Positions 1-64,000 of a stretch of DNA of 64,000 nucleotides are shown piece by piece. The translations under genes were made by a program, and so were the position numbers. The stretch is from assembly GCF_013170805.1 (NCBI RefSeq), contig NZ_CP051293.1, positions 5,152,001 through 5,216,000 of the forward strand, read 5' to 3'. The notes below the pieces were generated by a model, which saw only the letters and a program-made list of their open reading frames with translations, ran no database searches and was not told where the DNA came from. The number at the start of each line of letters is the position of its first letter. Within the stretch, counting starts at the first letter, position 1. This DNA is from Mesorhizobium sp. NZP2077 (GTDB lineage: Bacteria; Pseudomonadota; Alphaproteobacteria; Rhizobiales; Rhizobiaceae).

Positions 1-52
1 GAACTTCTTCGATCCTAACGCCGAGTTCGAGGGCGGCGAAGACAACGCCTGA
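1..52 (+). CDS. rplI: 50S ribosomal protein L9, C-terminal end (partial)
   Basis: Only the last 16 codons are in the window, read from base 2 and ending with TGA at 50-52. The encoded tail is acidic (FFDPNAEFEGGEDNA), which fits the acidic C-terminus of rhizobial L9. The position just before cfa/dnaB agrees with the usual rpsF-rpsR-rplI-dnaB order in Rhizobiales. A strong terminator follows at 118-145. The assignment rests on the tail composition and gene order, because the conserved body of the protein lies upstream of the window. Confidence 0.6.
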   Translation, partial: NFFDPNAEFEGGEDNA

Positions 53-117
53 TCGCGTACGACAAGCGAGGAGCGGCGCTCCGATCACTTTGTCGTCATC
101 CAGCCTTTCTGGACCAA

Positions 118-145
118 TGCCCGGGCCTCTCGCCCGGGCATTTTT
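118..145 (+). terminator. Rho-independent terminator after rplI
   Basis: A perfect 9-bp stem (TGCCCGGGC, loop CTCTC, GCCCGGGCA) is followed directly by five T residues. It lies between the rplI stop codon and cfa and should separate the ribosomal protein operon from cfa. Confidence 0.85.
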
Positions 146-227
146 GTACCAAAAAGGAACTTTTCGAACCCCCATATATTGTTGCAGAATTAAGGCAGCC
201 AGTCTGACCGTGAGGGGACATTTGGTT

Positions 228-1520
228 ATGAATATTCTGCTGAAGCGCGTTCTCGATCGCCTTGTGCGCACGGGCAATCTCAAGGTCACCGGGCCCAAAG
301 GCTCGACATTCATGTTCGGCGACGGCAGCGGCGAGCCGGTGCACATGCACATCAAGACCCGACATGCCGAACGCGCCATCACCTTCGATCCGATGCTGGC
401 GGTGCCTGAATCCTACATGGACGGCGAACTCGACATTCTCGAAGGCGGCGTGCTCGGACTGATGCGTATTGCCTTCCAGAACATGGGCAGCGGCGGCATC
501 GACGCAACCTGGTCGAAAGCCATCGAGGGCCTGCGCCACGCCTTTCGCCGCCTGCAGCAGATCAACACCACCTCACGCTCGCGCCGCAACGTGCAGCGCC
601 ACTACGATCTGTCGGGCAACCTCTATCGGCTCTTCCTCGACGAGGACATGCAGTATTCCTGCGCCTATTTCGAACAGCCCGACATGACGCTCGACGAGGC
701 GCAGGCTGCCAAGAAACGCCATATAGCCGCCAAGCTCAGGCTGAAGCCCGGCCAGACCGTGCTCGACATCGGCTCCGGCTGGGGCGGGCTTGGTCTCTAT
801 CTTGCCAAGGCGTTCGACGTCGACGTGCAAGGCGTGACGCTGTCGACCGAACAGCATGGCGTCGCCACCGACCGGGCGCATGCGCAGGGCCTGGAAAACC
901 ACGTCCATTTCGAGCTGAAAGACTATCGCGAACTCAACGAACGCTTCGACCGTATCGTTTCGGTCGGCATGTTCGAACATGTCGGTGTGAACCACTTCAG
1001 GACCTTCTTCGACAAGGCGGCAACATTGCTGAAGCCAGATGGCGTCATGCTCCTGCATACGATCGGCCGCTCGGGCGTGCCGTGGGCGACCAGCGCCTTC
1101 ATCCGCAAATATATTTTCCCGGGCGGCTACATACCGGCCATGTCGGAGGTGCTGCCGGCGATCGAGAAGTCGGGCCTCGTGGTCACGGACGTCGAGATCC
1201 TGCGGCTCCACTATGCCGACACGCTAAAGCACTGGAGCCAGCGCTTCGCCGCCAACCGCGACAAGGCCAAGGCGATTTACGACGAACGCTTCTGCCGCAT
1301 GTGGGAATTCTATCTGGCCGCTTCAGAAGCCGCCTTCCGCTGGCAGGATCTGGTCATCTTCCAGTTCCAGATCGCCAAGAAGAACGACACGCTGCCGATG
1401 ACCCGCGACTATATGGCCAAATGCGAAAAGGCGCTGGAATTGCGCGACATGGGCCGCCGCGAAGCGGCTCCCGTCCAGAAGCCCGCCAAGCCCGCCCGGC
1501 GCCGCAAGGTGGCGGATTAG
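228..1520 (+). CDS. cfa: Cyclopropane-fatty-acyl-phospholipid synthase
   Basis: SAM-dependent enzyme that methylenates the cis double bond of unsaturated phospholipid acyl chains at the inner membrane face. The 430-residue protein has the N-terminal lipid-binding region, then a class I methyltransferase fold with the glycine-rich SAM motif [10 protein letters not shown] near residues 178-187. The family segment [10 protein letters not shown] lies near residues 126-135. The reading frame is open further upstream to 90, but that part overlaps the rplI terminator and lacks family similarity, so the ATG at 228 is preferred. A Lys/Arg/Pro-rich tail ends the protein. It is monocistronic, with a terminator immediately downstream. 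Confidence 0.93.
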
Positions 1521-1566
1521 AAACGCCGTTCGCCATTGGCGCTTGCCATTCCCGGCCCCTGCCCCG

Positions 1567-1599
1567 AAAAAGGCCTCGTGATCGTCGCGAGGCCTTTTT
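1567..1599 (+). terminator. Terminator after cfa, abutting the ynfA start codon
   Basis: A perfect 12-bp inverted repeat (AAAAAGGCCTCG / CGAGGCCTTTTT) with a 9-nt loop ends in a T-run on the + strand, and also on the - strand because the left arm is A-rich. The right arm ends one base before the ATG of ynfA at 1601. The only purine-rich stretch that could act as ynfA ribosome binding site (CGAGG, 1588-1592) is inside the right arm. Confidence 0.85.
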
Positions 1600-1600
1600 C

Positions 1601-1924
1601 ATGACCTATCTCCTCTATGCCGCCGCGGCCCTGGCCGAGATCGCCGGCTGTTTTTCGGTATGGGCCTGGTGGCGGCTGGAAAGATCGCCGCTATGGCTGG
1701 CCCCGGGCTTTGCCTCGCTGCTTGCATTCGCCTGGCTTCTGGCGCTGGTCGACACCAACGCCGCGGGCCGAGCCTATGCCGCCTATGGCGGCATCTACAT
1801 CGTCGCCTCGCTAGCCTGGCTGTGGCTGGCGGAGGGCGTCCGGCCCGACCGCTGGGACCTTGGTGGCGCGGCGCTCTGCATAGCCGGCGCCTCGATCATC
1901 CTGCTCGCACCGCGAGGAGCCTAG
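1601..1924 (+). CDS. ynfA: YnfA/UPF0060 family small membrane protein
   Basis: A 107-residue, very hydrophobic protein with four predicted transmembrane segments, matching the usual length of the YnfA (UPF0060) family. Typical family features are the start [18 protein letters not shown], the motif [12 protein letters not shown] near residues 49-60, and a final helix ending in LLAPRGA. YnfA proteins are proposed small-multidrug-resistance-like efflux proteins, but the substrate here is unknown. The start codon directly follows the cfa terminator. One base separates its stop from the GTG start of the next gene, so the two are probably co-transcribed. Confidence 0.88.
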
Positions 1925-1925
1925 C

Positions 1926-2903
1926 GTGGAACTGCCGGCCTCTCTTCGACAAGCTGTCGATCGTATCCTGGAAAAGGTACCGCTGCCGGTACTGAAGCAG
2001 GCGGCAAAGACACTCTCCGACCGCTACCGCGCCGAACTGCGCGACGGCCGTCTGCACATGGCACAGGACATGGCGGTCAAGGCCTATCTGGCGACGCGGC
2101 TGCCGGCGACCTATGCCGCGGTCCGCGCCAGCCTCGACACGCTGAACGCGGCCCGGCCGGATTTCATGCCGAAAACCCTGCTCGATGTTGGCGCCGGTCC
2201 TGGTACGGTGCTTTGGGCCACCAGTGAACTCTGGCCTGATCTCGAACAGGCCGTTTTGCTGGAAGCGAGTGCGGCGGTGCGCAAGGTCGGCGAGATGCTT
2301 GCCGCCAATGCCATCACAGCCCGAACCGTCTGGCAGGCCGGCGACGTCACAACGGACCTTGCCGACCTTCAGCCGGCAGACCTCGTCACCTGCGCCTATG
2401 TGCTGGACGAGATCGTGCCGGCATCCCTGCCCAAGATGGTCGACCGGCTATGGCAACTGACGACAGACACATTGCTGATCATCGAGCCGGGCACGCCGGC
2501 GGGCTGGCAGCGGATCCTGGCGGTGCGCGCGCAGTTGGTCGCGGCCGGTGCGCATCTGCTGGCGCCTTGTCCGCACGAGACGCCCTGCCCGATCAATCCG
2601 CCCGACTGGTGCCACTTTTCCCGCCGCGTTGCCCGCTCGCGCCTGCACCGGCTGGCAAAGGACGCGGAGGTGCCTTGGGAAGACGAGAAGTTCATCTATG
2701 TCGCCGCTTCGCGCCAGCCGGCTGCTTCCCATGCCGCGCGGATCATCGCGCCACCGAAATCCGGCTCTGGGAAGGTTCTGCTCAAGCTTTGCGAACCGGA
2801 TGGCGGCGCCGGCGAACAACTGTTCACCAAACGCGACGGCGATCTGTTCAAGGCGGCGCGGCGCCTGAACTGGGGCGATACGCTGGACGGGAAAAGCACG
2901 TAA
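1926..2903 (+). CDS. Rsm22/METTL17-like small ribosomal subunit methyltransferase family protein
   Basis: A 325-residue protein starting with GTG, preceded by a good ribosome binding site (CGAGGAG) inside the ynfA end. The SAM-binding motif LLDVGAGPGT lies near residues 83-92. A cysteine cluster of the form CPHETPCP followed by WCHF near residues 216-232 is the signature of the Rsm22 family. In mitochondrial METTL17 equivalent cysteines bind a 4Fe-4S cluster. Family members associate with the small ribosomal subunit during assembly, and methyltransferase activity is not proven. Likely co-transcribed with ynfA. Confidence 0.85.
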   Translation: MELPASLRQAVDRILEKVPLPVLKQAAKTLSDRYRAELRDGRLHMAQDMAVKAYLATRLPATYAAVRASLDTLNAARPDFMPKTLLDVGAGPGTVLWATSELWPDLEQAVLLEASAAVRKVGEMLAANAITARTVWQAGDVTTDLADLQPADLVTCAYVLDEIVPASLPKMVDRLWQLTTDTLLIIEPGTPAGWQRILAVRAQLVAAGAHLLAPCPHETPCPINPPDWCHFSRRVARSRLHRLAKDAEVPWEDEKFIYVAASRQPAASHAARIIAPPKSGSGKVLLKLCEPDGGAGEQLFTKRDGDLFKAARRLNWGDTLDGKST

Positions 2904-2933
2904 CAGTCAAAATTGTTCTTGCTCTGTTCCAGC

Positions 2934-3019
2934 GACTCGGATAGCGATTTGCACTTCTCCGAGTCAACCGGAATCGGGACACAGGAACACTGTCCTGTGG
3001 ACGGTTCGCCGTTCCTGTG
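2934..3019 (+). promoter_or_regulatory. Structured leader upstream of dnaB with alternative hairpins
   Basis: The 220-bp gap before dnaB holds a hairpin with 8-bp arms (GACTCGGA 2934-2941 with TCCGAGTC 2958-2965). It also has three related segments: A (2980-2988, CACAGGAAC), B (2993-2999, TCCTGTG) and C (3011-3019, GTTCCTGTG). A can pair perfectly with B (7 bp) or with C (9 bp), so the two hairpins exclude each other. The function is unknown. Confidence 0.45.
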
Positions 3020-3123
3020 AACAACGGGCATCAAGGCTGTTTGGTCGTGCGGTGATGCAGAAAGGTCAGCACGCTTTCGTCTGGTTCTGATATCGAAAGG
3101 CCGGGATCGAAATCGGGGATATC

Positions 3124-4614
3124 ATGGCAGAGGCAGCGCGGAAATTCGGCGTGGCGGAGCAACCGCTCTATCGCGAGGCGCCGAACAACATCGAGGCCGA
3201 GCAGGCACTGCTCGGCGCCATCCTCGTCAACAACGATGCCTTCTATCGTGTCTCCGACTTCCTCAAGCCTGGCCATTTCTACGAACCCCTGCATCGCAAA
3301 ATCTTCGAAATCGCGGCCGAGCTCATCCGCATGGGCAAGGTGGCGACGCCGATCACACTTAAGACCTTCCTGCCGGCCGACGAAAAGGTCGGCGACATGA
3401 CCGTGGCGCAATATATCGTGCGGCTGGCGGTCGAAGCCGTCACCGTCGTCAACGCCACCGATTATGGCCGCGCCATCTACGACCTGGCGACGCGCCGCGC
3501 GCTGATCACCGTCGGCGAGGACATGGTCAACATCGCCTATGACGCGCCGGTCGACATGTCGCCTTCCGAGCAGATCGAAGACGCCGAGCGGCGCCTGTTC
3601 GAACTCGCCGAAACCGGCCGCTACGATGGCGGCTTCGAGAGCTTCACCGATGCGGTCAAGACCGCGGTCGACATGGCCAACGCCGCCTATATGCGCGACG
3701 GCCATCTGTCAGGCCTCGCCACCGGCATGCGCGATCTCGACCGCCGCATGGGCGGCCTGCAGTCATCCGATCTGATCATCATCGCCGGCCGTCCAGGCAT
3801 GGGCAAGACATCGCTCGCCACCAACATCGCCTTCAACATTGCCGAGATGTATGAGCCGGCGCAGCAGGCCGATGGCTCGTTCAAAGCAGCCAATGGTGGT
3901 GTCGTCGGTTTCTTCTCGCTCGAAATGTCTTCGGAACAGCTCGCCACCCGCATCATTTCCGAACAGACGGAAATTTCGTCGTCCAAGATTCGTCGCGGCG
4001 AAATCACCGAAATGGACTTCGAAAAGCTGGTCGCCTGTTCGCAGACCATGCAGAAGATTCCGCTGTTCATCGACCAGACCGGCGGTATTTCCATTGCCCA
4101 GCTGTCTGCCCGCGCGCGCCGCCTGAAGCGCCAGCGCGGCCTCGACCTGATCGTCATCGACTATATCCAGCTGATGCAGGGTTCTAGCGCCAAGTCCTCG
4201 CAGAACCGCGTGCAGGAGATCACCGAGATCACCACAGGCCTGAAGGCGCTGGCCAAGGAACTGGCCGTGCCGATCATCGCGCTGTCGCAGCTGTCGCGTC
4301 AGGTCGAAAGCCGCGAGGACAAACGCCCGCAGCTCTCCGACTTGCGTGAATCCGGTTCGATCGAGCAGGACGCCGACGTCGTCATGTTCGTCTATCGTGA
4401 GGAGTATTATCTCAAGAACCGCGAGCCGAAGCTTGGCACCGAAGAATACGTCAAGTGGGAAAACGAGATGAACGAGATGCGCGGCAAAGCCGAGGTCATC
4501 GTCGCCAAGCAGCGCCACGGCCCGACGGGCTCGGTGACGCTGGCCTTCCACGGCGAATTCACCCGCTTCTCCGATCTGGCGGAAGAGCATCATATTGCGG
4601 AGAGGTTTGAGTAG
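3124..4614 (+). CDS. dnaB: Replicative DNA helicase DnaB
   Basis: Hexameric 5'-3' helicase of the replication fork. The 496-residue length is normal for the family. The N-terminal DnaB domain begins at NNIEAEQALLGAIL (near residue 24), and the RecA-like C-terminal domain carries Walker A GRPGMGKTS near residues 222-230, Walker B LIVIDYIQLM near 343-352 and the arginine-finger region near the end. No intein or insertion is visible. An ATG at 3124 follows GGGGATATC. The upstream leader has unusual alternative hairpins. radA follows 45 bp downstream. Confidence 0.97.
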   Translation: MAEAARKFGVAEQPLYREAPNNIEAEQALLGAILVNNDAFYRVSDFLKPGHFYEPLHRKIFEIAAELIRMGKVATPITLKTFLPADEKVGDMTVAQYIVRLAVEAVTVVNATDYGRAIYDLATRRALITVGEDMVNIAYDAPVDMSPSEQIEDAERRLFELAETGRYDGGFESFTDAVKTAVDMANAAYMRDGHLSGLATGMRDLDRRMGGLQSSDLIIIAGRPGMGKTSLATNIAFNIAEMYEPAQQADGSFKAANGGVVGFFSLEMSSEQLATRIISEQTEISSSKIRRGEITEMDFEKLVACSQTMQKIPLFIDQTGGISIAQLSARARRLKRQRGLDLIVIDYIQLMQGSSAKSSQNRVQEITEITTGLKALAKELAVPIIALSQLSRQVESREDKRPQLSDLRESGSIEQDADVVMFVYREEYYLKNREPKLGTEEYVKWENEMNEMRGKAEVIVAKQRHGPTGSVTLAFHGEFTRFSDLAEEHHIAERFE

Positions 4615-4659
4615 CTTTTTGACTTACCGTCCCGCTCCGTTCCAATCCGCAGCAGCCTG

Positions 4660-6063
4660 ATGGCAAAATCGCGCGTCCAGTTCATCTGCCAGAACTGCGG
4701 ATCGGTGCATCAGCGCTGGGCCGGCAAATGCGATGCCTGCGGCGAGTGGAATACGCTGGTCGAGGAAGGCACGTCCGGCGGCATCGGCTCGGGGCCGGCC
4801 AACACGCGCAACGCCCGCAAGGGCCGCGCGGTGGTGCTGACCACGCTTTCCGGTGATATCGAGGACGCGCCGCGCATCATCTCCGGAATCGGCGAACTCG
4901 ACCGCGCCACCGGGGGCGGCTTCGTGCGCGGCTCGGCGCTGCTGGTTGGCGGCGATCCCGGCATCGGCAAGTCGACGCTGCTCACGCAGGCCGCAGCGGC
5001 TCTCGCTTCGCGAGGCCACCGTATCGTCTATGTCTCGGGCGAAGAAGCCGTCGCGCAGATCAGGCTGAGGGCTCAGCGGCTCGGCGTCGCCGACACGCCG
5101 GTGGAGCTGGCGGCCGAGACCAATGTCGAGGACATTCTTGCCACGATCGCCGACGGCAAGCGGCCGGATCTGGTCATTCTCGATTCGATCCAGACGCTGT
5201 GGACCGACCTTGCCGATTCGGCGCCGGGCACCGTTACCCAGGTGCGCGCCGCCGCCCAGGCGATGATCCGCTATGCCAAATCCACGGGTGCGGCGATCGT
5301 CCTGGTCGGCCATGTCACCAAGGAGGGCCAGATCGCCGGTCCTCGCGTCGTCGAGCACATGGTCGATGCCGTGCTCTACTTCGAGGGCGAAGGCGGCCAT
5401 CACTACCGCATCCTGCGCACGGTGAAGAACCGCTTTGGGCCGACCGACGAGATCGGCGTCTTCGAAATGTCGGACAAGGGTTTGCGCGAGGTCGCCAATC
5501 CATCAGAACTTTTCCTCGGCGAGCGGCATGCGAAATCGCCAGGTGCGGCCGTTTTCGCCGGCATGGAGGGCACGAGGCCGGTTCTGGTCGAGATCCAGGC
5601 GCTGGTCGCGCCATCCTCGCTCGGCACGCCGCGCCGGGCGGTGGTCGGCTGGGACGGTGCCCGCCTGTCGATGATCCTGGCGGTGCTGGAAGCGCATTGC
5701 GGCGTGCGCTTCGGCAGCCATGACGTCTATCTCAACGTCGCCGGCGGCTATCGAATCTCGGAACCCGCCGCCGATCTGGCGGTAGCGGCCGCGTTGGTTT
5801 CCTCGCTGACCGGTCTTGCCCTTCCCGCCGATTGCGTCTATTTCGGCGAAATCAGCCTTTCGGGCGCGGTGAGGCCGGTTGCGCATGCGCAGCAGCGCCT
5901 CAAGGAAGCCGAAAAGCTGGGTTTTGGTAGCGCGGTTCTGCCCTTGGGCAGCGAGGAACTTGCCGGAGGGATCGGGGCCGGCGCTTTCCAGCCCACCGAG
6001 CTTGCCGAGCTCGTGGCGCGCATAGCCGGCTCACGGCGCAGCCGCGCCGACGATGAAGAGTGA
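4660..6063 (+). CDS. radA: DNA repair protein RadA
   Basis: ATP-dependent branch-migration protein of recombinational repair. The 467-residue protein shows, in order, a four-cysteine zinc finger (C10, C13, C24, C27), Walker A GDPGIGKS near residues 99-106, the RadA-specific KNRFG motif near 256-260, and a Lon-like C-terminal domain. In many Rhizobiales alr lies between dnaB and radA. Here the two genes are directly adjacent. Probably in the same transcription unit as dnaB. Confidence 0.96.
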   Translation: MAKSRVQFICQNCGSVHQRWAGKCDACGEWNTLVEEGTSGGIGSGPANTRNARKGRAVVLTTLSGDIEDAPRIISGIGELDRATGGGFVRGSALLVGGDPGIGKSTLLTQAAAALASRGHRIVYVSGEEAVAQIRLRAQRLGVADTPVELAAETNVEDILATIADGKRPDLVILDSIQTLWTDLADSAPGTVTQVRAAAQAMIRYAKSTGAAIVLVGHVTKEGQIAGPRVVEHMVDAVLYFEGEGGHHYRILRTVKNRFGPTDEIGVFEMSDKGLREVANPSELFLGERHAKSPGAAVFAGMEGTRPVLVEIQALVAPSSLGTPRRAVVGWDGARLSMILAVLEAHCGVRFGSHDVYLNVAGGYRISEPAADLAVAAALVSSLTGLALPADCVYFGEISLSGAVRPVAHAQQRLKEAEKLGFGSAVLPLGSEELAGGIGAGAFQPTELAELVARIAGSRRSRADDEE

Positions 6064-6110
6064 CGCGGCTCGTCGAGCCGTGAAAAACAGATCGGAGTGG
6101 GGCGAAAAAC

Positions 6111-6785
6111 ATGCCGATTACGCTGCTTGACGGAATCCTGGTCGGCTTCACCCTGGTCTCGGCGATGCTCGCCATGGTTCGCGGCTTTTCGCGCGAGGTC
6201 CTGTCGGTCGTCTCCTGGGCGGCGGCGGCGGCGGCGGCGTTCTTCTTCTACAAGCCGGTCCTGCCCTACCTGAAGCCCTATATCGACAATGAGAAGATCG
6301 CCATGGCGGCCTCCGCCGGCGTCGTCTTCGTCATCGCGCTGATCGTCGTTTCGGTCATCACCATGAAGCTCGCCGACTGGATCATCGATTCGCGGATCGG
6401 CGCGCTCGACCGCACGCTCGGTTTCCTCTACGGCGCCGCGCGTGGCATCCTGGTTGTCGCCGTCGCCCTGCTGTTCTTCAACTGGCTCGCTGGCGCCAAG
6501 GCCCCCACCTGGGTGACGGATGCCAAGTCGCGGCCCTTGCTGGAATCGATAGGCGCCAAGATCGAGAACCTGCTGCCCGCCGACACCGAAAACGCAATAC
6601 TCAAGAAATTCAGCCCGAAAACCGGCGCCGAGACACCGGCTGCCCCGGATGCGCCGGCGACGGACGTGCCGGCCACAGGCGACGATGCCAACGCACCGGC
6701 GCCGGACGACAATGACGCCGCGCCCGCGGACAATACGGCCAAGCCCGCTCCGGCTGCTCCCGCCGCACCCGCACCGGCGAACTGA
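6111..6785 (+). CDS. cvpA: CvpA family membrane protein
   Basis: A 224-residue protein with four predicted transmembrane helices in the first 130 residues (starting MPITLLDGILVGFTLVSAML) and the CvpA-family segment IDSRIGALDRTLGFLYGAARG near residues 89-109. The last 50 residues are a low-complexity Ala/Pro/Asp tail. CvpA family members are linked to colicin V production and envelope stress. Its position directly before purF is conserved from enterobacteria to rhizobia, and the two are probably co-transcribed. Confidence 0.92.
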   Translation: MPITLLDGILVGFTLVSAMLAMVRGFSREVLSVVSWAAAAAAAFFFYKPVLPYLKPYIDNEKIAMAASAGVVFVIALIVVSVITMKLADWIIDSRIGALDRTLGFLYGAARGILVVAVALLFFNWLAGAKAPTWVTDAKSRPLLESIGAKIENLLPADTENAILKKFSPKTGAETPAAPDAPATDVPATGDDANAPAPDDNDAAPADNTAKPAPAAPAAPAPAN

Positions 6786-6877
6786 CGGGCCTGACTGACG
6801 ATAGTGTGAATGGCTGTACGACGCGCGTTGCTTTCGACGCCGACCCGCACTATATGGCGATTTTAGCGGAGCTTAAG

Positions 6878-8347
6878 ATGGCAGACGCAGACGACGTGCT
6901 TTCCGCCGAGGCCGACGACCATTTCCATGACGAATGCGGCGTGTTCGGCATTTTTGGCCGGCAGGACGCAGCGGCCATCGTCACACTCGGCCTGCATGCG
7001 CTGCAGCATCGCGGCCAGGAAGCGGCCGGCATCGTTTCCTACGACGGCACCCAGTTCCATGTCGAACGTCATGTCGGCCTGATCGGCGACACCTTCACCA
7101 AGCAGCGTGTTATCGACAGCCTGCAAGGCAACCGCGCCATCGGCCATACGCGCTACGCCACGACCGGCGGCGCCGGCATGCGCAACATCCAGCCTTTCTT
7201 CGCCGAACTGGCCGATGGCGGCTTTGCCGTCGCCCACAACGGCAATCTGACCAACGCCATGACGGTGCAGCGCGCGCTACAGAAACAGGGCGCGATCTTC
7301 TCCTCCACCTCCGACACCGAGACGCTCCTGCACCTGGTTGCGACCAGCAAGGAACGCGACCTCAACTCGCGCTTCATCGACGCGGTGCGGCAGGTCGAGG
7401 GCGCCTTCTCGCTGGTGGCGATGACGGCCAAGAAGATGATCGGCTGCCGCGATCCGCTCGGCATCCGCCCGCTGGTGCTGGGCGACCTCGACGGTGCCTG
7501 GATCCTCGCTTCGGAAACCTGCGCGCTCGACATTATCGGCGCGCGTTTCGTGCGCGACCTGAAACCCGGCGAGATGGTCGTCGTCACCTCCAAGGGTATT
7601 GAAAGCCTGTTCCCGTTCGAGCCGCAGAAGACCCGCTTCTGCATCTTCGAATATGTCTATTTTGCCCGGCCGGATTCGTCGGTCGAAGGCCGCAACGTCT
7701 ACGAGGTGCGCAAGCGCATCGGCGCCGAGCTGGCGCAGGAAAACCCGGTCGAGGCCGACATCGTCGTTCCGGTGCCGGATTCCGGCACGCCGGCGGCGAT
7801 CGGTTTTTCGCAAGCCGCAGGCATTCCCTTCGAGCTCGGCATCATCCGCAACCATTATGTCGGCCGTACCTTCATCCAGCCCGGCGATTCGATCCGCCAT
7901 ATGGGCGTCAAGCTGAAGCACAACGCCAACCGCCGCATGATCGAAGGCAAGCGCGTGGTGCTGGTCGATGATTCGATCGTGCGCGGCACCACCAGCCAGA
8001 AGATCGTGCAGATGGTGCGCGATGCCGGCGCCAAGGAAGTGCACATGCGGATCGCCTCGCCGCCAACCAGTGCGTCGTGCTTCTATGGCGTCGACACGCC
8101 GGAGAAGTCGAAGCTGCTGGCTTCGCGCATGTCGGTGGAAGAGATGGCCGAGTTCATCCGTGTCGATTCGCTCGGCTTCCTCTCGATCGACGGGCTTTAC
8201 CGCGCCGTCGGCGAGGCCGGCCGCGACAACGACCAGCCGCAATTCTGCGACGCCTGCTTCACCGGCCAGTATCCGACGCGCCTGCTCGACTTCGAAGGCC
8301 ACGACAATGTGCGCACCCTGTCGCTGCTGGCGAATAACGGGGCGTAA
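6878..8347 (+). CDS. purF: Amidophosphoribosyltransferase
   Basis: Catalyses the first committed step of purine synthesis: PRPP plus glutamine gives 5-phosphoribosylamine. The N-terminal glutamine amidohydrolase domain has catalytic Cys20 (ECGVFGIFG), implying removal of a 19-residue propeptide. The phosphoribosyltransferase domain has the PRPP loop VVLVDDSIVRGTTS near residues 360-373. The start chosen is ATG 6878, because GGAG lies 6 bases upstream. The frame is open back to 6806, but those extra residues precede no family similarity. The mature length agrees with the family. Confidence 0.96.
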   Translation: MADADDVLSAEADDHFHDECGVFGIFGRQDAAAIVTLGLHALQHRGQEAAGIVSYDGTQFHVERHVGLIGDTFTKQRVIDSLQGNRAIGHTRYATTGGAGMRNIQPFFAELADGGFAVAHNGNLTNAMTVQRALQKQGAIFSSTSDTETLLHLVATSKERDLNSRFIDAVRQVEGAFSLVAMTAKKMIGCRDPLGIRPLVLGDLDGAWILASETCALDIIGARFVRDLKPGEMVVVTSKGIESLFPFEPQKTRFCIFEYVYFARPDSSVEGRNVYEVRKRIGAELAQENPVEADIVVPVPDSGTPAAIGFSQAAGIPFELGIIRNHYVGRTFIQPGDSIRHMGVKLKHNANRRMIEGKRVVLVDDSIVRGTTSQKIVQMVRDAGAKEVHMRIASPPTSASCFYGVDTPEKSKLLASRMSVEEMAEFIRVDSLGFLSIDGLYRAVGEAGRDNDQPQFCDACFTGQYPTRLLDFEGHDNVRTLSLLANNGA

Positions 8348-8374
8348 GCTAGACCACCTCACGGAACTTCTCGC

Positions 8375-9115
8375 ATGACCCTCGACCTTACCGGCCGCGT
8401 CGCGGTCGTCACCGGCGCCTCGCGCGGTATCGGCTATTTCATCGCCAGGGAATTGGCCGCCGCCGGTGCGCATGTCATCGCGGTTGCGCGCACCGTCGGT
8501 GGATTGGAAGAACTCGACGACCAGATCAAGGCGGCCGGCGGCCAGGCGACGCTGGTGCCGCTCGATCTCGCCGACATGGCCGGTATCGACCGGCTGGGCG
8601 GCGCCATCCACGAGCGCTGGGGCAAGCTCGACATTCTCGTCGCCAATGCCGGCGTGCTCGGCGTCATCTCGCCGATCGGCCATGTCGAGGCAAAGACCTT
8701 CGAGAAGGTGATGACGATCAATGTCACTTCGACCTGGCGGCTGATCCGCTCGGTCGACCCGCTGCTGCGGCTTTCGGATGCCGGCCGGGCCATTTTGCTC
8801 TCCTCCAACGCAGCGCACTCGGCACGCGCGTTCTGGGCGCCTTACGCGGCATCGAAGGCTGCCGTCGAGACGATGATGCGCTCCTGGGCGCATGAGACGC
8901 AAAGCCTGCCGCTGCGGGTCAATGCCGCCGACCCCGGCGCCACCCGCACAGCCATGCGGGCCCAGGCCGTGCCCGGCGAGGATCCGGAGACGCTGCCGCA
9001 CCCCTCGGGGATCGCCAAGCGCATCGTGCCGCTGGCCAGCCCCGAGCTGAAAGAGACCGGGCTGATCTTCCAGGCCAAGCACAATCGCTTCGTCGCTTAC
9101 AGGCAGCCGGAATAA
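8375..9115 (+). CDS. SDR family NAD(P)-dependent oxidoreductase
   Basis: A 246-residue short-chain dehydrogenase/reductase. It has the nucleotide-binding motif TGASRGIG (residues 13-20), NAG near residue 92, a catalytic Ser in SSNAAHS near 144, and YAASK with Tyr157 and Lys161. The substrate cannot be told from sequence. It begins 27 bp after purF on the same strand, an arrangement common in rhizobia, and may be read from the purF transcript. Confidence 0.9.
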   Translation: MTLDLTGRVAVVTGASRGIGYFIARELAAAGAHVIAVARTVGGLEELDDQIKAAGGQATLVPLDLADMAGIDRLGGAIHERWGKLDILVANAGVLGVISPIGHVEAKTFEKVMTINVTSTWRLIRSVDPLLRLSDAGRAILLSSNAAHSARAFWAPYAASKAAVETMMRSWAHETQSLPLRVNAADPGATRTAMRAQAVPGEDPETLPHPSGIAKRIVPLASPELKETGLIFQAKHNRFVAYRQPE

Positions 9116-9133
9116 CTGCGTCCTTTTTTGGCG

Positions 9134-9162
9134 GAAGAATTCGGGCACTCCCGACGTTCTTC
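9134..9162. other. Hairpin downstream of the SDR gene
   Basis: Two nested arm pairs, GAAGAA/TTCTTC (9134-9139 and 9157-9162) and CGGG/CCCG (9142-9145 and 9150-9153), can fold 20 bp after the SDR stop codon. No clear T-run follows, so it may be an mRNA 3'-end structure rather than a classical terminator. Confidence 0.35.
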
Positions 9163-9353
9163 GAATGTTTTGCGAGAGACTGAGCCGATTGAGCCTCAAA
9201 ATCTCGATGCGACTCGGCCGTATCGTCACGCGGCTGTGATCTGAGGGGGAAAGGTCGCGTCGCGGTCATGCTTTCGTCATTTCCATAGAGTTGGTAGGAT
9301 CGTATAGACTCCCACAACAACGAGCCCGAGCTGGGCAGAACAAGGACATCCCC

Positions 9354-9572
9354 ATGGCTACGACTGCAGCGTTGGTCTGGTATCTGGTAATCGCCGGCCC
9401 GCAGGGCGGCATGGTGGTGCTGCCCAGCACCTTCGACAAGCGCGAACAGTGCACCGCCGCCATCACCGAATATCAGAAGCAGCCGACACCCGCGGGCTGG
9501 TCGGTGCAGTGCGTGCCGAGCGCCTCGCCCTTCACCGACGAGGGTGATGCCGAAGAGCCGGCGGCGCAGTAA
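9354..9572 (+). CDS. Small hypothetical protein with N-terminal hydrophobic segment
   Basis: A 72-residue protein starting at ATG 9354, with AAGGA about 8 bases upstream. Residues 4-24 are hydrophobic and could form a membrane anchor or signal sequence. Two cysteines (near residues 32 and 53) could form a disulphide in the periplasm. The acidic tail ends EEPAAQ. A strong terminator follows directly, which supports a real transcription unit. I do not recognise the family. Confidence 0.6.
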   Translation: MATTAALVWYLVIAGPQGGMVVLPSTFDKREQCTAAITEYQKQPTPAGWSVQCVPSASPFTDEGDAEEPAAQ

Positions 9573-9585
9573 ACATCGGATACAA

Positions 9586-9612
9586 CAAGGCCCGCAGCCG
9601 CTGCGGGCCTTG
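9586..9612. terminator. Terminator shared by convergent genes
   Basis: A perfect 12-bp stem (CAAGGCCCGCAG / CTGCGGGCCTTG) with a 3-nt loop lies between the small gene ending at 9572 and the OsmC gene ending at 9619 on the opposite strand. It probably terminates both. Confidence 0.75.
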
Positions 9613-9618
9613 TGATTT

Positions 9619-10125
9619 TCAGCGCCCGGCGCTCACCGTCAACTCCGGCTTCTGGTTGATGGTCTGGAACACCACGCAATAGCGCTCGGTCAGCTTCAGC
9701 AGCGAATCGATGCGCTCCTGCGGTTCATCCGTGTCGAGAGCGAAATTGAGCCGGATGGCGCGAAAACCGACCGGCGCATCCTTGGCGACACCGAGCGTGC
9801 CACGAAAATCGAGATCGCCTTCGGCTTCCACCGTGGCGGCGCCAAGTTTGAATTCGAGCGCAGTCGCCACTGCCTTCAGCGTCACCCCGGCGCACGCCAC
9901 CAGTGCTTCCAGCAGCATGTCGCCGGAGCAGAGCTCGAGCCCCGAGCCGCCGGTTGCCGGATGCAGGCCGGCGATGGCGATCGCCCTGCCCGTCTCCACC
10001 TTGCAGGCCACCGACTGGTCGTCGATCGAGCCCCGCGCCTTCAGCGTGATCAGCGCCTGCGAAGCATCGTCGCGATAGGCCTGTTTCAGCGGCGCCTGCA
10101 TGGCCTTCAGTTCCGTGGCGTCCAT
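9619..10125 (-). CDS. OsmC family protein (predicted thiol peroxidase)
   Basis: A 168-residue OsmC/Ohr-fold protein. The family reduces organic hydroperoxides through a pair of cysteines. Candidate cysteines are in ALVACAGVTL near residue 85 and in RYCVVFQ near residue 149, the expected positions. The start is ATG at 10125, with a GAAGAGG ribosome binding site. The reading frame continues upstream to 10407 but without similarity. Adjacent genes give no further hint of substrate. Confidence 0.87.
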   Translation of the reverse strand: MDATELKAMQAPLKQAYRDDASQALITLKARGSIDDQSVACKVETGRAIAIAGLHPATGGSGLELCSGDMLLEALVACAGVTLKAVATALEFKLGAATVEAEGDLDFRGTLGVAKDAPVGFRAIRLNFALDTDEPQERIDSLLKLTERYCVVFQTINQKPELTVSAGR

Positions 10126-10357
10126 GTCCGTTGCCTCTTCGTTTTTGGCGGCCAGCGCGCAGCGTGGCTTTGTCCGATATAAGTGCCGATCATGTCCTGG
10201 AAGCAAGACCGCCATCTCCTGCCCCAACGCAAGCCCAGGGCTGGCGTAGCGCTGTACCAACTTTCGACCGTATAGCTTTAGTGAGCGCCTGACCTTCCAA
10301 GCCCCTTGCGTCGCCTCGCAGCATCTCTGCCGCTTTCTGTAACTTTGGTCCCCGCCT

Positions 10358-11245
10358 ATGGCCGATGTCGCCATTCTCGAAACACGCGAAAGGGTTCTCG
10401 CCGGCATCCTGCTGACCGGTGCTGCCTATCTCTTGTTTTCGACGCAGGACGCTTCGATCAAACTGCTGGTCACCGGCATGACGGTCTGGCAGATCATGTT
10501 CTTCCGCAGCGTCACCATTCTAAGCGCCTGCGCGGCGATCGGCGGGCGACAGCTGTTTGCCGACACGGTGCGCTCGCCGATCGTGCGGCCCATGCTGGTG
10601 CGCAGCGCTTTCACGCTGGCTGCTTGGCTTTGCTACTACAATGCCGCGCGCAGCCTGCAGCTTGCCGAACTGACCACTGTCTATTACGCGGCCCCGATCA
10701 TCGTCACCGTGCTTTCGGTATTCCTGCTCGGCGAAAAGGTGCCGATGCTGCGCTGGCTGGCGGTTCTGATCGGCTTTGCCGGCGTCTTCGTCGCTTGCGA
10801 CCCCACCCATCTTGGCCTGTCCGTACCGGTGCTGCTGGTGCTGGCGGCCGCTCTTTTGTGGGCCATCGCCATCGTGCTCCTGCGCAAGACCGCACTTGCC
10901 GAACGCTCGATGATCCAGCTGCTCCTCAACAATTTCTATTTCCTGGTGTTTTCGGCGGTGCCGGCATTGTTGTGGTGGCATACGCCTGACCTGACACAAT
11001 TGCTGCTTCTTGCCAGCGTTGGCGCGCTCGGCGGCCTGGCGCAATATCTTCTCTTCGAAGGCATGAAGCGCACGCCGGCATCTATCCTGGCGCCGCTCGA
11101 ATACAGCTCGTTGTTATGGGCGTTCGCGCTCGGTTTTGCGATCTGGGGCGACGTGCCGCGCCGCGAGGTCTTCCTTGGTGCCGCCCTTATCGTCGCCGCC
11201 GGACTGCTGATCGTTGGCGGCGAACATTTTCGCAAGCGGCTGTGA
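10358..11245 (+). CDS. EamA family drug/metabolite transporter (first of tandem pair)
   Basis: A 295-residue inner-membrane protein with ten predicted helices arranged as two EamA repeats, the standard DMT architecture. The first repeat includes YYNAARSLQLAELTTVYYAAP near residues 89-109 and LLGEKVPMLRW. The second begins near residue 150. Substrate unknown. It shares a promoter region with the divergent OsmC gene and is followed 60 bp later by a second DMT gene of similar length, suggesting an old duplication. Confidence 0.88.
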   Translation: MADVAILETRERVLAGILLTGAAYLLFSTQDASIKLLVTGMTVWQIMFFRSVTILSACAAIGGRQLFADTVRSPIVRPMLVRSAFTLAAWLCYYNAARSLQLAELTTVYYAAPIIVTVLSVFLLGEKVPMLRWLAVLIGFAGVFVACDPTHLGLSVPVLLVLAAALLWAIAIVLLRKTALAERSMIQLLLNNFYFLVFSAVPALLWWHTPDLTQLLLLASVGALGGLAQYLLFEGMKRTPASILAPLEYSSLLWAFALGFAIWGDVPRREVFLGAALIVAAGLLIVGGEHFRKRL

Positions 11246-11305
11246 TGTGGATGGCGCTCACTGCTGACACTACGATGTCAGGACCGGACAGCGTAGGGTT
11301 CCGGT

Positions 11306-12214
11306 ATGACTGACGTTGCAACCACCACAGCCGATACCACCGAACGCACGCTTGGCATCATCCTTGTGTCGTCATCGGCGGCGGTATTCGGCCTGACCGG
11401 TGTGCTGACCAAGTCGATCCATGCCGATCCGCTGACGATCACCTGTTGGCGCGGCTTTGTCGGCTCGATCCTGATCAGCCTCTATGTGCTGTGGCGCCGC
11501 CACCGCTCGGGCAACCGCGACACGCTGCGGCTTGGCTGGCGCGGCTGGCTGCTGGCGGTTGAGGGGGCGCTGGCCAGCATCGCCTTCATCTCGGCGTTCA
11601 AATTCACTTTCGTTGCCAACGTCACCGTTATCTATGCAACCGCACCATTCCTCACCGCGCTGCTGGCCTGGGTTCTGACGCGTGAACCCTTCCGCATGCA
11701 GACAATGATCGCCGCAGCCGTCTCGCTCTGCGGCGTGGCGATCATGGTCTGGTCCAGCTTCGGCACCGGCAATCTGTTCGGCGACGGACTGGCGCTGCTG
11801 ATGACCGTCGGCAGCGCTCTCTACATGATCATGGTGCGGGCCTTCCGCGACACACCCGTTGTCTGGGCTGGCGCGGTATCGGCCTTCCTGTTGTTCGTGC
11901 TCGGCTGGTTCGTTACCGATCCGCTGGCGGTTTCGCCAAGGGATGCCGCTCTGCTCGTCACCTTTGGCGCGTCCTTCGCGCTGTCGTCGATCCTGTGGAC
12001 GGAAGGCGCACGGCTCATCCCGGCCGCCGAATCCGGGCTACTCGGCTCGGCCGAAGTGCCGTTCGCAATCTTGTTTGCCTTCCTGTTCCTGGGCGAGATT
12101 GCGCCAGAAGCAAGCGTCGGCGGCGGCGCCATCGTGCTGTGCGCGGTGTTCGCCCATGCCGGCCGCGACTGGCTGGCGGCCCGCTCGCAACAGGCAGCGT
12201 CAAATATTTCTTAG
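11306..12214 (+). CDS. EamA family drug/metabolite transporter (second of tandem pair)
   Basis: A 302-residue protein with ten predicted helices and two EamA repeats (TIIYATAPF-like core VTVIYATAPFLTALLAW near residues 106-122, and ESGLLGSAEVPFAILFAFLFLG in repeat two). Its sequence differs clearly from that of the upstream DMT protein, so the two likely carry different substrates. A tetraloop terminator lies 104 bp downstream. Confidence 0.88.
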   Translation: MTDVATTTADTTERTLGIILVSSSAAVFGLTGVLTKSIHADPLTITCWRGFVGSILISLYVLWRRHRSGNRDTLRLGWRGWLLAVEGALASIAFISAFKFTFVANVTVIYATAPFLTALLAWVLTREPFRMQTMIAAAVSLCGVAIMVWSSFGTGNLFGDGLALLMTVGSALYMIMVRAFRDTPVVWAGAVSAFLLFVLGWFVTDPLAVSPRDAALLVTFGASFALSSILWTEGARLIPAAESGLLGSAEVPFAILFAFLFLGEIAPEASVGGGAIVLCAVFAHAGRDWLAARSQQAASNIS

Positions 12215-12282
12215 AAAAGTGACACAGTCACGGAACCATCATCAGGGTCAGGCATTATTCGTGCGACGGGCCACCCCCAAGT

Positions 12283-12292
12283 CCCCCCCCCC
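12283..12292. repeat. Homopolymer run of ten C residues
   Basis: Ten consecutive cytosines lie in the gap between the DMT pair and the LysR gene, outside any coding region. Such runs are prone to slippage and to sequencing error. Confidence 0.9.
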
Positions 12293-12317
12293 AAACCCCT
12301 CGGCCCGTCCTACTCCC

Positions 12318-12343
12318 AAGCCGACCGCAAGGTCGGCTTTTTC
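12318..12343 (+). terminator. GNRA-type tetraloop terminator after the DMT pair
   Basis: A 9-bp stem (AAGCCGACC / GGTCGGCTT) closed by a GCAA tetraloop is followed by a T-run. A degenerate second copy (CCGACTGCAAGGTCGG) lies 15 bp further on, so the stem-loop has been duplicated. Confidence 0.75.
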
Positions 12344-12420
12344 TTTGGCAATAGGCCCGACTGCAAGGTCGGCTGTTCCTTTGCAAATACGCTGGCGACG
12401 GGGCTTCGCGCCTTGCCAAA

Positions 12421-13284
12421 TCAGCCAGGCGGCCCGGACAGGGCGAGGTTGCCGCTGAGCAGCGCCGCCAGATCGCCCGCAGGACCGTCGGCGCCGGGGC
12501 GCAGCCGGATGGCGAACTCAGCCACCGGAACCGGTGGCAGGCCAAGCTCGCGTGGCGCCTCGACAATACCGGAATGGGCAAAGCGCAGGGTTCGCAAGGT
12601 CAGCGCAACGCCGGCGTTCACCGCCGTGCGCAGGCCGGCCAGGCTGGCACTGCCGGCGGCGATGCGATAGCGGCGGCCGGCGGCATCGAGCGCTGCGAGC
12701 GCGGCCTCACGAAACCCGCAATAGGGATCGAGCAGCGCCATCGGCAATTCTTCCTGACGCGAGGCCAGTCCCTTCTGTGAACACAGCCATATCATCGGCT
12801 CGCGCAGGACACCGACTTCGTCCGGCGCTGCGGTCTGGCGCATGACGATCGCCAGGTCGAGGCTGCCGGCCTGCAGCGCCTGCGCCAGTTCGGCCGAGCG
12901 ACCAACCCGCAATTCGATCCTGACGCGCGGATGGCTGGTGGCGAAGGCACGCAGCAGGTCAGGCAGGCCGCTGTCGGCGAAATCCTGCGTCGTGCCGATG
13001 GCGACACGCCCGGCGGCCCGTGCCCCCTTCATCGCCAGCCATGCCTCGCGGTGCACGGCGAGAATGCGCCTGGCATGGCCGACAAGGTCCTCGCCGGCCG
13101 GAGTCAGGCCACGACCCCGGCCCTGCGGCGCCAGCAGCGGCTCGCCGAGGATCTCCTCCAGCCGCTGCATCTGGGCAGTCACCGCCGAAGGCGAACGGCC
13201 GACACTCGAGGCTGCCTGCGCCAGCGAGCCGCTGTCGACGAAAGCGAGGAAGGTTTTGAGCAGATCCGGATCGAGGGCTTCCAT
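12421..13284 (-). CDS. LysR family transcriptional regulator
   Basis: A 287-residue LysR protein. Its N-terminal winged HTH (MEALDPDLLKTFLAFVDSGS, with SVGRSPSAVTAQMQRLE as recognition region) is followed by a periplasmic-binding-like effector domain. The start at ATG 13284 is chosen because the HTH begins there, although the frame is open to 13512. It is divergent from the tautomerase gene. The 112-bp gap between them contains a perfect 6-5-6 dyad, so it probably regulates the tautomerase and itself. Confidence 0.9.
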   Translation of the reverse strand: MEALDPDLLKTFLAFVDSGSLAQAASSVGRSPSAVTAQMQRLEEILGEPLLAPQGRGRGLTPAGEDLVGHARRILAVHREAWLAMKGARAAGRVAIGTTQDFADSGLPDLLRAFATSHPRVRIELRVGRSAELAQALQAGSLDLAIVMRQTAAPDEVGVLREPMIWLCSQKGLASRQEELPMALLDPYCGFREAALAALDAAGRRYRIAAGSASLAGLRTAVNAGVALTLRTLRFAHSGIVEAPRELGLPPVPVAEFAIRLRPGADGPAGDLAALLSGNLALSGPPG

Positions 13285-13285
13285 A

Positions 13286-13302
13286 ATTCGACAATATCGA
13301 AT
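13286..13302. promoter_or_regulatory. LysR-type operator dyad (tautomerase promoter)
   Basis: The perfect inverted repeat ATTCGA-CAATA-TCGAAT has 6-bp arms and a 5-bp spacer. It begins two bases upstream of the LysR start codon, in the region shared with the tautomerase gene, and fits the T-N11-A pattern of LysR boxes. A weaker ATTG-AAAA-CAAT dyad lies a few bases on. Confidence 0.65.
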
Positions 13303-13396
13303 CTTTGATTGAAAACAATTCGATTTTTTTGACTCTCGGACGATGACATTGTCTCTCCAACGGCGATCGGACGCCGCTAGAACCCAGGAGAAGAAA

Positions 13397-13804
13397 ATGC
13401 CCATCATTAACATCAGCGTCACCGGCAAGCCAGACGCCGCTTTGTCCGCCAGGGTTGCCAAGGAAATCACCGAGATCACCGCCACGCAGTTGCGCAAGGA
13501 TCCGACGATCACCGCCGTTGCCGTGTCCTATGTGGATCCGCAGCACTGGTTCGCCGGCGGCAAGTCGCTGGCCGAGCATGGCACCAACACGTTCTGGCTT
13601 GATATCAAGGTGGTCGATGGCACCAACACAAAGCTCGAGCTGGAAGCCTATCTCAAGGCTCTCTTCGATGCCTTCGGCCGCCTGCTGGGCGGTGTGCACG
13701 AGGAAAGCTATGCCTTCGTGCATGAGGTGCCGGCGGCCGCCTATGGCTATGGCGGCAAGACGCAGGAGTTCCGTTTCATCAGCGGACGGCTGAAGGCAGC
13801 ATGA
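13397..13804 (+). CDS. 4-oxalocrotonate tautomerase family enzyme
   Basis: A 135-residue tautomerase-fold protein beginning MPIINISVTG. Pro2 becomes the catalytic N-terminal proline after Met removal. The length is about twice that of the classical 62-residue subunit, which suggests a fused two-repeat or extended family member. The start is ATG 13397, with GGAG 7 bases upstream. The substrate is unknown. The divergent LysR gene with an intervening dyad suggests regulation by an aromatic or keto-acid effector. Confidence 0.85.
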   Translation: MPIINISVTGKPDAALSARVAKEITEITATQLRKDPTITAVAVSYVDPQHWFAGGKSLAEHGTNTFWLDIKVVDGTNTKLELEAYLKALFDAFGRLLGGVHEESYAFVHEVPAAAYGYGGKTQEFRFISGRLKAA

Positions 13805-13941
13805 GGACCTCGTTCCCTCTCCCTGCGGCGGGAGAAGGAACACCGCCTCTTCCCACATTGACCTCCGGCCCACTTCCGCTACCCTCTGCCTCCGAAGCGG
13901 CCGCAGAGCCGTGATGACAAAAACGTTGGGAGAGACGCGGC

Positions 13942-16164
13942 ATGATCCTGACACTGGCGCTGCTTGCGGGTCTTGTTGTGGCCTGGCTGCTGATCGGCGT
14001 GGTGGAAACATTCCGCCTCGGCCTGCGTTTCGCGCAGGCGCTGCTCTATGTGCCGTTCAAGCTCGCCTACCGGATCAGCGACAACCGCATCAGCATCGCC
14101 CGCAAGGCACAGGCTCCCGTCATCTACGTCATCGCGCACCAGTCGCGCTTCGAACCGGGGCTGATGCTGTCGCTGCTGCCGGATGACACGCTACACATCC
14201 TCGACGAGGTCTCGGCGCGCTCGCCCTGGCTCGAACCATGGCGTGAGCTTGGCCGCAGCATCGCCTTCAATGCCGAACATCTCTTCGTCAGCCGCCGGCT
14301 GGTGCGCGTGCTGAAGGGCAAGGGCCGGCTCGCCGTCTACCTGCCGGATTCGGTCGAGCCCGACATCAAGACGTTCCGGCTGTTTCGCGCCGTCACCCGC
14401 ATCGCCATTCAGGCCGACGCCCGCATCGTGCCGATCTTCGTCGCCGGCGCGCGCAGCCTGCCTGTGTCGCTGACGCCGGCGGATAAGGCGCCACGGCACT
14501 GGCTTCCGCAGCTGTCGATCAGTGTGCTGGAGCCGATGACCATCGCCGACCTGGTGGCGCGCAATCCGGACCAGGCGTCGAACACCAATGCGCTGTTCGA
14601 CCGCGTCGCCGAAGCGCGGCTTTTCGGCACCAACCTCGATCGCGGCCTGTTCCTGGCCATGCGCGATGCGGCAGCCAGAGTCGGCGCCTCGCATCCGATC
14701 ATCGAGGACGTCATCTCGGGTGCGCTAAGCTACCGCAAGATGTTCATCGGTGCTCGTGTGCTGGGCAGGCGCTTCGAAGCGGTGACGGCGCCGGGCGAAG
14801 CGGTGGGGATAATGCTGCCCAACGCCAATGGTGTCGTGCTGTCGCTCGTCGGCCTTCTATCGGCGGGCCGGGTGGCGGCGATGATCAACTATACGGCCGG
14901 GCCGGCGAGCGTTACGGCCGCCGTGCGGACGGCCGTCATCCGCACGGTCATCTCCTCCCGCGCTTTTGTCGAGAAGGCCGATCTCGCCGATATCGTCGCG
15001 GCGGTCGAAAAGGGTGGCGCCAGGCTGCTGTGGCTGGAAGATATTCGCACCAGCGTCACCACGCTGGACAAGCTTGCCGCCGCCTTGCTGTGGCGCTCGC
15101 CGCTGCAGCGGCAGGATGCGGCCAAGCCGGGCGTGATCCTGTTCACCTCGGGTTCTGAAGGCACGCCGAAAGCGGTGGTTCTGTCGCAAAGGAACCTGCT
15201 CACCAACGCCATGCAGGCCGAAGCGCGCATCACCATCTCGCCGGCCGATATCCTGCTCAATGTGCTGCCGGTGTTCCATTCCTTCGGCCTGACGGGCGGC
15301 ACCATCCTTCCGCTGGTCACCGGGGTAAAGCTTTTCCTCTATCCCTCGCCGCTGCACTACAAGATCATCCCCGAGATCGCGCGCAAGGTGAAGCCGACTA
15401 TCATGTTCGGCACCGACACGTTCCTCGCCAACTATGCGCGCACCGCCAAGGACGGCGATTTCTCCAGCCTGCGCTTCGTCGTCGCCGGCGCCGAGGCGGT
15501 GAAGCCTGAAACCCGCCGCACCTATCGCGAGCGCTTCCAGGCCGAGATCATCGAAGGCTTTGGGCTGACCGAGGCTGCACCCGTGGTTGCCGTCAACACC
15601 GCCATCCACGGCCGCGACGGCACGGTGGGAAGGCTATTGCCGGCGATGCGCATGAAGCTGGAACCGGTCGAAGGCATCTCGGACGCCGGCCGGCTGTGGC
15701 TCGACGGACCCAATCTGATGATGGGTTACATGACCGCTGACCGTCCCGGTGAGTTGCAGCCGCTGACCGGCTGGCACGACACCGGCGACATCGTCGCCGT
15801 CGACCGCGAAGGCTTCATCGCCATTCGCGGCCGCGCCAAGCGCTTCGCCAAGATTGCCGGCGAGATGGTGTCGCTGGGTGCTGTCGAGATGCTGGTGCAA
15901 TCGCTATGGCCAGAAGAGCGCCATGCCGCGGTGGCGGTGCCGGACAAGCGGCGCGGCGAGCGCATCGTGCTGGTCACCACCGCCGACGATGCCAACCCCG
16001 ACGAATTGCGCAAGTTCGGCAAACAGGCAGGTGCGGCTGAACTGATGGTGCCCAACGACATCGTCAAGGTGGAGGAAATCCCGGTGCTTGGTTCCGGCAA
16101 GACCGACTATGTCTCGACCAGGAAGCTGGCGATCGACAGGCTAGGGCTGGGTGTCGCGGCCTGA
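13942..16164 (+). CDS. Acyltransferase/AMP-dependent acyl-ACP synthetase fusion (Aas-like)
   Basis: A 740-residue protein that resembles E. coli Aas, which re-acylates lysophospholipids. An N-terminal membrane helix is followed by a PlsC-like domain. A long AMP-ligase domain has LFTSGSEGTPKAVV near residue 395, GFGLTEAAPV near 537, WHDTGD near 611 and a terminal GKTDYV lysine. The acyltransferase motif is altered: HQSRFE (His66, Glu71) replaces H-x4-D, and the usual FPEG glycerol-binding motif reads YLPDSVEP. Acyltransferase activity is therefore uncertain. It lies next to psd-pssA, consistent with phospholipid metabolism. Confidence 0.85.
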   Translation: MILTLALLAGLVVAWLLIGVVETFRLGLRFAQALLYVPFKLAYRISDNRISIARKAQAPVIYVIAHQSRFEPGLMLSLLPDDTLHILDEVSARSPWLEPWRELGRSIAFNAEHLFVSRRLVRVLKGKGRLAVYLPDSVEPDIKTFRLFRAVTRIAIQADARIVPIFVAGARSLPVSLTPADKAPRHWLPQLSISVLEPMTIADLVARNPDQASNTNALFDRVAEARLFGTNLDRGLFLAMRDAAARVGASHPIIEDVISGALSYRKMFIGARVLGRRFEAVTAPGEAVGIMLPNANGVVLSLVGLLSAGRVAAMINYTAGPASVTAAVRTAVIRTVISSRAFVEKADLADIVAAVEKGGARLLWLEDIRTSVTTLDKLAAALLWRSPLQRQDAAKPGVILFTSGSEGTPKAVVLSQRNLLTNAMQAEARITISPADILLNVLPVFHSFGLTGGTILPLVTGVKLFLYPSPLHYKIIPEIARKVKPTIMFGTDTFLANYARTAKDGDFSSLRFVVAGAEAVKPETRRTYRERFQAEIIEGFGLTEAAPVVAVNTAIHGRDGTVGRLLPAMRMKLEPVEGISDAGRLWLDGPNLMMGYMTADRPGELQPLTGWHDTGDIVAVDREGFIAIRGRAKRFAKIAGEMVSLGAVEMLVQSLWPEERHAAVAVPDKRRGERIVLVTTADDANPDELRKFGKQAGAAELMVPNDIVKVEEIPVLGSGKTDYVSTRKLAIDRLGLGVAA

Positions 16165-16191
16165 GTCGGATCAAGGACTTCGGCGGACGTT

Positions 16192-17010
16192 CTAACCTAT
16201 GTCCGAAGGCGGCACCTTCTCGCCCTCCAGCTTGGCGCGCTTCGAATAGGCGCGCACGCTGAATGGCAGGAAGATCAGATAGCCTGCGACCGAGGCCGTC
16301 AGCGTGTACCAGGGATAGGTCATCAGCAAGAGGACGTAGAGCACGACGGCCAGAATGACCGGCAGCACCCTGTCGCCAGGAATCTTGATGCTCTTGCCGG
16401 AATAGACCGGCAGCCGGCTGACCAAAAGGAAGGCGACCAGGATCGTGAAGCCGGTAGCGACGAAGGCGGCCGGGCGGCTGGGCTCCACTCCGAGCCGCAG
16501 GAAATAGAGATAGAGCGGGAGCATCACCAGCACCGCGCCGGCCGGCGCCGGCACGCCGACGAAATATTCGGACTGCCACAGGGGGCGTTCGGCCTTCTCG
16601 TCGTCGAGCACGTTGAAGCGGGCAAGCCTTAGCCCACAGGCGATGGCGAACAGGAGCGCCGCGATCCAGCCGGGCGAGCCGGCACGGTCGAGGAGAAAGG
16701 CATAGAGCACCAGAGCAGGTGCCACACCGAAATTGACGATGTCGGCCAGCGAATCCATCTGCGCGCCGAATTTTGACGTCGCCTTCAGCATCCGCGCCAG
16801 GCGGCCGTCGATGCCGTCGAGGAAGGCCGCTAGCAGCACCATCACCACCGCCGGCTCAAAGCGGCCTTCGAAGCCGAAGCGGATGCCGGACAGGCCGGCG
16901 CAGATGGCAAGCACGGTGACCAGATTGGGCAGCACCATGCGCATCGGGATCTCGCGGATGCGCGGACCGCCGCTGGCATGGGCCTCGAATTTTTTGTATT
17001 GCGTGCCCAC
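16192..17010 (-). CDS. pssA: CDP-diacylglycerol-serine O-phosphatidyltransferase
   Basis: Makes phosphatidylserine from CDP-diacylglycerol and serine in the inner membrane. The 272-residue protein has about eight predicted helices and the CDP-alcohol phosphotransferase motif DGIDGRLAR followed by GAQMDSLAD near residues 64-90. A GTG start at 17010 lies three bases after the psd stop codon, so the genes are translationally coupled. An internal ATG (MRMVLPN) is a less likely alternative, because the preceding GPRIREIP segment is family-typical. Confidence 0.94.
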   Translation of the reverse strand: MGTQYKKFEAHASGGPRIREIPMRMVLPNLVTVLAICAGLSGIRFGFEGRFEPAVVMVLLAAFLDGIDGRLARMLKATSKFGAQMDSLADIVNFGVAPALVLYAFLLDRAGSPGWIAALLFAIACGLRLARFNVLDDEKAERPLWQSEYFVGVPAPAGAVLVMLPLYLYFLRLGVEPSRPAAFVATGFTILVAFLLVSRLPVYSGKSIKIPGDRVLPVILAVVLYVLLLMTYPWYTLTASVAGYLIFLPFSVRAYSKRAKLEGEKVPPSDIG

Positions 17011-17013
17011 CGC

Positions 17014-17712
17014 TCAGGATATCCGTACGAGGGGCGTGCCGGCGACCCCGCCGAATTCAGCCAACACCGTTTCACCGCCGACCGCCGTCTGGCCAACGGC
17101 GACACGCGGCGTGGCGGTCAAGGGCAGGAAGACATCGACGCGCGAGCCAAAACGGATCAGACCGAAGCGCTCGCCGGTGCCGATCGAAGCGCCGGCCTCG
17201 GCCCAGCAGACGATGCGGCGGGCCACCAGGCCGGCGATCTGGACGGCGGCGACCGTGCCGTTGGGGCTCTCGATGACCAGGCCGTTGCGCTCGTTTTCGG
17301 TGCTGGCCTTGTCGAGTTCGGCATTGAGGAATTTTCCCGGCCTATGTTCGATCTTGGCGATACGGCCGCGCACCGGGGCGCGGTTCACATGGCAGGAAAA
17401 GACATTCATGAACACGGAGATGCGAGTCATTTCTACATTGCCGAGGCCAAGCTCGCGCGGCGGCAGGGCCGGACCGACCGCCGAGATGATGCCATCGGCG
17501 GGGCTCACCACCAGGCGGTCGTCGACCGGCGTGACGCGCTCGGGATCGCGGAAGAAATAGACGCACCAGGCGGTCAAGATCAGGCCGAACCAGAACAGGA
17601 TCGAGGAGAAATAGCCGAGGAAAAGCGTTGCCGCGCCAAAGGCCGCAATGAAGGGGTAGCCTTCGCGATGGATCGGTACGAATGCGTTCTTGACCGTATC
17701 GACAAGGCTCAT
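17014..17712 (-). CDS. psd: Phosphatidylserine decarboxylase proenzyme
   Basis: Converts phosphatidylserine to phosphatidylethanolamine, working directly after PssA. The 232-residue protein is the short prokaryotic form. It has two hydrophobic segments near residues 20-50, the catalytic histidine region [13 protein letters not shown] near 105-117, and the self-cleavage site FGSRVDVF near residue 197, where the serine becomes the pyruvoyl group. It is the first gene of the psd-pssA operon. The IS630 element begins 84 bp upstream of its start. Confidence 0.94.
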
Positions 17713-17883
17713 CGGGCTGGGGCAGGCTCCGTTTCAGGTGGGGCCTCAATAGCCGAAAGCCCCCTTCGCCGCAACGCAACAATCGGCCGCGCGGCCTAAT
17801 ACCAACGGTCTTGGCTGCTGACTCTTTTGTGATTTTGGCCGATTTGCGCGCCGTGATTCCCTATTGCCGAAGGAGATTCGGCG

Positions 17884-18953
17884 ATGGGATCAGCGGTGAA
17901 GTTGCGGACGAACTTTTCGGCGGGGGAGCTTCGCCGTCTTGCCCGGAACTCAAAGGATGTGCGCCAGAGCAGCCGGCTGTTGTCGATCGCAGCGGTTCTG
18001 GACGGCATGAGCCGGGCCGATGCGGCCCGGATCGGCGGGATGGATCGCCAGACGCTACGCGACTGGGTGCATCGGTTCAACACGGCCGGCCCCGATGGTC
18101 TTGTGGACCAATGGGCGCCGGGACCAGCGTCCCGGCTGTCGCATGAGCAGCAGGCCGAACTGGCCGCGCTTGTGGAGAAGGGCCCGGATCGTGCCGTCGA
18201 TGGCGTCGTTCGCTGGCGGCGGATCGACCTGAAGAAAGCCATCAAGGACCGCTTCGGCATTGATTATGACGCGCGCTATGTCGGGAAGCTGCTGCACAAG
18301 CTCGGCTTCTCCCACATGAGTGTGCGACCGCGTCATCCGGCGCAGGATGCCCATATCATCGAGGAATTCAAAAAAACTGGCCTCGCACGCTGAAGGCGCA
18401 TCTTTGCGACTTGCCGCCGCGCACGAAGGTGGAGATCTGGTTCCAGGACGAAGCAAGGATCGGCCAGAAGAACGGGATTGTACGGCAGTGGGCCAGACGC
18501 GGCACGCGGCCGCGACAGCCGGCCGACCAGCGCTACAAGAGCGCCTACCTGTTCGGCGCCATCTGCCCAGCACGTGGTACCGGGGCGGCTCTCGCACTGC
18601 CGTTTGCCGATACCGAGGCCATGCAACTCCATATCAACGAGATCAGCCGCCATGTCGAAAAGGGCGCCCATGCCGTACTCGTCATGGATCGCGCCGGATG
18701 GCACACCACCGCAAACCTCAGCATACCGGACAACATCACCCCGATCTTCCTGCCGTCGCGCGCGCCGGAGCTGAACCCGGTCGAGAACGTCTGGCAGTAT
18801 ATGCGCCAGAACTGGCTCTCCAACCGTGTCTTCGACAGCTATGACGATATCATCGATGCGGCCTGCGACGCCTGGCAGAAACTCCTCGCAGATTCCGAGA
18901 CCATCACATCAATCGGGATGCGCCAATGGGCCCATGTCGGTCAAACCCCATGA
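17884..18953 (+). CDS. IS630-family transposase, expressed by -1 frameshift
   Basis: The first frame (17884-18393, 169 codons) encodes the helix-turn-helix part (GMSRADAARIGGMDRQTLRD). The second frame holds the DDE domain, with IWFQDEARIGQKN, VLVMDRAGWH and PELNPVENVW. A run of seven A at 18370-18376 lies at the junction. A -1 shift there joins them into FKKNWPRTLKAHL and a protein of about 356 residues, the normal family length. AAGGAG precedes the ATG. All three acidic residues are present, so the transposase looks functional. Confidence 0.88.
18369..18376 (+). other. Probable -1 frameshift site (A7 tract) in the transposase gene
   Basis: C followed by seven A lies where frame 0 reads AAA AAA ACT and meets a stop 15 bases later. 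Slipping back one base gives a frame that continues into the DDE domain with family-like sequence. Either ribosomal slippage or transcriptional slippage on A7 could produce the fusion. Confidence 0.75.
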
Positions 18954-19500
18954 CTCTTGGTATAACGGACAGGTTCGCGTTCTCTATCCGGCGCTGATGT
19001 TGGCCATTGTGCCTGCAATGTTCGGCCACGCGCTGGCGCAGACCAAGCCATCCTTCGACTGCGCCAAGGCGGCCAGCGTGGCGGAAAAGGCCATCTGCGC
19101 CGACCCTGCTTTGGCGCAGGCCGACGCCGACGTGGCGAAGAACTACGCGGCATTGCTGAAGACACTCGACCCCCGAGCCGGCAAGGCCTTGCGTGACGAC
19201 CAGGGCGATTTCATCGCATATCGCGATCAGATCGCCGGCTTCAACGAGAACACGCCCAAGGATCAGCAGACTTTCGATCTCGGCGAATTCCTGCGCGACC
19301 GCGCGACCTTCCTCACCGGCATCCGCAAGCCGACTGACGCCGGTTTTGCAGGAACATGGAGCAGCGTTGGCGGCACGGTCGAGATCAAGACCGCAGGCGC
19401 GGGCAAGCTCGAAGTGTCGGAAGACGTCGCCAACCCCGCCACCGGCGGCGGCGAGTGCGACATCGACGGCACGGTCATGTCGATGGAGCCTTCTTCCTGA
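18934..19500 (+). CDS. LprI/DUF1311-family secreted protein, N-terminus altered by IS insertion
   Basis: The mature part starts around TKPSFDCAKAAS and carries the LprI-type cysteine pattern (DCAKAAS..EKAICADPALAQAD), known from lysozyme-inhibitor-like proteins. The signal peptide core is LYPALMLAIVPAMFGHALA. The IS630 end is 33 bp upstream of the internal ATG 18997. Without the IS no ATG, GTG or TTG precedes RVLYPAL. With it, an ATG inside the IS at 18934 reads in frame. Near 19473 the frame may be broken: the -1 frame reads GHVDGAFFLSEKQKD before TAG at 19518. Possibly a decaying gene. Confidence 0.6.
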   Translation: MSVKPHDSWYNGQVRVLYPALMLAIVPAMFGHALAQTKPSFDCAKAASVAEKAICADPALAQADADVAKNYAALLKTLDPRAGKALRDDQGDFIAYRDQIAGFNENTPKDQQTFDLGEFLRDRATFLTGIRKPTDAGFAGTWSSVGGTVEIKTAGAGKLEVSEDVANPATGGGECDIDGTVMSMEPSS

Positions 19501-19610
19501 GTGAAAAGCAGAAAGACTAGTGTCGGGAGACTGCCGCCTCGCCCGTCCTTGGTGAGAAAGCGCCTCATCGCGCCCGCAAGGGCCGATGACGCACGCAATG
19601 GAGGCTCCCG

Positions 19611-20477
19611 ATCAAGCAGACATCATCCGGTACAAAAGCTCGTTTCGTCACGGACGGCCTCGCCTTCGGTGAATCGCCGCGCTGGCATGACGGACGCCTG
19701 TGGGTCTGCAACTGGGGCACCGGTGAGATCGTCACGGTCGATGCGCATGGCGACCGCGAAATCATGCTCACCGCGCTGGCAGCCCTGCCCTACTCCATCG
19801 ACTGGCTGCCGGATGGCCGTCTGCTCGTTGTTTCAGGCCGGGAAGGCTTGCTGCTGCGGCAAGAGGCTGATGGCAGGCTCGTCACCCATGCCGATCTGCG
19901 CGGCCTATCGAAAAGCCCGTGGAACGAGATCGTCGTCGATGGGCGCGGCAATATCTACGTCAATGGCGGCGGGCCGGCGCCGGCTGCCGGCCAGCATTTC
20001 GGCCCGGGTACCATCGTGCTGGTCACGGCGGATGGCGCGGTCCGACAGGTGGCCGAGGATATCGCGTTTGCCAACGGCATGGCGGTGACCCCGGACAACA
20101 AGACGCTGATCATTGCCGAATCCCATGCCAACCGGTTGACCGCCTTCGACATCGCCGCCGACGGCACCCTGTCCAACCGACGCATCTGGGCCGATCTCGA
20201 TGGCTACCCCGACGGCATCTGCCTCGATGCCGAAGGGGCGGTCTGGTACGCGGATGTCCCCAACAAGCATTGCGTGCGGGTGCGCGGGGGCGGTGAGGTG
20301 TTGCAGACCGTCACCGCCGATCGCGGCTGTTTTGCCTGCATGCTGGGCGGTGCGGACAGGCAAACCCTGTTCATCACCGCTGCCGAATGGCGCGGCTTCG
20401 AACACATGGTCAGCGACGCCCGCACCGGCAAGGTGCTCAGCGTGGAAGCGCCGGCACCTGGCGTCGGCTGGCCGTAA
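19611..20477 (+). CDS. SMP-30/gluconolactonase-family protein lacking a canonical start codon
   Basis: The frame encodes a full-length (288-residue) six-bladed beta-propeller of the SMP-30 lactonase family: LAFGESPRWHDGRLWVCNW, SKSPWNEIVVDGRGNIYVN, ESHANRLTAFDI, YPDGICLDAEGAVWYADV and the typical end APGVGWP. Family similarity begins before the first available ATG at 19761. A strong ribosome binding site GGAGG (19600-19604) with a 6-base spacer points to ATC at 19611, where ATG would be expected. Either AUC is used or the start has mutated. The neighbouring LprI gene also looks damaged. Confidence 0.7.
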   Translation: MKQTSSGTKARFVTDGLAFGESPRWHDGRLWVCNWGTGEIVTVDAHGDREIMLTALAALPYSIDWLPDGRLLVVSGREGLLLRQEADGRLVTHADLRGLSKSPWNEIVVDGRGNIYVNGGGPAPAAGQHFGPGTIVLVTADGAVRQVAEDIAFANGMAVTPDNKTLIIAESHANRLTAFDIAADGTLSNRRIWADLDGYPDGICLDAEGAVWYADVPNKHCVRVRGGGEVLQTVTADRGCFACMLGGADRQTLFITAAEWRGFEHMVSDARTGKVLSVEAPAPGVGWP

Positions 20478-20478
20478 A

Positions 20479-20826
20479 CTACACCCCGGGAATCCGCTGA
20501 TAGTTGGCGATGTCGGCCCGCACCCCAAGCCGGGCGATCGTCTCCTGCGGATTGAAGGCAACGCGTTCATGCGCCGCCTTGACGATCGGCACGACCTTGT
20601 CGACGGCGGCCTGGCTTTCCCATTCGACGATCGTCACCAGGTTGAATTCGCCCGGTCCCGAAAATTGCTCGAGCAGGAAATCCTGCACGAAGCCCTGCTG
20701 CTGGCGCAGCAATTCATGCGTGGTCCTGACCTTGACGAGGATCTCGTCGCGGGCCGCCGCCGGGACGACGAACTTGTCCACCCTGAACACGCTGCCGCCG
20801 TTAACATTCTGATTTATGTCGTTCAT
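20479..20826 (-). CDS. Antibiotic biosynthesis monooxygenase (ABM) domain protein
   Basis: A 115-residue ferredoxin-like-fold protein with the ABM pattern: a beta strand FRVDKFVVPAAARDEIL, a helix with TTHELLRQQQGFVQDFLLEQF, and FNLVTIVEWESQAAVDKVVP. Family members are small cofactor-free or heme-related monooxygenases, and the substrate here is unknown. ATG 20826 is preceded by GGAAC. It ends one base from the SMP-30 gene, converging with it. Confidence 0.82.
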   Translation of the reverse strand: MNDINQNVNGGSVFRVDKFVVPAAARDEILVKVRTTHELLRQQQGFVQDFLLEQFSGPGEFNLVTIVEWESQAAVDKVVPIVKAAHERVAFNPQETIARLGVRADIANYQRIPGV

Positions 20827-20914
20827 TTCAATTGTTCCGTTCCTGGATGATGGTGTTTTCGGGCTCCAGGAGCGGGCGTACAGTCTCAACCTAAGTTGAG
20901 GTCAAGCGCAAAAA

Positions 20915-22798
20915 TCAATTTACCTCGGACGTGCGGCGGCGAACGATGACGCCGAGTTCGTCGCCTTCGCGGGCGAGACGCAAGCGCTCTTCGGCCTCGG
21001 TCGCCTCGCGCTGGCGGTCCCACATCGAGGCATAGAGGCCGTGCTTCCGCATCAGCTCGACATGGGTGCCGCGTTCGGCGATCTGGCCGTCCTTGAGCAC
21101 GATGATCTCGTCGGCGGAAATCACCGTCGACAGGCGGTGGGCAATGACAATGGTGGTGCGGCCCTTGCTGACCAAATCGAGCGCGGCCTGGATTTCCTGC
21201 TCGGTATGGCTGTCCAGCGCCGAGGTGGCTTCGTCGAGCATCAGGATCGGCGGCGCTTTCAGGATGGTGCGGGCAATCGCCACGCGCTGCTTCTCGCCAC
21301 CCGAAAGTTTTAGGCCTCGCTCGCCGACCATCGACTTGTAGCCGTCGGGCAGCTTGTCGATGAACGGCCCGATCTGCGCGAGTTCGGCGGCCTTGCGCAC
21401 CTCCTCTTCGCTGGCGCCGACGCGGCCATAGCGGATGTTGTAGGCGATGGTGTCGTTGAACAGCACGGTGTCCTGCGGCACCATGCCGAGCACCGCGCGC
21501 AGGCTGTCCTGGGTGACATCCCTGACATCCTGGCCGTCAATCAGCACCTGGCCGGCCTGCACGTCATAGAAGCGGAACAAAAGCCGCGAGATGGTCGACT
21601 TGCCGGCGCCCGACGGCCCGACAATGGCGACCGTCTTGCCGGCCGGCACCTCGAAGGAGACGCCTTTCAGGATCTTGCGGATCGGGTCGTAGGAAAAATG
21701 CACGTCTCGGAACTCTACCTTGCCGGCGCCGACCACCAGGGATTTCGCGTCAGGCTTGTCGACGATCTCCTGCGGCACGTCGAGCAGGTCGAACATGTGC
21801 TCGATGTCGGTCAGGCCCTGGCGGATTTCGCGGTAGATGAAGCCGATGAAGTTGAGCGGCACGGACAACTGAATCAGCATGGCGTTGATGAAGACGAAGT
21901 CGCCGACCGTCTGTGTGTGCGCCTGCACTTCCAGCGCCGACATGCACATGACGACGACGGTGCCGAGGCCGAAGATGATGCCCTGGCCAAAGTTCAGCCA
22001 GCCGAGCGAGGTCCAGGTCTTGGTGGCGGCGATCTCGTAGCGCGCCATCGAACGGTCGAAGCGCTCGGCTTCCATGGCTTCGTTGGTGAAATACTTGACC
22101 GTCTCGAAATTGAGCAGCGAGTCTATCGCCTTGGTGTTGGCGTCGGTGTCGCTGTCGTTCATGTCGCGGCGGATCGAGATGCGCCAGTCGCTGGCCTTGA
22201 CGGTGAACCAGACATAGAGGCAGACGGTGGCCGCCACCACGGCCACATATTTCCAGCCATAGGTGAAACCGAATATGCCGGCGGTCAGCGCGAATTCGAG
22301 AATGGTCGGCGCCGTGTTCAGCATGATGAAGCGCACGATCGTCTCGATGCCCTTGGTGCCGCGCTCAATGATGCGCGACAGGCCGCCGGTGCGGCGCTCC
22401 AGGTGGAAGCGCAGCGACAGCTGATGCATGTGGACGAAGGTGCGGAAGGCGAGCTGGCGCACAGCATGCTGGCCAACGCGGGCAAACAGGGCATCGCGCA
22501 ACTGGTTGAAGCCGAGCTGGACGAGCCTCAGCACATTGTAGGCGATAACCAGCATGACAGGGGCGAGCATGAAAGAAGGCAGCTGCGGTGGTACCTTGGA
22601 GCCGCCCGCCAGCGCATCGGTTGCCCATTTGAAGAAATAAGGGCCGGCGACCAGCGTCAGCTTGGCGACGACCAGCAGCAATGTCGCCCAGGTGACGCGC
22701 GCCCTGAGGTCGGCACGGTCGGCCGGCCACATATAGGGCCAGAGGTTACGCAATGTCGTCAGGGTTGAGGTGTCAGCGGAGACGGTTTTTTCGGCCAC
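20915..22798 (-). CDS. Atm1-type ABC half-transporter (fused permease and ATPase)
   Basis: A 627-residue half-transporter that dimerises in the inner membrane. The N-terminal membrane domain has six predicted helices and the Atm1-family signature LLNFETVKYFTNEAMEAERF near residues 227-246. The ATPase domain has Walker A GPSGAGKS, signature LSGGEKQR and Walker B PPILMLDEATSALD. Bacterial Atm1 proteins export glutathione-conjugated metals or related compounds. The start is GTG at 22798 after AAAGG. An ArsR-type regulator ends 25 bp upstream, suggesting metal- or redox-controlled expression. Confidence 0.92.
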   Translation of the reverse strand: MAEKTVSADTSTLTTLRNLWPYMWPADRADLRARVTWATLLLVVAKLTLVAGPYFFKWATDALAGGSKVPPQLPSFMLAPVMLVIAYNVLRLVQLGFNQLRDALFARVGQHAVRQLAFRTFVHMHQLSLRFHLERRTGGLSRIIERGTKGIETIVRFIMLNTAPTILEFALTAGIFGFTYGWKYVAVVAATVCLYVWFTVKASDWRISIRRDMNDSDTDANTKAIDSLLNFETVKYFTNEAMEAERFDRSMARYEIAATKTWTSLGWLNFGQGIIFGLGTVVVMCMSALEVQAHTQTVGDFVFINAMLIQLSVPLNFIGFIYREIRQGLTDIEHMFDLLDVPQEIVDKPDAKSLVVGAGKVEFRDVHFSYDPIRKILKGVSFEVPAGKTVAIVGPSGAGKSTISRLLFRFYDVQAGQVLIDGQDVRDVTQDSLRAVLGMVPQDTVLFNDTIAYNIRYGRVGASEEEVRKAAELAQIGPFIDKLPDGYKSMVGERGLKLSGGEKQRVAIARTILKAPPILMLDEATSALDSHTEQEIQAALDLVSKGRTTIVIAHRLSTVISADEIIVLKDGQIAERGTHVELMRKHGLYASMWDRQREATEAEERLRLAREGDELGVIVRRRTSEVN

Positions 22799-22823
22799 TT
22801 TTCTTGCCTTTCGGGTGAGAGGG

Positions 22824-23171
22824 TCAGCGGCCGGAGCAGCAGGAATTGACGAGCGCGCTCAGCGATGCCGACAGGTTGGCGAGCGCGGCATGATCGACCG
22901 CATAGCGAGAACGCTGGCGGTCGGGCTCGAAGCGGACCAGGCCGGCTTCGACCAGTATCTTCAGATGCTGGGAAACCGTTGACTGCGCAAGATCGAAACG
23001 GTCGACGACCTCGCGGCAGCAGCACGAATTGCTGGCCGAGAGGTGCTTCAGAATCTCAATCCGTGCCGGATGCGACAACGCCGCGAATCGCGCCGCGACA
23101 GCGCGGCTGTCGGAGATGCAGTTGGGCAGAGCACTGGTGGCGCGGTCTGGGTCAAGGGCGGATTGTGTCAT
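22824..23171 (-). CDS. ArsR/SmtB-family transcriptional regulator with cysteine clusters
   Basis: A 115-residue winged-HTH repressor. SHPARIEILKHL and the recognition helix DLAQSTVSQHLKILVEAGLV are family-typical. It carries a run of three cysteines, SNSCCCREV, near residues 48-56 and another pair (NSCCSGR) at the C-terminus, plausible ligands for thiophilic metals or metalloids. It is the first gene of the operon with the Atm1-type exporter and probably represses it until the ligand binds. Confidence 0.9.
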   Translation of the reverse strand: MTQSALDPDRATSALPNCISDSRAVAARFAALSHPARIEILKHLSASNSCCCREVVDRFDLAQSTVSQHLKILVEAGLVRFEPDRQRSRYAVDHAALANLSASLSALVNSCCSGR

Positions 23172-23238
23172 CGTTCATCGGCGATAGACGATGGACGGCA
23201 CCGCCGCAAGCTACTCTTCCGGGCAGATCGGACGGCGG

Positions 23239-24171
23239 CTAGTGCTCCGGGAGAGATTTCTCGATCCCTGGAATGGCGGCAATCTGTTCGGCCAGAAACT
23301 CGACCAGCAAGCGGACCCTTGCGACGCCCGCGCGCTCCGGGACAATCAACATGTTCAGCGGGACGGACGGCAGCGAGTAATCCGCCAGGATCGTCTCGAG
23401 CGAGCCTGACGCCAGAAGATCGTCCACAAGCCATCGATGCGCCGGCGCGATCCCTCGAGCGGCGACCATGGCCTGCCGTGCGGCAAGCCCGTGATCGATA
23501 CGCAGTCGCCCCGTGAAAGGCACCATATGGCGTTCGCCACCGGCGCCCTGCAAAACAAGCGTTTCGCTGCCCGCCACGTTCGACATCCGGATGCCCTCAT
23601 GCCGGGGCAGATCCGAGGGAGCAGCCGGTCTTCCCCGCGCCGCCAGATAATCCGGAGACGCCACAAGCAGACGCCGCGACTGGCCGAGAGCCCGCAGCTT
23701 CAACGAGCTGTCCGTGAGCGGCCCCAGGCGAAGCGAGATATCGACGCCCTCGCGGACGAGATCCACCCGCTCATCCGTGAGGCTGAGATCAACCCCGATG
23801 TCTGGATGACGGTCCTGAAAATCGAAGATCAGCCGGCTGACATGCAAGACACCGAAGGCCGCCGTACAGCTTATCCGGATCGTGCCGGCAGGCGCGCCAC
23901 GCGTGCCTCGGGCCTCATCGCTGGCCTGTTCGACAAGGCGCAGGATCTGAACGCAATTGGCATAATAGCGGCTGCCTTCGGCGGTCATCGTCACACGCCT
24001 GGTCGTTCTGCTGAGCAAAGGCACGCCGACCGCGTCTTCGAGCTCCCGCAGGTGCCGCGTGATCGTAGACTGCCCTACCCCAAATTCCCGCGCGACGGCC
24101 GACAGGCTGCCACGCTCGGCCACGCGAATGAAGGTGCGCATCCGCTCGAATGTAATGTCTGACTTATCCAT
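23239..24171 (-). CDS. LysR family transcriptional regulator
   Basis: A 310-residue LysR protein with HTH SLSAVAREFGVGQSTITRHLRELE and effector domain. ATG 24171 is preferred over a TTG twelve bases upstream. It is transcribed divergently from the quinone reductase gene at 24265, with a perfect TATGCA/TGCATA dyad in the 93-bp gap. The likely role is activation of the reductase in response to quinones or another electrophile, inferred from context only. Confidence 0.9.
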   Translation of the reverse strand: MDKSDITFERMRTFIRVAERGSLSAVAREFGVGQSTITRHLRELEDAVGVPLLSRTTRRVTMTAEGSRYYANCVQILRLVEQASDEARGTRGAPAGTIRISCTAAFGVLHVSRLIFDFQDRHPDIGVDLSLTDERVDLVREGVDISLRLGPLTDSSLKLRALGQSRRLLVASPDYLAARGRPAAPSDLPRHEGIRMSNVAGSETLVLQGAGGERHMVPFTGRLRIDHGLAARQAMVAARGIAPAHRWLVDDLLASGSLETILADYSLPSVPLNMLIVPERAGVARVRLLVEFLAEQIAAIPGIEKSLPEH

Positions 24172-24186
24172 TTTTCGGCACAATAT

Positions 24187-24203
24187 TATGCATTACCTGC
24201 ATA
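24187..24203. promoter_or_regulatory. LysR-type operator dyad (quinone reductase promoter)
   Basis: The perfect inverted repeat TATGCA-TTACC-TGCATA (6-5-6) lies in the divergent promoter region, 16 bases from the LysR start and about 60 bases before the reductase ATG. It fits the T-N11-A rule. Confidence 0.65.
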
Positions 24204-24264
24204 TAGCGGATCACTCTGCCACTGGCTACCTTCCCGTCAGTTTCCTCAACATTGGATCTGACCC

Positions 24265-25062
24265 ATGAAAGTTCTGCTCGTCTTCGCTCACCCTGAATCA
24301 CGCTCGCTGAGCGGCGCCCTTCGTGACGTCGGCGTCAAGGAACTCGAGGCTCAAGGGCACGAGGTGCGCGTATCGGACCTATACGCCGATGGCTGGAAAT
24401 CCGAAGTCGATCGCGCCGACTTCCCATCGCTGGACCCTGATGCGCGCTTCATCCCGGTCGCAGCTTCCAAGAAAGGTTTCGAGGCCAACACGCTAACCGG
24501 GGATGTAAAGGCCGAGATCGAAAAGCTCCTGTGGGCCGATACCTTGATCCTGCAGTTCCCGCTCTGGTGGTTCGCCATGCCGGCAATCCTCAAGGGCTGG
24601 GTCGACCGTGTGTTCGCCTATGGATTCGCCTATGGCGTCGGTGAGCATAGCGATCGGCGCTGGGGCGATCGCTATGGTGAGGGAACCCTTGTCGGAAAAC
24701 GCGCGATGTTGATCGTGACCGCTGGAGGCTGGGAGGAGCACTACACGCCGCGCGGCATCAACGGACCTATCGACGACCTGCTGTTCCCGATCAACCACGG
24801 GATCCTCTATTACCCTGGATACGACGTGCTTCCGCCGTTCGTGGTCTACAAGGTCGATCGTCTTGAAGACGCCGGCTTCGAACCCGTGGCCGAAAGCCTG
24901 CGTGACAGGATGCGGACACTGGCGACGACGCCGCCCATCCCATACCGTCGGCAAAATGGCGGAGATTATCTCATCCCGAGCATGAATCTCCGCGCTGAGC
25001 TGGGTGATCCCGGTGCAACCGGTTTCACGCTTCACTTCAACCAAGCAGGCGATGCCAGCTGA
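24265..25062 (+). CDS. NAD(P)H dehydrogenase (quinone), flavodoxin-like fold
   Basis: A 265-residue flavoprotein of the NQO1/MdaB/KefF type. It opens MKVLLVFAHPESRSLSGALRD, with the FMN/FAD phosphate-binding loop, and has the family motif LQFPLWWFAMPAILKGWVDR near residues 92-111 and LIVTAGGWEEHYTPRG near 151-166. Such enzymes carry out two-electron reduction of quinones and protect against redox cycling. It has its own divergent LysR regulator and converges on the LysM gene 13 bp downstream. Confidence 0.9.
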   Translation: MKVLLVFAHPESRSLSGALRDVGVKELEAQGHEVRVSDLYADGWKSEVDRADFPSLDPDARFIPVAASKKGFEANTLTGDVKAEIEKLLWADTLILQFPLWWFAMPAILKGWVDRVFAYGFAYGVGEHSDRRWGDRYGEGTLVGKRAMLIVTAGGWEEHYTPRGINGPIDDLLFPINHGILYYPGYDVLPPFVVYKVDRLEDAGFEPVAESLRDRMRTLATTPPIPYRRQNGGDYLIPSMNLRAELGDPGATGFTLHFNQAGDAS

Positions 25063-25075
25063 TCGAGGTAGGCTT

Positions 25076-26728
25076 CTACTCCGTGTTGGTCGGCGCCGTT
25101 GTCGCCTGCTCGCCCATCGCCTTGAGGTCGGCGGCTTCGCCTTCCTTGGACTTTTCCGGGACCTTGAACACCTGTCCTGGCCAGATGCGATTGGGATCCC
25201 TGATCTGGTCCTGGTTTGCCAGGTAGATGGTGGAATAGCGCACGCCATGGCCATAGACGCGCCGCGAAATCCGCCACAGCGTGTCGTTGCGGCGGATGAT
25301 GACAGCGCCGTCGGCATGTTCGAGCTTGGGCGATACGACCTCCGGCACGTCGCTTGGCGGCGTGGCCGCAGCGACAACGGCCGGTGCCTCGGCGGCGGGT
25401 GCCGGAGCGGGCTCCGCGGGTGCGGCGGCAACAGCCGGTGCCGCAGCGGCCGGCACGGCAGGAGCCGGCGCTGGCTCGGCCGGAGCAGCCGCGACGACGG
25501 CGGGTGCCGCGGGAGCCGGAGCGGCGGGGGCTTCGGCGGCGGCAGGTGCGGCCGGCTTGGTCTCGGCAGGCTTGACCTCTGCCGGCTTGACCTCGGCGGG
25601 CGCCACGGCGGCCACCGCTTCGCCCGGCTCGCGCTCGAACGGCACGGCGGCACGGGCCACCACCTTCACGCCGTCGGCATCGAGGCCGTCGACATGGATG
25701 GTGTAGCTGCCGACTGGAATGTCGCGCGTCGCCTCGACGAGGAAATGACCGTCCGGCGACGTCTGCGCATCTCCGAGCAGGATGTCATTGGCATAGGCGC
25801 GCACCTTGCGGCCAGGATCGGCAAGGCCGGCGACAAAGATCTTGTTGCCATCGATCTCGACCGCCTCGACGACGATCTTGGGCTCAGTCACGGCTGCGGC
25901 GGGCGGTGTTGCCGGCGCGGCGGGAGCCGGTGCAGCCTCGACCACGGCTGGTGCCGCTGCCGGTGCGGCTGGCGCCGGAGCAGCGGTTGCGGGTGCTTCG
26001 GCGGCCGGAGCCGGCGCTGGGGCAGCCGGAGCGGCAGCCTGATCACCGGTAGCAGGTGCCGCCGGTTTGGGCTCAGGCGCCGGAACCGTCAACAGTTCGG
26101 CCGGCTTGCCCGGCTCCTCGACCATTGCCAGCACCTGGCCTGCGGCATCCTTGGGAACCGAAACGACAGCGGTCTGGACCGAGGCCGTCACGACCGTGCC
26201 GACCGTCGAACGCAGGGCAATTGTGTAGTCGCCAGGTTTCAGCGGATCGTCGAGCACGATGACGAAGGCACCATCGGGACCGGCCATGGTCGAACCAAGC
26301 ACGGTGGTGCCGTTGAGGATCTCGACCTTTGAATTGGGCGCTGCGTTGCCGGCAATGACGATCGAACCGTTGCTCTCGACGCGCACGACATCGAAAGTCG
26401 GCGCGATCGGGCCGGCCGCTGCTGGTGCAGCCGGAGCCGCGGCATCGGTTGCGGGTGCTGCCGGGGGCGTGGCTTCCGTCGCTGGCGCGGCCGGAGCGGT
26501 CGCCTGCGGCGCTGCGGCGGGAGCTGCCGGCACCGCAGGCGCTGGCAGTCGCCCTTCCGTGCCGGGATCAGCCGGTTTCGGCGCCTCGGGCGGCGTCAAG
26601 GCCGCGACCTGCGCCGGCGGCGTTGGATGAAGATACGGGTCGAGTGCGCCCGATACATAGGCGGTTCCCGCGGCCGCGACGGTCCCACCCGCCGCGAACA
26701 GGAACGCCTTCAATGGATTAATTGCCAT
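25076..26728 (-). CDS. LysM domain protein with long Ala/Pro-rich repeats
   Basis: A 550-residue protein with an N-terminal hydrophobic anchor (residues 6-28), two Ig-like or bacterial surface segments (near 125-205 and 290-350) separated and followed by long Ala/Pro/Glu low-complexity linkers, and a C-terminal LysM domain (IIRRNDTLWRISRRVYGHG through GQVFKVP, near residues 475-530). LysM binds peptidoglycan, so it probably sits in the periplasm attached to the cell wall. This domain order is common in rhizobia. The linker repeats make the locus prone to length variation. Confidence 0.88.
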   Translation of the reverse strand: MAINPLKAFLFAAGGTVAAAGTAYVSGALDPYLHPTPPAQVAALTPPEAPKPADPGTEGRLPAPAVPAAPAAAPQATAPAAPATEATPPAAPATDAAAPAAPAAAGPIAPTFDVVRVESNGSIVIAGNAAPNSKVEILNGTTVLGSTMAGPDGAFVIVLDDPLKPGDYTIALRSTVGTVVTASVQTAVVSVPKDAAGQVLAMVEEPGKPAELLTVPAPEPKPAAPATGDQAAAPAAPAPAPAAEAPATAAPAPAAPAAAPAVVEAAPAPAAPATPPAAAVTEPKIVVEAVEIDGNKIFVAGLADPGRKVRAYANDILLGDAQTSPDGHFLVEATRDIPVGSYTIHVDGLDADGVKVVARAAVPFEREPGEAVAAVAPAEVKPAEVKPAETKPAAPAAAEAPAAPAPAAPAVVAAAPAEPAPAPAVPAAAAPAVAAAPAEPAPAPAAEAPAVVAAATPPSDVPEVVSPKLEHADGAVIIRRNDTLWRISRRVYGHGVRYSTIYLANQDQIRDPNRIWPGQVFKVPEKSKEGEAADLKAMGEQATTAPTNTE

Positions 26729-26780
26729 ATTTCCCTACCCCTTAGCCACCTAATGCCGGTCTAGCGTGTTTTCCCAATGC

Positions 26781-26839
26781 CGACAAGAAAAACGGGTCGA
26801 CAAGAAAAAGCCCGAACTTGTCAAGCCTTGGGGCTTGAC
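26781..26839. promoter_or_regulatory. Direct repeats and palindrome between LysM and LOG genes
   Basis: The 143-bp divergent promoter region holds two exact 12-bp direct repeats CGACAAGAAAAA (26781-26792, 26798-26809) 17 bp apart, then the perfect palindrome GTCAAGCC-TTGG-GGCTTGAC (26820-26839). Possible protein-binding sites; no known regulator motif was recognised. Confidence 0.45.
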
Positions 26840-26871
26840 CACGCTTTCAGACCCAATCACCAATCATCCGT

Positions 26872-27483
26872 ATGAATACGATTCGATCCGTCTGCGTCTA
26901 TTGCGGTTCGTCCCCGGGCCGCGTTGAAATCTATGCCAAGGCCGGACACCTGCTTGGCCGTTCAATTGCCAAAGCGGGTCTGCGGCTGGTCTATGGCGGC
27001 GGCACCAGAGGCATCATGGGCGCCGTCGCCGAAGGCGCGCTCAAGGCCGGCGGCAAGGTCACGGGCATCATTCCCCGCTTCCTGATCAACAAGGAAGCAA
27101 CCGAAACCGCGCTCGACCGGCTCGACGAGTTGCTGATCACCGACAATATGCACGAGCGCAAACACAAGATGTTCGAGAAATCCGACGCCTTTGTGGCGCT
27201 GCCGGGCGGCATCGGTACTGTCGAAGAGATCGTCGAGGTCATGACCTGGGCGCAACTCGGTCATCACCGCAAGCCGATCGTCTTCGGCAATGTCAACGGA
27301 TTCTGGGACCCTATGCTGTCGTTGCTAGATCACATGGCGGCCGAGGGCTTTATCCACACCGCGCAACGGGTCAAGCCGCTGATCGTCAATGATCCCGAGG
27401 CCATCGTCGCCGCCATCATGGTTGCAGGCTCCTCCGTCGACGCGCCAACCGAGGGCATGCAGTCGGTGATAGACAAAATGTAG
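26872..27483 (+). CDS. LOG-family cytokinin riboside 5'-monophosphate phosphoribohydrolase (TIGR00730)
   Basis: A 203-residue Rossmann-like protein with the two LOG motifs, GGGTRGIMG near residues 42-50 and PGGIGTVEE near 112-120. Family enzymes release the base from nucleoside 5'-monophosphates, in plants activating cytokinins. In bacteria they often serve general nucleotide metabolism. The old annotation as lysine decarboxylase is wrong for this family. Its stop is at the edge of a short tandem repeat region shared with the converging LysR gene. Confidence 0.9.
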   Translation: MNTIRSVCVYCGSSPGRVEIYAKAGHLLGRSIAKAGLRLVYGGGTRGIMGAVAEGALKAGGKVTGIIPRFLINKEATETALDRLDELLITDNMHERKHKMFEKSDAFVALPGGIGTVEEIVEVMTWAQLGHHRKPIVFGNVNGFWDPMLSLLDHMAAEGFIHTAQRVKPLIVNDPEAIVAAIMVAGSSVDAPTEGMQSVIDKM

Positions 27484-27506
27484 GGAATAGGCAGTAGGGA
27501 ATAGGG

Positions 27507-27555
27507 CCTGCCTCCTGCCTCCTGCCTCCTGCCTACTGCCTACTGCCTACTGCCC
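27507..27555. repeat. Seven tandem copies of a 7-bp repeat at the 3' end of a LysR gene
   Basis: Four copies of CCTGCCT are followed by two of ACTGCCT and one ACTGCCC. On the - strand these supply the last codons and the TAG stop of the LysR gene ending at 27533. AGGCAGTAGG at 27489-27498 can pair with the repeat. The unit length is not a multiple of three. Confidence 0.9.
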
Positions 27556-28423
27556 TCCGCAAATCCCCAATCACCGCCCGCCGATCCTGCCGCCGCCAGG
27601 CCAGGTGAATCGAAACCGTGCGTTCGAACCAGGGCAGGTCGCGAAACACAATCCGTGGCGGTGCGGCGGCACGCAGGCTGGATTGCACCGTCGCCAGGCC
27701 CAGGCCGGCGCTGACCAGGCCGAGCGAGGTCAGCGGATCGGCTGTTTCATAGGCGATGTCGGGCAGAAAACCGGCCTTGGCGCAAGCGGCGAGGAATTGG
27801 CCGCGATTGGTGTCGTCAGGCTGGCGCACGACGGTGATCCAGGTGCGGCCATCGAGATGGTGCGGCCTGATGTCCGACAACTGGACAAGCGGATCATCCT
27901 CGGGGATCGCCAGCACCAGCGGCTCGCGCCGCACCAGCATGCTGTCGATGTCCGGATCGGCGGTCGGAACCGCAGCGTAGACGAAGCCGAGGTCGAGCAC
28001 GCGCTGTCGCAAATCGTCGAACTGCGCCGCCGTGCGCAGGCTCCTGAGTTGGAGATGGAAATCGGGCCGCTCGCGGCGGAATTGCCTGAGCATATCGGCG
28101 ACCAGCCCGGCATGAACAGCGCCCTCGACATAGCCGATGGCGAGATGGCCGACGGCGCCGCTGGCGAGATTGCGGCCGAACTCCTCAACGCGTCGTGCAT
28201 TGGCAAGCAACGCGCGGGCTTCGGCGAGGAAGGTTCGGCCCTCGGCATTGAGATGAACCCGCTGCTTTGCCCGTTCGAACAGAGCGACGCCCAGTTGCTG
28301 CTCGAGCTGCATGATCTGCCGGCTGAGCGGCGATTGCGAGATATTTAGGATCTCGGCGGCACGGCCGACATTGCCGGCTTCGGCAACGGTGACGAAATAT
28401 CTGATCTGGCGCAAGTCGAACAT
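27533..28423 (-). CDS. LysR family transcriptional regulator (CatR/BenM-like)
   Basis: A 296-residue LysR protein opening [20 protein letters not shown], with [24 protein letters not shown]. The N-terminal sequence is close to regulators of aromatic degradation. It is divergent from a muconolactone-isomerase-like gene, which suggests control of aromatic ring-cleavage metabolism. Its last codons and stop are formed by 7-bp tandem repeats. The 111-bp divergent gap has an imperfect dyad, CTGATAGG with CCTAATCAG. Confidence 0.9.
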
Positions 28424-28534
28424 TTTTAGCTGAAGGTCTAAGTCCTGATAGGTCTCAACTTTAGCCTAATCAGTCTTGGACAGTCTGACCAGTCAGAAGC
28501 AATAATCGGCCATCCCAACCCAGAGGAGACCGAC

Positions 28535-28825
28535 ATGCAGTTCTTTGCCCTTCTAACCCGCAACACCGCAAAGTTCGGCGACGCCGACTTTGCACCGCTT
28601 CTGCCCGGCGAGGCCGAGCGGCGGCGCACGCTCTACGCCGAGGGCGCGGTGCGCCAGGTGTGGAACCGTGGCGACATTCCCGGCAGCGGCATGATGTTCG
28701 AGGCGTCAGACGACGCCGAAGTGCGCGGCCATCTCGCCACTCTGCCACTGATCAAGGCCGGCATGATGGACATCGCCGCGATCGTGCCGCTCAACCCTTA
28801 TCCTGGGTTTGGGCCGAAGCGCTGA
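28535..28825 (+). CDS. Muconolactone delta-isomerase-like small protein
   Basis: A 96-residue ferredoxin-like-fold protein (MQFFALLTRNTAKFGDADF; RRRTLYAEGAVRQVWNRGDIPGSG as two pieces; IAAIVPLNPYPGFG). Size and pattern agree with the muconolactone isomerase-like family, which isomerises muconolactone in the catechol branch. No other catechol genes are nearby, so the true substrate is uncertain. The divergent LysR gene probably controls it. GAGGAG precedes the ATG. Confidence 0.78.
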   Translation: MQFFALLTRNTAKFGDADFAPLLPGEAERRRTLYAEGAVRQVWNRGDIPGSGMMFEASDDAEVRGHLATLPLIKAGMMDIAAIVPLNPYPGFGPKR

Positions 28826-29340
28826 ACCGCATCAGACGGCGCGGTCGGCGGCGCTCACCGCTGGCCGCTGGTCGAGCGGCAAGGCAGAAGCCACGAATGC
28901 TCCGGCGCTTTCCATTTGCTGCGAATCTCCTGGTTGGCTATCGGGGGAGATGGTCAAGGGAGGATTGAATGGTGGTGGACAGGACAGACGGCGATGCGGA
29001 TCGCGTTCCACGCGCCTCCGTCGCCATGACCGTCTATACGGACCAGCGCCTTCTCGATGCCGCGGTCAACAGAATAGTATCGTCGCGCGTATCCTCGCCG
29101 GCCCGCCACCGGGTCTCACCGAGATGCTGTGCGTCTACTATCTGTACTGGCCCGCTGGATGCGAAGTTCATCCAAGCGTCGAAAATGACGGCTATTGGCG
29201 GGTCGAGGCCTTTCCCTGCTCGACACACTGTGATCGGCTGTCAAGAAACCGTCACACGAAATCGGGTTCGCGCGTGCTAGAAATTGCGGTCAGGCGGTCG
29301 TTAATGCGGGCGCCGCGTTTGAAACCTGCATCTGGCACCC
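28826..29340. other. 515-bp stretch with no convincing gene
   Basis: Several frames are open here but none resembles a known family. The best candidate is 28969-29280 (+, 103 codons), because GGGAGG lies 7 bases before its ATG. Its composition (many Arg, Cys, Ser in the second half) looks non-coding after about residue 45, so it could be a remnant. The remaining bases hold no clear terminator or repeat. Confidence 0.5.
28969..29280 (+). CDS. Doubtful hypothetical protein or gene remnant
   Basis: A 103-codon frame with a good ribosome binding site. Residues 1-45 (MVVDRTDGDADRVPRASV, then VYTDQRLLDAAVNRIVSSR) look protein-like. The rest does not, and a frameshift within the frame is possible. 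No family is recognised. It is kept only because the translation start is well formed. Confidence 0.25.
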   Translation: MVVDRTDGDADRVPRASVAMTVYTDQRLLDAAVNRIVSSRVSSPARHRVSPRCCASTICTGPLDAKFIQASKMTAIGGSRPFPARHTVIGCQETVTRNRVRAC

Positions 29341-30339
29341 ATGGATACAGCCCTCGCCCCGGAAGGCACCGACCTCTCGCCTTACCTGCCCGATGAGCAC
29401 GGGCTGTTCTTCATCTATCATTTCACCGCTCAGGGCGTGCGGACCAAGGACGCCAGCGCCGCGCATTGGACATGGCGCAGCTACCAGATCACCGATCTGC
29501 ACGCCCGCCAGGAAATCGCCGCCGAGAAGGCTCTGCCGGCCCCTGCGCGCGATGCTTTCCTCGCGCCCAGCCATGGCTGCCACATCGACTACGAGGACGA
29601 GTGGCTGTTTGGCGACCTGCCGGACCTAAGGCACGATTTTTCAGAGGCGCGCGGGCTCGTCCATTTCCGCTTCGCCTTCAACGACACGATGCTGATCGGC
29701 GCCCGCAAGCAACCTCTGGAGTCGGTCGACGCGGTCCGCAAGGCGGTGGAAAACGGATCTCGGAAATTTCGCTCGCCAGCGGAACTGATCGAGGCGGTCA
29801 TGGGTCAGTCGCTCGACGGCATGTCGGGCGAGCTCGGCAAACTCGGCGACACGCTCGACGGCATCGAGGACCGCGTCGTGCGCGATGCATGGCACAATGA
29901 ACGCCAGTCGCTGGTCGAGGCGCGCCGACAACTGGTGGTGATCCATCGGCAGATGGCGACGCTCACCAACCTGTTTCGCCATCTCGACCATTCGCATCGC
30001 GACGAGCTGCCTGATCTGATCAACGACATGGCGGCCAGGCTCTCGCATCGGGCGCTCACCCTCTACAATGACGGCGAGCAGTTGCAGGCGCGCACGAGGT
30101 TGTTGCAGGACGAATTGATGGCCAAGCTGACCATGCAGTCGAACCAGCTCCTCTATGTTCTCTCCGTCATGACGGCAGTGCTGCTGCCGATGACCATCAT
30201 CTCGGGCCTGTTCGGCATGAATGTCGGCGGGCTGCCGCTGGTCGATACGCCAGCGGGCTTCTGGGTGGTGACGGCTGTGTCGGTGGTTATCGCTTTGGCC
30301 ACCTACCTGTTCGTCAGGCGGCTCGGCCGCGGGTTGTAG
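29341..30339 (+). CDS. CorA-family divalent cation transporter, ZntB-like
   Basis: A 332-residue protein with a large cytoplasmic N-terminal domain, a long stalk helix region (EARRQLVVIHRQMATLTNLF) and two C-terminal transmembrane helices joined by the family motif GMN (ISGLFGMNVGGLPL near residues 287-300). The sequence after GMN and the N-terminal part (FFIYHFTAQGV) fit the ZntB zinc-transporter branch better than CorA magnesium channels. Its 3' end overlaps the converging rarD gene by 26 bp. Confidence 0.9.
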   Translation: MDTALAPEGTDLSPYLPDEHGLFFIYHFTAQGVRTKDASAAHWTWRSYQITDLHARQEIAAEKALPAPARDAFLAPSHGCHIDYEDEWLFGDLPDLRHDFSEARGLVHFRFAFNDTMLIGARKQPLESVDAVRKAVENGSRKFRSPAELIEAVMGQSLDGMSGELGKLGDTLDGIEDRVVRDAWHNERQSLVEARRQLVVIHRQMATLTNLFRHLDHSHRDELPDLINDMAARLSHRALTLYNDGEQLQARTRLLQDELMAKLTMQSNQLLYVLSVMTAVLLPMTIISGLFGMNVGGLPLVDTPAGFWVVTAVSVVIALATYLFVRRLGRGL

Positions 30340-31249
30340 CGGCGGCCCGGCGGGCCGTGACCAGCATCGACCACGAATACATCGCCAACGCCGCCCAGAT
30401 CAGGGCAAAGGCGATGGCCTGTGCCGTGCCGAACGGCTCGTCGAAGATCAGAACCGCGATCAGGAACACCATGGTCGGTGCGATATATTGCATGATGCCG
30501 ATGGTGGAGAGGCGCAAAAGCTTGGCGCCGAAAGCGAACAGCAGCAATGGTATCGATGTGACCGGACCGCAGCCGATCAGCAACGCCGTGTCGGTGCTGT
30601 TGCTGGAGATGATGTGATCCTGTCCGGTCGCGATCAGGTAGACGATATAGCCGAGCGCCGGCATCGACAGCAAAAGCACTTCGAGCAGAAAGCCCTGGCT
30701 TGGCCCGATCGGCAGCGTCTTGCGGAAAAAGCCGTAGGCGGCGAAGGAAAACGCCAGGGCCAGCGACACCCAGGGCAGCTTGCCGCCCTCGATTGTCAGC
30801 ACCGTGACGGCAACCGTTGCCAGCACCACCGCCGCGATCTGCAAACGGTCGAGCCGCTCGCCAAGCAGCAGCGCGCCGACCACAACGCTGACCAGCGGGT
30901 TGATATAGTAGCCGAGCGCGGTCTCGACGGTGCGGTCGACGGCGATCGCCCAGACATAAATGCCCCAGTTGACCGAGATCAGCGCTGCCGTCAGCGCCGC
31001 CATGGCAATGGTGCGGGGTGAGCGAATCGCCGCCTTGAAATCCGCCGTGCGGCCGGCCCAGACCAGAACCGCGGCGGCGATCGGCACCGACCAGACGATG
31101 CGGTGGGCGATCACCTCGGCAAGCGGCAGATGCGCCACCGCCTTCATGTAGAAAGGCAGCAATCCCCACAAGAGATAGGCACCCAGCGCCAGCAGGAAGC
31201 CGCGACGGGCTTTTGAATCTGCATCCAGGGCAGTTGCTTCAGCGACCAT
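30314..31249 (-). CDS. rarD: EamA family transporter RarD
   Basis: A 311-residue DMT protein with ten predicted helices. The opening GAYLLWGLLPFYMKAVAHLP and the segment GYYINPLVSVVVGALLLGERL near residues 119-139 are typical of RarD. The gene name comes from chloramphenicol sensitivity in other bacteria, and the natural substrate is unknown. A perfect 7-bp hairpin (31249-31268) overlaps the start codon. It lies 83 bp downstream of cimA on the same strand. Confidence 0.9.
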   Translation of the reverse strand: MVAEATALDADSKARRGFLLALGAYLLWGLLPFYMKAVAHLPLAEVIAHRIVWSVPIAAAVLVWAGRTADFKAAIRSPRTIAMAALTAALISVNWGIYVWAIAVDRTVETALGYYINPLVSVVVGALLLGERLDRLQIAAVVLATVAVTVLTIEGGKLPWVSLALAFSFAAYGFFRKTLPIGPSQGFLLEVLLLSMPALGYIVYLIATGQDHIISSNSTDTALLIGCGPVTSIPLLLFAFGAKLLRLSTIGIMQYIAPTMVFLIAVLIFDEPFGTAQAIAFALIWAALAMYSWSMLVTARRAAATTRGRAA

Positions 31250-31332
31250 GGGCCAACGCTATGGCCCAGTAATCTTGGCAAGACCATCGCAAAGTTGTGA
31301 TGGCTCAATGGACTTTCGCTGATGGGTCAACC

Positions 31333-34377
<3,045 letters not shown>

Positions 34378-34381
<4 letters not shown>

Positions 34382-34869
34382 GGTCTTTCCTCCGGCGGCC
34401 ATTGGTCGGTGTCGTGGTCGGGGTGCTGGTAGGAGACAAGCTCGGCGAGATAGGGAGCCGACCCCATATCCGCCATCGTATCCTCGCCCGGCAAATGCGG
34501 AATGGTGTCGACGTAAGGCAGTTTTGCTTCGGTGCCCCATTGGATGGTCGGTGCGATATCGGCCGGATCGTCGAAGGCGCCTATCGCCAGCGCCATGCCG
34601 TCGGGTGCCTCGAAGGTCAACGGCGTGCCGCATTCGGCGCAGAAGCTGCGCCAGGCGGCATTGGAGGAACGGAAACGCTTCGGTTCGCCGCGTGTCCAGT
34701 CGACCTTGGCGCCGCGCACCGAGACTAGTGGCAGGTAGAAATTGCCGCTCGCCTTCTGGCACATGCGGCAATGGCAGACCGACGCGTCGCCAAGCGTGCC
34801 CTCGACGCGGAAGCGCACCGCGCCGCATTGGCAGCCGCCTGAGTAGACCGGCCGGTTGTCGAGGCTCAT
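34378..34869 (-). CDS. GFA family (CENP-V/GFA domain) protein, first copy
   Basis: A 163-residue protein with the same cysteine layout as its downstream neighbour (C13, C15; C32, C34, C37; C77, C80). The C-terminal extension includes SYQHPDHDTDQWPPEE, a motif also found as [16 protein letters not shown] in the second copy. It starts six bases after the VOC stop and ends by overlapping the second copy. Function unknown beyond zinc binding. Confidence 0.9.
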
Positions 34870-34875
34870 CGCGTC

Positions 34876-35262
34876 TCACTCCGGATCATGGCAGACAGCC
34901 TCGACATTGTTGCCGTCGGGATCAAAGACGAAGGCGCCGTAGTAGTTCGGGTGATAGTGCGGGCGCAGGCCCGGCGCGCCATTGTCCTTGCCGCCGGCGG
35001 CAAGCGCCGCGGCATGGAAGGCCTCGACCTCGGCGCGGCTGCGCGCGGTGAAGGCGACGTGCTGATGAGCCTTCTGACCATCCTTGCCTTCCTGCAGCCA
35101 GAACACCGGCCGATCGCGGCCGTAGCCACCTACTTTTTCGCCGCCTGTGTATTCCAGCGGCACCATATACAGCAGCGAGGCACCAAGCGGCGCCATCGCC
35201 TTGTCGTAGAAAGCCTTCGAAGCGTCGAAATCGGCAACGTCGATGCCGAGATGGTCGATCAT
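34876..35262 (-). CDS. VOC/glyoxalase-like family protein
   Basis: A 128-residue vicinal-oxygen-chelate protein made of two beta-alpha-beta-beta-beta units. Candidate metal ligands are His4 (MIDHLGIDV), His68 or His70 (AHQHVAFTA) and Glu near residue 121 ([16 protein letters not shown]). Family members include glyoxalases and dioxygenases, and the substrate is unknown. Its ATG overlaps the cysS stop (ATGA). Being followed by two GFA genes suggests a thiol- or aldehyde-detoxification theme, by inference. Confidence 0.87.
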
Positions 35263-36692
35263 CTTTTTACCTCCCAGGTGGTGATGCGTTCGCCGGTGGC
35301 CGGATCCTTGCCGTCCTTCAATTGTACACCTTGCGCCAAAAGGTCGTCGCGGATGCGGTCGGCTTCGGCCCAGTTCTTGGAGGCGATGAGAGCGAGGCGC
35401 TCGGCGATGGCCTTGGCGACCTTGTCCTCATCCACCTCTGCCGAGGCGACATCGAAACCAAGGAACAGCAGCGACGCTTTCAACGAAGCTGCGGCCTCGT
35501 TGCGGTCCGCGGCCTCGCTGGCCAACTGCGTCAGCACCTGGAAGGCGGAATAGGTGGCGAGATCGTCCGACAAGGCATCGATGACCTCCACCGGCAGTCG
35601 CCCTGCCGCCGGCGCCAAGTCCGCCGCGCGTTTCCATTTGCGCAGTGTGTTCTCCGCCTCCTCCAGCTTGCGCACGGAAAAGTCAATCGGCTCGCGGTAG
35701 TGCGTCATCAGCATCGCCAGCCGCAGAACCTCGCCCGGCCAGTTGCGACCGCCGAAGGTCTCGGTCTCCAGCAATTCGTGGATCGAGTAGAAATTGCCGA
35801 GGCTCTTCGACATCTTCTGGCCTTCGACCTGCAGGAAGCCGTTGTGCATCCAGACATTGGCCATGACATCAGTGCCGTGGGCGCAACGCGACTGGGCAAT
35901 CTCGTTCTCGTGGTGCGGGAAGATCAGGTCGAGGCCGCCGCCATGGATGTCGAACACTTCGCCGAGATAGGCCGCCGACATCGCCGAGCATTCGATGTGC
36001 CAGCCCGGCCGGCCCCTGCCCCATGGGCTCTGCCAGCCCGGCTCTTCCGGTGACGACAGCTTCCACAGCACGAAATCGCCGGGGTTCTTCTTGTGAGCGT
36101 CAACGGCGATGCGGGCACCGGCCTGCTGCTCGTCGAGATTGCGCTTCGACAATTGCCCGTAGTCCGGCATCGACGCGGTGTCGAACAGCACTTCACCTGC
36201 CGCGACATAGGCATGGCCGCGTTGGATCAGGCTTTGAATCAAGGTGATCATGTCGGCCTTACCGTCGGCGCGAGGCTCGACGAATTCGGTGGCGCGCGGT
36301 TCGACCGTCGGCTCCAGGCTGCCGAGCGTAGCCACATCCCTATGAAACTGGTCGGCGGTCTTTTCGGTCACCCGCCGGATCGCTTCATTGAGCGACAGTT
36401 TTCCGGCTGAGATCTCGCCACCGAAATCGCGCAGCGCACGCGCGTTGATCTTGTCGTCGACGTCGGTGATGTTGCGCACATAGGTGACATGCGTCTCGCC
36501 GTAGAGATGACGCAGCAGGCGGAACAGCACGTCAAAGACGATGACCGGCCTGGCATTGCCGATATGGGCGAAGTCATAGACGGTCGGGCCGCAGACATAC
36601 ATGCGCACGTTCAGCGCATCGATCGGAACGAAATCCTGCTTCGTGCGCGTCAGTGTGTTGTAGAGGCGCAGGCCCTGCGATGCGTCTGACAT
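35259..36692 (-). CDS. cysS: Cysteinyl-tRNA synthetase
   Basis: Class I aminoacyl-tRNA synthetase charging tRNA-Cys. The 477-residue protein has the zinc ligand in [10 protein letters not shown] (Cys34), the HIGH motif as HIGN (residues 43-46), the zinc-binding [12 protein letters not shown], and KMSKSLGNF. It is the first gene of a chain of six genes joined mostly by ATGA overlaps (cysS, VOC, gfa, gfa, pip, cimA), so a promoter in the 36.7-37.1 kb gap probably drives all of them. Confidence 0.97.
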
Positions 36693-37109
36693 TCCATGCC
36701 TTCCCGGTTCAGAACTTCTTATCTGGATGGAGCCAGCCGCGCGCCGAGGCGCAAATCAGACTCCAGCCTGCTGGCCGGGGCGTTTGTCCAATCTGGGGAA
36801 AGATGAGGCGAAAACGTCCGGACCAGCGCGAGGCTAGCCAATAATGCAAATGCCACAAATGGCGAAAGACGTTTTCATGGGCGGCTTTATCGCCTTGGCC
36901 AGTGTTGCCGTCAAGCCGCTGATCCCAGGAAAAACGTCGCCAAGACTGGCAAACCCGTCGCCCGATCACGCGGAATCAGCCAGTGAAACATTTTATTAAA
37001 CATGTCGGCACAGTCATGAAACATTCGCCGGCTAGATCACCAAGCGTCACGATTTGGTCGGAATCAACGGTCAAACGCGAACACGAAAACGTTACCTGGG
37101 AAGAGAAAT
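36693..37109. other. 417-bp intergenic region between cysS and a small basic gene
   Basis: It must contain the cysS operon promoter (- strand) and that of the 51-residue gene (+ strand). A 51-codon frame at 36844-36999 is the only candidate gene. The rest shows no strong hairpin, and no sigma-70 boxes could be assigned with confidence. Confidence 0.5.
36844..36999 (+). CDS. Possible small membrane-associated protein (51 residues)
   Basis: An ATG-started frame (MQMPQMAKDVFMGGFIALAS...) with a hydrophobic stretch at residues 10-27 and a polar tail. The nearest purine-rich site (GCGAGG) is about 13 bases before the ATG, which is far. No family is recognised. The call is speculative. Confidence 0.22.
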   Translation: MQMPQMAKDVFMGGFIALASVAVKPLIPGKTSPRLANPSPDHAESASETFY

Positions 37110-37265
37110 ATGTCTCGAAGCAAGCAAGACGCCACCCGCGCCAAGCAACCGGCGCTGGCCAGCCACTATCGCGCGATCGGCCCGGCCGCGATCGTCGCCG
37201 CCCTTCTTCACACCGCGAAGAAGAAGAAGCCGGCACCGAAGATCGTATCGCCCCGCGCTGCCTGA
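37110..37265 (+). CDS. Small basic hypothetical protein (51 residues)
   Basis: Starts at ATG 37110 with GGAAGAG about 5 bases upstream. The protein begins MSRSKQDATRAKQPALAS, has a short apolar helix (IGPAAIVAALLH) and a run of four lysines, and ends SPRAA. Net charge is strongly positive. It is too short for most gene finders but has a good start and typical high-GC codon use. The amphipathic, Lys-rich form could bind nucleic acid or membrane. No family recognised. Confidence 0.55.
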   Translation: MSRSKQDATRAKQPALASHYRAIGPAAIVAALLHTAKKKKPAPKIVSPRAA

Positions 37266-37346
37266 GGCAGCGTGCGGCCGGCGCCAAAGGCGCCGGGCAT
37301 GAGGCGCTGATCTACGCCTCCAGATAACAGCTTAATCCTTTTGTCT

Positions 37347-37394
37347 GAGCATGATCTTTCCCGAAAACCGGGGCCACTTTTCAGGATCATGCTC
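37347..37394. repeat. Palindromic intergenic repeat (RIME-like half element)
   Basis: A 48-bp palindrome has perfect 10-bp outer arms (GAGCATGATC / GATCATGCTC) and an inner part with GAAAACCGG and CACTTTTC. This form recurs widely in rhizobial genomes. The last base is the first base, on the + strand, of the SRAP gene's reversed TAG, so the repeat abuts that gene's end and may act as its terminator. Confidence 0.75.
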
Positions 37395-38155
37395 TAAAAC
37401 AGCGTCATCTGACTGTCGTCCGCGCCAAGCTTCTGGCGCTTTGCCTTCTCCGGCTCCGGCCCGATCTCGCCCCTCGCCTGAATCTCCGGACCGGTGTTGG
37501 CGACCTTGTTGACGAGGTCGGAGACGGGGATAGCCTCGAAGAAATCGCGTTGCGCCGGCCGCAACAGGTCGGCGACATCGCGTGGCTCGAGCATGCGGCA
37601 ATCCAGCCAGCGCGCGAAATCCCTGGGATCGATCACCACCGGCATACGGTCGTGGATATGGGCGATGTCGGCATTGGCGTTGACCGTCAGGATGGCGCCG
37701 GTGTCCATTTCCGAGCCGCCCGGTTCCGCATAGGTCTCGATCAGGCCGGCAAAGGCGACCAGCCCGCCGTGCCTAGGGCGGATCCAATAGGGTTGCCCCT
37801 TCTTGCCCCCGGTCTGCCGCCATTCATAGAAGCCCGACGCCGGCACCAGCGCGCGGCGATGGCGCATGGCGACCTTGAACGAAGCCTTTTCGATTGCGCC
37901 TTCCGAGCGCGCATTGAACAGCAGTGGAAATTCCCTGGTGTCCTTGACCCAGGTAGGAATGAGCCCCCAGCGCACCAGCATCGGCTGCCGGTCGGGCAAG
38001 TTGGAGCCCGGTGCGCGCGGCGCGCCGGCGGTCGCCACAAGGATCGGCTGCGTCGGCGCGATGTTGTAGCGAGGCGGGAACCCCCCAAGTCCCGCCAACC
38101 CCAGAAAGGCAGCGGTCTCATCCGGCGTCGCGGTCAAGGCGAAACGTCCGCACAT
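37394..38155 (-). CDS. SOS response-associated peptidase (SRAP/YedK/HMCES family)
   Basis: Protein that crosslinks to and protects abasic sites in single-stranded DNA. The 253-residue protein starts MCGRFALT, so Cys2 becomes the N-terminal nucleophile after Met removal. Family motifs follow: NIAPTQ near residue 32, WGLIPTW near 63, VPASGFYEW near 103 with the catalytic Glu, and HIHDRMPVV near 167 with the catalytic His. The tail ends in MTLF. The NUDIX gene is divergent, 126 bp away. Confidence 0.94.
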   Translation of the reverse strand: MCGRFALTATPDETAAFLGLAGLGGFPPRYNIAPTQPILVATAGAPRAPGSNLPDRQPMLVRWGLIPTWVKDTREFPLLFNARSEGAIEKASFKVAMRHRRALVPASGFYEWRQTGGKKGQPYWIRPRHGGLVAFAGLIETYAEPGGSEMDTGAILTVNANADIAHIHDRMPVVIDPRDFARWLDCRMLEPRDVADLLRPAQRDFFEAIPVSDLVNKVANTGPEIQARGEIGPEPEKAKRQKLGADDSQMTLF

Positions 38156-38281
38156 GGTCGATTGGTGCCCTTCGAATGGTTCGGGTTGAAGGTGGCGATG
38201 GAAGCGGCGTTGCGCAACAGCTTAAGCTTCCTCATGCTGGGCGGTCCACAACAGACCCGCCATCGGGCCCGATCGGAAACC

Positions 38282-38716
38282 ATGAACGAACAGCGCAAGA
38301 CACTTCCGGCCGTCTCGGTGGCCGTCGTGCGTGGTGACACCGTGTTGCTGGTCAAGCGAGCGCGGCAGCCATCACAGGGGCTGTATGCCTTCCCAGGCGG
38401 CAAGGTCGAAGCCGGCGAGACGCTGGAGGATGCGGTGCGGCGCGAGTTGCTGGAAGAGACCGGCTTGCATGCCACAGGTTTCCGCCCGCTTCGGGAGATC
38501 CATATCGATGGCAGGGACGACTCCCATCCGGTCGATTACCGCCTGACGGTCTTCGGCGCCGTCTATGCCGGCGGCGAGGCCGTGGCCAGCGACGATGCCG
38601 AGACAGCGGCCTTCTACACGCTCGACGAGATGGCGGCGCTGCCGCTTGCCGGTTCGGTATTCGCGGTAGCCGAGGGGCTTCTCGTTCCGTATCCAAACAT
38701 CCCGACGAAGCCTTGA
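38282..38716 (+). CDS. NUDIX hydrolase
   Basis: A 144-residue NUDIX protein with the complete box G-x5-E-x7-REUxEExGU (residues about 38-60, GGKVEAGETLED then RRELLEETGL). The region after the box resembles ADP-ribose or nucleotide-sugar pyrophosphatases, but the substrate is unknown. ATG 38282 is preferred. An in-frame ATG at 38234 would add 16 atypical residues. It lies between the SRAP gene and the TIGR02301 gene. Confidence 0.9.
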   Translation: MNEQRKTLPAVSVAVVRGDTVLLVKRARQPSQGLYAFPGGKVEAGETLEDAVRRELLEETGLHATGFRPLREIHIDGRDDSHPVDYRLTVFGAVYAGGEAVASDDAETAAFYTLDEMAALPLAGSVFAVAEGLLVPYPNIPTKP

Positions 38717-38773
38717 AAATCGCCTTGCAGGCGACAAATTGTTTCGCCACAAAGGCTTACATTGTCTGGCCAG

Positions 38774-38825
38774 CCATAACGGCCTAGCGTTAGGCAGACC
38801 ATAACGGCTTACCCCGTTAGGCAGA
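38774..38825. repeat. Two tandem dyad-containing repeats upstream of the TIGR02301 gene
   Basis: Units of 25 and 27 bp (38774-38798, 38799-38825) share CCATAACGGC at the start and GTTAGGCAGA at the end. Each contains an inverted repeat: TAACG-N6-CGTTA in the first, TAACGG-N6-CCGTTA in the second. The second unit ends 8 bases before the ATG at 38834, covering the place where a promoter or ribosome binding site is expected. Confidence 0.85.
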
Positions 38826-38833
38826 GAAGCCTT

Positions 38834-39211
38834 ATGAACCGTCCGTCAATACTCCTCACTATTTGCCTTGCCGTTAGCACGGCTATCTCGGTTCAGCCGG
38901 CGTTCAGTGCCGAGTCGCCATTCGAGCCGGGGCTGATGCGGCTGGCGGAGGTTCTGGGATCGCTGCATTTCCTGCGCAATCTGTGCGGCGAGAAGGGCGA
39001 CCAGTGGCGTGGCGAGATGGAAAAACTGCTCGATTCTGAAAATCCGGACCCGGAGCGCCGCGCCCGCTTCATCGCCAGCTTCAACCGCGGCTATCGCTCC
39101 TTCGGCGGCACCTACACCCAGTGCACCGCTTCGGCCACCGAAGCCATCAGCCGTTACATGAAGGAAGGCGAAACGCTGTCGCGTGATATTGCCTCGCGCT
39201 ACGGCAACTAA
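38834..39211 (+). CDS. TIGR02301 family secreted protein
   Basis: A 125-residue protein with a cleavable signal peptide (MNRPSILLTICLAVSTAISV, cleavage near AFSA-ES at residue 26). The conserved body contains LAEVLGSLHFLRNLCG and the segment RFIASFNRGYRSFGGTY, with two cysteines (in LCGEKGD and TQCTAS) that could form a disulphide. The family is limited to Alphaproteobacteria and has no known function. Two tandem dyads lie directly upstream. Confidence 0.88.
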   Translation: MNRPSILLTICLAVSTAISVQPAFSAESPFEPGLMRLAEVLGSLHFLRNLCGEKGDQWRGEMEKLLDSENPDPERRARFIASFNRGYRSFGGTYTQCTASATEAISRYMKEGETLSRDIASRYGN

Positions 39212-39563
39212 TCTCCGTCAACAGATATTCGAGCTGGCGCCGGCGAGAACGGGCATATCGAGCTTGTACCAGTCGATGTCTTGGTGCAATCCTGATGTTG
39301 CACTTCTGCAACAGCGTTAATGAAACGTTAGCGCACGAATGCGGAATTAACTCAAACTGAAGGTTTTCGCCCCGCAGGCCGGCCTAATCGGCTAAGTTTG
39401 ATCCGGGTTGAAACGCAGCTTCACCAAACACAGCCGCATGCTGTAAAAGACGATCAAAAAAATGTCGTATTTACAGATACTTACTTCGAGGCCGCGCGCA
39501 AACGGAACAGATCAAGCCTGATCCGCACTGGCGGATCGCCGCTTGAAAGGGTGGACATCGCTT
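39212..39563. other. 352-bp intergenic region without a gene
   Basis: Only short frames are open, none with a good start or recognisable sequence. AT content is higher than in neighbouring genes, which fits a promoter region for the small gene at 39564. No clear terminator for the TIGR02301 gene was found. Confidence 0.5.
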
Positions 39564-39821
39564 ATGGAACATGCTGCCAACGACATCGACGCCCTGGTCA
39601 GGGAAGAAAAGCGCCTGACCGCGGTTGAGAGCCACAGCGAGGCCTGGGCGGAGGGTCTGTCGGCCGGCATCGAGCCCGAAATCATCGCCGAAGCAGCGCT
39701 TGAAACCGCATTTGGTGAGATGCTGCGCGCCAACGGCGAGACCTCGGCCCTTGCCCTGCTCGACCGCATGCGCGAGAAGGTGATTGCTGGCGCCTTCGAA
39801 CCCGAGCGGCTGCGCCACTGA
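39564..39821 (+). CDS. Small acidic helical hypothetical protein
   Basis: An 85-residue, mostly helical, Glu/Ala-rich protein (MEHAANDIDALVREEKRL..., EIIAEAALETAFGEMLRANG, ALLDRMREKVIAGAFEP). It has no signal peptide, membrane segment or cysteine. ATG 39564 is chosen; an in-frame TTG at 39543 is possible. It is followed 55 bp later by a secreted protein gene. No family is recognised. Confidence 0.6.
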   Translation: MEHAANDIDALVREEKRLTAVESHSEAWAEGLSAGIEPEIIAEAALETAFGEMLRANGETSALALLDRMREKVIAGAFEPERLRH

Positions 39822-39876
39822 ACCGACATCCGGTTCCTTGACGATCGATTGCCCGGGGGCCAAGGAGATACGGGCA

Positions 39877-40659
39877 GTGAATTTTCCGATGTCAGGCGGG
39901 CCGAAGGGCCTGGTCCTCCACATCCGCCTCGCTGCTTGCTGTGCCGCGATTGCCCTGCTGGCGTGCATCGCCAGCAGCCCGGCCTATGCGCTGAGTGAGA
40001 TCAAGCGCGAAGAGCTTCCCGCCCCAGTCACACCATCCACGGACGAGGAATCGCCCGGAACCTCGATTCCCATGCCTGACCCGGTGGGAACGCCGCCTTC
40101 GACCAGCCAGCCGGTCGCTCCGGACGCGGCGGAGCCCGACAGTCCATCCGATGGCGGCAGCAACAGGCCGCATGTCGATCCCGAGGCGCCATTGCCCGAG
40201 GTCGTCTACGATCTCGGCAAGCTGCCTGAGCCCGTGCGGCGCATGCATGACCTGATCATCGAAGCCTGCAAGAGCGGCGATATCGAAAAGCTCCGACCCT
40301 TGATCGGCAAGGGCGACAGCATGACCCAGCTGTCGCTGGCCGATATCGATGGCGATGCCATCGCCTTCCTCAAGGGCCTATCCGGCGACCCAGACGGCCA
40401 GGAGATTCTGGCCATACTGGAAGAGGTGCTCAGCGCCGGCTATGTGCATGTCGACGTCGGAACGCCGCAAGAACTCTATGTCTGGCCGTATTTCTTCGCC
40501 CTGCCGCTGGACAAGCTCGACGCCAAGCAGCGGGTCGAGCTGTTCAAGATCGTTACCGCCGGCGATTTCGACGACATGAAGCAGTTCGGCGCCTACATCT
40601 TCTACCGCGTCGGCATCACGCCCGCCGGGCAGTGGACGTTTTTCGTGGCGGGGGATTAA
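39877..40659 (+). CDS. Secreted or periplasmic protein with Pro-rich linker, function unknown
   Basis: A 260-residue protein starting with GTG 39877 after AAGGAG. A signal sequence (near residues 11-35, ending SSPAYA) leads into a Pro/Asp/Ser-rich linker (residues 40-105) and a folded C-terminal domain of about 145 residues: LPEPVRRMHDLIIEACKSGD, GEGDSMTQ-like GKGDSMTQLSL, and ELYVWPYFFALPLDKL. I know similar C-terminal domains only as uncharacterised rhizobial proteins. It converges on the dihydroorotase gene. Confidence 0.7.
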   Translation: MNFPMSGGPKGLVLHIRLAACCAAIALLACIASSPAYALSEIKREELPAPVTPSTDEESPGTSIPMPDPVGTPPSTSQPVAPDAAEPDSPSDGGSNRPHVDPEAPLPEVVYDLGKLPEPVRRMHDLIIEACKSGDIEKLRPLIGKGDSMTQLSLADIDGDAIAFLKGLSGDPDGQEILAILEEVLSAGYVHVDVGTPQELYVWPYFFALPLDKLDAKQRVELFKIVTAGDFDDMKQFGAYIFYRVGITPAGQWTFFVAGD

Positions 40660-40685
40660 GCCTTCGGCCTTCTCCCTGCAGGGGC

Positions 40686-42017
40686 CTAGACGACAAGCGC
40701 CTCGGAAAACTCCACCGCCCTGCCCTGGCCTGGCATGACGATTTCGCCTTCCCACATGATTCGGCGGCCGCGAATGACGGTGCCGATCGGCCAGCCGGTC
40801 ACTTCCTTGCCATCGTAAGGCGTCCAGCCTGCCTTCGAGCCGGCCTGCGCATTGGTGATGGTCTCGCGCCGTTTCATGTCGACGATGGTGAAGTCGGCAT
40901 CGTAGCCGACGGCGATGCGGCCTTTTCTGGCCATGCCGAAGATGCGTTGTGGGCCGTGGCTGGAGAGGTCGACGAAGCGCGGCAGGGTCAGCCGGCCAGC
41001 GTTGACGTGGTCGAGCATGATCGGCACCAGCGTCTGCACGCCGGTCATTCCCGAGGGCGAAGCCGGGTAGGGTTTTGCCTTTTCGGCCAGCGTATGCGGC
41101 GCGTGATCGGAACCGAGCACGTCGACAATGCCTTGTGCAATGCCATGCCAGACGCCGTCGCGATGACGCTTGTCCCGCACCGGCGGGTTCATCTGGATCA
41201 GCGTGCCGAGCCTGAGATAGTCTTCGGCACTCAGCGTCAGATGGTGCGGCGTCGCCTCGCAGGTCGCGACGTCCTTGTGCTGTTCGAGGAAGAGGATTTC
41301 CTCGGCGGTAGAAATGTGCAGGACGTGGATGCGGGCGCGGGTCTGCCTAGCGATGCGCACAAGCCGCTCGGTGCAGCGCAAGGCGGCGATCTCGTCGCGC
41401 CAGACCGGATGCGATGACGGGTCGCCCTCTATGCGCTCGCCGAGGCGTTCGCGCAACCGGAACTCGTCCTCCGAATGGAACGCGGCACGGCGGCGGGTAT
41501 TTCGCAGGATCGAGGCGACTCCTTCATCGTCCTCGACCAGCAGGTCGCCGGTGGAAGATCCCATGAAGACCTTTATTCCCGCCGCACCCGGCAAACGCTC
41601 AAGCTCGCCGACATCTTTCGCGTTGTCACGAGTGCCGCCGACCCAGAACGCGAAATCGCAATGCATGCGGCCGCTGCCGCGCCGGACCTTGTCGGCGAGC
41701 GTTGCCTCGCTGGTGGTCAACGGGTTGGTGTTGGGCATCTCGAACACCGCGGTGACACCGCCAAGCACCGCAGCCCGCGAGCCCGTTTCGAGATCTTCCT
41801 TGTGCTCCAGCCCCGGCTCGCGAAAATGCACCTGGCTGTCGACAACACCAGGCAGGATATGCAGGCTGCGGCAGTCGATCGTCTCGCCGGCCGAGGCCTG
41901 GCGCAGATCGCCGATTGCCGCGATGCGCCCATTCTTCACGCCGATGTCACGCGCCCCCTCGCCGTCATGGTTGACCACTGTGCCGCCTGTCAGGATGAGG
42001 TCGTAGGTCATGGCCAT
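40686..42017 (-). CDS. pyrC: Dihydroorotase (class I-like amidohydrolase)
   Basis: Predicted to close N-carbamoyl-aspartate to dihydroorotate in pyrimidine synthesis. The 443-residue protein has the carbamylated-lysine region GIKVFMGSSTG, metal histidines in VLHISTAEE and ATPHHL, and catalytic Asp in SDHAPH. The first metal motif reads DSQVHFREPG, so the usual HxH is QxH (Gln62, His64). ATG 42017 is preferred because the frame upstream overlaps the divergent ygfZ start. A separate pyrE lies at 61.8 kb. Confidence 0.88.
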   Translation of the reverse strand: MAMTYDLILTGGTVVNHDGEGARDIGVKNGRIAAIGDLRQASAGETIDCRSLHILPGVVDSQVHFREPGLEHKEDLETGSRAAVLGGVTAVFEMPNTNPLTTSEATLADKVRRGSGRMHCDFAFWVGGTRDNAKDVGELERLPGAAGIKVFMGSSTGDLLVEDDEGVASILRNTRRRAAFHSEDEFRLRERLGERIEGDPSSHPVWRDEIAALRCTERLVRIARQTRARIHVLHISTAEEILFLEQHKDVATCEATPHHLTLSAEDYLRLGTLIQMNPPVRDKRHRDGVWHGIAQGIVDVLGSDHAPHTLAEKAKPYPASPSGMTGVQTLVPIMLDHVNAGRLTLPRFVDLSSHGPQRIFGMARKGRIAVGYDADFTIVDMKRRETITNAQAGSKAGWTPYDGKEVTGWPIGTVIRGRRIMWEGEIVMPGQGRAVEFSEALVV

Positions 42018-42092
42018 GCTCTCTTGCGGGGGGAGTGTCAGCGGCTTACGTAATGGCCAACCGTTTTGCAAGATCAGGCTTTTATCCGCCCC

Positions 42093-42953
42093 ATGCCCTT
42101 TGCCCTGCTGAAAGACCGCGCGCTCATCTCCGTCTCCGGCCCGGATGCCGAGCACTTTCTGCAAAACATCCTGACCACCGATCTCGACACGCTTGGTGCC
42201 GGCGAAGCAAAGCCCGGCGCACTGTTGACGCCGCAAGGCAAGATCCTGTTCGACTTCCTGATCTGGCGTGCCGGAGAAAACGCCTTCCGGCTCGAATGCC
42301 GTGCCGACATTTCAGACGATTTCGTTCGCCGGCTGATGCTCTACAAGCTTCGCGCCAAGGTCGAGATTGCCAAGTCGGAACAAGCGCTTGTCACTGTTGC
42401 GTGGGGAACGGAGTCAATCGCCTCAGAAAATGATTCAACCGTGGTTGCCGACAGGCGCTTTCGCGATGAAAACGTCACGCGCTCCTATGCCGGCACTGCA
42501 GATGCCGGCGACATCGCCGCATGGCAGGCCTTCCGCATTGCCCACGGCATTGCCGAAAGCGGTGCCGATTACGCGCTGGGCGACGCCTTCCCGCATGACG
42601 TGCTGCTCGACGAGACGGGTGGCGTAGGCTTCAGGAAGGGCTGCTATGTCGGCCAGGAAGTCGTGTCGCGCATGCAGCATCGCGGCACGGCCAGGCGGCG
42701 CGTGCTGATTGTCCTGGCCGGGCTTCCCCTGCCCGCCGCGGGTACCGAACTCACCGTCGATGGACGGCCGGTCGGCACGCTCGGCTCGAACGCCGGCACA
42801 TCAGGGCTTGCCATTGCCCGCATCGACAGGGTCAAGGCGGCGCTGGACGCCGGCCAGCCGATCCTGGCGGACGATGTGCCAGTGACGGTGGCCATTCCCG
42901 CCTGGGCCAAATTCAGTTTTCCTCAGGAAGCCGTCAGCGCGGAGGAAGCCTGA
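42093..42953 (+). CDS. ygfZ: YgfZ/GcvT-like folate-binding protein for Fe-S cluster assembly
   Basis: A 286-residue protein related to the T-protein of glycine cleavage. The YgfZ signature K-G-C-Y-x-G-Q-E is present (FRKGCYVGQEVVSRMQ, Cys near residue 183). It supports maturation or repair of certain 4Fe-4S enzymes with tetrahydrofolate. ATG 42093 is chosen; a TTG 27 bases earlier would add nine residues. Its stop overlaps the start of the HD gene by one base (TGATG). Confidence 0.9.
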   Translation: MPFALLKDRALISVSGPDAEHFLQNILTTDLDTLGAGEAKPGALLTPQGKILFDFLIWRAGENAFRLECRADISDDFVRRLMLYKLRAKVEIAKSEQALVTVAWGTESIASENDSTVVADRRFRDENVTRSYAGTADAGDIAAWQAFRIAHGIAESGADYALGDAFPHDVLLDETGGVGFRKGCYVGQEVVSRMQHRGTARRRVLIVLAGLPLPAAGTELTVDGRPVGTLGSNAGTSGLAIARIDRVKAALDAGQPILADDVPVTVAIPAWAKFSFPQEAVSAEEA

Positions 42954-43588
42954 TGGCGGCGGACCGCACCGGCGCGCCGCCACGCGCCTGGCAGCGCATG
43001 CTGTCCGGCCGCCGGCTCGACTTGCTCGACCCCTCGCCGCTCGACATCGAGATTTCGGACATTGCGCATGGGCTCGCCCGCGTCGCCCGCTGGAACGGCC
43101 AGACCCGCGGCGAGCATGCATTTTCGGTCGCCCAGCATTCGCTGCTGGTCGAGGCCCTGTTCAACGATCTGGTGCCGCAGGCTTCGGCCACCGACCGGCT
43201 CGTGGCACTGCTGCACGATGCGCCTGAATATGTCATCGGCGACATGATCTCGCCGTTCAAGTCGGTGATGGGCGGCAGTTACAAGGATTGTGAATTGCGC
43301 CTGCAGCGCGCCATCCATCTGCGCTTCTCGCTGCCCCCCGAACCGGCTGCGGCGCTGCGCAGGGACATCAAGCGCGCCGACCAGATCGCCGCCTATTTCG
43401 AGGCAACGCTGCTTGCCGGCTTTTCAACCGCCGAGGCGACCGAATTCTTCGGCCGCCCGCGCGGTTTTTCCGCCGAGCGCTTCGACTTCACACCGCGCTC
43501 GGTGACCTGGGCGCAGAATGCGTTCCTGAAGCGGTTTTCGGCGATCGAGACGTCGCGAAACCCAGTTCCGACGTCGGCGATAGGGTAG
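42953..43588 (+). CDS. HD-domain phosphohydrolase (YfbR-like)
   Basis: A 211-residue HD-superfamily protein with metal-binding residues in GEHAFSVAQHSLLVE, LLHDAPEYVIGDMISPFK and a later Asp. The pattern is close to 5'-deoxynucleotidases of the YfbR type, which act on dNMPs. The substrate is not proven. It is translationally coupled to ygfZ through a TGATG overlap. Confidence 0.86.
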   Translation: MAADRTGAPPRAWQRMLSGRRLDLLDPSPLDIEISDIAHGLARVARWNGQTRGEHAFSVAQHSLLVEALFNDLVPQASATDRLVALLHDAPEYVIGDMISPFKSVMGGSYKDCELRLQRAIHLRFSLPPEPAAALRRDIKRADQIAAYFEATLLAGFSTAEATEFFGRPRGFSAERFDFTPRSVTWAQNAFLKRFSAIETSRNPVPTSAIG

Positions 43589-43620
43589 AAAACGCTAAAT
43601 TAACCGGAAACGTCAACAGT

Positions 43621-43642
43621 GCGGTGTTGGATCAAACACCGC
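43621..43642. other. 8-bp inverted repeat at the start of the GGDEF-EAL gene
   Basis: GCGGTGTT (43621-43628) and AACACCGC (43635-43642) form a perfect hairpin with a 6-nt loop. A GTG and a TTG start candidate lie within its left arm; the ATG at 43654 is 11 bases after it. Confidence 0.6.
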
Positions 43643-43653
43643 AGGCGCGCCTC

Positions 43654-45795
43654 ATGCCCGTCGTGGATGTCAAGGTTGGTTCGGTCATCCCGGAGCGGGT
43701 GGCCGAAGGCGTGGAGCGCTCTCGCCACATGGAAGACGAGCTGCGCGAACAGAATGAGCGCTTTTCAGCCGCCGTCGAGAACATGTCGCATGGCCTGTGC
43801 ATGTTCGATGCCGACGAGCGCATGATCATCTGCAACGGCAACTACCTCAACATCTTCTGCCTCGACGCCAAGCTGATACGACCGGGCATCCATTTCATCG
43901 ACATCCTGCGGCACAGCGTCGACATCGGCATCGCCTCACAAAGCGCCGACGAACTCTATGCCATCCGCAAACCCTATATCGACCAGGCGAAACCCTCGAC
44001 CTACGAAGAGACGCTGTCGGATGGTCGCATCATCAATATCTCGCACCGCCCGCTGGCTCTGGGCGGCTGGGTCTCGATCTATGAGGACATTACCGAACAA
44101 AGGCGCGCCGAGCAGGATCTCAAGGAGCAGCATCGCCGTTTCGACGCCGCACTCGCCAACATGTCGCAAGGCTTGCTGATGTACGACGCCGACGGCAAGA
44201 TGATCGTGCGTAACCGGCGTTTTCTTGAACTCTACGACGTCACCGCGACCGACTTTCCGCTCGGAACGACGCACCGCGACGCGCTCGAACGATTGCTGGA
44301 ACTGGGCATCTATACGAAGATCGACGTCAACAGCGAAGTCGCCAAGACCGAAGCCTGCCTGGTGGCGGCAAAACCGCATTCGGCCTATCGCTATCTTACC
44401 GACGGCAGGACGGTTCTGGTCACACGCCGGCCAATGAGCGGCGGTGGCTGGGTAGTGACCTTCGACGACGTCACCGAACGTCGCCGCACCGAAGAGCGCA
44501 TGACCCATCTTGCGCATCACGACACGCTGACCGGCCTGGCCAACCGTTCGATGTTTCGCGAACGGCTCGACCTAGCCCTGGAGGATGCGGCTGCACCGCC
44601 ACTGGCGATCTTCTCGCTCGATCTCGATCGCTTCAAGGCGATCAACGACACCTGGGGACATCCTGCCGGCGACTGGCTGTTGAAAAGCGTGGCCGAGAGG
44701 CTGCAGCGTTGCCTACACGATGAAACAGACCTCGTCGCCCGCTTCGGCGGCGACGAGTTTGTTATCATGCAGTTCAATTCCAGGGGCGTCGCCGATGCTG
44801 AAAAACTGGCCAAGCGCATCGTCGAGGCAATCGCAAAACCGTTTCGCGACAAGAGCCGGGACATGCATGTCGGCATCAGCATGGGCATCGCTGTCTTCCC
44901 TAGCGATGGCAGGGACGCCGATACGCTGCTGAAAAATGCCGATACGGCGCTCTATCGGGCGAAGAGCGAAGGGCGAAACCTCTATCGCTTCTTCGAGCCC
45001 GCAATGGACGCGATCGTGCAGGCCCGCCGGGCGCTCGAGGTCGACCTCGGGGCCGCGCTGTCGCGGCAGGAATTGGACCTCGATTACCAGCCCATCATGC
45101 ACATCGCCTCCGGTGAGATCATCGGCGCGGAGGCCTTGATGCGCTGGCATTCGCCAGCACGGGGCACTGTCGCGCCGGACGCATTCATTCCGGTCGCCGA
45201 AGAAACCGGACTGATCGTGCCGTTTGGCGAATGGGCGCTGAGGACGGCCTGCACGGCAGCGGCAAGCTGGCCCCCCGGCTTGCGCATCGCGGTCAATGTC
45301 TCGGCCGTCCAGCTCAAAAGCGGCGGGTTTGCCCGTGACGTCATCTCGGCTCTAGCCTTTTCCGGCGTGCCGGCCCGACAGCTGGAGCTGGAAATCACCG
45401 AAACCGTGCTGATGGACGAGAGCAAAGCCGTGCTGAAGACGCTGCGACAGCTACGCGATCTCGGCATCCGCATCGCGCTGGATGATTTCGGCACTGGCTA
45501 TTCCTCGCTCGGTTACCTCAGGCGTTTCCCGGTCGATAAGATCAAGATCGATCGCTCCTTCATTCGCGACATGGGCAATCGCGACACGGCGGCGATCGTC
45601 CGCACCATCATCGGGCTCGGCACTGAGCTTGGCATTGTCGTCACCGCCGAGGGCGTCGAGACCGAGGTGCAACTCGACATGCTGCGCGACAATGGCTGTG
45701 TCGAGGCACAGGGTTATCTGATCGGCTTGCCGTCAAAGGCGGCGGACATCCAGCGTCTGTTGAAGTCGCGTGCGCTACACAGCCACGCCGGCTGA
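43654..45795 (+). CDS. PAS-PAS-GGDEF-EAL cyclic-di-GMP protein
   Basis: A 713-residue signalling protein with two related PAS-7-type domains (NMSHGLCMFDADERMI near residue 45 and NMSQGLLMYDADGKMI near 168), a GGDEF domain with intact RFGGDEF near 364-370, and an EAL domain with GAEALMRW near 491, ETVLMDE, DDFGTGYSSLGYL, KID and AEGVET. Both catalytic sites look intact, so it may both make and degrade c-di-GMP. No membrane segment is present. ATG 43654 is chosen; GTG 43624 lies within a hairpin. Confidence 0.92.
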   Translation: MPVVDVKVGSVIPERVAEGVERSRHMEDELREQNERFSAAVENMSHGLCMFDADERMIICNGNYLNIFCLDAKLIRPGIHFIDILRHSVDIGIASQSADELYAIRKPYIDQAKPSTYEETLSDGRIINISHRPLALGGWVSIYEDITEQRRAEQDLKEQHRRFDAALANMSQGLLMYDADGKMIVRNRRFLELYDVTATDFPLGTTHRDALERLLELGIYTKIDVNSEVAKTEACLVAAKPHSAYRYLTDGRTVLVTRRPMSGGGWVVTFDDVTERRRTEERMTHLAHHDTLTGLANRSMFRERLDLALEDAAAPPLAIFSLDLDRFKAINDTWGHPAGDWLLKSVAERLQRCLHDETDLVARFGGDEFVIMQFNSRGVADAEKLAKRIVEAIAKPFRDKSRDMHVGISMGIAVFPSDGRDADTLLKNADTALYRAKSEGRNLYRFFEPAMDAIVQARRALEVDLGAALSRQELDLDYQPIMHIASGEIIGAEALMRWHSPARGTVAPDAFIPVAEETGLIVPFGEWALRTACTAAASWPPGLRIAVNVSAVQLKSGGFARDVISALAFSGVPARQLELEITETVLMDESKAVLKTLRQLRDLGIRIALDDFGTGYSSLGYLRRFPVDKIKIDRSFIRDMGNRDTAAIVRTIIGLGTELGIVVTAEGVETEVQLDMLRDNGCVEAQGYLIGLPSKAADIQRLLKSRALHSHAG

Positions 45796-45811
45796 TCAGA
45801 TCGACGCAAGG

Positions 45812-46702
45812 TCAGCGCAGCGTCTCAAGGTATTTCTCATGGAAGCTGACATAGCCGGGCTCGACCACTTTCAGATGCCGCTCGATCAGCGTGTGAAACT
45901 GCGGCAGTTGATGAAACGGCACACCGGGATAGGCATGATGCTCGGCATGGAACGGCATGTTCCATGCCAGCTTGCGCACGACCCAATTGGTCAGCGTGGT
46001 TCTCGTGTTCTCCAGCATGTTGGCTACGAATGGACAGCGGCCGTGCTCGGCCAGGAGATAGAGGCGCAGAAAGGGCTGACCAAGTAGCGCGGGAATGATC
46101 CAGACATAGAGAAGCACAGTGAGCCGGAAATAGGCGGCGAGCAGAATGACGACGGCGTAGAACGCAATCATGGCGCGCGCCTCGACCCGCACCTTGGGCC
46201 GACCTTTCGGCGGCACATAGCTTTCCTGGCTGTCGCCAAAAGCATTGGCGTAAAGCGTCTTGAGATGGCCCCACCAAAGCGGGATGCCGGAAACATGCGC
46301 GAGGTACTGCCGCAGCGTTTCCGGTTTGGGAAAGGCCAGCTCTGGATCGTTCTCGGGATCCTGAGTGAAGCGATGGTGGGCGAAATGAAAGTAGCGGAAC
46401 CAGTCGGCCGCCAGCGCCAAGGCCAGGCTGCACACCCGCGCCACGGCGTCGTTCAGCCACTGCGTCTCAAAGGCCGTGCGATGAACCGTCTCGTGCAGCA
46501 GCGTGAACAGGAAGACCATCAGGATGCCTTGCGGCAGCATCAGCAGCGGCCAGAATGGCACCTTTGCCGCAATCAGCGCTCCAAGGATCACAATCGCACC
46601 CCAGTGGGCGCTGAGCTGAACGAGACCCGCGGCATCGGACTTGGCGGTCAGGCGATTACGCTCTTCGGGGGCCAATGAGGCGATTATGTCGCGATGATCC
46701 AT
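45812..46702 (-). CDS. Membrane fatty acid desaturase
   Basis: A 296-residue di-iron membrane enzyme with the three histidine boxes HETVH (residues 70-74), HFAHH (106-110) and HAEHH (252-256) and four predicted helices. The chain length and position it desaturates cannot be told. The sequence resembles hydroxylase/desaturase proteins of the FADS-like group in rhizobia. It is divergent from a LysR gene with a perfect dyad in the promoter region. Confidence 0.9.
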   Translation of the reverse strand: MDHRDIIASLAPEERNRLTAKSDAAGLVQLSAHWGAIVILGALIAAKVPFWPLLMLPQGILMVFLFTLLHETVHRTAFETQWLNDAVARVCSLALALAADWFRYFHFAHHRFTQDPENDPELAFPKPETLRQYLAHVSGIPLWWGHLKTLYANAFGDSQESYVPPKGRPKVRVEARAMIAFYAVVILLAAYFRLTVLLYVWIIPALLGQPFLRLYLLAEHGRCPFVANMLENTRTTLTNWVVRKLAWNMPFHAEHHAYPGVPFHQLPQFHTLIERHLKVVEPGYVSFHEKYLETLR

Positions 46703-46786
46703 CGGCTTCTATCCAGGCTGGCGATTTGACGAGGCCCACTCTAGCCGGTGAAAAAGCTTTCCAAAAACGACGATTCCTGCGATTTG

Positions 46787-46803
46787 GATAAGTCAACCTT
46801 ATC
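46787..46803. promoter_or_regulatory. LysR-type operator dyad (desaturase promoter)
   Basis: The perfect inverted repeat GATAAG-TCAAC-CTTATC (6-5-6) ends 12 bases before the LysR ATG at 46816, in the region shared with the divergent desaturase gene. Confidence 0.65.
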
Positions 46804-46815
46804 TATCCGGCAATC

Positions 46816-47748
46816 ATGGTCACATCTCTATCGCTGAAAGGACTTCAGGCTTTCGAGGCCGCGGCGCGCACGGGCAGCTTTGCCGCGGCGGCGGAGGAGC
46901 TTTCGGTTTCGGCGGCCGCCATCAGCCAGCTCATTCGCACCGTCGAGGAACAGATGGGCCGCAAGCTGTTTCATCGGGTCAACCGCCGCGTCCTCCTCAC
47001 CGAGGCCGGCGTGGAAATGCTGCCACGACTGACCATGGCCTTCCAGGAAATCGGCAGTGTCTCGCGCGAATTGGGCGGCGATGCCTTCCGCCCGCGCCTG
47101 GTGGTGTCAGTGCCGCCATCAATGGCCATGGGTTGGCTTTCGCAGCGTCTCGCCGGCTTTGTCGCCAGCCACGGCGCCGCCGACATATCGCTGCGCGGTG
47201 ATGACGACCCGGTGCCGTTCGACCGCGAACTGATCGACATCAGGCTCTCCTACGGTCCGCATTACCGCGAGCACCCGACTGAGGACATCGTCCGGGACGC
47301 CGTCTATCCCGTCTGCGCGCCAAGGCTTGCCCGCGGGATCAAGGCGGACGGCGATCCGCTCGCCGGGCTGCCGCTGATCCACACCGACTGGGGACCAACC
47401 GGCGCCTCGTTTCCGTCCTGGCGCAACTGGTTCGAGGCTGCTGGGGTACAGCCCGGCCGCTCGGCGCAGCGGGGTCTGTCGGCCAACTCGTCGCGCGCGG
47501 CCCTCGACCTCTCCATTTCGGGCCTAGGCGTAGCGCTGGCGCAAGGGGTCTATTGTGCCGAGGCGGTGGAAGACGGCAGGCTGGTCCGGCCCGCCGCCAG
47601 GGCGATTGCGCTGCGCCAGCCCTATTGCCTGACGATCCCGGAGCGCAGCGGCAGGCGCGATGTCGTGGCGGCGTTCCGCGATTGGCTGATCAACGAATGC
47701 CAGCGTGCGGTGGGGTCGCCGGCGCTGCGTTCCCACAACAGCCTCTGA
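46816..47748 (+). CDS. LysR family transcriptional regulator (GcvA-like)
   Basis: A 310-residue regulator with a GcvA-type opening (LSLKGLQAFEAAARTGSFAAAAEEL, shown here in part) and HTH VSAAAISQLIRTVEEQ. The effector domain carries DIRLSYGPHYREHPTED. It probably controls the divergent desaturase gene through the dyad at 46787-46803; the effector is unknown. It converges on the DUF3303 gene. Confidence 0.9.
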   Translation: MVTSLSLKGLQAFEAAARTGSFAAAAEELSVSAAAISQLIRTVEEQMGRKLFHRVNRRVLLTEAGVEMLPRLTMAFQEIGSVSRELGGDAFRPRLVVSVPPSMAMGWLSQRLAGFVASHGAADISLRGDDDPVPFDRELIDIRLSYGPHYREHPTEDIVRDAVYPVCAPRLARGIKADGDPLAGLPLIHTDWGPTGASFPSWRNWFEAAGVQPGRSAQRGLSANSSRAALDLSISGLGVALAQGVYCAEAVEDGRLVRPAARAIALRQPYCLTIPERSGRRDVVAAFRDWLINECQRAVGSPALRSHNSL

Positions 47749-47762
47749 CCGGCAGGCGCCGG

Positions 47763-48035
47763 TCAGAGATAGCTGGCCAATGCCGCTGTCATGTCCTTGC
47801 TTGTCGCCACGGGAATGATCTCGAACTCGACCAGATCGTTCCATTCGATAGCCCAGCGCTGCAGCAGCGTAACGTCGTCGGTTTCCACCAGCAGGAAGCA
47901 GCGGCTCATATCCGCCGCGATCCAGCTGTGGTGCACGACAAGCTCATCCGGCTTCAGGCGGCCCCGATCGCGAAAGCGGCGGTAGATCTCCTTGCGGTCG
48001 CAGCCGGTGAAGTCCTCGATCACGATGAACTGCAT
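47763..48035 (-). CDS. DUF3303 family protein
   Basis: A 90-residue ferredoxin-like-fold protein (MQFIVIEDFTGCDRKEIYRRF, SWIAADMSRCFLLVETDD, LLQRWAIEWNDLVEFEIIPV). The pattern is that of DUF3303, a family of small cytoplasmic proteins of unknown function. ATG 48035 is preferred because AGGTGG lies 5 bases upstream. A GTG nine bases earlier is possible. A RIME-like repeat begins just upstream of the gene. Confidence 0.82.
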   Translation of the reverse strand: MQFIVIEDFTGCDRKEIYRRFRDRGRLKPDELVVHHSWIAADMSRCFLLVETDDVTLLQRWAIEWNDLVEFEIIPVATSKDMTAALASYL

Positions 48036-48047
48036 GTTTTCCACCTA

Positions 48048-48146
48048 GCGCAATTCCAGGAAAAGTGTGAGCGGTTTTCCGTCCGGAATTGCATCAGAAC
48101 AAAAAGTTGGAGTGGTTCCCCGTTTCCGTGAAACGGTGAACCACTC
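48048..48146. repeat. RIME-like intergenic mosaic element, two palindromes
   Basis: About 99 bp hold two palindromes. The first has perfect arms GCAATTCC/GGAATTGC (48050-48057, 48085-48092) around AAAAGTGTGAGCGGTTTTC. The second has perfect arms GAGTGGTTC/GAACCACTC (48110-48118, 48138-48146) with an inner CCGTTT/AAACGG. Size and layout agree with RIME1, a non-coding repeat of Rhizobium and relatives. It fills the gap between rimK and the DUF3303 gene and could end rimK transcription. Confidence 0.8.
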
Positions 48147-48154
48147 TGGTTGGA

Positions 48155-49621
48155 CTATTGTCGCCCTGGCCGGTCGAGCCGCTCCAGGAACCACTGCGTC
48201 AGCCGCACCCAGACCTCGTCCTTCTCGCCGGAATCCTCCCAGCCATGGTCGAGGTTGGGGTTATCGTTGACCTCGATGACGAAGACGCCGTCCTTGGTCT
48301 CCTTGAGGTCGACACCATAGAGGCCATCGCCGATGCAGCGCGCCGCCTTGACCGCGGTCTCGACAACATGGGCCGGCGTTTCCTTCAGCGTGAAGGTCTT
48401 GATGCCGCCCTGGTCGGGCTTGCCATTGGCCTTGTGGTTGACGATCTGCCAGTGCTTCTTGGCCATCAGATAATGCACGGCAAAAAGCGGCTGACCACCG
48501 AGCACGCCAACGCGCCAGTCATATTCGGTGGGAATGAATTTCTGCGCGATGAGAAGGTCGGAATCCTCCAGCCACTCGGTCGCAAGCCGCGTCAGCTCCT
48601 CCAAATTCTCGCATTTCTTGACGCCGCGCGAGAAGGACGAATCCGGAATCTTCAGCACCAGCGGAAAGCCCAGCGTCTGCGCCGCAAGCTCCAGATCCGA
48701 CGTGCCGGCGATCATCACTGTCGGTGGCACCGGCACCTTGTTGTAGGCCATCAGCTCGTTGAGATAGACCTTGTTGGTGCAACGGATCATCGACAGCGGA
48801 TCGTCGATGACAGGCATGCCTTCCTGTTGAGCGCGGCGGGCGAAACGATAGGTGTGGTTGGAGATCGAGGTGGTCTCGCGGATGAACAGCGCATCGTAGT
48901 TCGCGAGCTTGGCAAGGTCCTTCCTGGTGATGGGCTCGATTTCGACCCCCATCTTTTCGGCGATCTTGGCCCAGTAGCGCAGCGACGAGATTTCCGACGG
49001 CGGCAGTTCCTCATGCGGATCGACCAGCGTGGCGAAGGTGTAGCGCGCCGGCGTGCGCCCCTTGGTGTCGCGCCACTCGCGGTTGGTGTAGGTCTCCAGG
49101 CACTGGATGAAGCTTTTTTCTTCGTCCTCGGTCATGCGCGCCAGCGGATGGAAGCCGATCTTGCGGATCGAGGCCCATTCGGCGCTGTCCTTGATGTGGA
49201 CCTCGAGTGCCGGCGCGCGGAACCAGTCGAACAACAGCTTGGCGAAACGGTCCCACACCTTGGAGGGGCCGATGCCGAAAAAGATGCAGACCTTGGCCGG
49301 AAAGTCGCCGCCGAGGTCCTTGCGGCATTTGTTGAGCGCCAGTTCCAGTTCCGGCAGCGCATGCTCATAGAGCTTGCGCTCCGACAGGTCGATCATCGTC
49401 TCCACGGTCGGAATGACCTTGTGGCCGCGCGAGCTCGCCAGCAGCGAGGCATAGTAGCCGCGGCTCTGGTAGCCGTAATTGTTCGATAGGTTGATGACCT
49501 TCGGCCGCTGGCCGCGAAATAGCGACGGATGCGCGAGATAGTCGCGATTGGTGATGATCTTGTGCGGTGTCGCCACCTGGTCGAGATCGCTCTGCCGGCC
49601 GGTAAGGATGACCCAGGTCAT
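48155..49621 (-). CDS. RimK-family ATP-grasp alpha-L-amino-acid/glutamate ligase
   Basis: A 488-residue protein. The first 270 residues form an extended RimK-like N-terminal part (VILTGRQSDLDQ..., NLSNNYGYQSRGYYASLLAS near 45-64). The ATP-grasp domain follows from about residue 285 (CTNKVYLNELMAYNKVPVPPT, shown in part), with ATP lysine in LVLKIPDSSFSRGV and the Mg-binding end VFVIEVNDNPNLDHG near 448-462. RimK-type enzymes add amino acids to peptides, proteins or small molecules. Its ATG overlaps the stop of the GNAT-C39 gene, indicating joint function. The substrate is unknown. Confidence 0.88.
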   Translation of the reverse strand: MTWVILTGRQSDLDQVATPHKIITNRDYLAHPSLFRGQRPKVINLSNNYGYQSRGYYASLLASSRGHKVIPTVETMIDLSERKLYEHALPELELALNKCRKDLGGDFPAKVCIFFGIGPSKVWDRFAKLLFDWFRAPALEVHIKDSAEWASIRKIGFHPLARMTEDEEKSFIQCLETYTNREWRDTKGRTPARYTFATLVDPHEELPPSEISSLRYWAKIAEKMGVEIEPITRKDLAKLANYDALFIRETTSISNHTYRFARRAQQEGMPVIDDPLSMIRCTNKVYLNELMAYNKVPVPPTVMIAGTSDLELAAQTLGFPLVLKIPDSSFSRGVKKCENLEELTRLATEWLEDSDLLIAQKFIPTEYDWRVGVLGGQPLFAVHYLMAKKHWQIVNHKANGKPDQGGIKTFTLKETPAHVVETAVKAARCIGDGLYGVDLKETKDGVFVIEVNDNPNLDHGWEDSGEKDEVWVRLTQWFLERLDRPGRQ

Positions 49622-50808
49622 TGTGTGTCGCGCTTCCCCAGAGTGATGGCGGCACGCAGTCCGTCGCGGCCGAACTGCGCCATGTTCATGAAGATGCCGT
49701 AGGGCACGGGAATGTTGGCGGCATCAAGGATGGTTTCCTGCCTCTCGTCCTCGACCCAGGGATCGTGGATCAGAATATGGTCGCCATCATCGCCGATGGC
49801 CAGCACCCAGTGCGGCACCTTCTTGCCGAACATCAGGAAGCCGCTGATCAGCACCAGTACCAGTTTTCCCTCGGCGATCGCGGCTCTGATGTCATCGATG
49901 CTGAATGAGCGGTAATTCACCGGGATGCCGTAAAGTTCCGCCCGGCGGCGAAAGTCGACCTGGGCCAATTCCATCACCCGGCGCTTGTCCTCGCTACGCA
50001 CCGACTGCAGGAACAATGCGCCGTAGAAGGAAACAAAGATCTCTGCCGCGAGCCCGCTTTCGTGTCCAGAGACAGCCAGGCCGAATGGCTCGCAGCCGCC
50101 CGGTCCCGACATCATGAAGACGGTCGTCGCCTCGCGCCAGAGGCGGATTTCCATCACCGGATCGGGCACGAAGCCCCGGTCGAAATTGGCCATGGCCATC
50201 ATCAGACAGCATGGACCGCAGGTGAACTCACAGGTCTGCTGATAGAACGGCACCCTAGTGGCGATCGGAATGTCGCCGCGCAAGGTTTTCTCATAGCGAA
50301 GCGCGGTTGCACCGTCCTCATAGTAGGCCGGCTCACGGCCGATCTTGCGGTAGCCGGCCTGCTCGTAGATGCGGATAGCTCGACTGTTGTCCTCACGCAC
50401 TTCGAGACGCAGCATCATGCGGTCGTGTTCGAACGCCGCCTCCTCCGCCGACGCTAGCAGCAAGCGGCCGACGCCCAGACCGCCAAAAAACGGACCCGTG
50501 GCTATGGAGTAGAGCCGTGCCACACCGCTGCCCTTGCGAAACAGCACGATCGCATAGCCGGCGACGCGGCCATCGACTTCGGCGACCAACGTCTCGGCCG
50601 TCTCGCGTTCGATGAACAGGCGAAAGGAGCGACGGGAGATACGATCGCTTGAAAAAACGGCTTTCTCGATGGCGGCGAGATCATCGACGTCAGACGCGCG
50701 GGCCGTGCGGATCTCGGCAGGCATGCGACTTGAGAAAACCTCGATTGCGTTGCGGAAACGGCCCCGGTCAAAAGCGTCGCAAACACCGGCCGAAGCGCCG
50801 GTATTCAT
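49618..50808 (-). CDS. GNAT acetyltransferase fused to C39-like cysteine peptidase
   Basis: A 396-residue two-domain protein. Residues about 30-180 are a GNAT domain with the acetyl-CoA loop GGLGVGRLLLASAEE near 109-123 and EVREDNSRAIRIYEQAGY. Residues about 185-390 are a C39/papain-like domain with oxyanion Gln190-191 and catalytic Cys197 (QQTCEFTCGPCCLMM), His333 (PHWVLAIGDDG) and Asp349 (ILIHDPW). All triad positions are filled. The start is uncertain: ATG 50808, TTG 50811, or ATG 50724 at MPAEIRTA. It is directly coupled to the RimK-like ligase. Confidence 0.87.
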   Translation of the reverse strand: MNTGASAGVCDAFDRGRFRNAIEVFSSRMPAEIRTARASDVDDLAAIEKAVFSSDRISRRSFRLFIERETAETLVAEVDGRVAGYAIVLFRKGSGVARLYSIATGPFFGGLGVGRLLLASAEEAAFEHDRMMLRLEVREDNSRAIRIYEQAGYRKIGREPAYYEDGATALRYEKTLRGDIPIATRVPFYQQTCEFTCGPCCLMMAMANFDRGFVPDPVMEIRLWREATTVFMMSGPGGCEPFGLAVSGHESGLAAEIFVSFYGALFLQSVRSEDKRRVMELAQVDFRRRAELYGIPVNYRSFSIDDIRAAIAEGKLVLVLISGFLMFGKKVPHWVLAIGDDGDHILIHDPWVEDERQETILDAANIPVPYGIFMNMAQFGRDGLRAAITLGKRDTQ

Positions 50809-50932
50809 CAAGCGCTATCGCTCCTTGATTAGGGCCGAATTGTGACAGTTTCCGCGGCGGCAAGGAAGTGCGCGGGCTTTGAACAGGATCGCTGTTTTGA
50901 TGGGCTGCCGGCTGCGAACAATTGCGACCAAC

Positions 50933-51724
50933 TCAGCTTGCGAGGCCAGCCAGAAGCTGGCCATAGGCACTCTTGGCCACGACCGCCAATTGCTCGCGCG
51001 GCAGCGAGCCGACAACGGCGCAGCCATAGCCCTTGTCCAGCCAGTAGACGGCCTGCGGGCCGTCCTGCGCCGACGCATAGGTGCCCTTGGCGTTCTCCGT
51101 CGATTCCGCGGTCACGAAGAGCGATATGCGCTCGCCCTTGTCGTCTTCGTAGAGCAGCATGGCGGCCTTGCTGTCGCCGGCCGGCAGCAACCGTCCGCCG
51201 ACCAGTTGAAAACCGTTCGCGGTCAAATCCGGCGCCACCAGCTTCAGCCCGACCCGGTTGGACAGCCAGGTCTGCAAATGATCCTTGTCGCTGGCCGGCA
51301 CTTCCACCGCATGCCGCTTCTCGGCGGCGTAGATGACATGGGCGGCGATCGCCTGTTCAGCCAGCTGATCTTGCGCCGGATCCTCCTGGCCGATGCCGTC
51401 GATGCCGGCAAAGTAGCCGCCAAATCCGCCCGTGGCCAAAAGCACGGCAGCGGCCGCGGCAAGCCACCAGCGCGAGCGCGGCAGCACAGCCCTAACAGGC
51501 GCTTCGCCGAGCACCACCTTGCGCAAGCGCGCGGGAACAGGCTCATCCAGCACGCCGGCAAAGGCTGAGCGCAACGCCTCCCGGTCGGCTGCGAAGCGGG
51601 CGTTTCTCGCCTTCATCTCCGGATTGGCATCGAGCCAAGCATCATAGGCGGCACGCTCGTCGGCCGGCAGTTCGCCGTCGAGCGCCATGTGGATGTCACG
51701 TTCGGAAAAATCGCGGCGGATCAT
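50933..51724 (-). CDS. Anti-sigma factor, single transmembrane helix, no zinc motif
   Basis: A 263-residue protein. Residues 1-75 form the anti-sigma domain (RDFSERDIHMALDGELPADE), residues 83-108 a transmembrane helix (RWWLAAAAAVLLATGGFGGYF), and the rest is periplasmic. The zinc motif H-x3-C-x2-C of many such factors is absent; the second part reads without cysteines. Its ATG overlaps the sigma factor stop (ATGA). It should hold the ECF sigma factor at the membrane until an envelope signal releases it. Confidence 0.86.
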   Translation of the reverse strand: MIRRDFSERDIHMALDGELPADERAAYDAWLDANPEMKARNARFAADREALRSAFAGVLDEPVPARLRKVVLGEAPVRAVLPRSRWWLAAAAAVLLATGGFGGYFAGIDGIGQEDPAQDQLAEQAIAAHVIYAAEKRHAVEVPASDKDHLQTWLSNRVGLKLVAPDLTANGFQLVGGRLLPAGDSKAAMLLYEDDKGERISLFVTAESTENAKGTYASAQDGPQAVYWLDKGYGCAVVGSLPREQLAVVAKSAYGQLLAGLAS

Positions 51725-52239
51725 TTCTCGACGATCCTTATCGTGCGGCGACGCGCCGTGTCATCCAGCAACCCGCGCAATTCCTCACGCCCGCGCGCAA
51801 TGCGCGACATCAGCGTGCCGGCGGGAACACCCAGAATGTTAGCGGCCTCGGCATAGGAAAAGCCTTCGATGGCAACCATGACCAGGGCCGCGCGCCTATC
51901 GGGGCTGATCGCTTGCAACGCATCCATGATCTCGCGCGAGGCGATGCTCTCCAGCTGCTCGGCCGGCTGAGCCACCCCCTCGCCCGCCTCCAGCGGCAGC
52001 ATTGCCGTTTCGCCGCGGCGGTTCACCTTGCGCATCTGGTCGATGAACAAATGATGCATGATCGTAAACAGCCACCTCCTGGGGCTTTCTCCTGTCTGCC
52101 AGTTGTCGAGCCGCGTGAGTGCGCGCTCGAGGCAGTCCTGGACGAGGTCGTCGGCAGAATCGCGATCGCGCACAAGCGAGCGTGCGTAACGGCGCAGGCG
52201 CGGTATTTCGCCAAGGATTGCTGCCTTCTTTTCGTCCAT
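51721..52239 (-). CDS. ECF-family RNA polymerase sigma factor
   Basis: A 172-residue sigma-70 of the extracytoplasmic function group. Region 2 includes DRDSADDLVQDCLERALTRL near residues 28-47 and WLFTIMHHLFIDQMRK. Region 4 includes ISPDRRAALVMVAIEGFSY and EAANILGVPAGTLMSRIARG near 137-156. ATG 52239 is chosen although the frame is open to 52338. It is followed by its anti-sigma gene with a four-base overlap. The regulon is unknown; autoregulation is likely. Confidence 0.9.
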   Translation of the reverse strand: MDEKKAAILGEIPRLRRYARSLVRDRDSADDLVQDCLERALTRLDNWQTGESPRRWLFTIMHHLFIDQMRKVNRRGETAMLPLEAGEGVAQPAEQLESIASREIMDALQAISPDRRAALVMVAIEGFSYAEAANILGVPAGTLMSRIARGREELRGLLDDTARRRTIRIVEK

Positions 52240-52394
52240 GACCGCTGGTTCTGAGGTCGCCCCTGTTGATCCCGATTGAACGCGCCTTCCCGGCGCGACG
52301 CAAGCGGCCAGCGCGAAGCGGTCCGCCGCCCCGGTCACCCAAGCAATGAGATAACGAGCCCATTGGCCGATTTATTCCCGGCCGGACTGAAATA

Positions 52395-55163
52395 TTATTG
52401 TTCTTGCTTGCCTTCATTTTCCCTCGCCGCCCGCGTCAGCAGCCGCTGATAAAACAACCCGATGCCGATCAAAACCGCGCCCAAGCCGATGAAGGACAGC
52501 GCCCTGAGCACACCTTCCAGCTCCGACATGTCGAAGAGGAAGACTTTCAGCACGGCGATCGCGATCAGTGCGGCAGACGCAATGCGCAGCACCTGTGACT
52601 TCAGCCAAACGCCGGCGGTGAGCAGCGCCACGCCGATGACCAGCCAGAGCGCCGAATAAGTGTAGGTCTCCAGCTGGCCAAGCCCGCTCCACAGGCCGAT
52701 GAACTCGCCCTTGAACAGGCGCCTGACCGACAGCGTGGCATAGGCCAGGGCAAGCACGGCCGCCACCACCGCCAACATCTGCGCATACCATTTCGGCCGC
52801 TTGTCGCGGGCATACAGCGCCAAGCCGCCGGCGGCGACCGCCGGCAGGAGATAGGCGAGGAACAACAGGTTGAACACCGGGATCTGGCCGGTCGATTCGT
52901 CCGTGAACAGCGGGTTCAGCACCGCGAAATGCCGGATGACGATGAACGCGACCGAAACCACGCCGGCGGCCATCGAGCCATAGCGCAGCACCGAGCTTGG
53001 CGAGCGCATGTCGATGGCGACTAGGATGGCACCGGCGCCGATGGCAATCAGCGTGTAGATTGACTGCTCGGCGAGCGTCATCGCACCCGTGTCGATGACG
53101 CCACCATGCATGGCGTGACGCACCAGCATGGCAACGGCAAGCAACGCAAACAGAGCCGCCGCCGCTTGCATGGCGAGGCGCGGCCGGCCATTGGTGGTGC
53201 GTGCGAGCTGCCAGGCGGCGAAGCCGAAGGCGAGCGCCGGCACGCCGTATCCCGGCAGCAGCCAGTTGAAAACCGGCGTCCTGGAGAGGAATTCAGCGCC
53301 GACTATGGTCGGATCGAAGGCGACGCGGCCAAGCACGGCGATCACCGCGCCAACAGCAATCCAGCCAAGCACTGGATAAGAGCGCCAGCGCGTCGCCAGC
53401 GCCGGCACGATGGCCGCGGCACCGAGCAGAATGGTGGTCCAGCCGGAATCGAAGGCCATATGCAGCATCAAGAGGCCGGCGATCGCCGCGCCGCAAAGGG
53501 CAAACGACACCGCCATGCCGCCCTTGAGCGGCGGTTCTTCGGCGCGGGCGATCCACTCACCGCCGGCGGCGAAAACCACGACCAGAAGGGCCGCGACCGC
53601 GGCATCGGCAAGATCGCGATCGAGATTGCCGTAGGTCAGCCATAGCGCCAGCATAATGACCAGTGGCGCTGCGATGCCCCAGGCCGCCCAGCATGCCGCG
53701 CGAATCTGCGCGACGGCGGCAAAACGGCGGGCGGCCCAGAAACCCGCGCCGATGAAGACCAGGCCGAGGCCGAGGCCGATGCGCAGCGTCAAGGGATTTC
53801 CAGCCGCCACCTGCAGGCCGTCAAAGCCAATGTTGCCTTGGGACAAATCGGAGCCGATGGTGGCTGGCGGAATGATGCCGAGATAGATCATCACGCTCAC
53901 CACCCCGGCGGCATGCAGCAGCGGCAGGGCGCGCGGCCGATAGAGGGCGGTGGCGACAAGGGCGACGATGACCAGAGCGCCCGGCAAGGCATCGCCGGCC
54001 GCGACAAGCGTGGAGTCGACGGACAGGCCAAGCGCGGAAAACGCAACAAAAAAACCCGGCACGATCGATGGCCAGTCGAAACCCTGATTTGCAGTTCCCT
54101 CTTCGCCGCCACGACTGCGCAGCCAGGCAAGAGCAAGCACGGTCAGCGTCACCGCGTCGACGAACAGGATGACGGCAAGGTCGGCGCCGGGCGCGTTCGT
54201 CATGTAGGCGATGGTCCAGGCGCCGGTGCCGAAGAAGGCGGCCGCCATCAGGAAGTTCCAGTCGCGCATGCGGGCGATCATCGCAGAGGCGGCAAGGACG
54301 ATGGCAAGATAGACGAACAGCGCCCATGGATTTGGCGCCTGCGCGGACACAAGCGCCGGCGTCGCCATGGCACCGACGAGACCGATACCGGCGAGGGCCA
54401 GGCCGTGTACGAGAGCGGCGGCGATCGTCGCCACGCCGATGGCGCCAAGCAGCGTGAAGGCAAGAGCCGGGCCGATGAAGCCGTAAATGCCATGGGCGGC
54501 ATAGACGGTGCCGAACAGGATGAAGGCACCGGCCGCCGTCAGGATCGCCGGAATATAGGCGCCGGCAACGCCTTGCACCGGCACCTTGAAGCCGGTGCGG
54601 CGAATGAACTCGCCGCCGGCGACCAGCACCAGCCCGAGCACCGCTGCCATGGTGAGCCGAACGCCGGGGCCGAAAATACCGGCCTCGATGGTGTAGCGGA
54701 TCAGGAACAGACCACCCAGCGCCAACGCAATGCCGCCGACCCAGACCGCCCAGCGCGTGCCGAGCGCCGTTTCGATGTCCGGCTTGCCGGGGGCCTTGGG
54801 GGCCGCAACCGGCTCGACAGGTTCTGCCGCCTTCGGCGCCTCGCCGGCGGACCAGGGGCCGGATACGGCGCCGGCAACCGGAGCTTCCGCTTCCGTAACC
54901 GGGGCCTGCGCCTGCGCGACGACGGGCTCGCTCACCACCGCTGTGGCAACATCGGCCGCTACCGCAGCCACAGGCGCCGCGTCAGCCTTGCCATCGGCCG
55001 CTATCTGTTCTGCCAGCTTGACCACCGGCGGCACGGCGCCCGAAAGGACGAGACTGCGCAGCGCGCCAAGCTCGCGTTCGACAAGGCCGATGCGGCTTTG
55101 CTGACGCGAAATGATGACGAACAAGGCAATGATGGCGACGAGGCCGATCAGGCTTTCAAACAT
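52395..55163 (-). CDS. DUF2339 domain multi-pass membrane protein
   Basis: A 922-residue protein with an N-terminal membrane helix (MFESLIGLVAIIALFVIISR), a short coiled region, an Ala/Pro/Glu-rich linker to about residue 130, and some 25 or more predicted transmembrane helices. This matches the DUF2339 family, whose role is unknown. GTRWAVWVGGIALALGGLFL near residue 135 is the family's typical first helix of the membrane domain. It lies upstream of the sigma/anti-sigma pair on the same strand, 155 bp away. Confidence 0.88.
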   Translation of the reverse strand: MFESLIGLVAIIALFVIISRQQSRIGLVERELGALRSLVLSGAVPPVVKLAEQIAADGKADAAPVAAVAADVATAVVSEPVVAQAQAPVTEAEAPVAGAVSGPWSAGEAPKAAEPVEPVAAPKAPGKPDIETALGTRWAVWVGGIALALGGLFLIRYTIEAGIFGPGVRLTMAAVLGLVLVAGGEFIRRTGFKVPVQGVAGAYIPAILTAAGAFILFGTVYAAHGIYGFIGPALAFTLLGAIGVATIAAALVHGLALAGIGLVGAMATPALVSAQAPNPWALFVYLAIVLAASAMIARMRDWNFLMAAAFFGTGAWTIAYMTNAPGADLAVILFVDAVTLTVLALAWLRSRGGEEGTANQGFDWPSIVPGFFVAFSALGLSVDSTLVAAGDALPGALVIVALVATALYRPRALPLLHAAGVVSVMIYLGIIPPATIGSDLSQGNIGFDGLQVAAGNPLTLRIGLGLGLVFIGAGFWAARRFAAVAQIRAACWAAWGIAAPLVIMLALWLTYGNLDRDLADAAVAALLVVVFAAGGEWIARAEEPPLKGGMAVSFALCGAAIAGLLMLHMAFDSGWTTILLGAAAIVPALATRWRSYPVLGWIAVGAVIAVLGRVAFDPTIVGAEFLSRTPVFNWLLPGYGVPALAFGFAAWQLARTTNGRPRLAMQAAAALFALLAVAMLVRHAMHGGVIDTGAMTLAEQSIYTLIAIGAGAILVAIDMRSPSSVLRYGSMAAGVVSVAFIVIRHFAVLNPLFTDESTGQIPVFNLLFLAYLLPAVAAGGLALYARDKRPKWYAQMLAVVAAVLALAYATLSVRRLFKGEFIGLWSGLGQLETYTYSALWLVIGVALLTAGVWLKSQVLRIASAALIAIAVLKVFLFDMSELEGVLRALSFIGLGAVLIGIGLFYQRLLTRAARENEGKQEQ

Positions 55164-55346
55164 GGCGGTTCCCCCAAACCAGGCCAGTTTTCACTGACAT
55201 TTCATCTCACTGACATTCAAATGCGGCGGCTAAACGGCTCAAAAACTCAACGTGCCGCCAGATTGGCGGCTGGAAATATCGAACATGTCTCGGTGCCGAA
55301 AGCCAAGAGCTTGCGAGATCCGGCCCGTACAGAGCTAGACTTGCGC

Positions 55347-56108
55347 TCATGCTGCGTTCTCTCCGGCTATAGTCTTGCCGCGCGCATAGTGCTTGCGCAG
55401 CGCGGCAAGGAAGCCGGCGCGGGAATCGGGCTGTTCGATGGCACGCGGCTCATAGACGTGGCGGGTAAAGAAGAAGCCGGTGAGCCGGAAGGCGTCCTCG
55501 ACCGCCGCTGGATCGGCGCGCAGGCCGGAGCCGCGCTGCAAAAAGGCCGGCAGCGCCAGCATCTTGTCGTGCCATGGCAAGCCTGCTTCGCGCGACACAG
55601 CGCGCCCAGACTTCGGCGAGACATAGGCAAGGTCCTGCCGCGAGCCAGTGGCAGCGCATTGGCTAAGATCGAGGCCAAAACCGAGTTCGTCGAGCACAAG
55701 CAGTTCGAAGCGCGCCACCAGTTCGCCGGCGGCATCGGCATCGTCGAGATGGACGATCATCACTGCAAGTGTCTCGTAGAGAGCTTCATGAGCGTCGCGC
55801 TCGGGCAACAGGCGCAGATGCGCGGCCATGGTCTGCAGCCCGTAGACGGCGACGGCGCTGTCCATCAATCGGGCAGCGTTCATCTCGATCGCCTCGGCCT
55901 GGAAGGTGCCAAGATGCTCGTCGAGGCGCGCCCGCCAGAGAAGATCGACGCGGTTGCCGGGCTGGAGAACGGGTTGCTGCTTGCGCGAGCGGCCGCCACG
56001 GACGAGGCCTAGATGGCGGCCATGCGCGCGCGTCATCACCTCGAGGATGGCGCCGGTTTCGCCATGCTTGCGGGTGCCGAGAATGATTCCCTCGTCGCGC
56101 CATTCCAT
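55347..56108 (-). CDS. recO: DNA repair protein RecO
   Basis: A 253-residue protein of the RecFOR pathway that loads RecA onto SSB-coated DNA. The opening [20 protein letters not shown] is a typical OB-fold start. A helical domain follows, with [17 protein letters not shown] and [18 protein letters not shown]. Length is normal. In many Rhizobiales recO directly follows era, but here a porin remnant and an APH-type kinase gene lie between them. Confidence 0.92.
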
Positions 56109-56186
56109 GCCCAGAGCTTTTCACCGATCGGGTGGCGAAATCAAGGTATGGGCCTGGGCCGGCTCCCCGCAACAACGCATAAAGAA

Positions 56187-56215
56187 GCCGCCCGCAGCGA
56201 TACGCTGCGGGCGGC
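56187..56215 (-). terminator. Terminator of the degenerate porin locus
   Basis: A perfect 12-bp stem (GCCGCCCGCAGC / GCTGCGGGCGGC) with loop GATAC is followed on the - strand by TTCTTT. It lies 22 bp beyond the stop codon of the porin remnant and probably belonged to the intact porin gene. Confidence 0.8.
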
Positions 56216-56236
56216 CTGGTAAGGTCAGTCGATCGA

Positions 56237-56500
56237 TTAGACGTTGCGCTGGAAGCGGACGATGCCGCCGATGCCGTCCTTCTTGTCGGCCTTGGACCAG
56301 TTGCCATAGATGGAGGGATTGCCGAAGTTGCCGTAGTGATCCCGGTCGACTTCGGTCGTCATCGTGAAGCCGGGGACGATAGTGTAGGCGACGTTCGCCG
56401 CAAGAGCGATGTTCTTGTCGTCGTCAGCCGAAGCCTGGACGTTGAACGAGGTCTTGGCGTTGGACTTGTAGGTGCCACCACCCCAGTAACCGCAATTTTG
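56237..56500 (-). pseudogene. Remnant of a rhizobial outer-membrane porin (C-terminal about 80 residues)
   Basis: The frame encodes the last beta strands of a Porin_2-type protein: GGTYKSNAKTSFNVQASADD, VAYTIVPGFTMTTEVDRDHYG, and KKDGIGGIVRFQRNV ending in an aromatic-rich strand. A normal porin of this family has about 350-400 residues. Upstream of about 56500 the frame continues to 56623, but with unrelated sequence and no signal peptide. The gene therefore lost its 5' three-quarters by deletion or rearrangement, while stop codon and terminator remain. Confidence 0.8.
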
Positions 56501-56733
56501 CGTGCAGCAGATCTGAGGCGATATCCTCCGCTCTGCGATATTGCGAGGAAATTGCAATGCCGCCCGCCGGGCCGGCCAAACCTCGCCAAGGTGGTCGAAG
56601 ACACGCCGGCAGCGCCGTTTCACTCTCGATTATAACAGCAGCCTGCTCACCGTGAGCCGGTGCGGGACCGCTTTCTCAAACCAAACGCGATAAACGTAGG
56701 CGAGCAGGAAACAAGGACGATCAAGGAATCACA

Positions 56734-57624
56734 TCACGTCCTGCGCCTGTGATCGGCCAGCACCGCATCGATGACGCGCCAGGATTTCTCGACTTCAACC
56801 GGGTTGTCTATATGACCGGCGGCGGTGATCAGCGCCTTCCACAGCGCCCAGCCACGGCCACGTGCCCAGGTCGCATCATCAACGCCAATGTCGGCGCGGA
56901 AAACCTCCCAGCTCTCGCCCTCGAAAAAGGTCCAGGCGATCACGAGGTCGCATGAGGGATCGCCGACACCGGAGGTGCCGAAGTCGATCACGGCGCTCAA
57001 GCGGCCGTCCTCGACGAGCAGATTTCCCGAGGCAACGTCACCATGGAACCAGACAGGCGGTCCCTGCCAGGTCGCGGCAAGGGCTGCTTCCCACACGGCA
57101 CTCGCCGAAGTGCCATCGATACGGCTGCCGAGTGTGGTGATTGCTTGCCTTGTCTCGCCGTCATAGACGTTCAGCGGTCCGCCTCGGAAGAAGTTGTGCT
57201 GGCCGGGCGCCGGGCCACCGGTCGGTTCGATGCGTTTCAATGCAATCAGGAACCCGGCCAGGTCAGCCGCGAATTGCGACAGGTCGGCGATGTTCTCTCG
57301 CCTCGCGGTCTCGCCTTCGATCCAGCCATAGACGGACCAATGCCAGGGATAGCCCTCCGCAGGAACGCCCATCGCCAGCGGTACGGGAATGGGCAGGGGC
57401 AGAAGCGGCGCCAACTGCGGCAGCCAGCGATGCTCCTTCTCCACTTGCAGGGAATAGGCGGCAGCGCTTGGCAGCCGCACGGTCATCTCGTCGCCGAGAT
57501 GAAAGGTCCTGTTGTCCCATCCGCCTGATGCAACCGGCCTGACGGCAAGATCCCTCCACTGGGGGAATTGCGCGGCGACCAACCGGCTGACCAAAGCCGT
57601 ATCGATGGTGAGCTTGCCGTCCAT
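56734..57624 (-). CDS. APH-family phosphotransferase (aminoglycoside phosphotransferase fold)
   Basis: A 296-residue kinase-like protein with the catalytic loop WFHGDVASGNLLV near residues 192-204 and the metal-binding segment VIDFGTSGVGDPSCDL near 213-228. Such proteins may phosphorylate antibiotics, choline, homoserine or sugars; the name alone does not prove antibiotic resistance. Its ATG directly follows the era stop (TAA then ATG), so it is translationally coupled to the era operon. Confidence 0.86.
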   Translation of the reverse strand: MDGKLTIDTALVSRLVAAQFPQWRDLAVRPVASGGWDNRTFHLGDEMTVRLPSAAAYSLQVEKEHRWLPQLAPLLPLPIPVPLAMGVPAEGYPWHWSVYGWIEGETARRENIADLSQFAADLAGFLIALKRIEPTGGPAPGQHNFFRGGPLNVYDGETRQAITTLGSRIDGTSASAVWEAALAATWQGPPVWFHGDVASGNLLVEDGRLSAVIDFGTSGVGDPSCDLVIAWTFFEGESWEVFRADIGVDDATWARGRGWALWKALITAAGHIDNPVEVEKSWRVIDAVLADHRRRT

Positions 57625-58545
57625 TTAATGCGGGAATTCGAGGCCCATTTCGCGGTAGCGCTCGGGGTCGTCGCCCCAGTTCTCGCGTACCTTGACGAAC
57701 AGGAAGAGGTGCACCTTCTGTTCGAGGATGCCTGCTATTTCCATGCGGGCTGCCTGGCCGATGGCGCGGATGGTTTCGCCCTTGTGGCCGAGCACGATCT
57801 TCTTCTGGCTGTCGCGCTCGACATAGATGGTCTGGTCGATGCGCACCGAGCCGTCCGGCTTCTCTTCCCATTTCTCGGTCTCGATATGCGAGGAATAGGG
57901 CAATTCCTGATGCAGCCGCAGATACAGTTTTTCGCGGGTGATCTCGGCCGCCAGCTGGCGCATCGGCAAGTCCGAGATCTGGTCTTCCGGATAATACCAG
58001 GGGCCGGCCGGCAGCGCCTGCGCCAGATAGTCGAGCAGGTCCTTGCAGCCGGAGCCGGTCAGCGCGGAGACCATGAAGGTGCGCTTGAACGGCACTTTCT
58101 CGTTCGCTGCCGCGGACAGGGCCAGAAGCGTCTCGTGCTTGACTCGGTCGACCTTGTTGAGGATCAGCGCCATCGGCTGGCGCACATCCTTCAGCCGTTC
58201 GAGGATGGCGTCGGCGTCGCCACGGATGCCACGCTCGGCATCGATGAGCAGCAGCACGATATCGGCATCCTTGGCGCCGCCCCAGGCGGTGGTGACCATC
58301 GCCGTGTCGAGGCGCCGCTTGGGCTTGAAGATGCCCGGCGTGTCGACAAAGACGATCTGCGCATTGTCATGCGTGGCGATGCCGCGCACGATGGCGCGGG
58401 TCGTCTGAACCTTATGGGTGACGATCGATACCTTGGCGCCGACCAATTGGTTGACCAGCGTCGACTTGCCGGCATTGGGCGCGCCGATCAGCGCGACGAA
58501 GCCGGAATGTGTGGCAGGGGCTTCAGCAGTTTCAATATCCGTCAT
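57625..58545 (-). CDS. era: GTPase Era
   Basis: Essential GTPase that binds the 3' end of 16S rRNA during 30S assembly. The 306-residue protein has G1 GAPNAGKS (residues 21-28), G3 DTPG, G4 NKVD and G5 SAL, and a C-terminal KH domain with VLGHKGETIRAIGQAAR. Its ATG overlaps the rnc stop (ATGA). The lepB-rnc-era order is conserved in many proteobacteria. Confidence 0.96.
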   Translation of the reverse strand: MTDIETAEAPATHSGFVALIGAPNAGKSTLVNQLVGAKVSIVTHKVQTTRAIVRGIATHDNAQIVFVDTPGIFKPKRRLDTAMVTTAWGGAKDADIVLLLIDAERGIRGDADAILERLKDVRQPMALILNKVDRVKHETLLALSAAANEKVPFKRTFMVSALTGSGCKDLLDYLAQALPAGPWYYPEDQISDLPMRQLAAEITREKLYLRLHQELPYSSHIETEKWEEKPDGSVRIDQTIYVERDSQKKIVLGHKGETIRAIGQAARMEIAGILEQKVHLFLFVKVRENWGDDPERYREMGLEFPH

Positions 58546-59255
58546 GCCACGTTCCATACACCTTCGCGCAACAGAAGGGCAGCCGCAGCCGCCTGCTCGG
58601 CCTCGCGCTTGGAACGGCCGCTGCCGGTCGCCGGCTGAAATGCCCCAACCTTGACACTGACGGTGAACAGCGGATCGTGGTCCGGCCCCTCGCGGCTGTC
58701 GATCTGGTAGGCAGGCACGGCACTTGCGGCCTGATGCGCCCATTCCTGCAATTCGGTCTTGGCGTCACGGCGCGCCGCACCTGAAGCCTGCGAACGTGGC
58801 TGCCAGTATCTGTGGATAAAGGCGCGCGCCGCCTCCAGCCCACCGTCGAGATAGAGCACGGCGATCAGCGATTCCAATGCGTCTGCACGCAGATTGACGC
58901 GCTTGCGCCCCTCGAGCCCGCGCACATCCGATCCGGCGCGGATCAGCTCCGGCAGCCCGATATCCTCGGCAATGTCCGAAAGCGCCTCGGCATTGACCAG
59001 TGCATTGAGCCGCAGCGACAACTCGCCTTCCGCAGCGTCGGGAAACGCGGCCAGCAGCATGTCGGCAACGACCAGGCCGAGAACCCGGTCGCCGAGAAAC
59101 TCGAAACGCTCATAATCGGTGCCGGCATTGGCGCCACGGGCACTGGCATGGGTCAGCGCACGCTGCAGACGCTGGCGGTCGGCAAAGGCATGGCCCGTGC
59201 GTTCCACAAGCGCTTCGGCGAGCGCATCGGCGGTCAGGCGTTTCGCCGCTGCCAT
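58542..59255 (-). CDS. rnc: Ribonuclease III
   Basis: Cleaves double-stranded RNA in rRNA maturation. The 237-residue protein has the signature ERFEFLGDRVLGL near residues 50-62 with catalytic acidic residues, and a C-terminal double-stranded-RNA-binding domain (DAKTELQEWAHQ, then GRSKREAEQAAAAALL). ATG 59255 starts two bases after the lepB stop. The ribosome binding site AAGG lies directly against it, so translation may depend on coupling to lepB. Confidence 0.95.
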   Translation of the reverse strand: MAAAKRLTADALAEALVERTGHAFADRQRLQRALTHASARGANAGTDYERFEFLGDRVLGLVVADMLLAAFPDAAEGELSLRLNALVNAEALSDIAEDIGLPELIRAGSDVRGLEGRKRVNLRADALESLIAVLYLDGGLEAARAFIHRYWQPRSQASGAARRDAKTELQEWAHQAASAVPAYQIDSREGPDHDPLFTVSVKVGAFQPATGSGRSKREAEQAAAAALLLREGVWNVA

Positions 59256-59257
59256 CC

Positions 59258-60007
59258 TTAATTGACGAAGTGGAACAGGCGCGAGGCACGCATCAGCGAC
59301 GGCCATTTCCAGATTTCGAGCGGGCTTGCCTTGCCGGCGATAGAGAAGAAGACAAGGTTGGCGCGGCCAACCAGGTTTTCCGCGGGAACGTAGCCGACGG
59401 TGAACCGGCTGTCGGCGGAATTGTCCCGGTTGTCGCCCATCATGAAATAGTGGCCGGGCGGCACGTCGAATTCACGCGTGTTGTCGCCGATCGAATTCGG
59501 ATTGAGGTCAAGCGTGTCGTAGCTGACGCCGTTGGGCAGCGTTTCCCGATAGACATCGATCGGCTGAGGCATTTCGGTGATGTCGGGATTGTCGATCTGC
59601 CCGGTCTTGACGCGCGGCACACCGACGCCGTTGATGAACAGCTGGCCATTCTTCATCTGGATCTTGTCGCCAGGCAGGCCGACCACGCGCTTGATGTAGT
59701 CGACGGACGGATCCGGTGGGAACTTGAACACCACCACGTCGCCGCGCTTTGGCTCGGAGCCCCAGATGCGACCCGAGAAAATGTCAGGGCCGAAAGGCAG
59801 TGAATAGCGGGAGTAGCCGTAGGACCATTTGGTGACGAACAGGTAGTCGCCTTCCAGAAGCGTCGGCCGCATCGATCCCGACGGGATCGAAAAGGGTTGG
59901 AACAACAGAGTGCGGATAACCAGGGCGAGCAAAAGCGCCTGGACGATGACGCTGACGGTTTCGCCAAGCCCGCCGGATTTCTTCTGGGATTTTTCAGCCA
60001 CGCTCAT
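59258..60007 (-). CDS. lepB: Signal peptidase I
   Basis: Membrane protease that removes signal peptides from exported proteins. The 249-residue protein has one N-terminal transmembrane helix (residues 15-36), catalytic Ser45 in IPSGSMRPTL, catalytic Lys106 in DYIKRVVGLPGD and the family motif GDNRDNSADSRF. ATG 60007 is preferred; the longer frame to 60085 has no similarity. It lies in the DUF2062-acpS-lepB-rnc-era operon. Confidence 0.95.
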   Translation of the reverse strand: MSVAEKSQKKSGGLGETVSVIVQALLLALVIRTLLFQPFSIPSGSMRPTLLEGDYLFVTKWSYGYSRYSLPFGPDIFSGRIWGSEPKRGDVVVFKFPPDPSVDYIKRVVGLPGDKIQMKNGQLFINGVGVPRVKTGQIDNPDITEMPQPIDVYRETLPNGVSYDTLDLNPNSIGDNTREFDVPPGHYFMMGDNRDNSADSRFTVGYVPAENLVGRANLVFFSIAGKASPLEIWKWPSLMRASRLFHFVN

Positions 60008-60085
60008 GTCGTCCTCGATTGTGCGTTGGATGGTATAGAGTCTCGGCGCGCGCTGGGCAACGTCAATGCCGGTCGTCAGATGCAA

Positions 60086-60499
60086 TCAATGTGGCGCTTC
60101 TTCGACGGGCAACGCCTCGATGATCACAAAGGCTTGAGCGAGGGGGAAATCATCCGTGATGGTGAGGTGGATCGCCGCCCGATGGCCTTTCGGCAGGATC
60201 TTTTGCAGCCGCGCCAACGCGCCGCCGGTCAATGCCATGGTCGGTGCGCCGCTGGGCAGGTTGACGACACCCATGTCGCGCCAGAATACGCCTTGCGCCA
60301 AACCGGTGCCCAGCGCCTTGGCGCAGGCCTCCTTGGCGGCGAAGCGCTTGGCATAAGAGGCCGCGCGGGCGCGTCGGTTCTCAGAACGCGCCTGTTCGAC
60401 CTCGGTGTAAATCCTCTGCACGAAACGCTGGCCGTGACGCTCCAGCGATTTCTCTATGCGCCTGATATCGATCAGGTCGCTGCCGATGCCGATGATCAT
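60086..60499 (-). CDS. acpS: Holo-[acyl-carrier-protein] synthase
   Basis: Transfers 4'-phosphopantetheine from CoA to acyl carrier protein. The 137-residue protein has both metal-binding motifs: [13 protein letters not shown] with Asp8, and [16 protein letters not shown] with Glu57. ATG 60499 overlaps the stop of the DUF2062 gene (ATGA). Confidence 0.95.
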
Positions 60500-61095
60500 T
60501 GTGCGGCGGAACCGACGCTTCCGCCAGGATGGGACGATTGCGCATGGCGATGCGCGCGCTCTGCCAGCCGCTTGCGCCTTTGCTCGCGAAAGACAGTCAT
60601 GCCCCAGCGCGTGATGCCGTAGAACAGGAGGCCGAACACCAGCCCGAGCGGCACCGCGCCGATCAGCATGGGCTCCAGCACGGGATGCCACAGTTTCGCG
60701 AAAGAAAGCGTGTGCATCATCTCGCCCAGATGCGCGGGCGGACCATGTGCAGGCAGGCGATCGTGCAGGATGAGCTTGCCGGTTTCCCAGGATGCGCCCC
60801 ACAGAATCGGAAAAGTCAGCGGATTGCCGAAGAAAACAGCCCCGAGTGCCGCCGCCACCAGATTGCCGGCGATCACCCAGCATAGAACGGCGGCAATGAT
60901 GAAATGGAAGCCAACGGGAAAGAACGAAGCGAAGACACCGGCCGCGACACCGGCGGCCACCGCATGCGGGGTGGCCTTCAGCCGCAGGATGCGCTTGGAG
61001 AAATACTGAAGCGAGCGCGAAAACGAACGGCGCGGCCACAGGTAGGTGCGCACCCGCTCGAAAAGGCCATCAGGCTTGCGACGACGAAAAAGCAC
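60496..61095 (-). CDS. DUF2062 domain membrane protein
   Basis: A 199-residue protein with a basic N-terminus and three or four predicted helices. Family-typical sequence is [20 protein letters not shown] near residues 41-60 and [20 protein letters not shown] near 89-108. The family's function is unknown. Its position as the first gene before acpS-lepB-rnc-era is common in rhizobia and suggests a role linked to the envelope. Confidence 0.88.
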
Positions 61096-61365
61096 TCTCT
61101 TCCTATTCCCGACAATCTACGGTTTACAACTTCCAAGCCGACCGTTTCCAGCCGTGCTCCGATCGCCACATCTTGCGCTTTACGGTTACCTAAAGGCAAT
61201 CGCCACCCTGATATAGCGATCCGCAACCTCGACAACAACCGAAGGCTACCTGTACAGCGGCCGCGCCAGCATAATCTTTGGTAAGGTTCACGTCTCCAAC
61301 ACCGGACAATCGCGGCGAATTTGAGAATGGCGTCGGCCTTTTGTCGCAGCCGGATGCTTCAGACA

Positions 61366-61766
<401 letters not shown>

Positions 61767-61812
61767 GTCGTCACTCCCAAAACCGCTGCACACTTTTGGG
61801 CGACATGCATGG

Positions 61813-62391
61813 TCAGATGTTGCGGCTGCCGGGCTTGATCGCCGGTATCGCGGCAAGCTCCGGCGGCAGCCGGTCCGGTGGATAGGCTGGAACCTCATAT
61901 TCGGCGAGTGCGATCAGCGGCACCCCGACATGAGTCTTGCCGGCCGAACGGTCGATGATGCAGGCGGCGGCCACCACCTCGGCACCAAGCTCGCGCAGGC
62001 ATTCAATGGTTTCGCGGATCGACAGGCCGGTAGTGACGATATCCTCGACGATGACGACACGCGCGCCCCTGGCGATCTCGAAACGGCGCAGGCGGAACTC
62101 GCCCCCTTCCCGCTCCACCCAGATCGCCGGCACGCCGAGATGGCGCGAGGTTTCGTAGGCCGGGATCAGGCCGCCGATCGCCGGGCCGACGACATAGTCG
62201 ATCTTGCCTGGCACCGCGGCGCGGATCTTTGTCGCCAGCGCTTTGCACAGACGCTCGGTCTTGTCGGCGTGCATGAACACCCGTGCCTTCTGCAAGAAGA
62301 CCGGGCTGCGCAGGCCCGACGTCAGGATGAAATGCCCCTCCAGAACAGCACCGGCCTCGCGGAAAATGCCCAGCACTTCATCGGTATTCAT
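61813..62391 (-). CDS. pyrE: Orotate phosphoribosyltransferase
   Basis: Makes orotidine 5'-monophosphate from orotate and PRPP. The 192-residue protein has the PRPP-binding motif [14 protein letters not shown] near residues 109-122 and the loop [11 protein letters not shown]. Length is normal. It follows rsh by 30 bp on the same strand, an arrangement usual in Rhizobiales, and is followed by the frameshifted VOC gene. Confidence 0.95.
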
Positions 62392-62421
62392 CTGCGTCTA
62401 TCCCCTCACAGATCGGCCATG

Positions 62422-64000
62422 TCAGCCATTCACACGCCGCGCGTCGCTGACGCTCGAATTGTCCTTGAGCTGCGACAGCAGCCGGTTGAGGTGCTTCAGA
62501 TCCCAGACTTCGAGATCGATCAGCATTTCGGTGAAGTCGGGCGCGGTGCGCACCATCGACAGCGTATGGATGTTGGCGTCGTTGGATGCAACGACCTGGG
62601 CGATATCGGCAAGCGATCCCGGCGCATTGATGGCGGTGACCGAGACACGCGCGGGAAAGCGTTCCTTGGTGCGTTCGTCAATATCCCAGCGCACGTCGAT
62701 CCAGCGCTCGGGCTGGTCGTCGAAGGCCTGCAGCGCCGGCGACTGGATCGGATAGATGGTGATGCCGGTGCCCGGCTGGACGATGCCGACGATGCGGTCG
62801 CCCGGCACTGCGCCTTCCGGCGCGAAGCGCACCGGCAGGTCGCCGCGCACGCCACGGATCGGCACGGCACCGTCGCGCGGCTGGTCCTTGTCCTTGCGGG
62901 CGGCGCGACCTGGAATCTGGAACAGCATGCCTGCGGCATTGCGGATCTTCGACCAGCCCTCCTCGCGCGGCTTGGGCGCTGCCGACGTGACACGTTCGTC
63001 CTTGTAGTCGGGGAAAACCGCCTTCATGACGTCGGTCGAAGCAAGTTCGCCACGGCCGACGGATGCCAGCACGTCCTCGATGTCCTTGCGCGCCAGCCGG
63101 TGCAGCACCGGCTTTAGGCTTTCCTTGGTAAAAGTCTTGCCGGCCCGTTCGAAGGCACGTTCCAGAATGCGCGCGCCGAGACCCGAATACTGCTTGCGGA
63201 TGGCGTTCTTGGTGGCGCGGCGGATGGCGGCGCGTGCCTTGCCGGTGACGACGACCGATTCCCAAGCCGCCGGCGGCACCTGGGCCTTGGAGCGGATGAT
63301 CTCGACCTCGTCGCCATTTTTCAGTTCCGTCATCAGCGGCATGATGCGGCCATTGACCTTGGCGCCGACGCAGGTGTCGCCGACATCGGTATGCACCGCA
63401 TAGGCGAAGTCGATCGGCGTGGCGCCACGCGGCAAGGCAATCAGCATGCCTTTCGGCGTGAAGCAGAACACCTGGTCCTGGAACAGTTCCAGCTTGGTGT
63501 TTTCGAGGAAATCCTCGGGATTGTCGCCTTCGGCGAGCTGCTCGATGGTGCGCCGCAGCCAGGCATAGGCATTGGTCTCCTTCGAGATCGCATGGCCGGC
63601 GCCATTCGTCTTTCCGCCAGTGTCCTTGTAGATCGAGTGCGCCGCGACGCCGTATTCGGCGATCTTGTTCATCTCGCGGGTGCGGATCTGCAACTCGACG
63701 CGCTGGCGCGAGGGACCAACGATGGTGGTGTGGATCGAGCGGTAGTCGTTCTGCTTCGGCGTCGAGATGTAGTCCTTGAAGCGGCCGGGTACCATCGACC
63801 ACGTGGTGTGGATGGCGCCGAGCGCGCGATAGCAGTCCTCGACGCTGTCGACGACGACACGGAAGCCGAAAATGTCGGACAACTGCTCGAAGGACAGCGC
63901 CTTGGCCTCCATCTTGCGAAACACCGACCAGGGCTTCTTCTGCCGGCTCTTCACGCCGGCGTTGATGGCATGCTTTTCAAACAGCGCCGACAGCGCCTTT
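62422..64000 (-). CDS. rsh: (p)ppGpp synthetase/hydrolase RelA/SpoT homologue, 5' part outside the window
   Basis: The visible 525 codons hold the synthetase domain (SDIFGFRVVVDSVEDCY; PKQNDYRSIHTTIVGP with the substrate-binding tyrosine; ELQIRT), the TGS domain (VFCFTPKGMLIALPRGATPID, shown in part), the helical region and a C-terminal ACT domain (VSVTAINAPGSLADIAQVV). The HD hydrolase domain would lie beyond 64000. Alphaproteobacteria usually have this single bifunctional enzyme for the stringent response. Confidence 0.95.
   Translation of the reverse strand, partial: KALSALFEKHAINAGVKSRQKKPWSVFRKMEAKALSFEQLSDIFGFRVVVDSVEDCYRALGAIHTTWSMVPGRFKDYISTPKQNDYRSIHTTIVGPSRQRVELQIRTREMNKIAEYGVAAHSIYKDTGGKTNGAGHAISKETNAYAWLRRTIEQLAEGDNPEDFLENTKLELFQDQVFCFTPKGMLIALPRGATPIDFAYAVHTDVGDTCVGAKVNGRIMPLMTELKNGDEVEIIRSKAQVPPAAWESVVVTGKARAAIRRATKNAIRKQYSGLGARILERAFERAGKTFTKESLKPVLHRLARKDIEDVLASVGRGELASTDVMKAVFPDYKDERVTSAAPKPREEGWSKIRNAAGMLFQIPGRAARKDKDQPRDGAVPIRGVRGDLPVRFAPEGAVPGDRIVGIVQPGTGITIYPIQSPALQAFDDQPERWIDVRWDIDERTKERFPARVSVTAINAPGSLADIAQVVASNDANIHTLSMVRTAPDFTEMLIDLEVWDLKHLNRLLSQLKDNSSVSDARRVNG

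Follow-up and report, generated by a model that had tools for sequence, protein, structure and literature searches.

A ligase gene overlapping a GNAT-peptidase fusion gene

The window, a stretch of 64,000 nucleotides (G000:C1:5152001-5216000 in the sampled genome set), carries two adjoining minus-strand genes in a genome that resembles Mesorhizobium, judging by the best named protein relatives. The open reading frame list and Pfam place a gene for an RLAN and RimK-like ATP-grasp ligase of 488 residues at 48155..49621, and the same sources together with the sequence place a gene for a GNAT-DUF3335 (C39-like) fusion protein of 397 residues, counted from a TTG start, at 49618..50811. The preliminary description had the two genes sharing an ATGA, and this four-base overlap was borne out on the minus strand at 49618..49621. 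The start of the fusion gene is possibly the TTG at 50811 (397 residues), the ATG at 50808 (396 residues), or the ATG at 50724 (368 residues), judging from an AAGGAG that stands 9 nt ahead of the TTG and from the many relatives annotated at 365-368 residues, which would match the last of the three. Protein searches, each among 8000 scored candidates, returned 1962 relatives for the GNAT-C39 protein and at least 8000 for the ligase. The flanks nearest the pair carry, by Pfam, DUF3303, LysR, sigma-factor, and anti-sigma-like proteins. The anti-sigma-like and sigma-factor genes (50933-52338), directly upstream of the pair and in its orientation, recur beside it in several related genomes and are possible regulators. 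The DUF3303 gene (47763-48044) comes after the ligase, again in the same orientation, and among relatives is found only in close ones.

In the ligase, Pfam and alignment locate the RLAN domain PF14401 at residues 26-172 (49106..49546, minus strand; 129.1 bits, cut-off 25) and the RimK-like ATP-grasp domain PF08443 at residues 283-459 (48245..48775, minus strand; 42.8 bits, cut-off 21). The long N-terminal part of about 270 residues, singled out in the preliminary description, consists of the RLAN domain and a RimK-like stretch ahead of the ATP-grasp domain. The idea that RLAN is itself a second pre-ATP-grasp domain was unsupported, as profile comparison with the RimK N terminus gave a probability of only 8.7%. 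Alignment of 135 ligases revealed that the ATP-grasp residues K284, K324, D438, E450, and N452 are identical in all 135 and that the RLAN residues N44, G55, Y57, S59, and P71 are kept in 134 rows, the remaining row being truncated there. The nearest curated families are LysX and RimK, with a score of 85.4 bits against TIGR00768 (RimK), under its cut-off of 143.4.

The fusion protein combines a GNAT domain (PF00583, 58 bits; 50266..50724, minus strand, with limits that are approximate and drawn from Pfam, NCBIfam, and a profile of partner GNATs) with a DUF3335 or "Peptidase_C39 like" cysteine peptidase domain (PF11814, 254 bits, residues 187-391; 49639..50253, minus strand, from Pfam and alignment). 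An alignment of 81 DUF3335 proteins, namely that of the window and 80 others, including three paralogues without RLAN nearby, showed Gln191, Cys197, and His333 (ATG numbering) in 81/81 and an acidic residue at position 349 (Asp 68 times, Glu 13 times); the GNAT residues are kept less strictly, e.g., G110 and G112 in 69/81. All residues of the catalytic set claimed earlier (Gln190, Gln191, Cys197, His333, and Asp349) are present in the window protein, and the Cys and His proved invariant among homologues, but Gln190 is poorly kept. Because this position is Gln in just 17/81 proteins, the oxyanion Gln is taken to be Gln191. The peptidase and ligase sites are invariant or nearly so, and selection therefore maintains them where the domains occur. 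The Pfam matches of the GNAT-PF11814 fusion include no ABC-transporter domain, and the C39-like domain is, on its sequence, of a different type from the bacteriocin/ABC-transporter C39 peptidases. A second DUF3335 protein is encoded elsewhere in the genome of the window (L061:7972-8886, in the region G000:C1:893253-893864), further paralogues (L062 and L063) occur in two same-genus genomes, and G197 has three DUF3335 copies in all; in L061-L063, the GNAT part is degenerate or missing, and no RLAN was found within the stretch examined.

Among curated models, the window GNAT comes nearest to RimI (TIGR01575), at 75.1 bits against a cut-off of 86.4, and the same genome has a separate RimI at 87.2 bits. 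The RimI model matched 25/25 partner GNATs and was the best-scoring model among them; the 12 for which bit scores were listed all fell below the cut-off (70.9-80.9), and the top-ranking partner (E 3.1e-25) may exceed it. Several resistance acetyltransferases were among the next-best models, and by sequence the window GNAT is near archaeal Ard1 and RimI structures. A profile built from 24 lone partner GNATs and the window GNAT gave scores of 145-206 bits to five GNATs fused to C39, 144-184 bits to four fused to a ligase, and 72, 96, 102, and 137 bits to four GNATs on viral contigs, compared with 57.5 bits for the genome's own RimI and 30-45 bits for six other GNATs of that genome. The window protein scored 194 bits but belongs to the training set; the two paralogues tried, L061 and L063, gave no match. 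According to these scores, the viral GNAT of L251 (72 bits) is only slightly nearer than RimI.

Composition and distribution of RLAN loci

The co-occurrence of the two architectures was surveyed in 299 genomes sampled from the phylum. RLAN was found in 56 and DUF3335 in 47, with both present in 46, DUF3335 alone in 1, and RLAN alone in 10. The two lie at most 5 kb apart in 44 genomes; seen from the other side, DUF3335 is absent from the 5 kb around 15 of the 59 RLAN places. The suggestion in the preliminary description that the genes form a joint system is strongly supported by these counts, since 46 of the 47 DUF3335 genomes have RLAN, 44 of them side by side, and the two genes are not usually apart. 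Their arrangement in the 44 genomes varies (same strand with DUF3335 first in 27, divergent in 13, RLAN first in 3, and convergent in 1), and a neighbourhood kept through four orientations points to a functional tie rather than inheritance of one operon. The pair is present in all nine sampled genomes of the genus, counting that of the window, and occurs on 11 plasmid records as well, most of which are large replicons.

The surroundings of RLAN were then compared across 134 loci, the window excluded: 54 of the 59 RLAN places in the sampled genomes, taken with flanks (leaving out the window, G055, G096, G197, and G274), and 80 named loci, which rank highest among 584 relatives and lean to Xanthomonadales and Pseudomonas. 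A GNAT adjoins RLAN in 125 of these loci (tblastn matches with E below 1e-10, at most 4.5 kb away), 75 with C39 and 50 without. In all 10 genomes that have RLAN but no DUF3335, the gene beside RLAN is a lone GNAT. Where no GNAT was counted, the RLAN or C39 neighbour stands at a sequence end (L120, L173, L179, L183, and L199) or the GNAT-C39 lies on another contig than RLAN (L078); L125, L192, and L198, not at a contig end, have no GNAT within 4.5 kb of RLAN by tblastn. On a tree of 84 ligases, 73 rows of which were scored for C39 (48 with, 25 without), the C39 state needs at least nine changes. Scoring was by locus, so that L078 was counted with C39 despite its GNAT-C39 being on another contig, and L081 and L075-L077 were counted without it although their genomes carry one elsewhere.

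Single-chain proteins extend this picture. In L084 (G247), GNAT, RLAN, and ATP-grasp lie within one open frame, and GNAT and RLAN share one protein in 40 of the 120 matches listed for this fusion, a figure that includes one doubtful (P0278) and one partial (P0282) case. Named examples come from Thalassospira, Cohaesibacter, Rhodothermales, and one unplaced pseudomonadote, and six single-chain fusions were confirmed with Pfam. P0278 would be a GNAT-C39-RLAN-ATP-grasp protein of 885 residues; it was not relied on because its DUF3335 match is incomplete, ending at 190 of 206, and its linker resembles a shifted frame by eye. The near-constant partner of the ligase thus looks like the GNAT, with a peptidase that comes and goes, and we consider a joint GNAT-ligase core highly probable. 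The preliminary description had grouped ligase, acetyltransferase, and peptidase as one set; a joint system stands, but the trio is not its unit, the GNAT being near-constant and C39 absent in 50/125 loci. Trimming would be no obligatory step, because the peptidase is optional.

Further genes recur less often. Pfam identified DUF2817, presumably an M14-like peptidase, near RLAN in 22/134 loci and DUF155 in 13/134. Of the 299 genomes, 40 have DUF2817, 56 have RLAN, and 25 have both (p 2e-11, a Fisher value that, like all those for co-occurrence here, ignores kinship among genomes); the 40 are genomes with strong DUF2817 matches (best E 1e-90 or lower; 64 genomes at E 0.001). In some gammaproteobacteria, DUF2817 is added near the pair, and the window's own genome has no match for either DUF2817 or DUF155. 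A conserved small peptide gene nearby, an idea raised in the preliminary description, did not emerge: the search for a precursor-peptide gene in 135 loci (2.5 kb flanks, 18-130 residues, E 1e-4) gave none that was convincing, with the largest small-ORF cluster reaching 16/135 loci. Clusters with at least three loci numbered 189, of which 43 contained the window or mixed groups; among the 25 of these 43 that were listed, 22 held the window and close kin only and 3 joined lineages, and in those 3, 60/61 ORFs fell inside longer frames.

RLAN-less ligases on viral contigs

Scanning of IMG/VR gave nine loci. The match left out RLAN in seven of them (L244, L245, and L247-L251), and a second scan recovered the same seven; L246 is cut by a contig end, and L252 has a partial RLAN match. 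ORFs were examined for six of the seven RLAN-less loci (not L245), and in four the viral GNAT gene shares 14-25 bases with the beginning of the RLAN-less ligase gene (L248:2493-3861, L249:2570-3882, L250:2496-3903, and L251:2591-3852); in L244 and L247, no GNAT was seen by eye within 3 kb. The ligase of L244 lies between phage terminase and portal genes (L244:1469-6396), and the contigs of L248 and L249 have integrases. Two neighbours of the L250 pair had no PHROG match. The L249 ligase had no family in PHROGs and no match in INPHARED, and INPHARED yielded two distant matches for the L244 ligase. No RLAN-less relatives were found in the 299 bacterial genomes, where 59/59 matches of the phage ligase were open frames of at least 473 residues at RLAN places.

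Comparison with described systems and readings of function

RLAN systems are not new as such. The Pfam note on PF14401 and Iyer et al. in 2009 reportedly described RLAN-ATP-grasp ligases beside GNAT-papain-like peptidases and predicted peptide synthesis, the Pfam note with stress on the fusion of GNAT and peptidase. GCS2, M20, ferredoxin, or ribosomal-protein genes are named as further neighbours in such systems. The amidoligase-acetyltransferase association that the preliminary description gave as an earlier prediction agrees in part with these accounts. The window has RLAN before a RimK-like ATP-grasp domain and an adjacent GNAT-peptidase fusion with intact Cys/His, i.e., the same domains in the same pairing, and its locus is an ordinary member of the RLAN/GNAT-papain-like neighbourhoods. 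Compared with those accounts, the present survey differs in an optional peptidase, a near-constant GNAT, GNAT-ligase fusions, and an RLAN-less phage form; the GNAT core, the fusions, and the phage form are new here as far as the open-literature matches show. An excerpt of one paper mentions DUF3335-GNAT fusions (PMC10318531), and the open-literature matches listed, which leave subscription journals mostly uncovered, included no experimental work on systems with RLAN or DUF3335. The locus is therefore regarded as belonging to an already described kind, for which those matches gave no product.

A functional analogy is offered by Ngg, the N-acetylglutaminylglutamine synthetase, which, according to an excerpt of its description (PMC8070244), is one polypeptide of GNAT and ATP-grasp parts that acetylates one glutamine and joins another to it, in an operon that includes a peptidase. 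As far as that excerpt goes, Ngg resembles the window pair in that a GNAT and an ATP-grasp enzyme belong to one system, with the GNAT leading; unlike the window ligase it has no RLAN, and its ligase part is not detectably close. The Ngg model TIGR03103 gave the window GNAT 18.4 bits against a cut-off of 569, the ligase was not among its matches, and no gene of the window's own genome exceeded the cut-off. A link to the NAGGN osmolyte system was rejected, Ngg occurring in 7/56 RLAN genomes (p 0.31, kinship ignored; no association). In G006, an Ngg gene is no more than some 6 kb from a cluster of GNAT-C39, DUF2817, and DUF155 genes (L080:1697-10809), and the RLAN gene of that genome is 2.1 Mb from this cluster, with a lone GNAT. 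RimK, in turn, shares with the window ligase the fold and the metal/ATP residues, and RimK-RimB sets a precedent for a ligase-peptidase pair (excerpt of PMC12239564); the window pair differs in its RLAN domain, its GNAT partner, and a peptidase that is cysteine-type, not retropepsin-like. RimI, the S18 N-acetyltransferase, is like the partner GNATs in being their best model and unlike the window GNAT in that the latter is sub-cut-off in a genome with its own RimI.

Our best reading, adopted tentatively and by analogy at close to even confidence, is that GNAT and ligase would work as one machine forming an N-acetyl-capped peptide bond, with the peptidase as an accessory. From its family, the ligase would use ATP to activate a carboxylate as acyl phosphate and join it to an amine, the GNAT would acetylate an alpha-amine of the same molecule with acetyl-CoA, and the C39-like peptidase may serve optionally in product trimming or turnover. 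Behind this reading stand the intact catalytic residues, the near-constant GNAT partner, the gene fusions, and the optional C39, whereas both reactions are taken from the families. By analogy with Ngg, the product would be a short non-ribosomal N-acetylated peptide; that it is a small molecule is an assumption that we hold with somewhat greater reserve. A short N-acetyl peptide is the first guess because Ngg acetylates and ligates glutamine with a single polypeptide chain, and protein modification follows close behind because of the RimI-like GNAT, the RimK-like ligase, and phage carriage. In the latter case, the ligase would add amino acids to a protein C terminus or side chain, as RimK does on S6, the GNAT would cap an alpha-amine, either on that protein or on the newly attached residue, and the C39 and DUF2817 peptidases would undo the modification, much as RimB counteracts RimK, a scheme that, taken as a whole, is quite possible without being probable. 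It draws on a ligase closest to LysX and RimK with the RimK-RimB precedent, on a GNAT closest to RimI and near the Ard1 structures, on the separate true RimI that leaves the window GNAT free for another target, on the viral contigs, and on a proposal (excerpt of PMC7824862) that ribosomal-type GNATs and R2K ATP-grasp ligases of phages modify host proteins. Two of these facts weigh against the short-peptide reading, as RimI is a protein acetylase and phage carriage suits a protein target better than an osmolyte; the absence of an Ngg association, the distance from the Ngg ligase part, the GNAT-less L125, L192, and L198, and L078 with its GNAT-C39 on another contig also count against it. What tells against a protein target is that no widely recurring target-like neighbour besides DUF2817 and DUF155 emerged from a rough clustering, in which longest-frame gene calls missed some genes (the target may lie elsewhere), and that a single-chain GNAT-ligase suits a small substrate at least equally well.

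Two other explanations were weighed. In microviridin pathways, a GNAT and a leader peptidase work alongside ATP-grasp ligases (excerpt of PMC13039773), and a RiPP-like maturation, with ligation and acetylation of a ribosomally made precursor and its cleavage by C39, would follow that model; the window pair differs from microviridin and other graspetide systems in its single ligase, its different peptidase, and the lack of a precursor peptide in our search, where small-ORF clusters stayed at or below 16/135 loci and the lineage-joining ones listed were inside longer frames. With a peptidase that is optional and not of the ABC-transporter type, this explanation is most improbable. A role in conflict or resistance, with the pair acetylating and conjugating a toxic amine or peptide, would agree with the scattered distribution (56/299 genomes), the 11 plasmid records, the viral contigs, and the resistance acetyltransferases among the next-best GNAT models; the constant presence in the 9 same-genus genomes speaks against it, and we consider it very unlikely. 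A more general proposal, which we regard as rather doubtful, is that a RimI-like GNAT and a RimK-like ligase constitute a minimal mobile module for N-acetyl-capped peptide bonds, common to bacteria and phages, with RLAN and peptidases as bacterial add-ons and host or phage proteins as the targets of the phage form.

RLAN is present in about a fifth of the sampled phylum genomes, and proteins of RLAN pairs are labelled "RimK family" and "RimI-like", although neither model accepts its counterpart in the window pair. The existence of a phage form points to a use for the reaction beyond a housekeeping pathway, and the GNAT-ligase core together with its natural single-chain fusions narrows the functional question to one in vitro assay.
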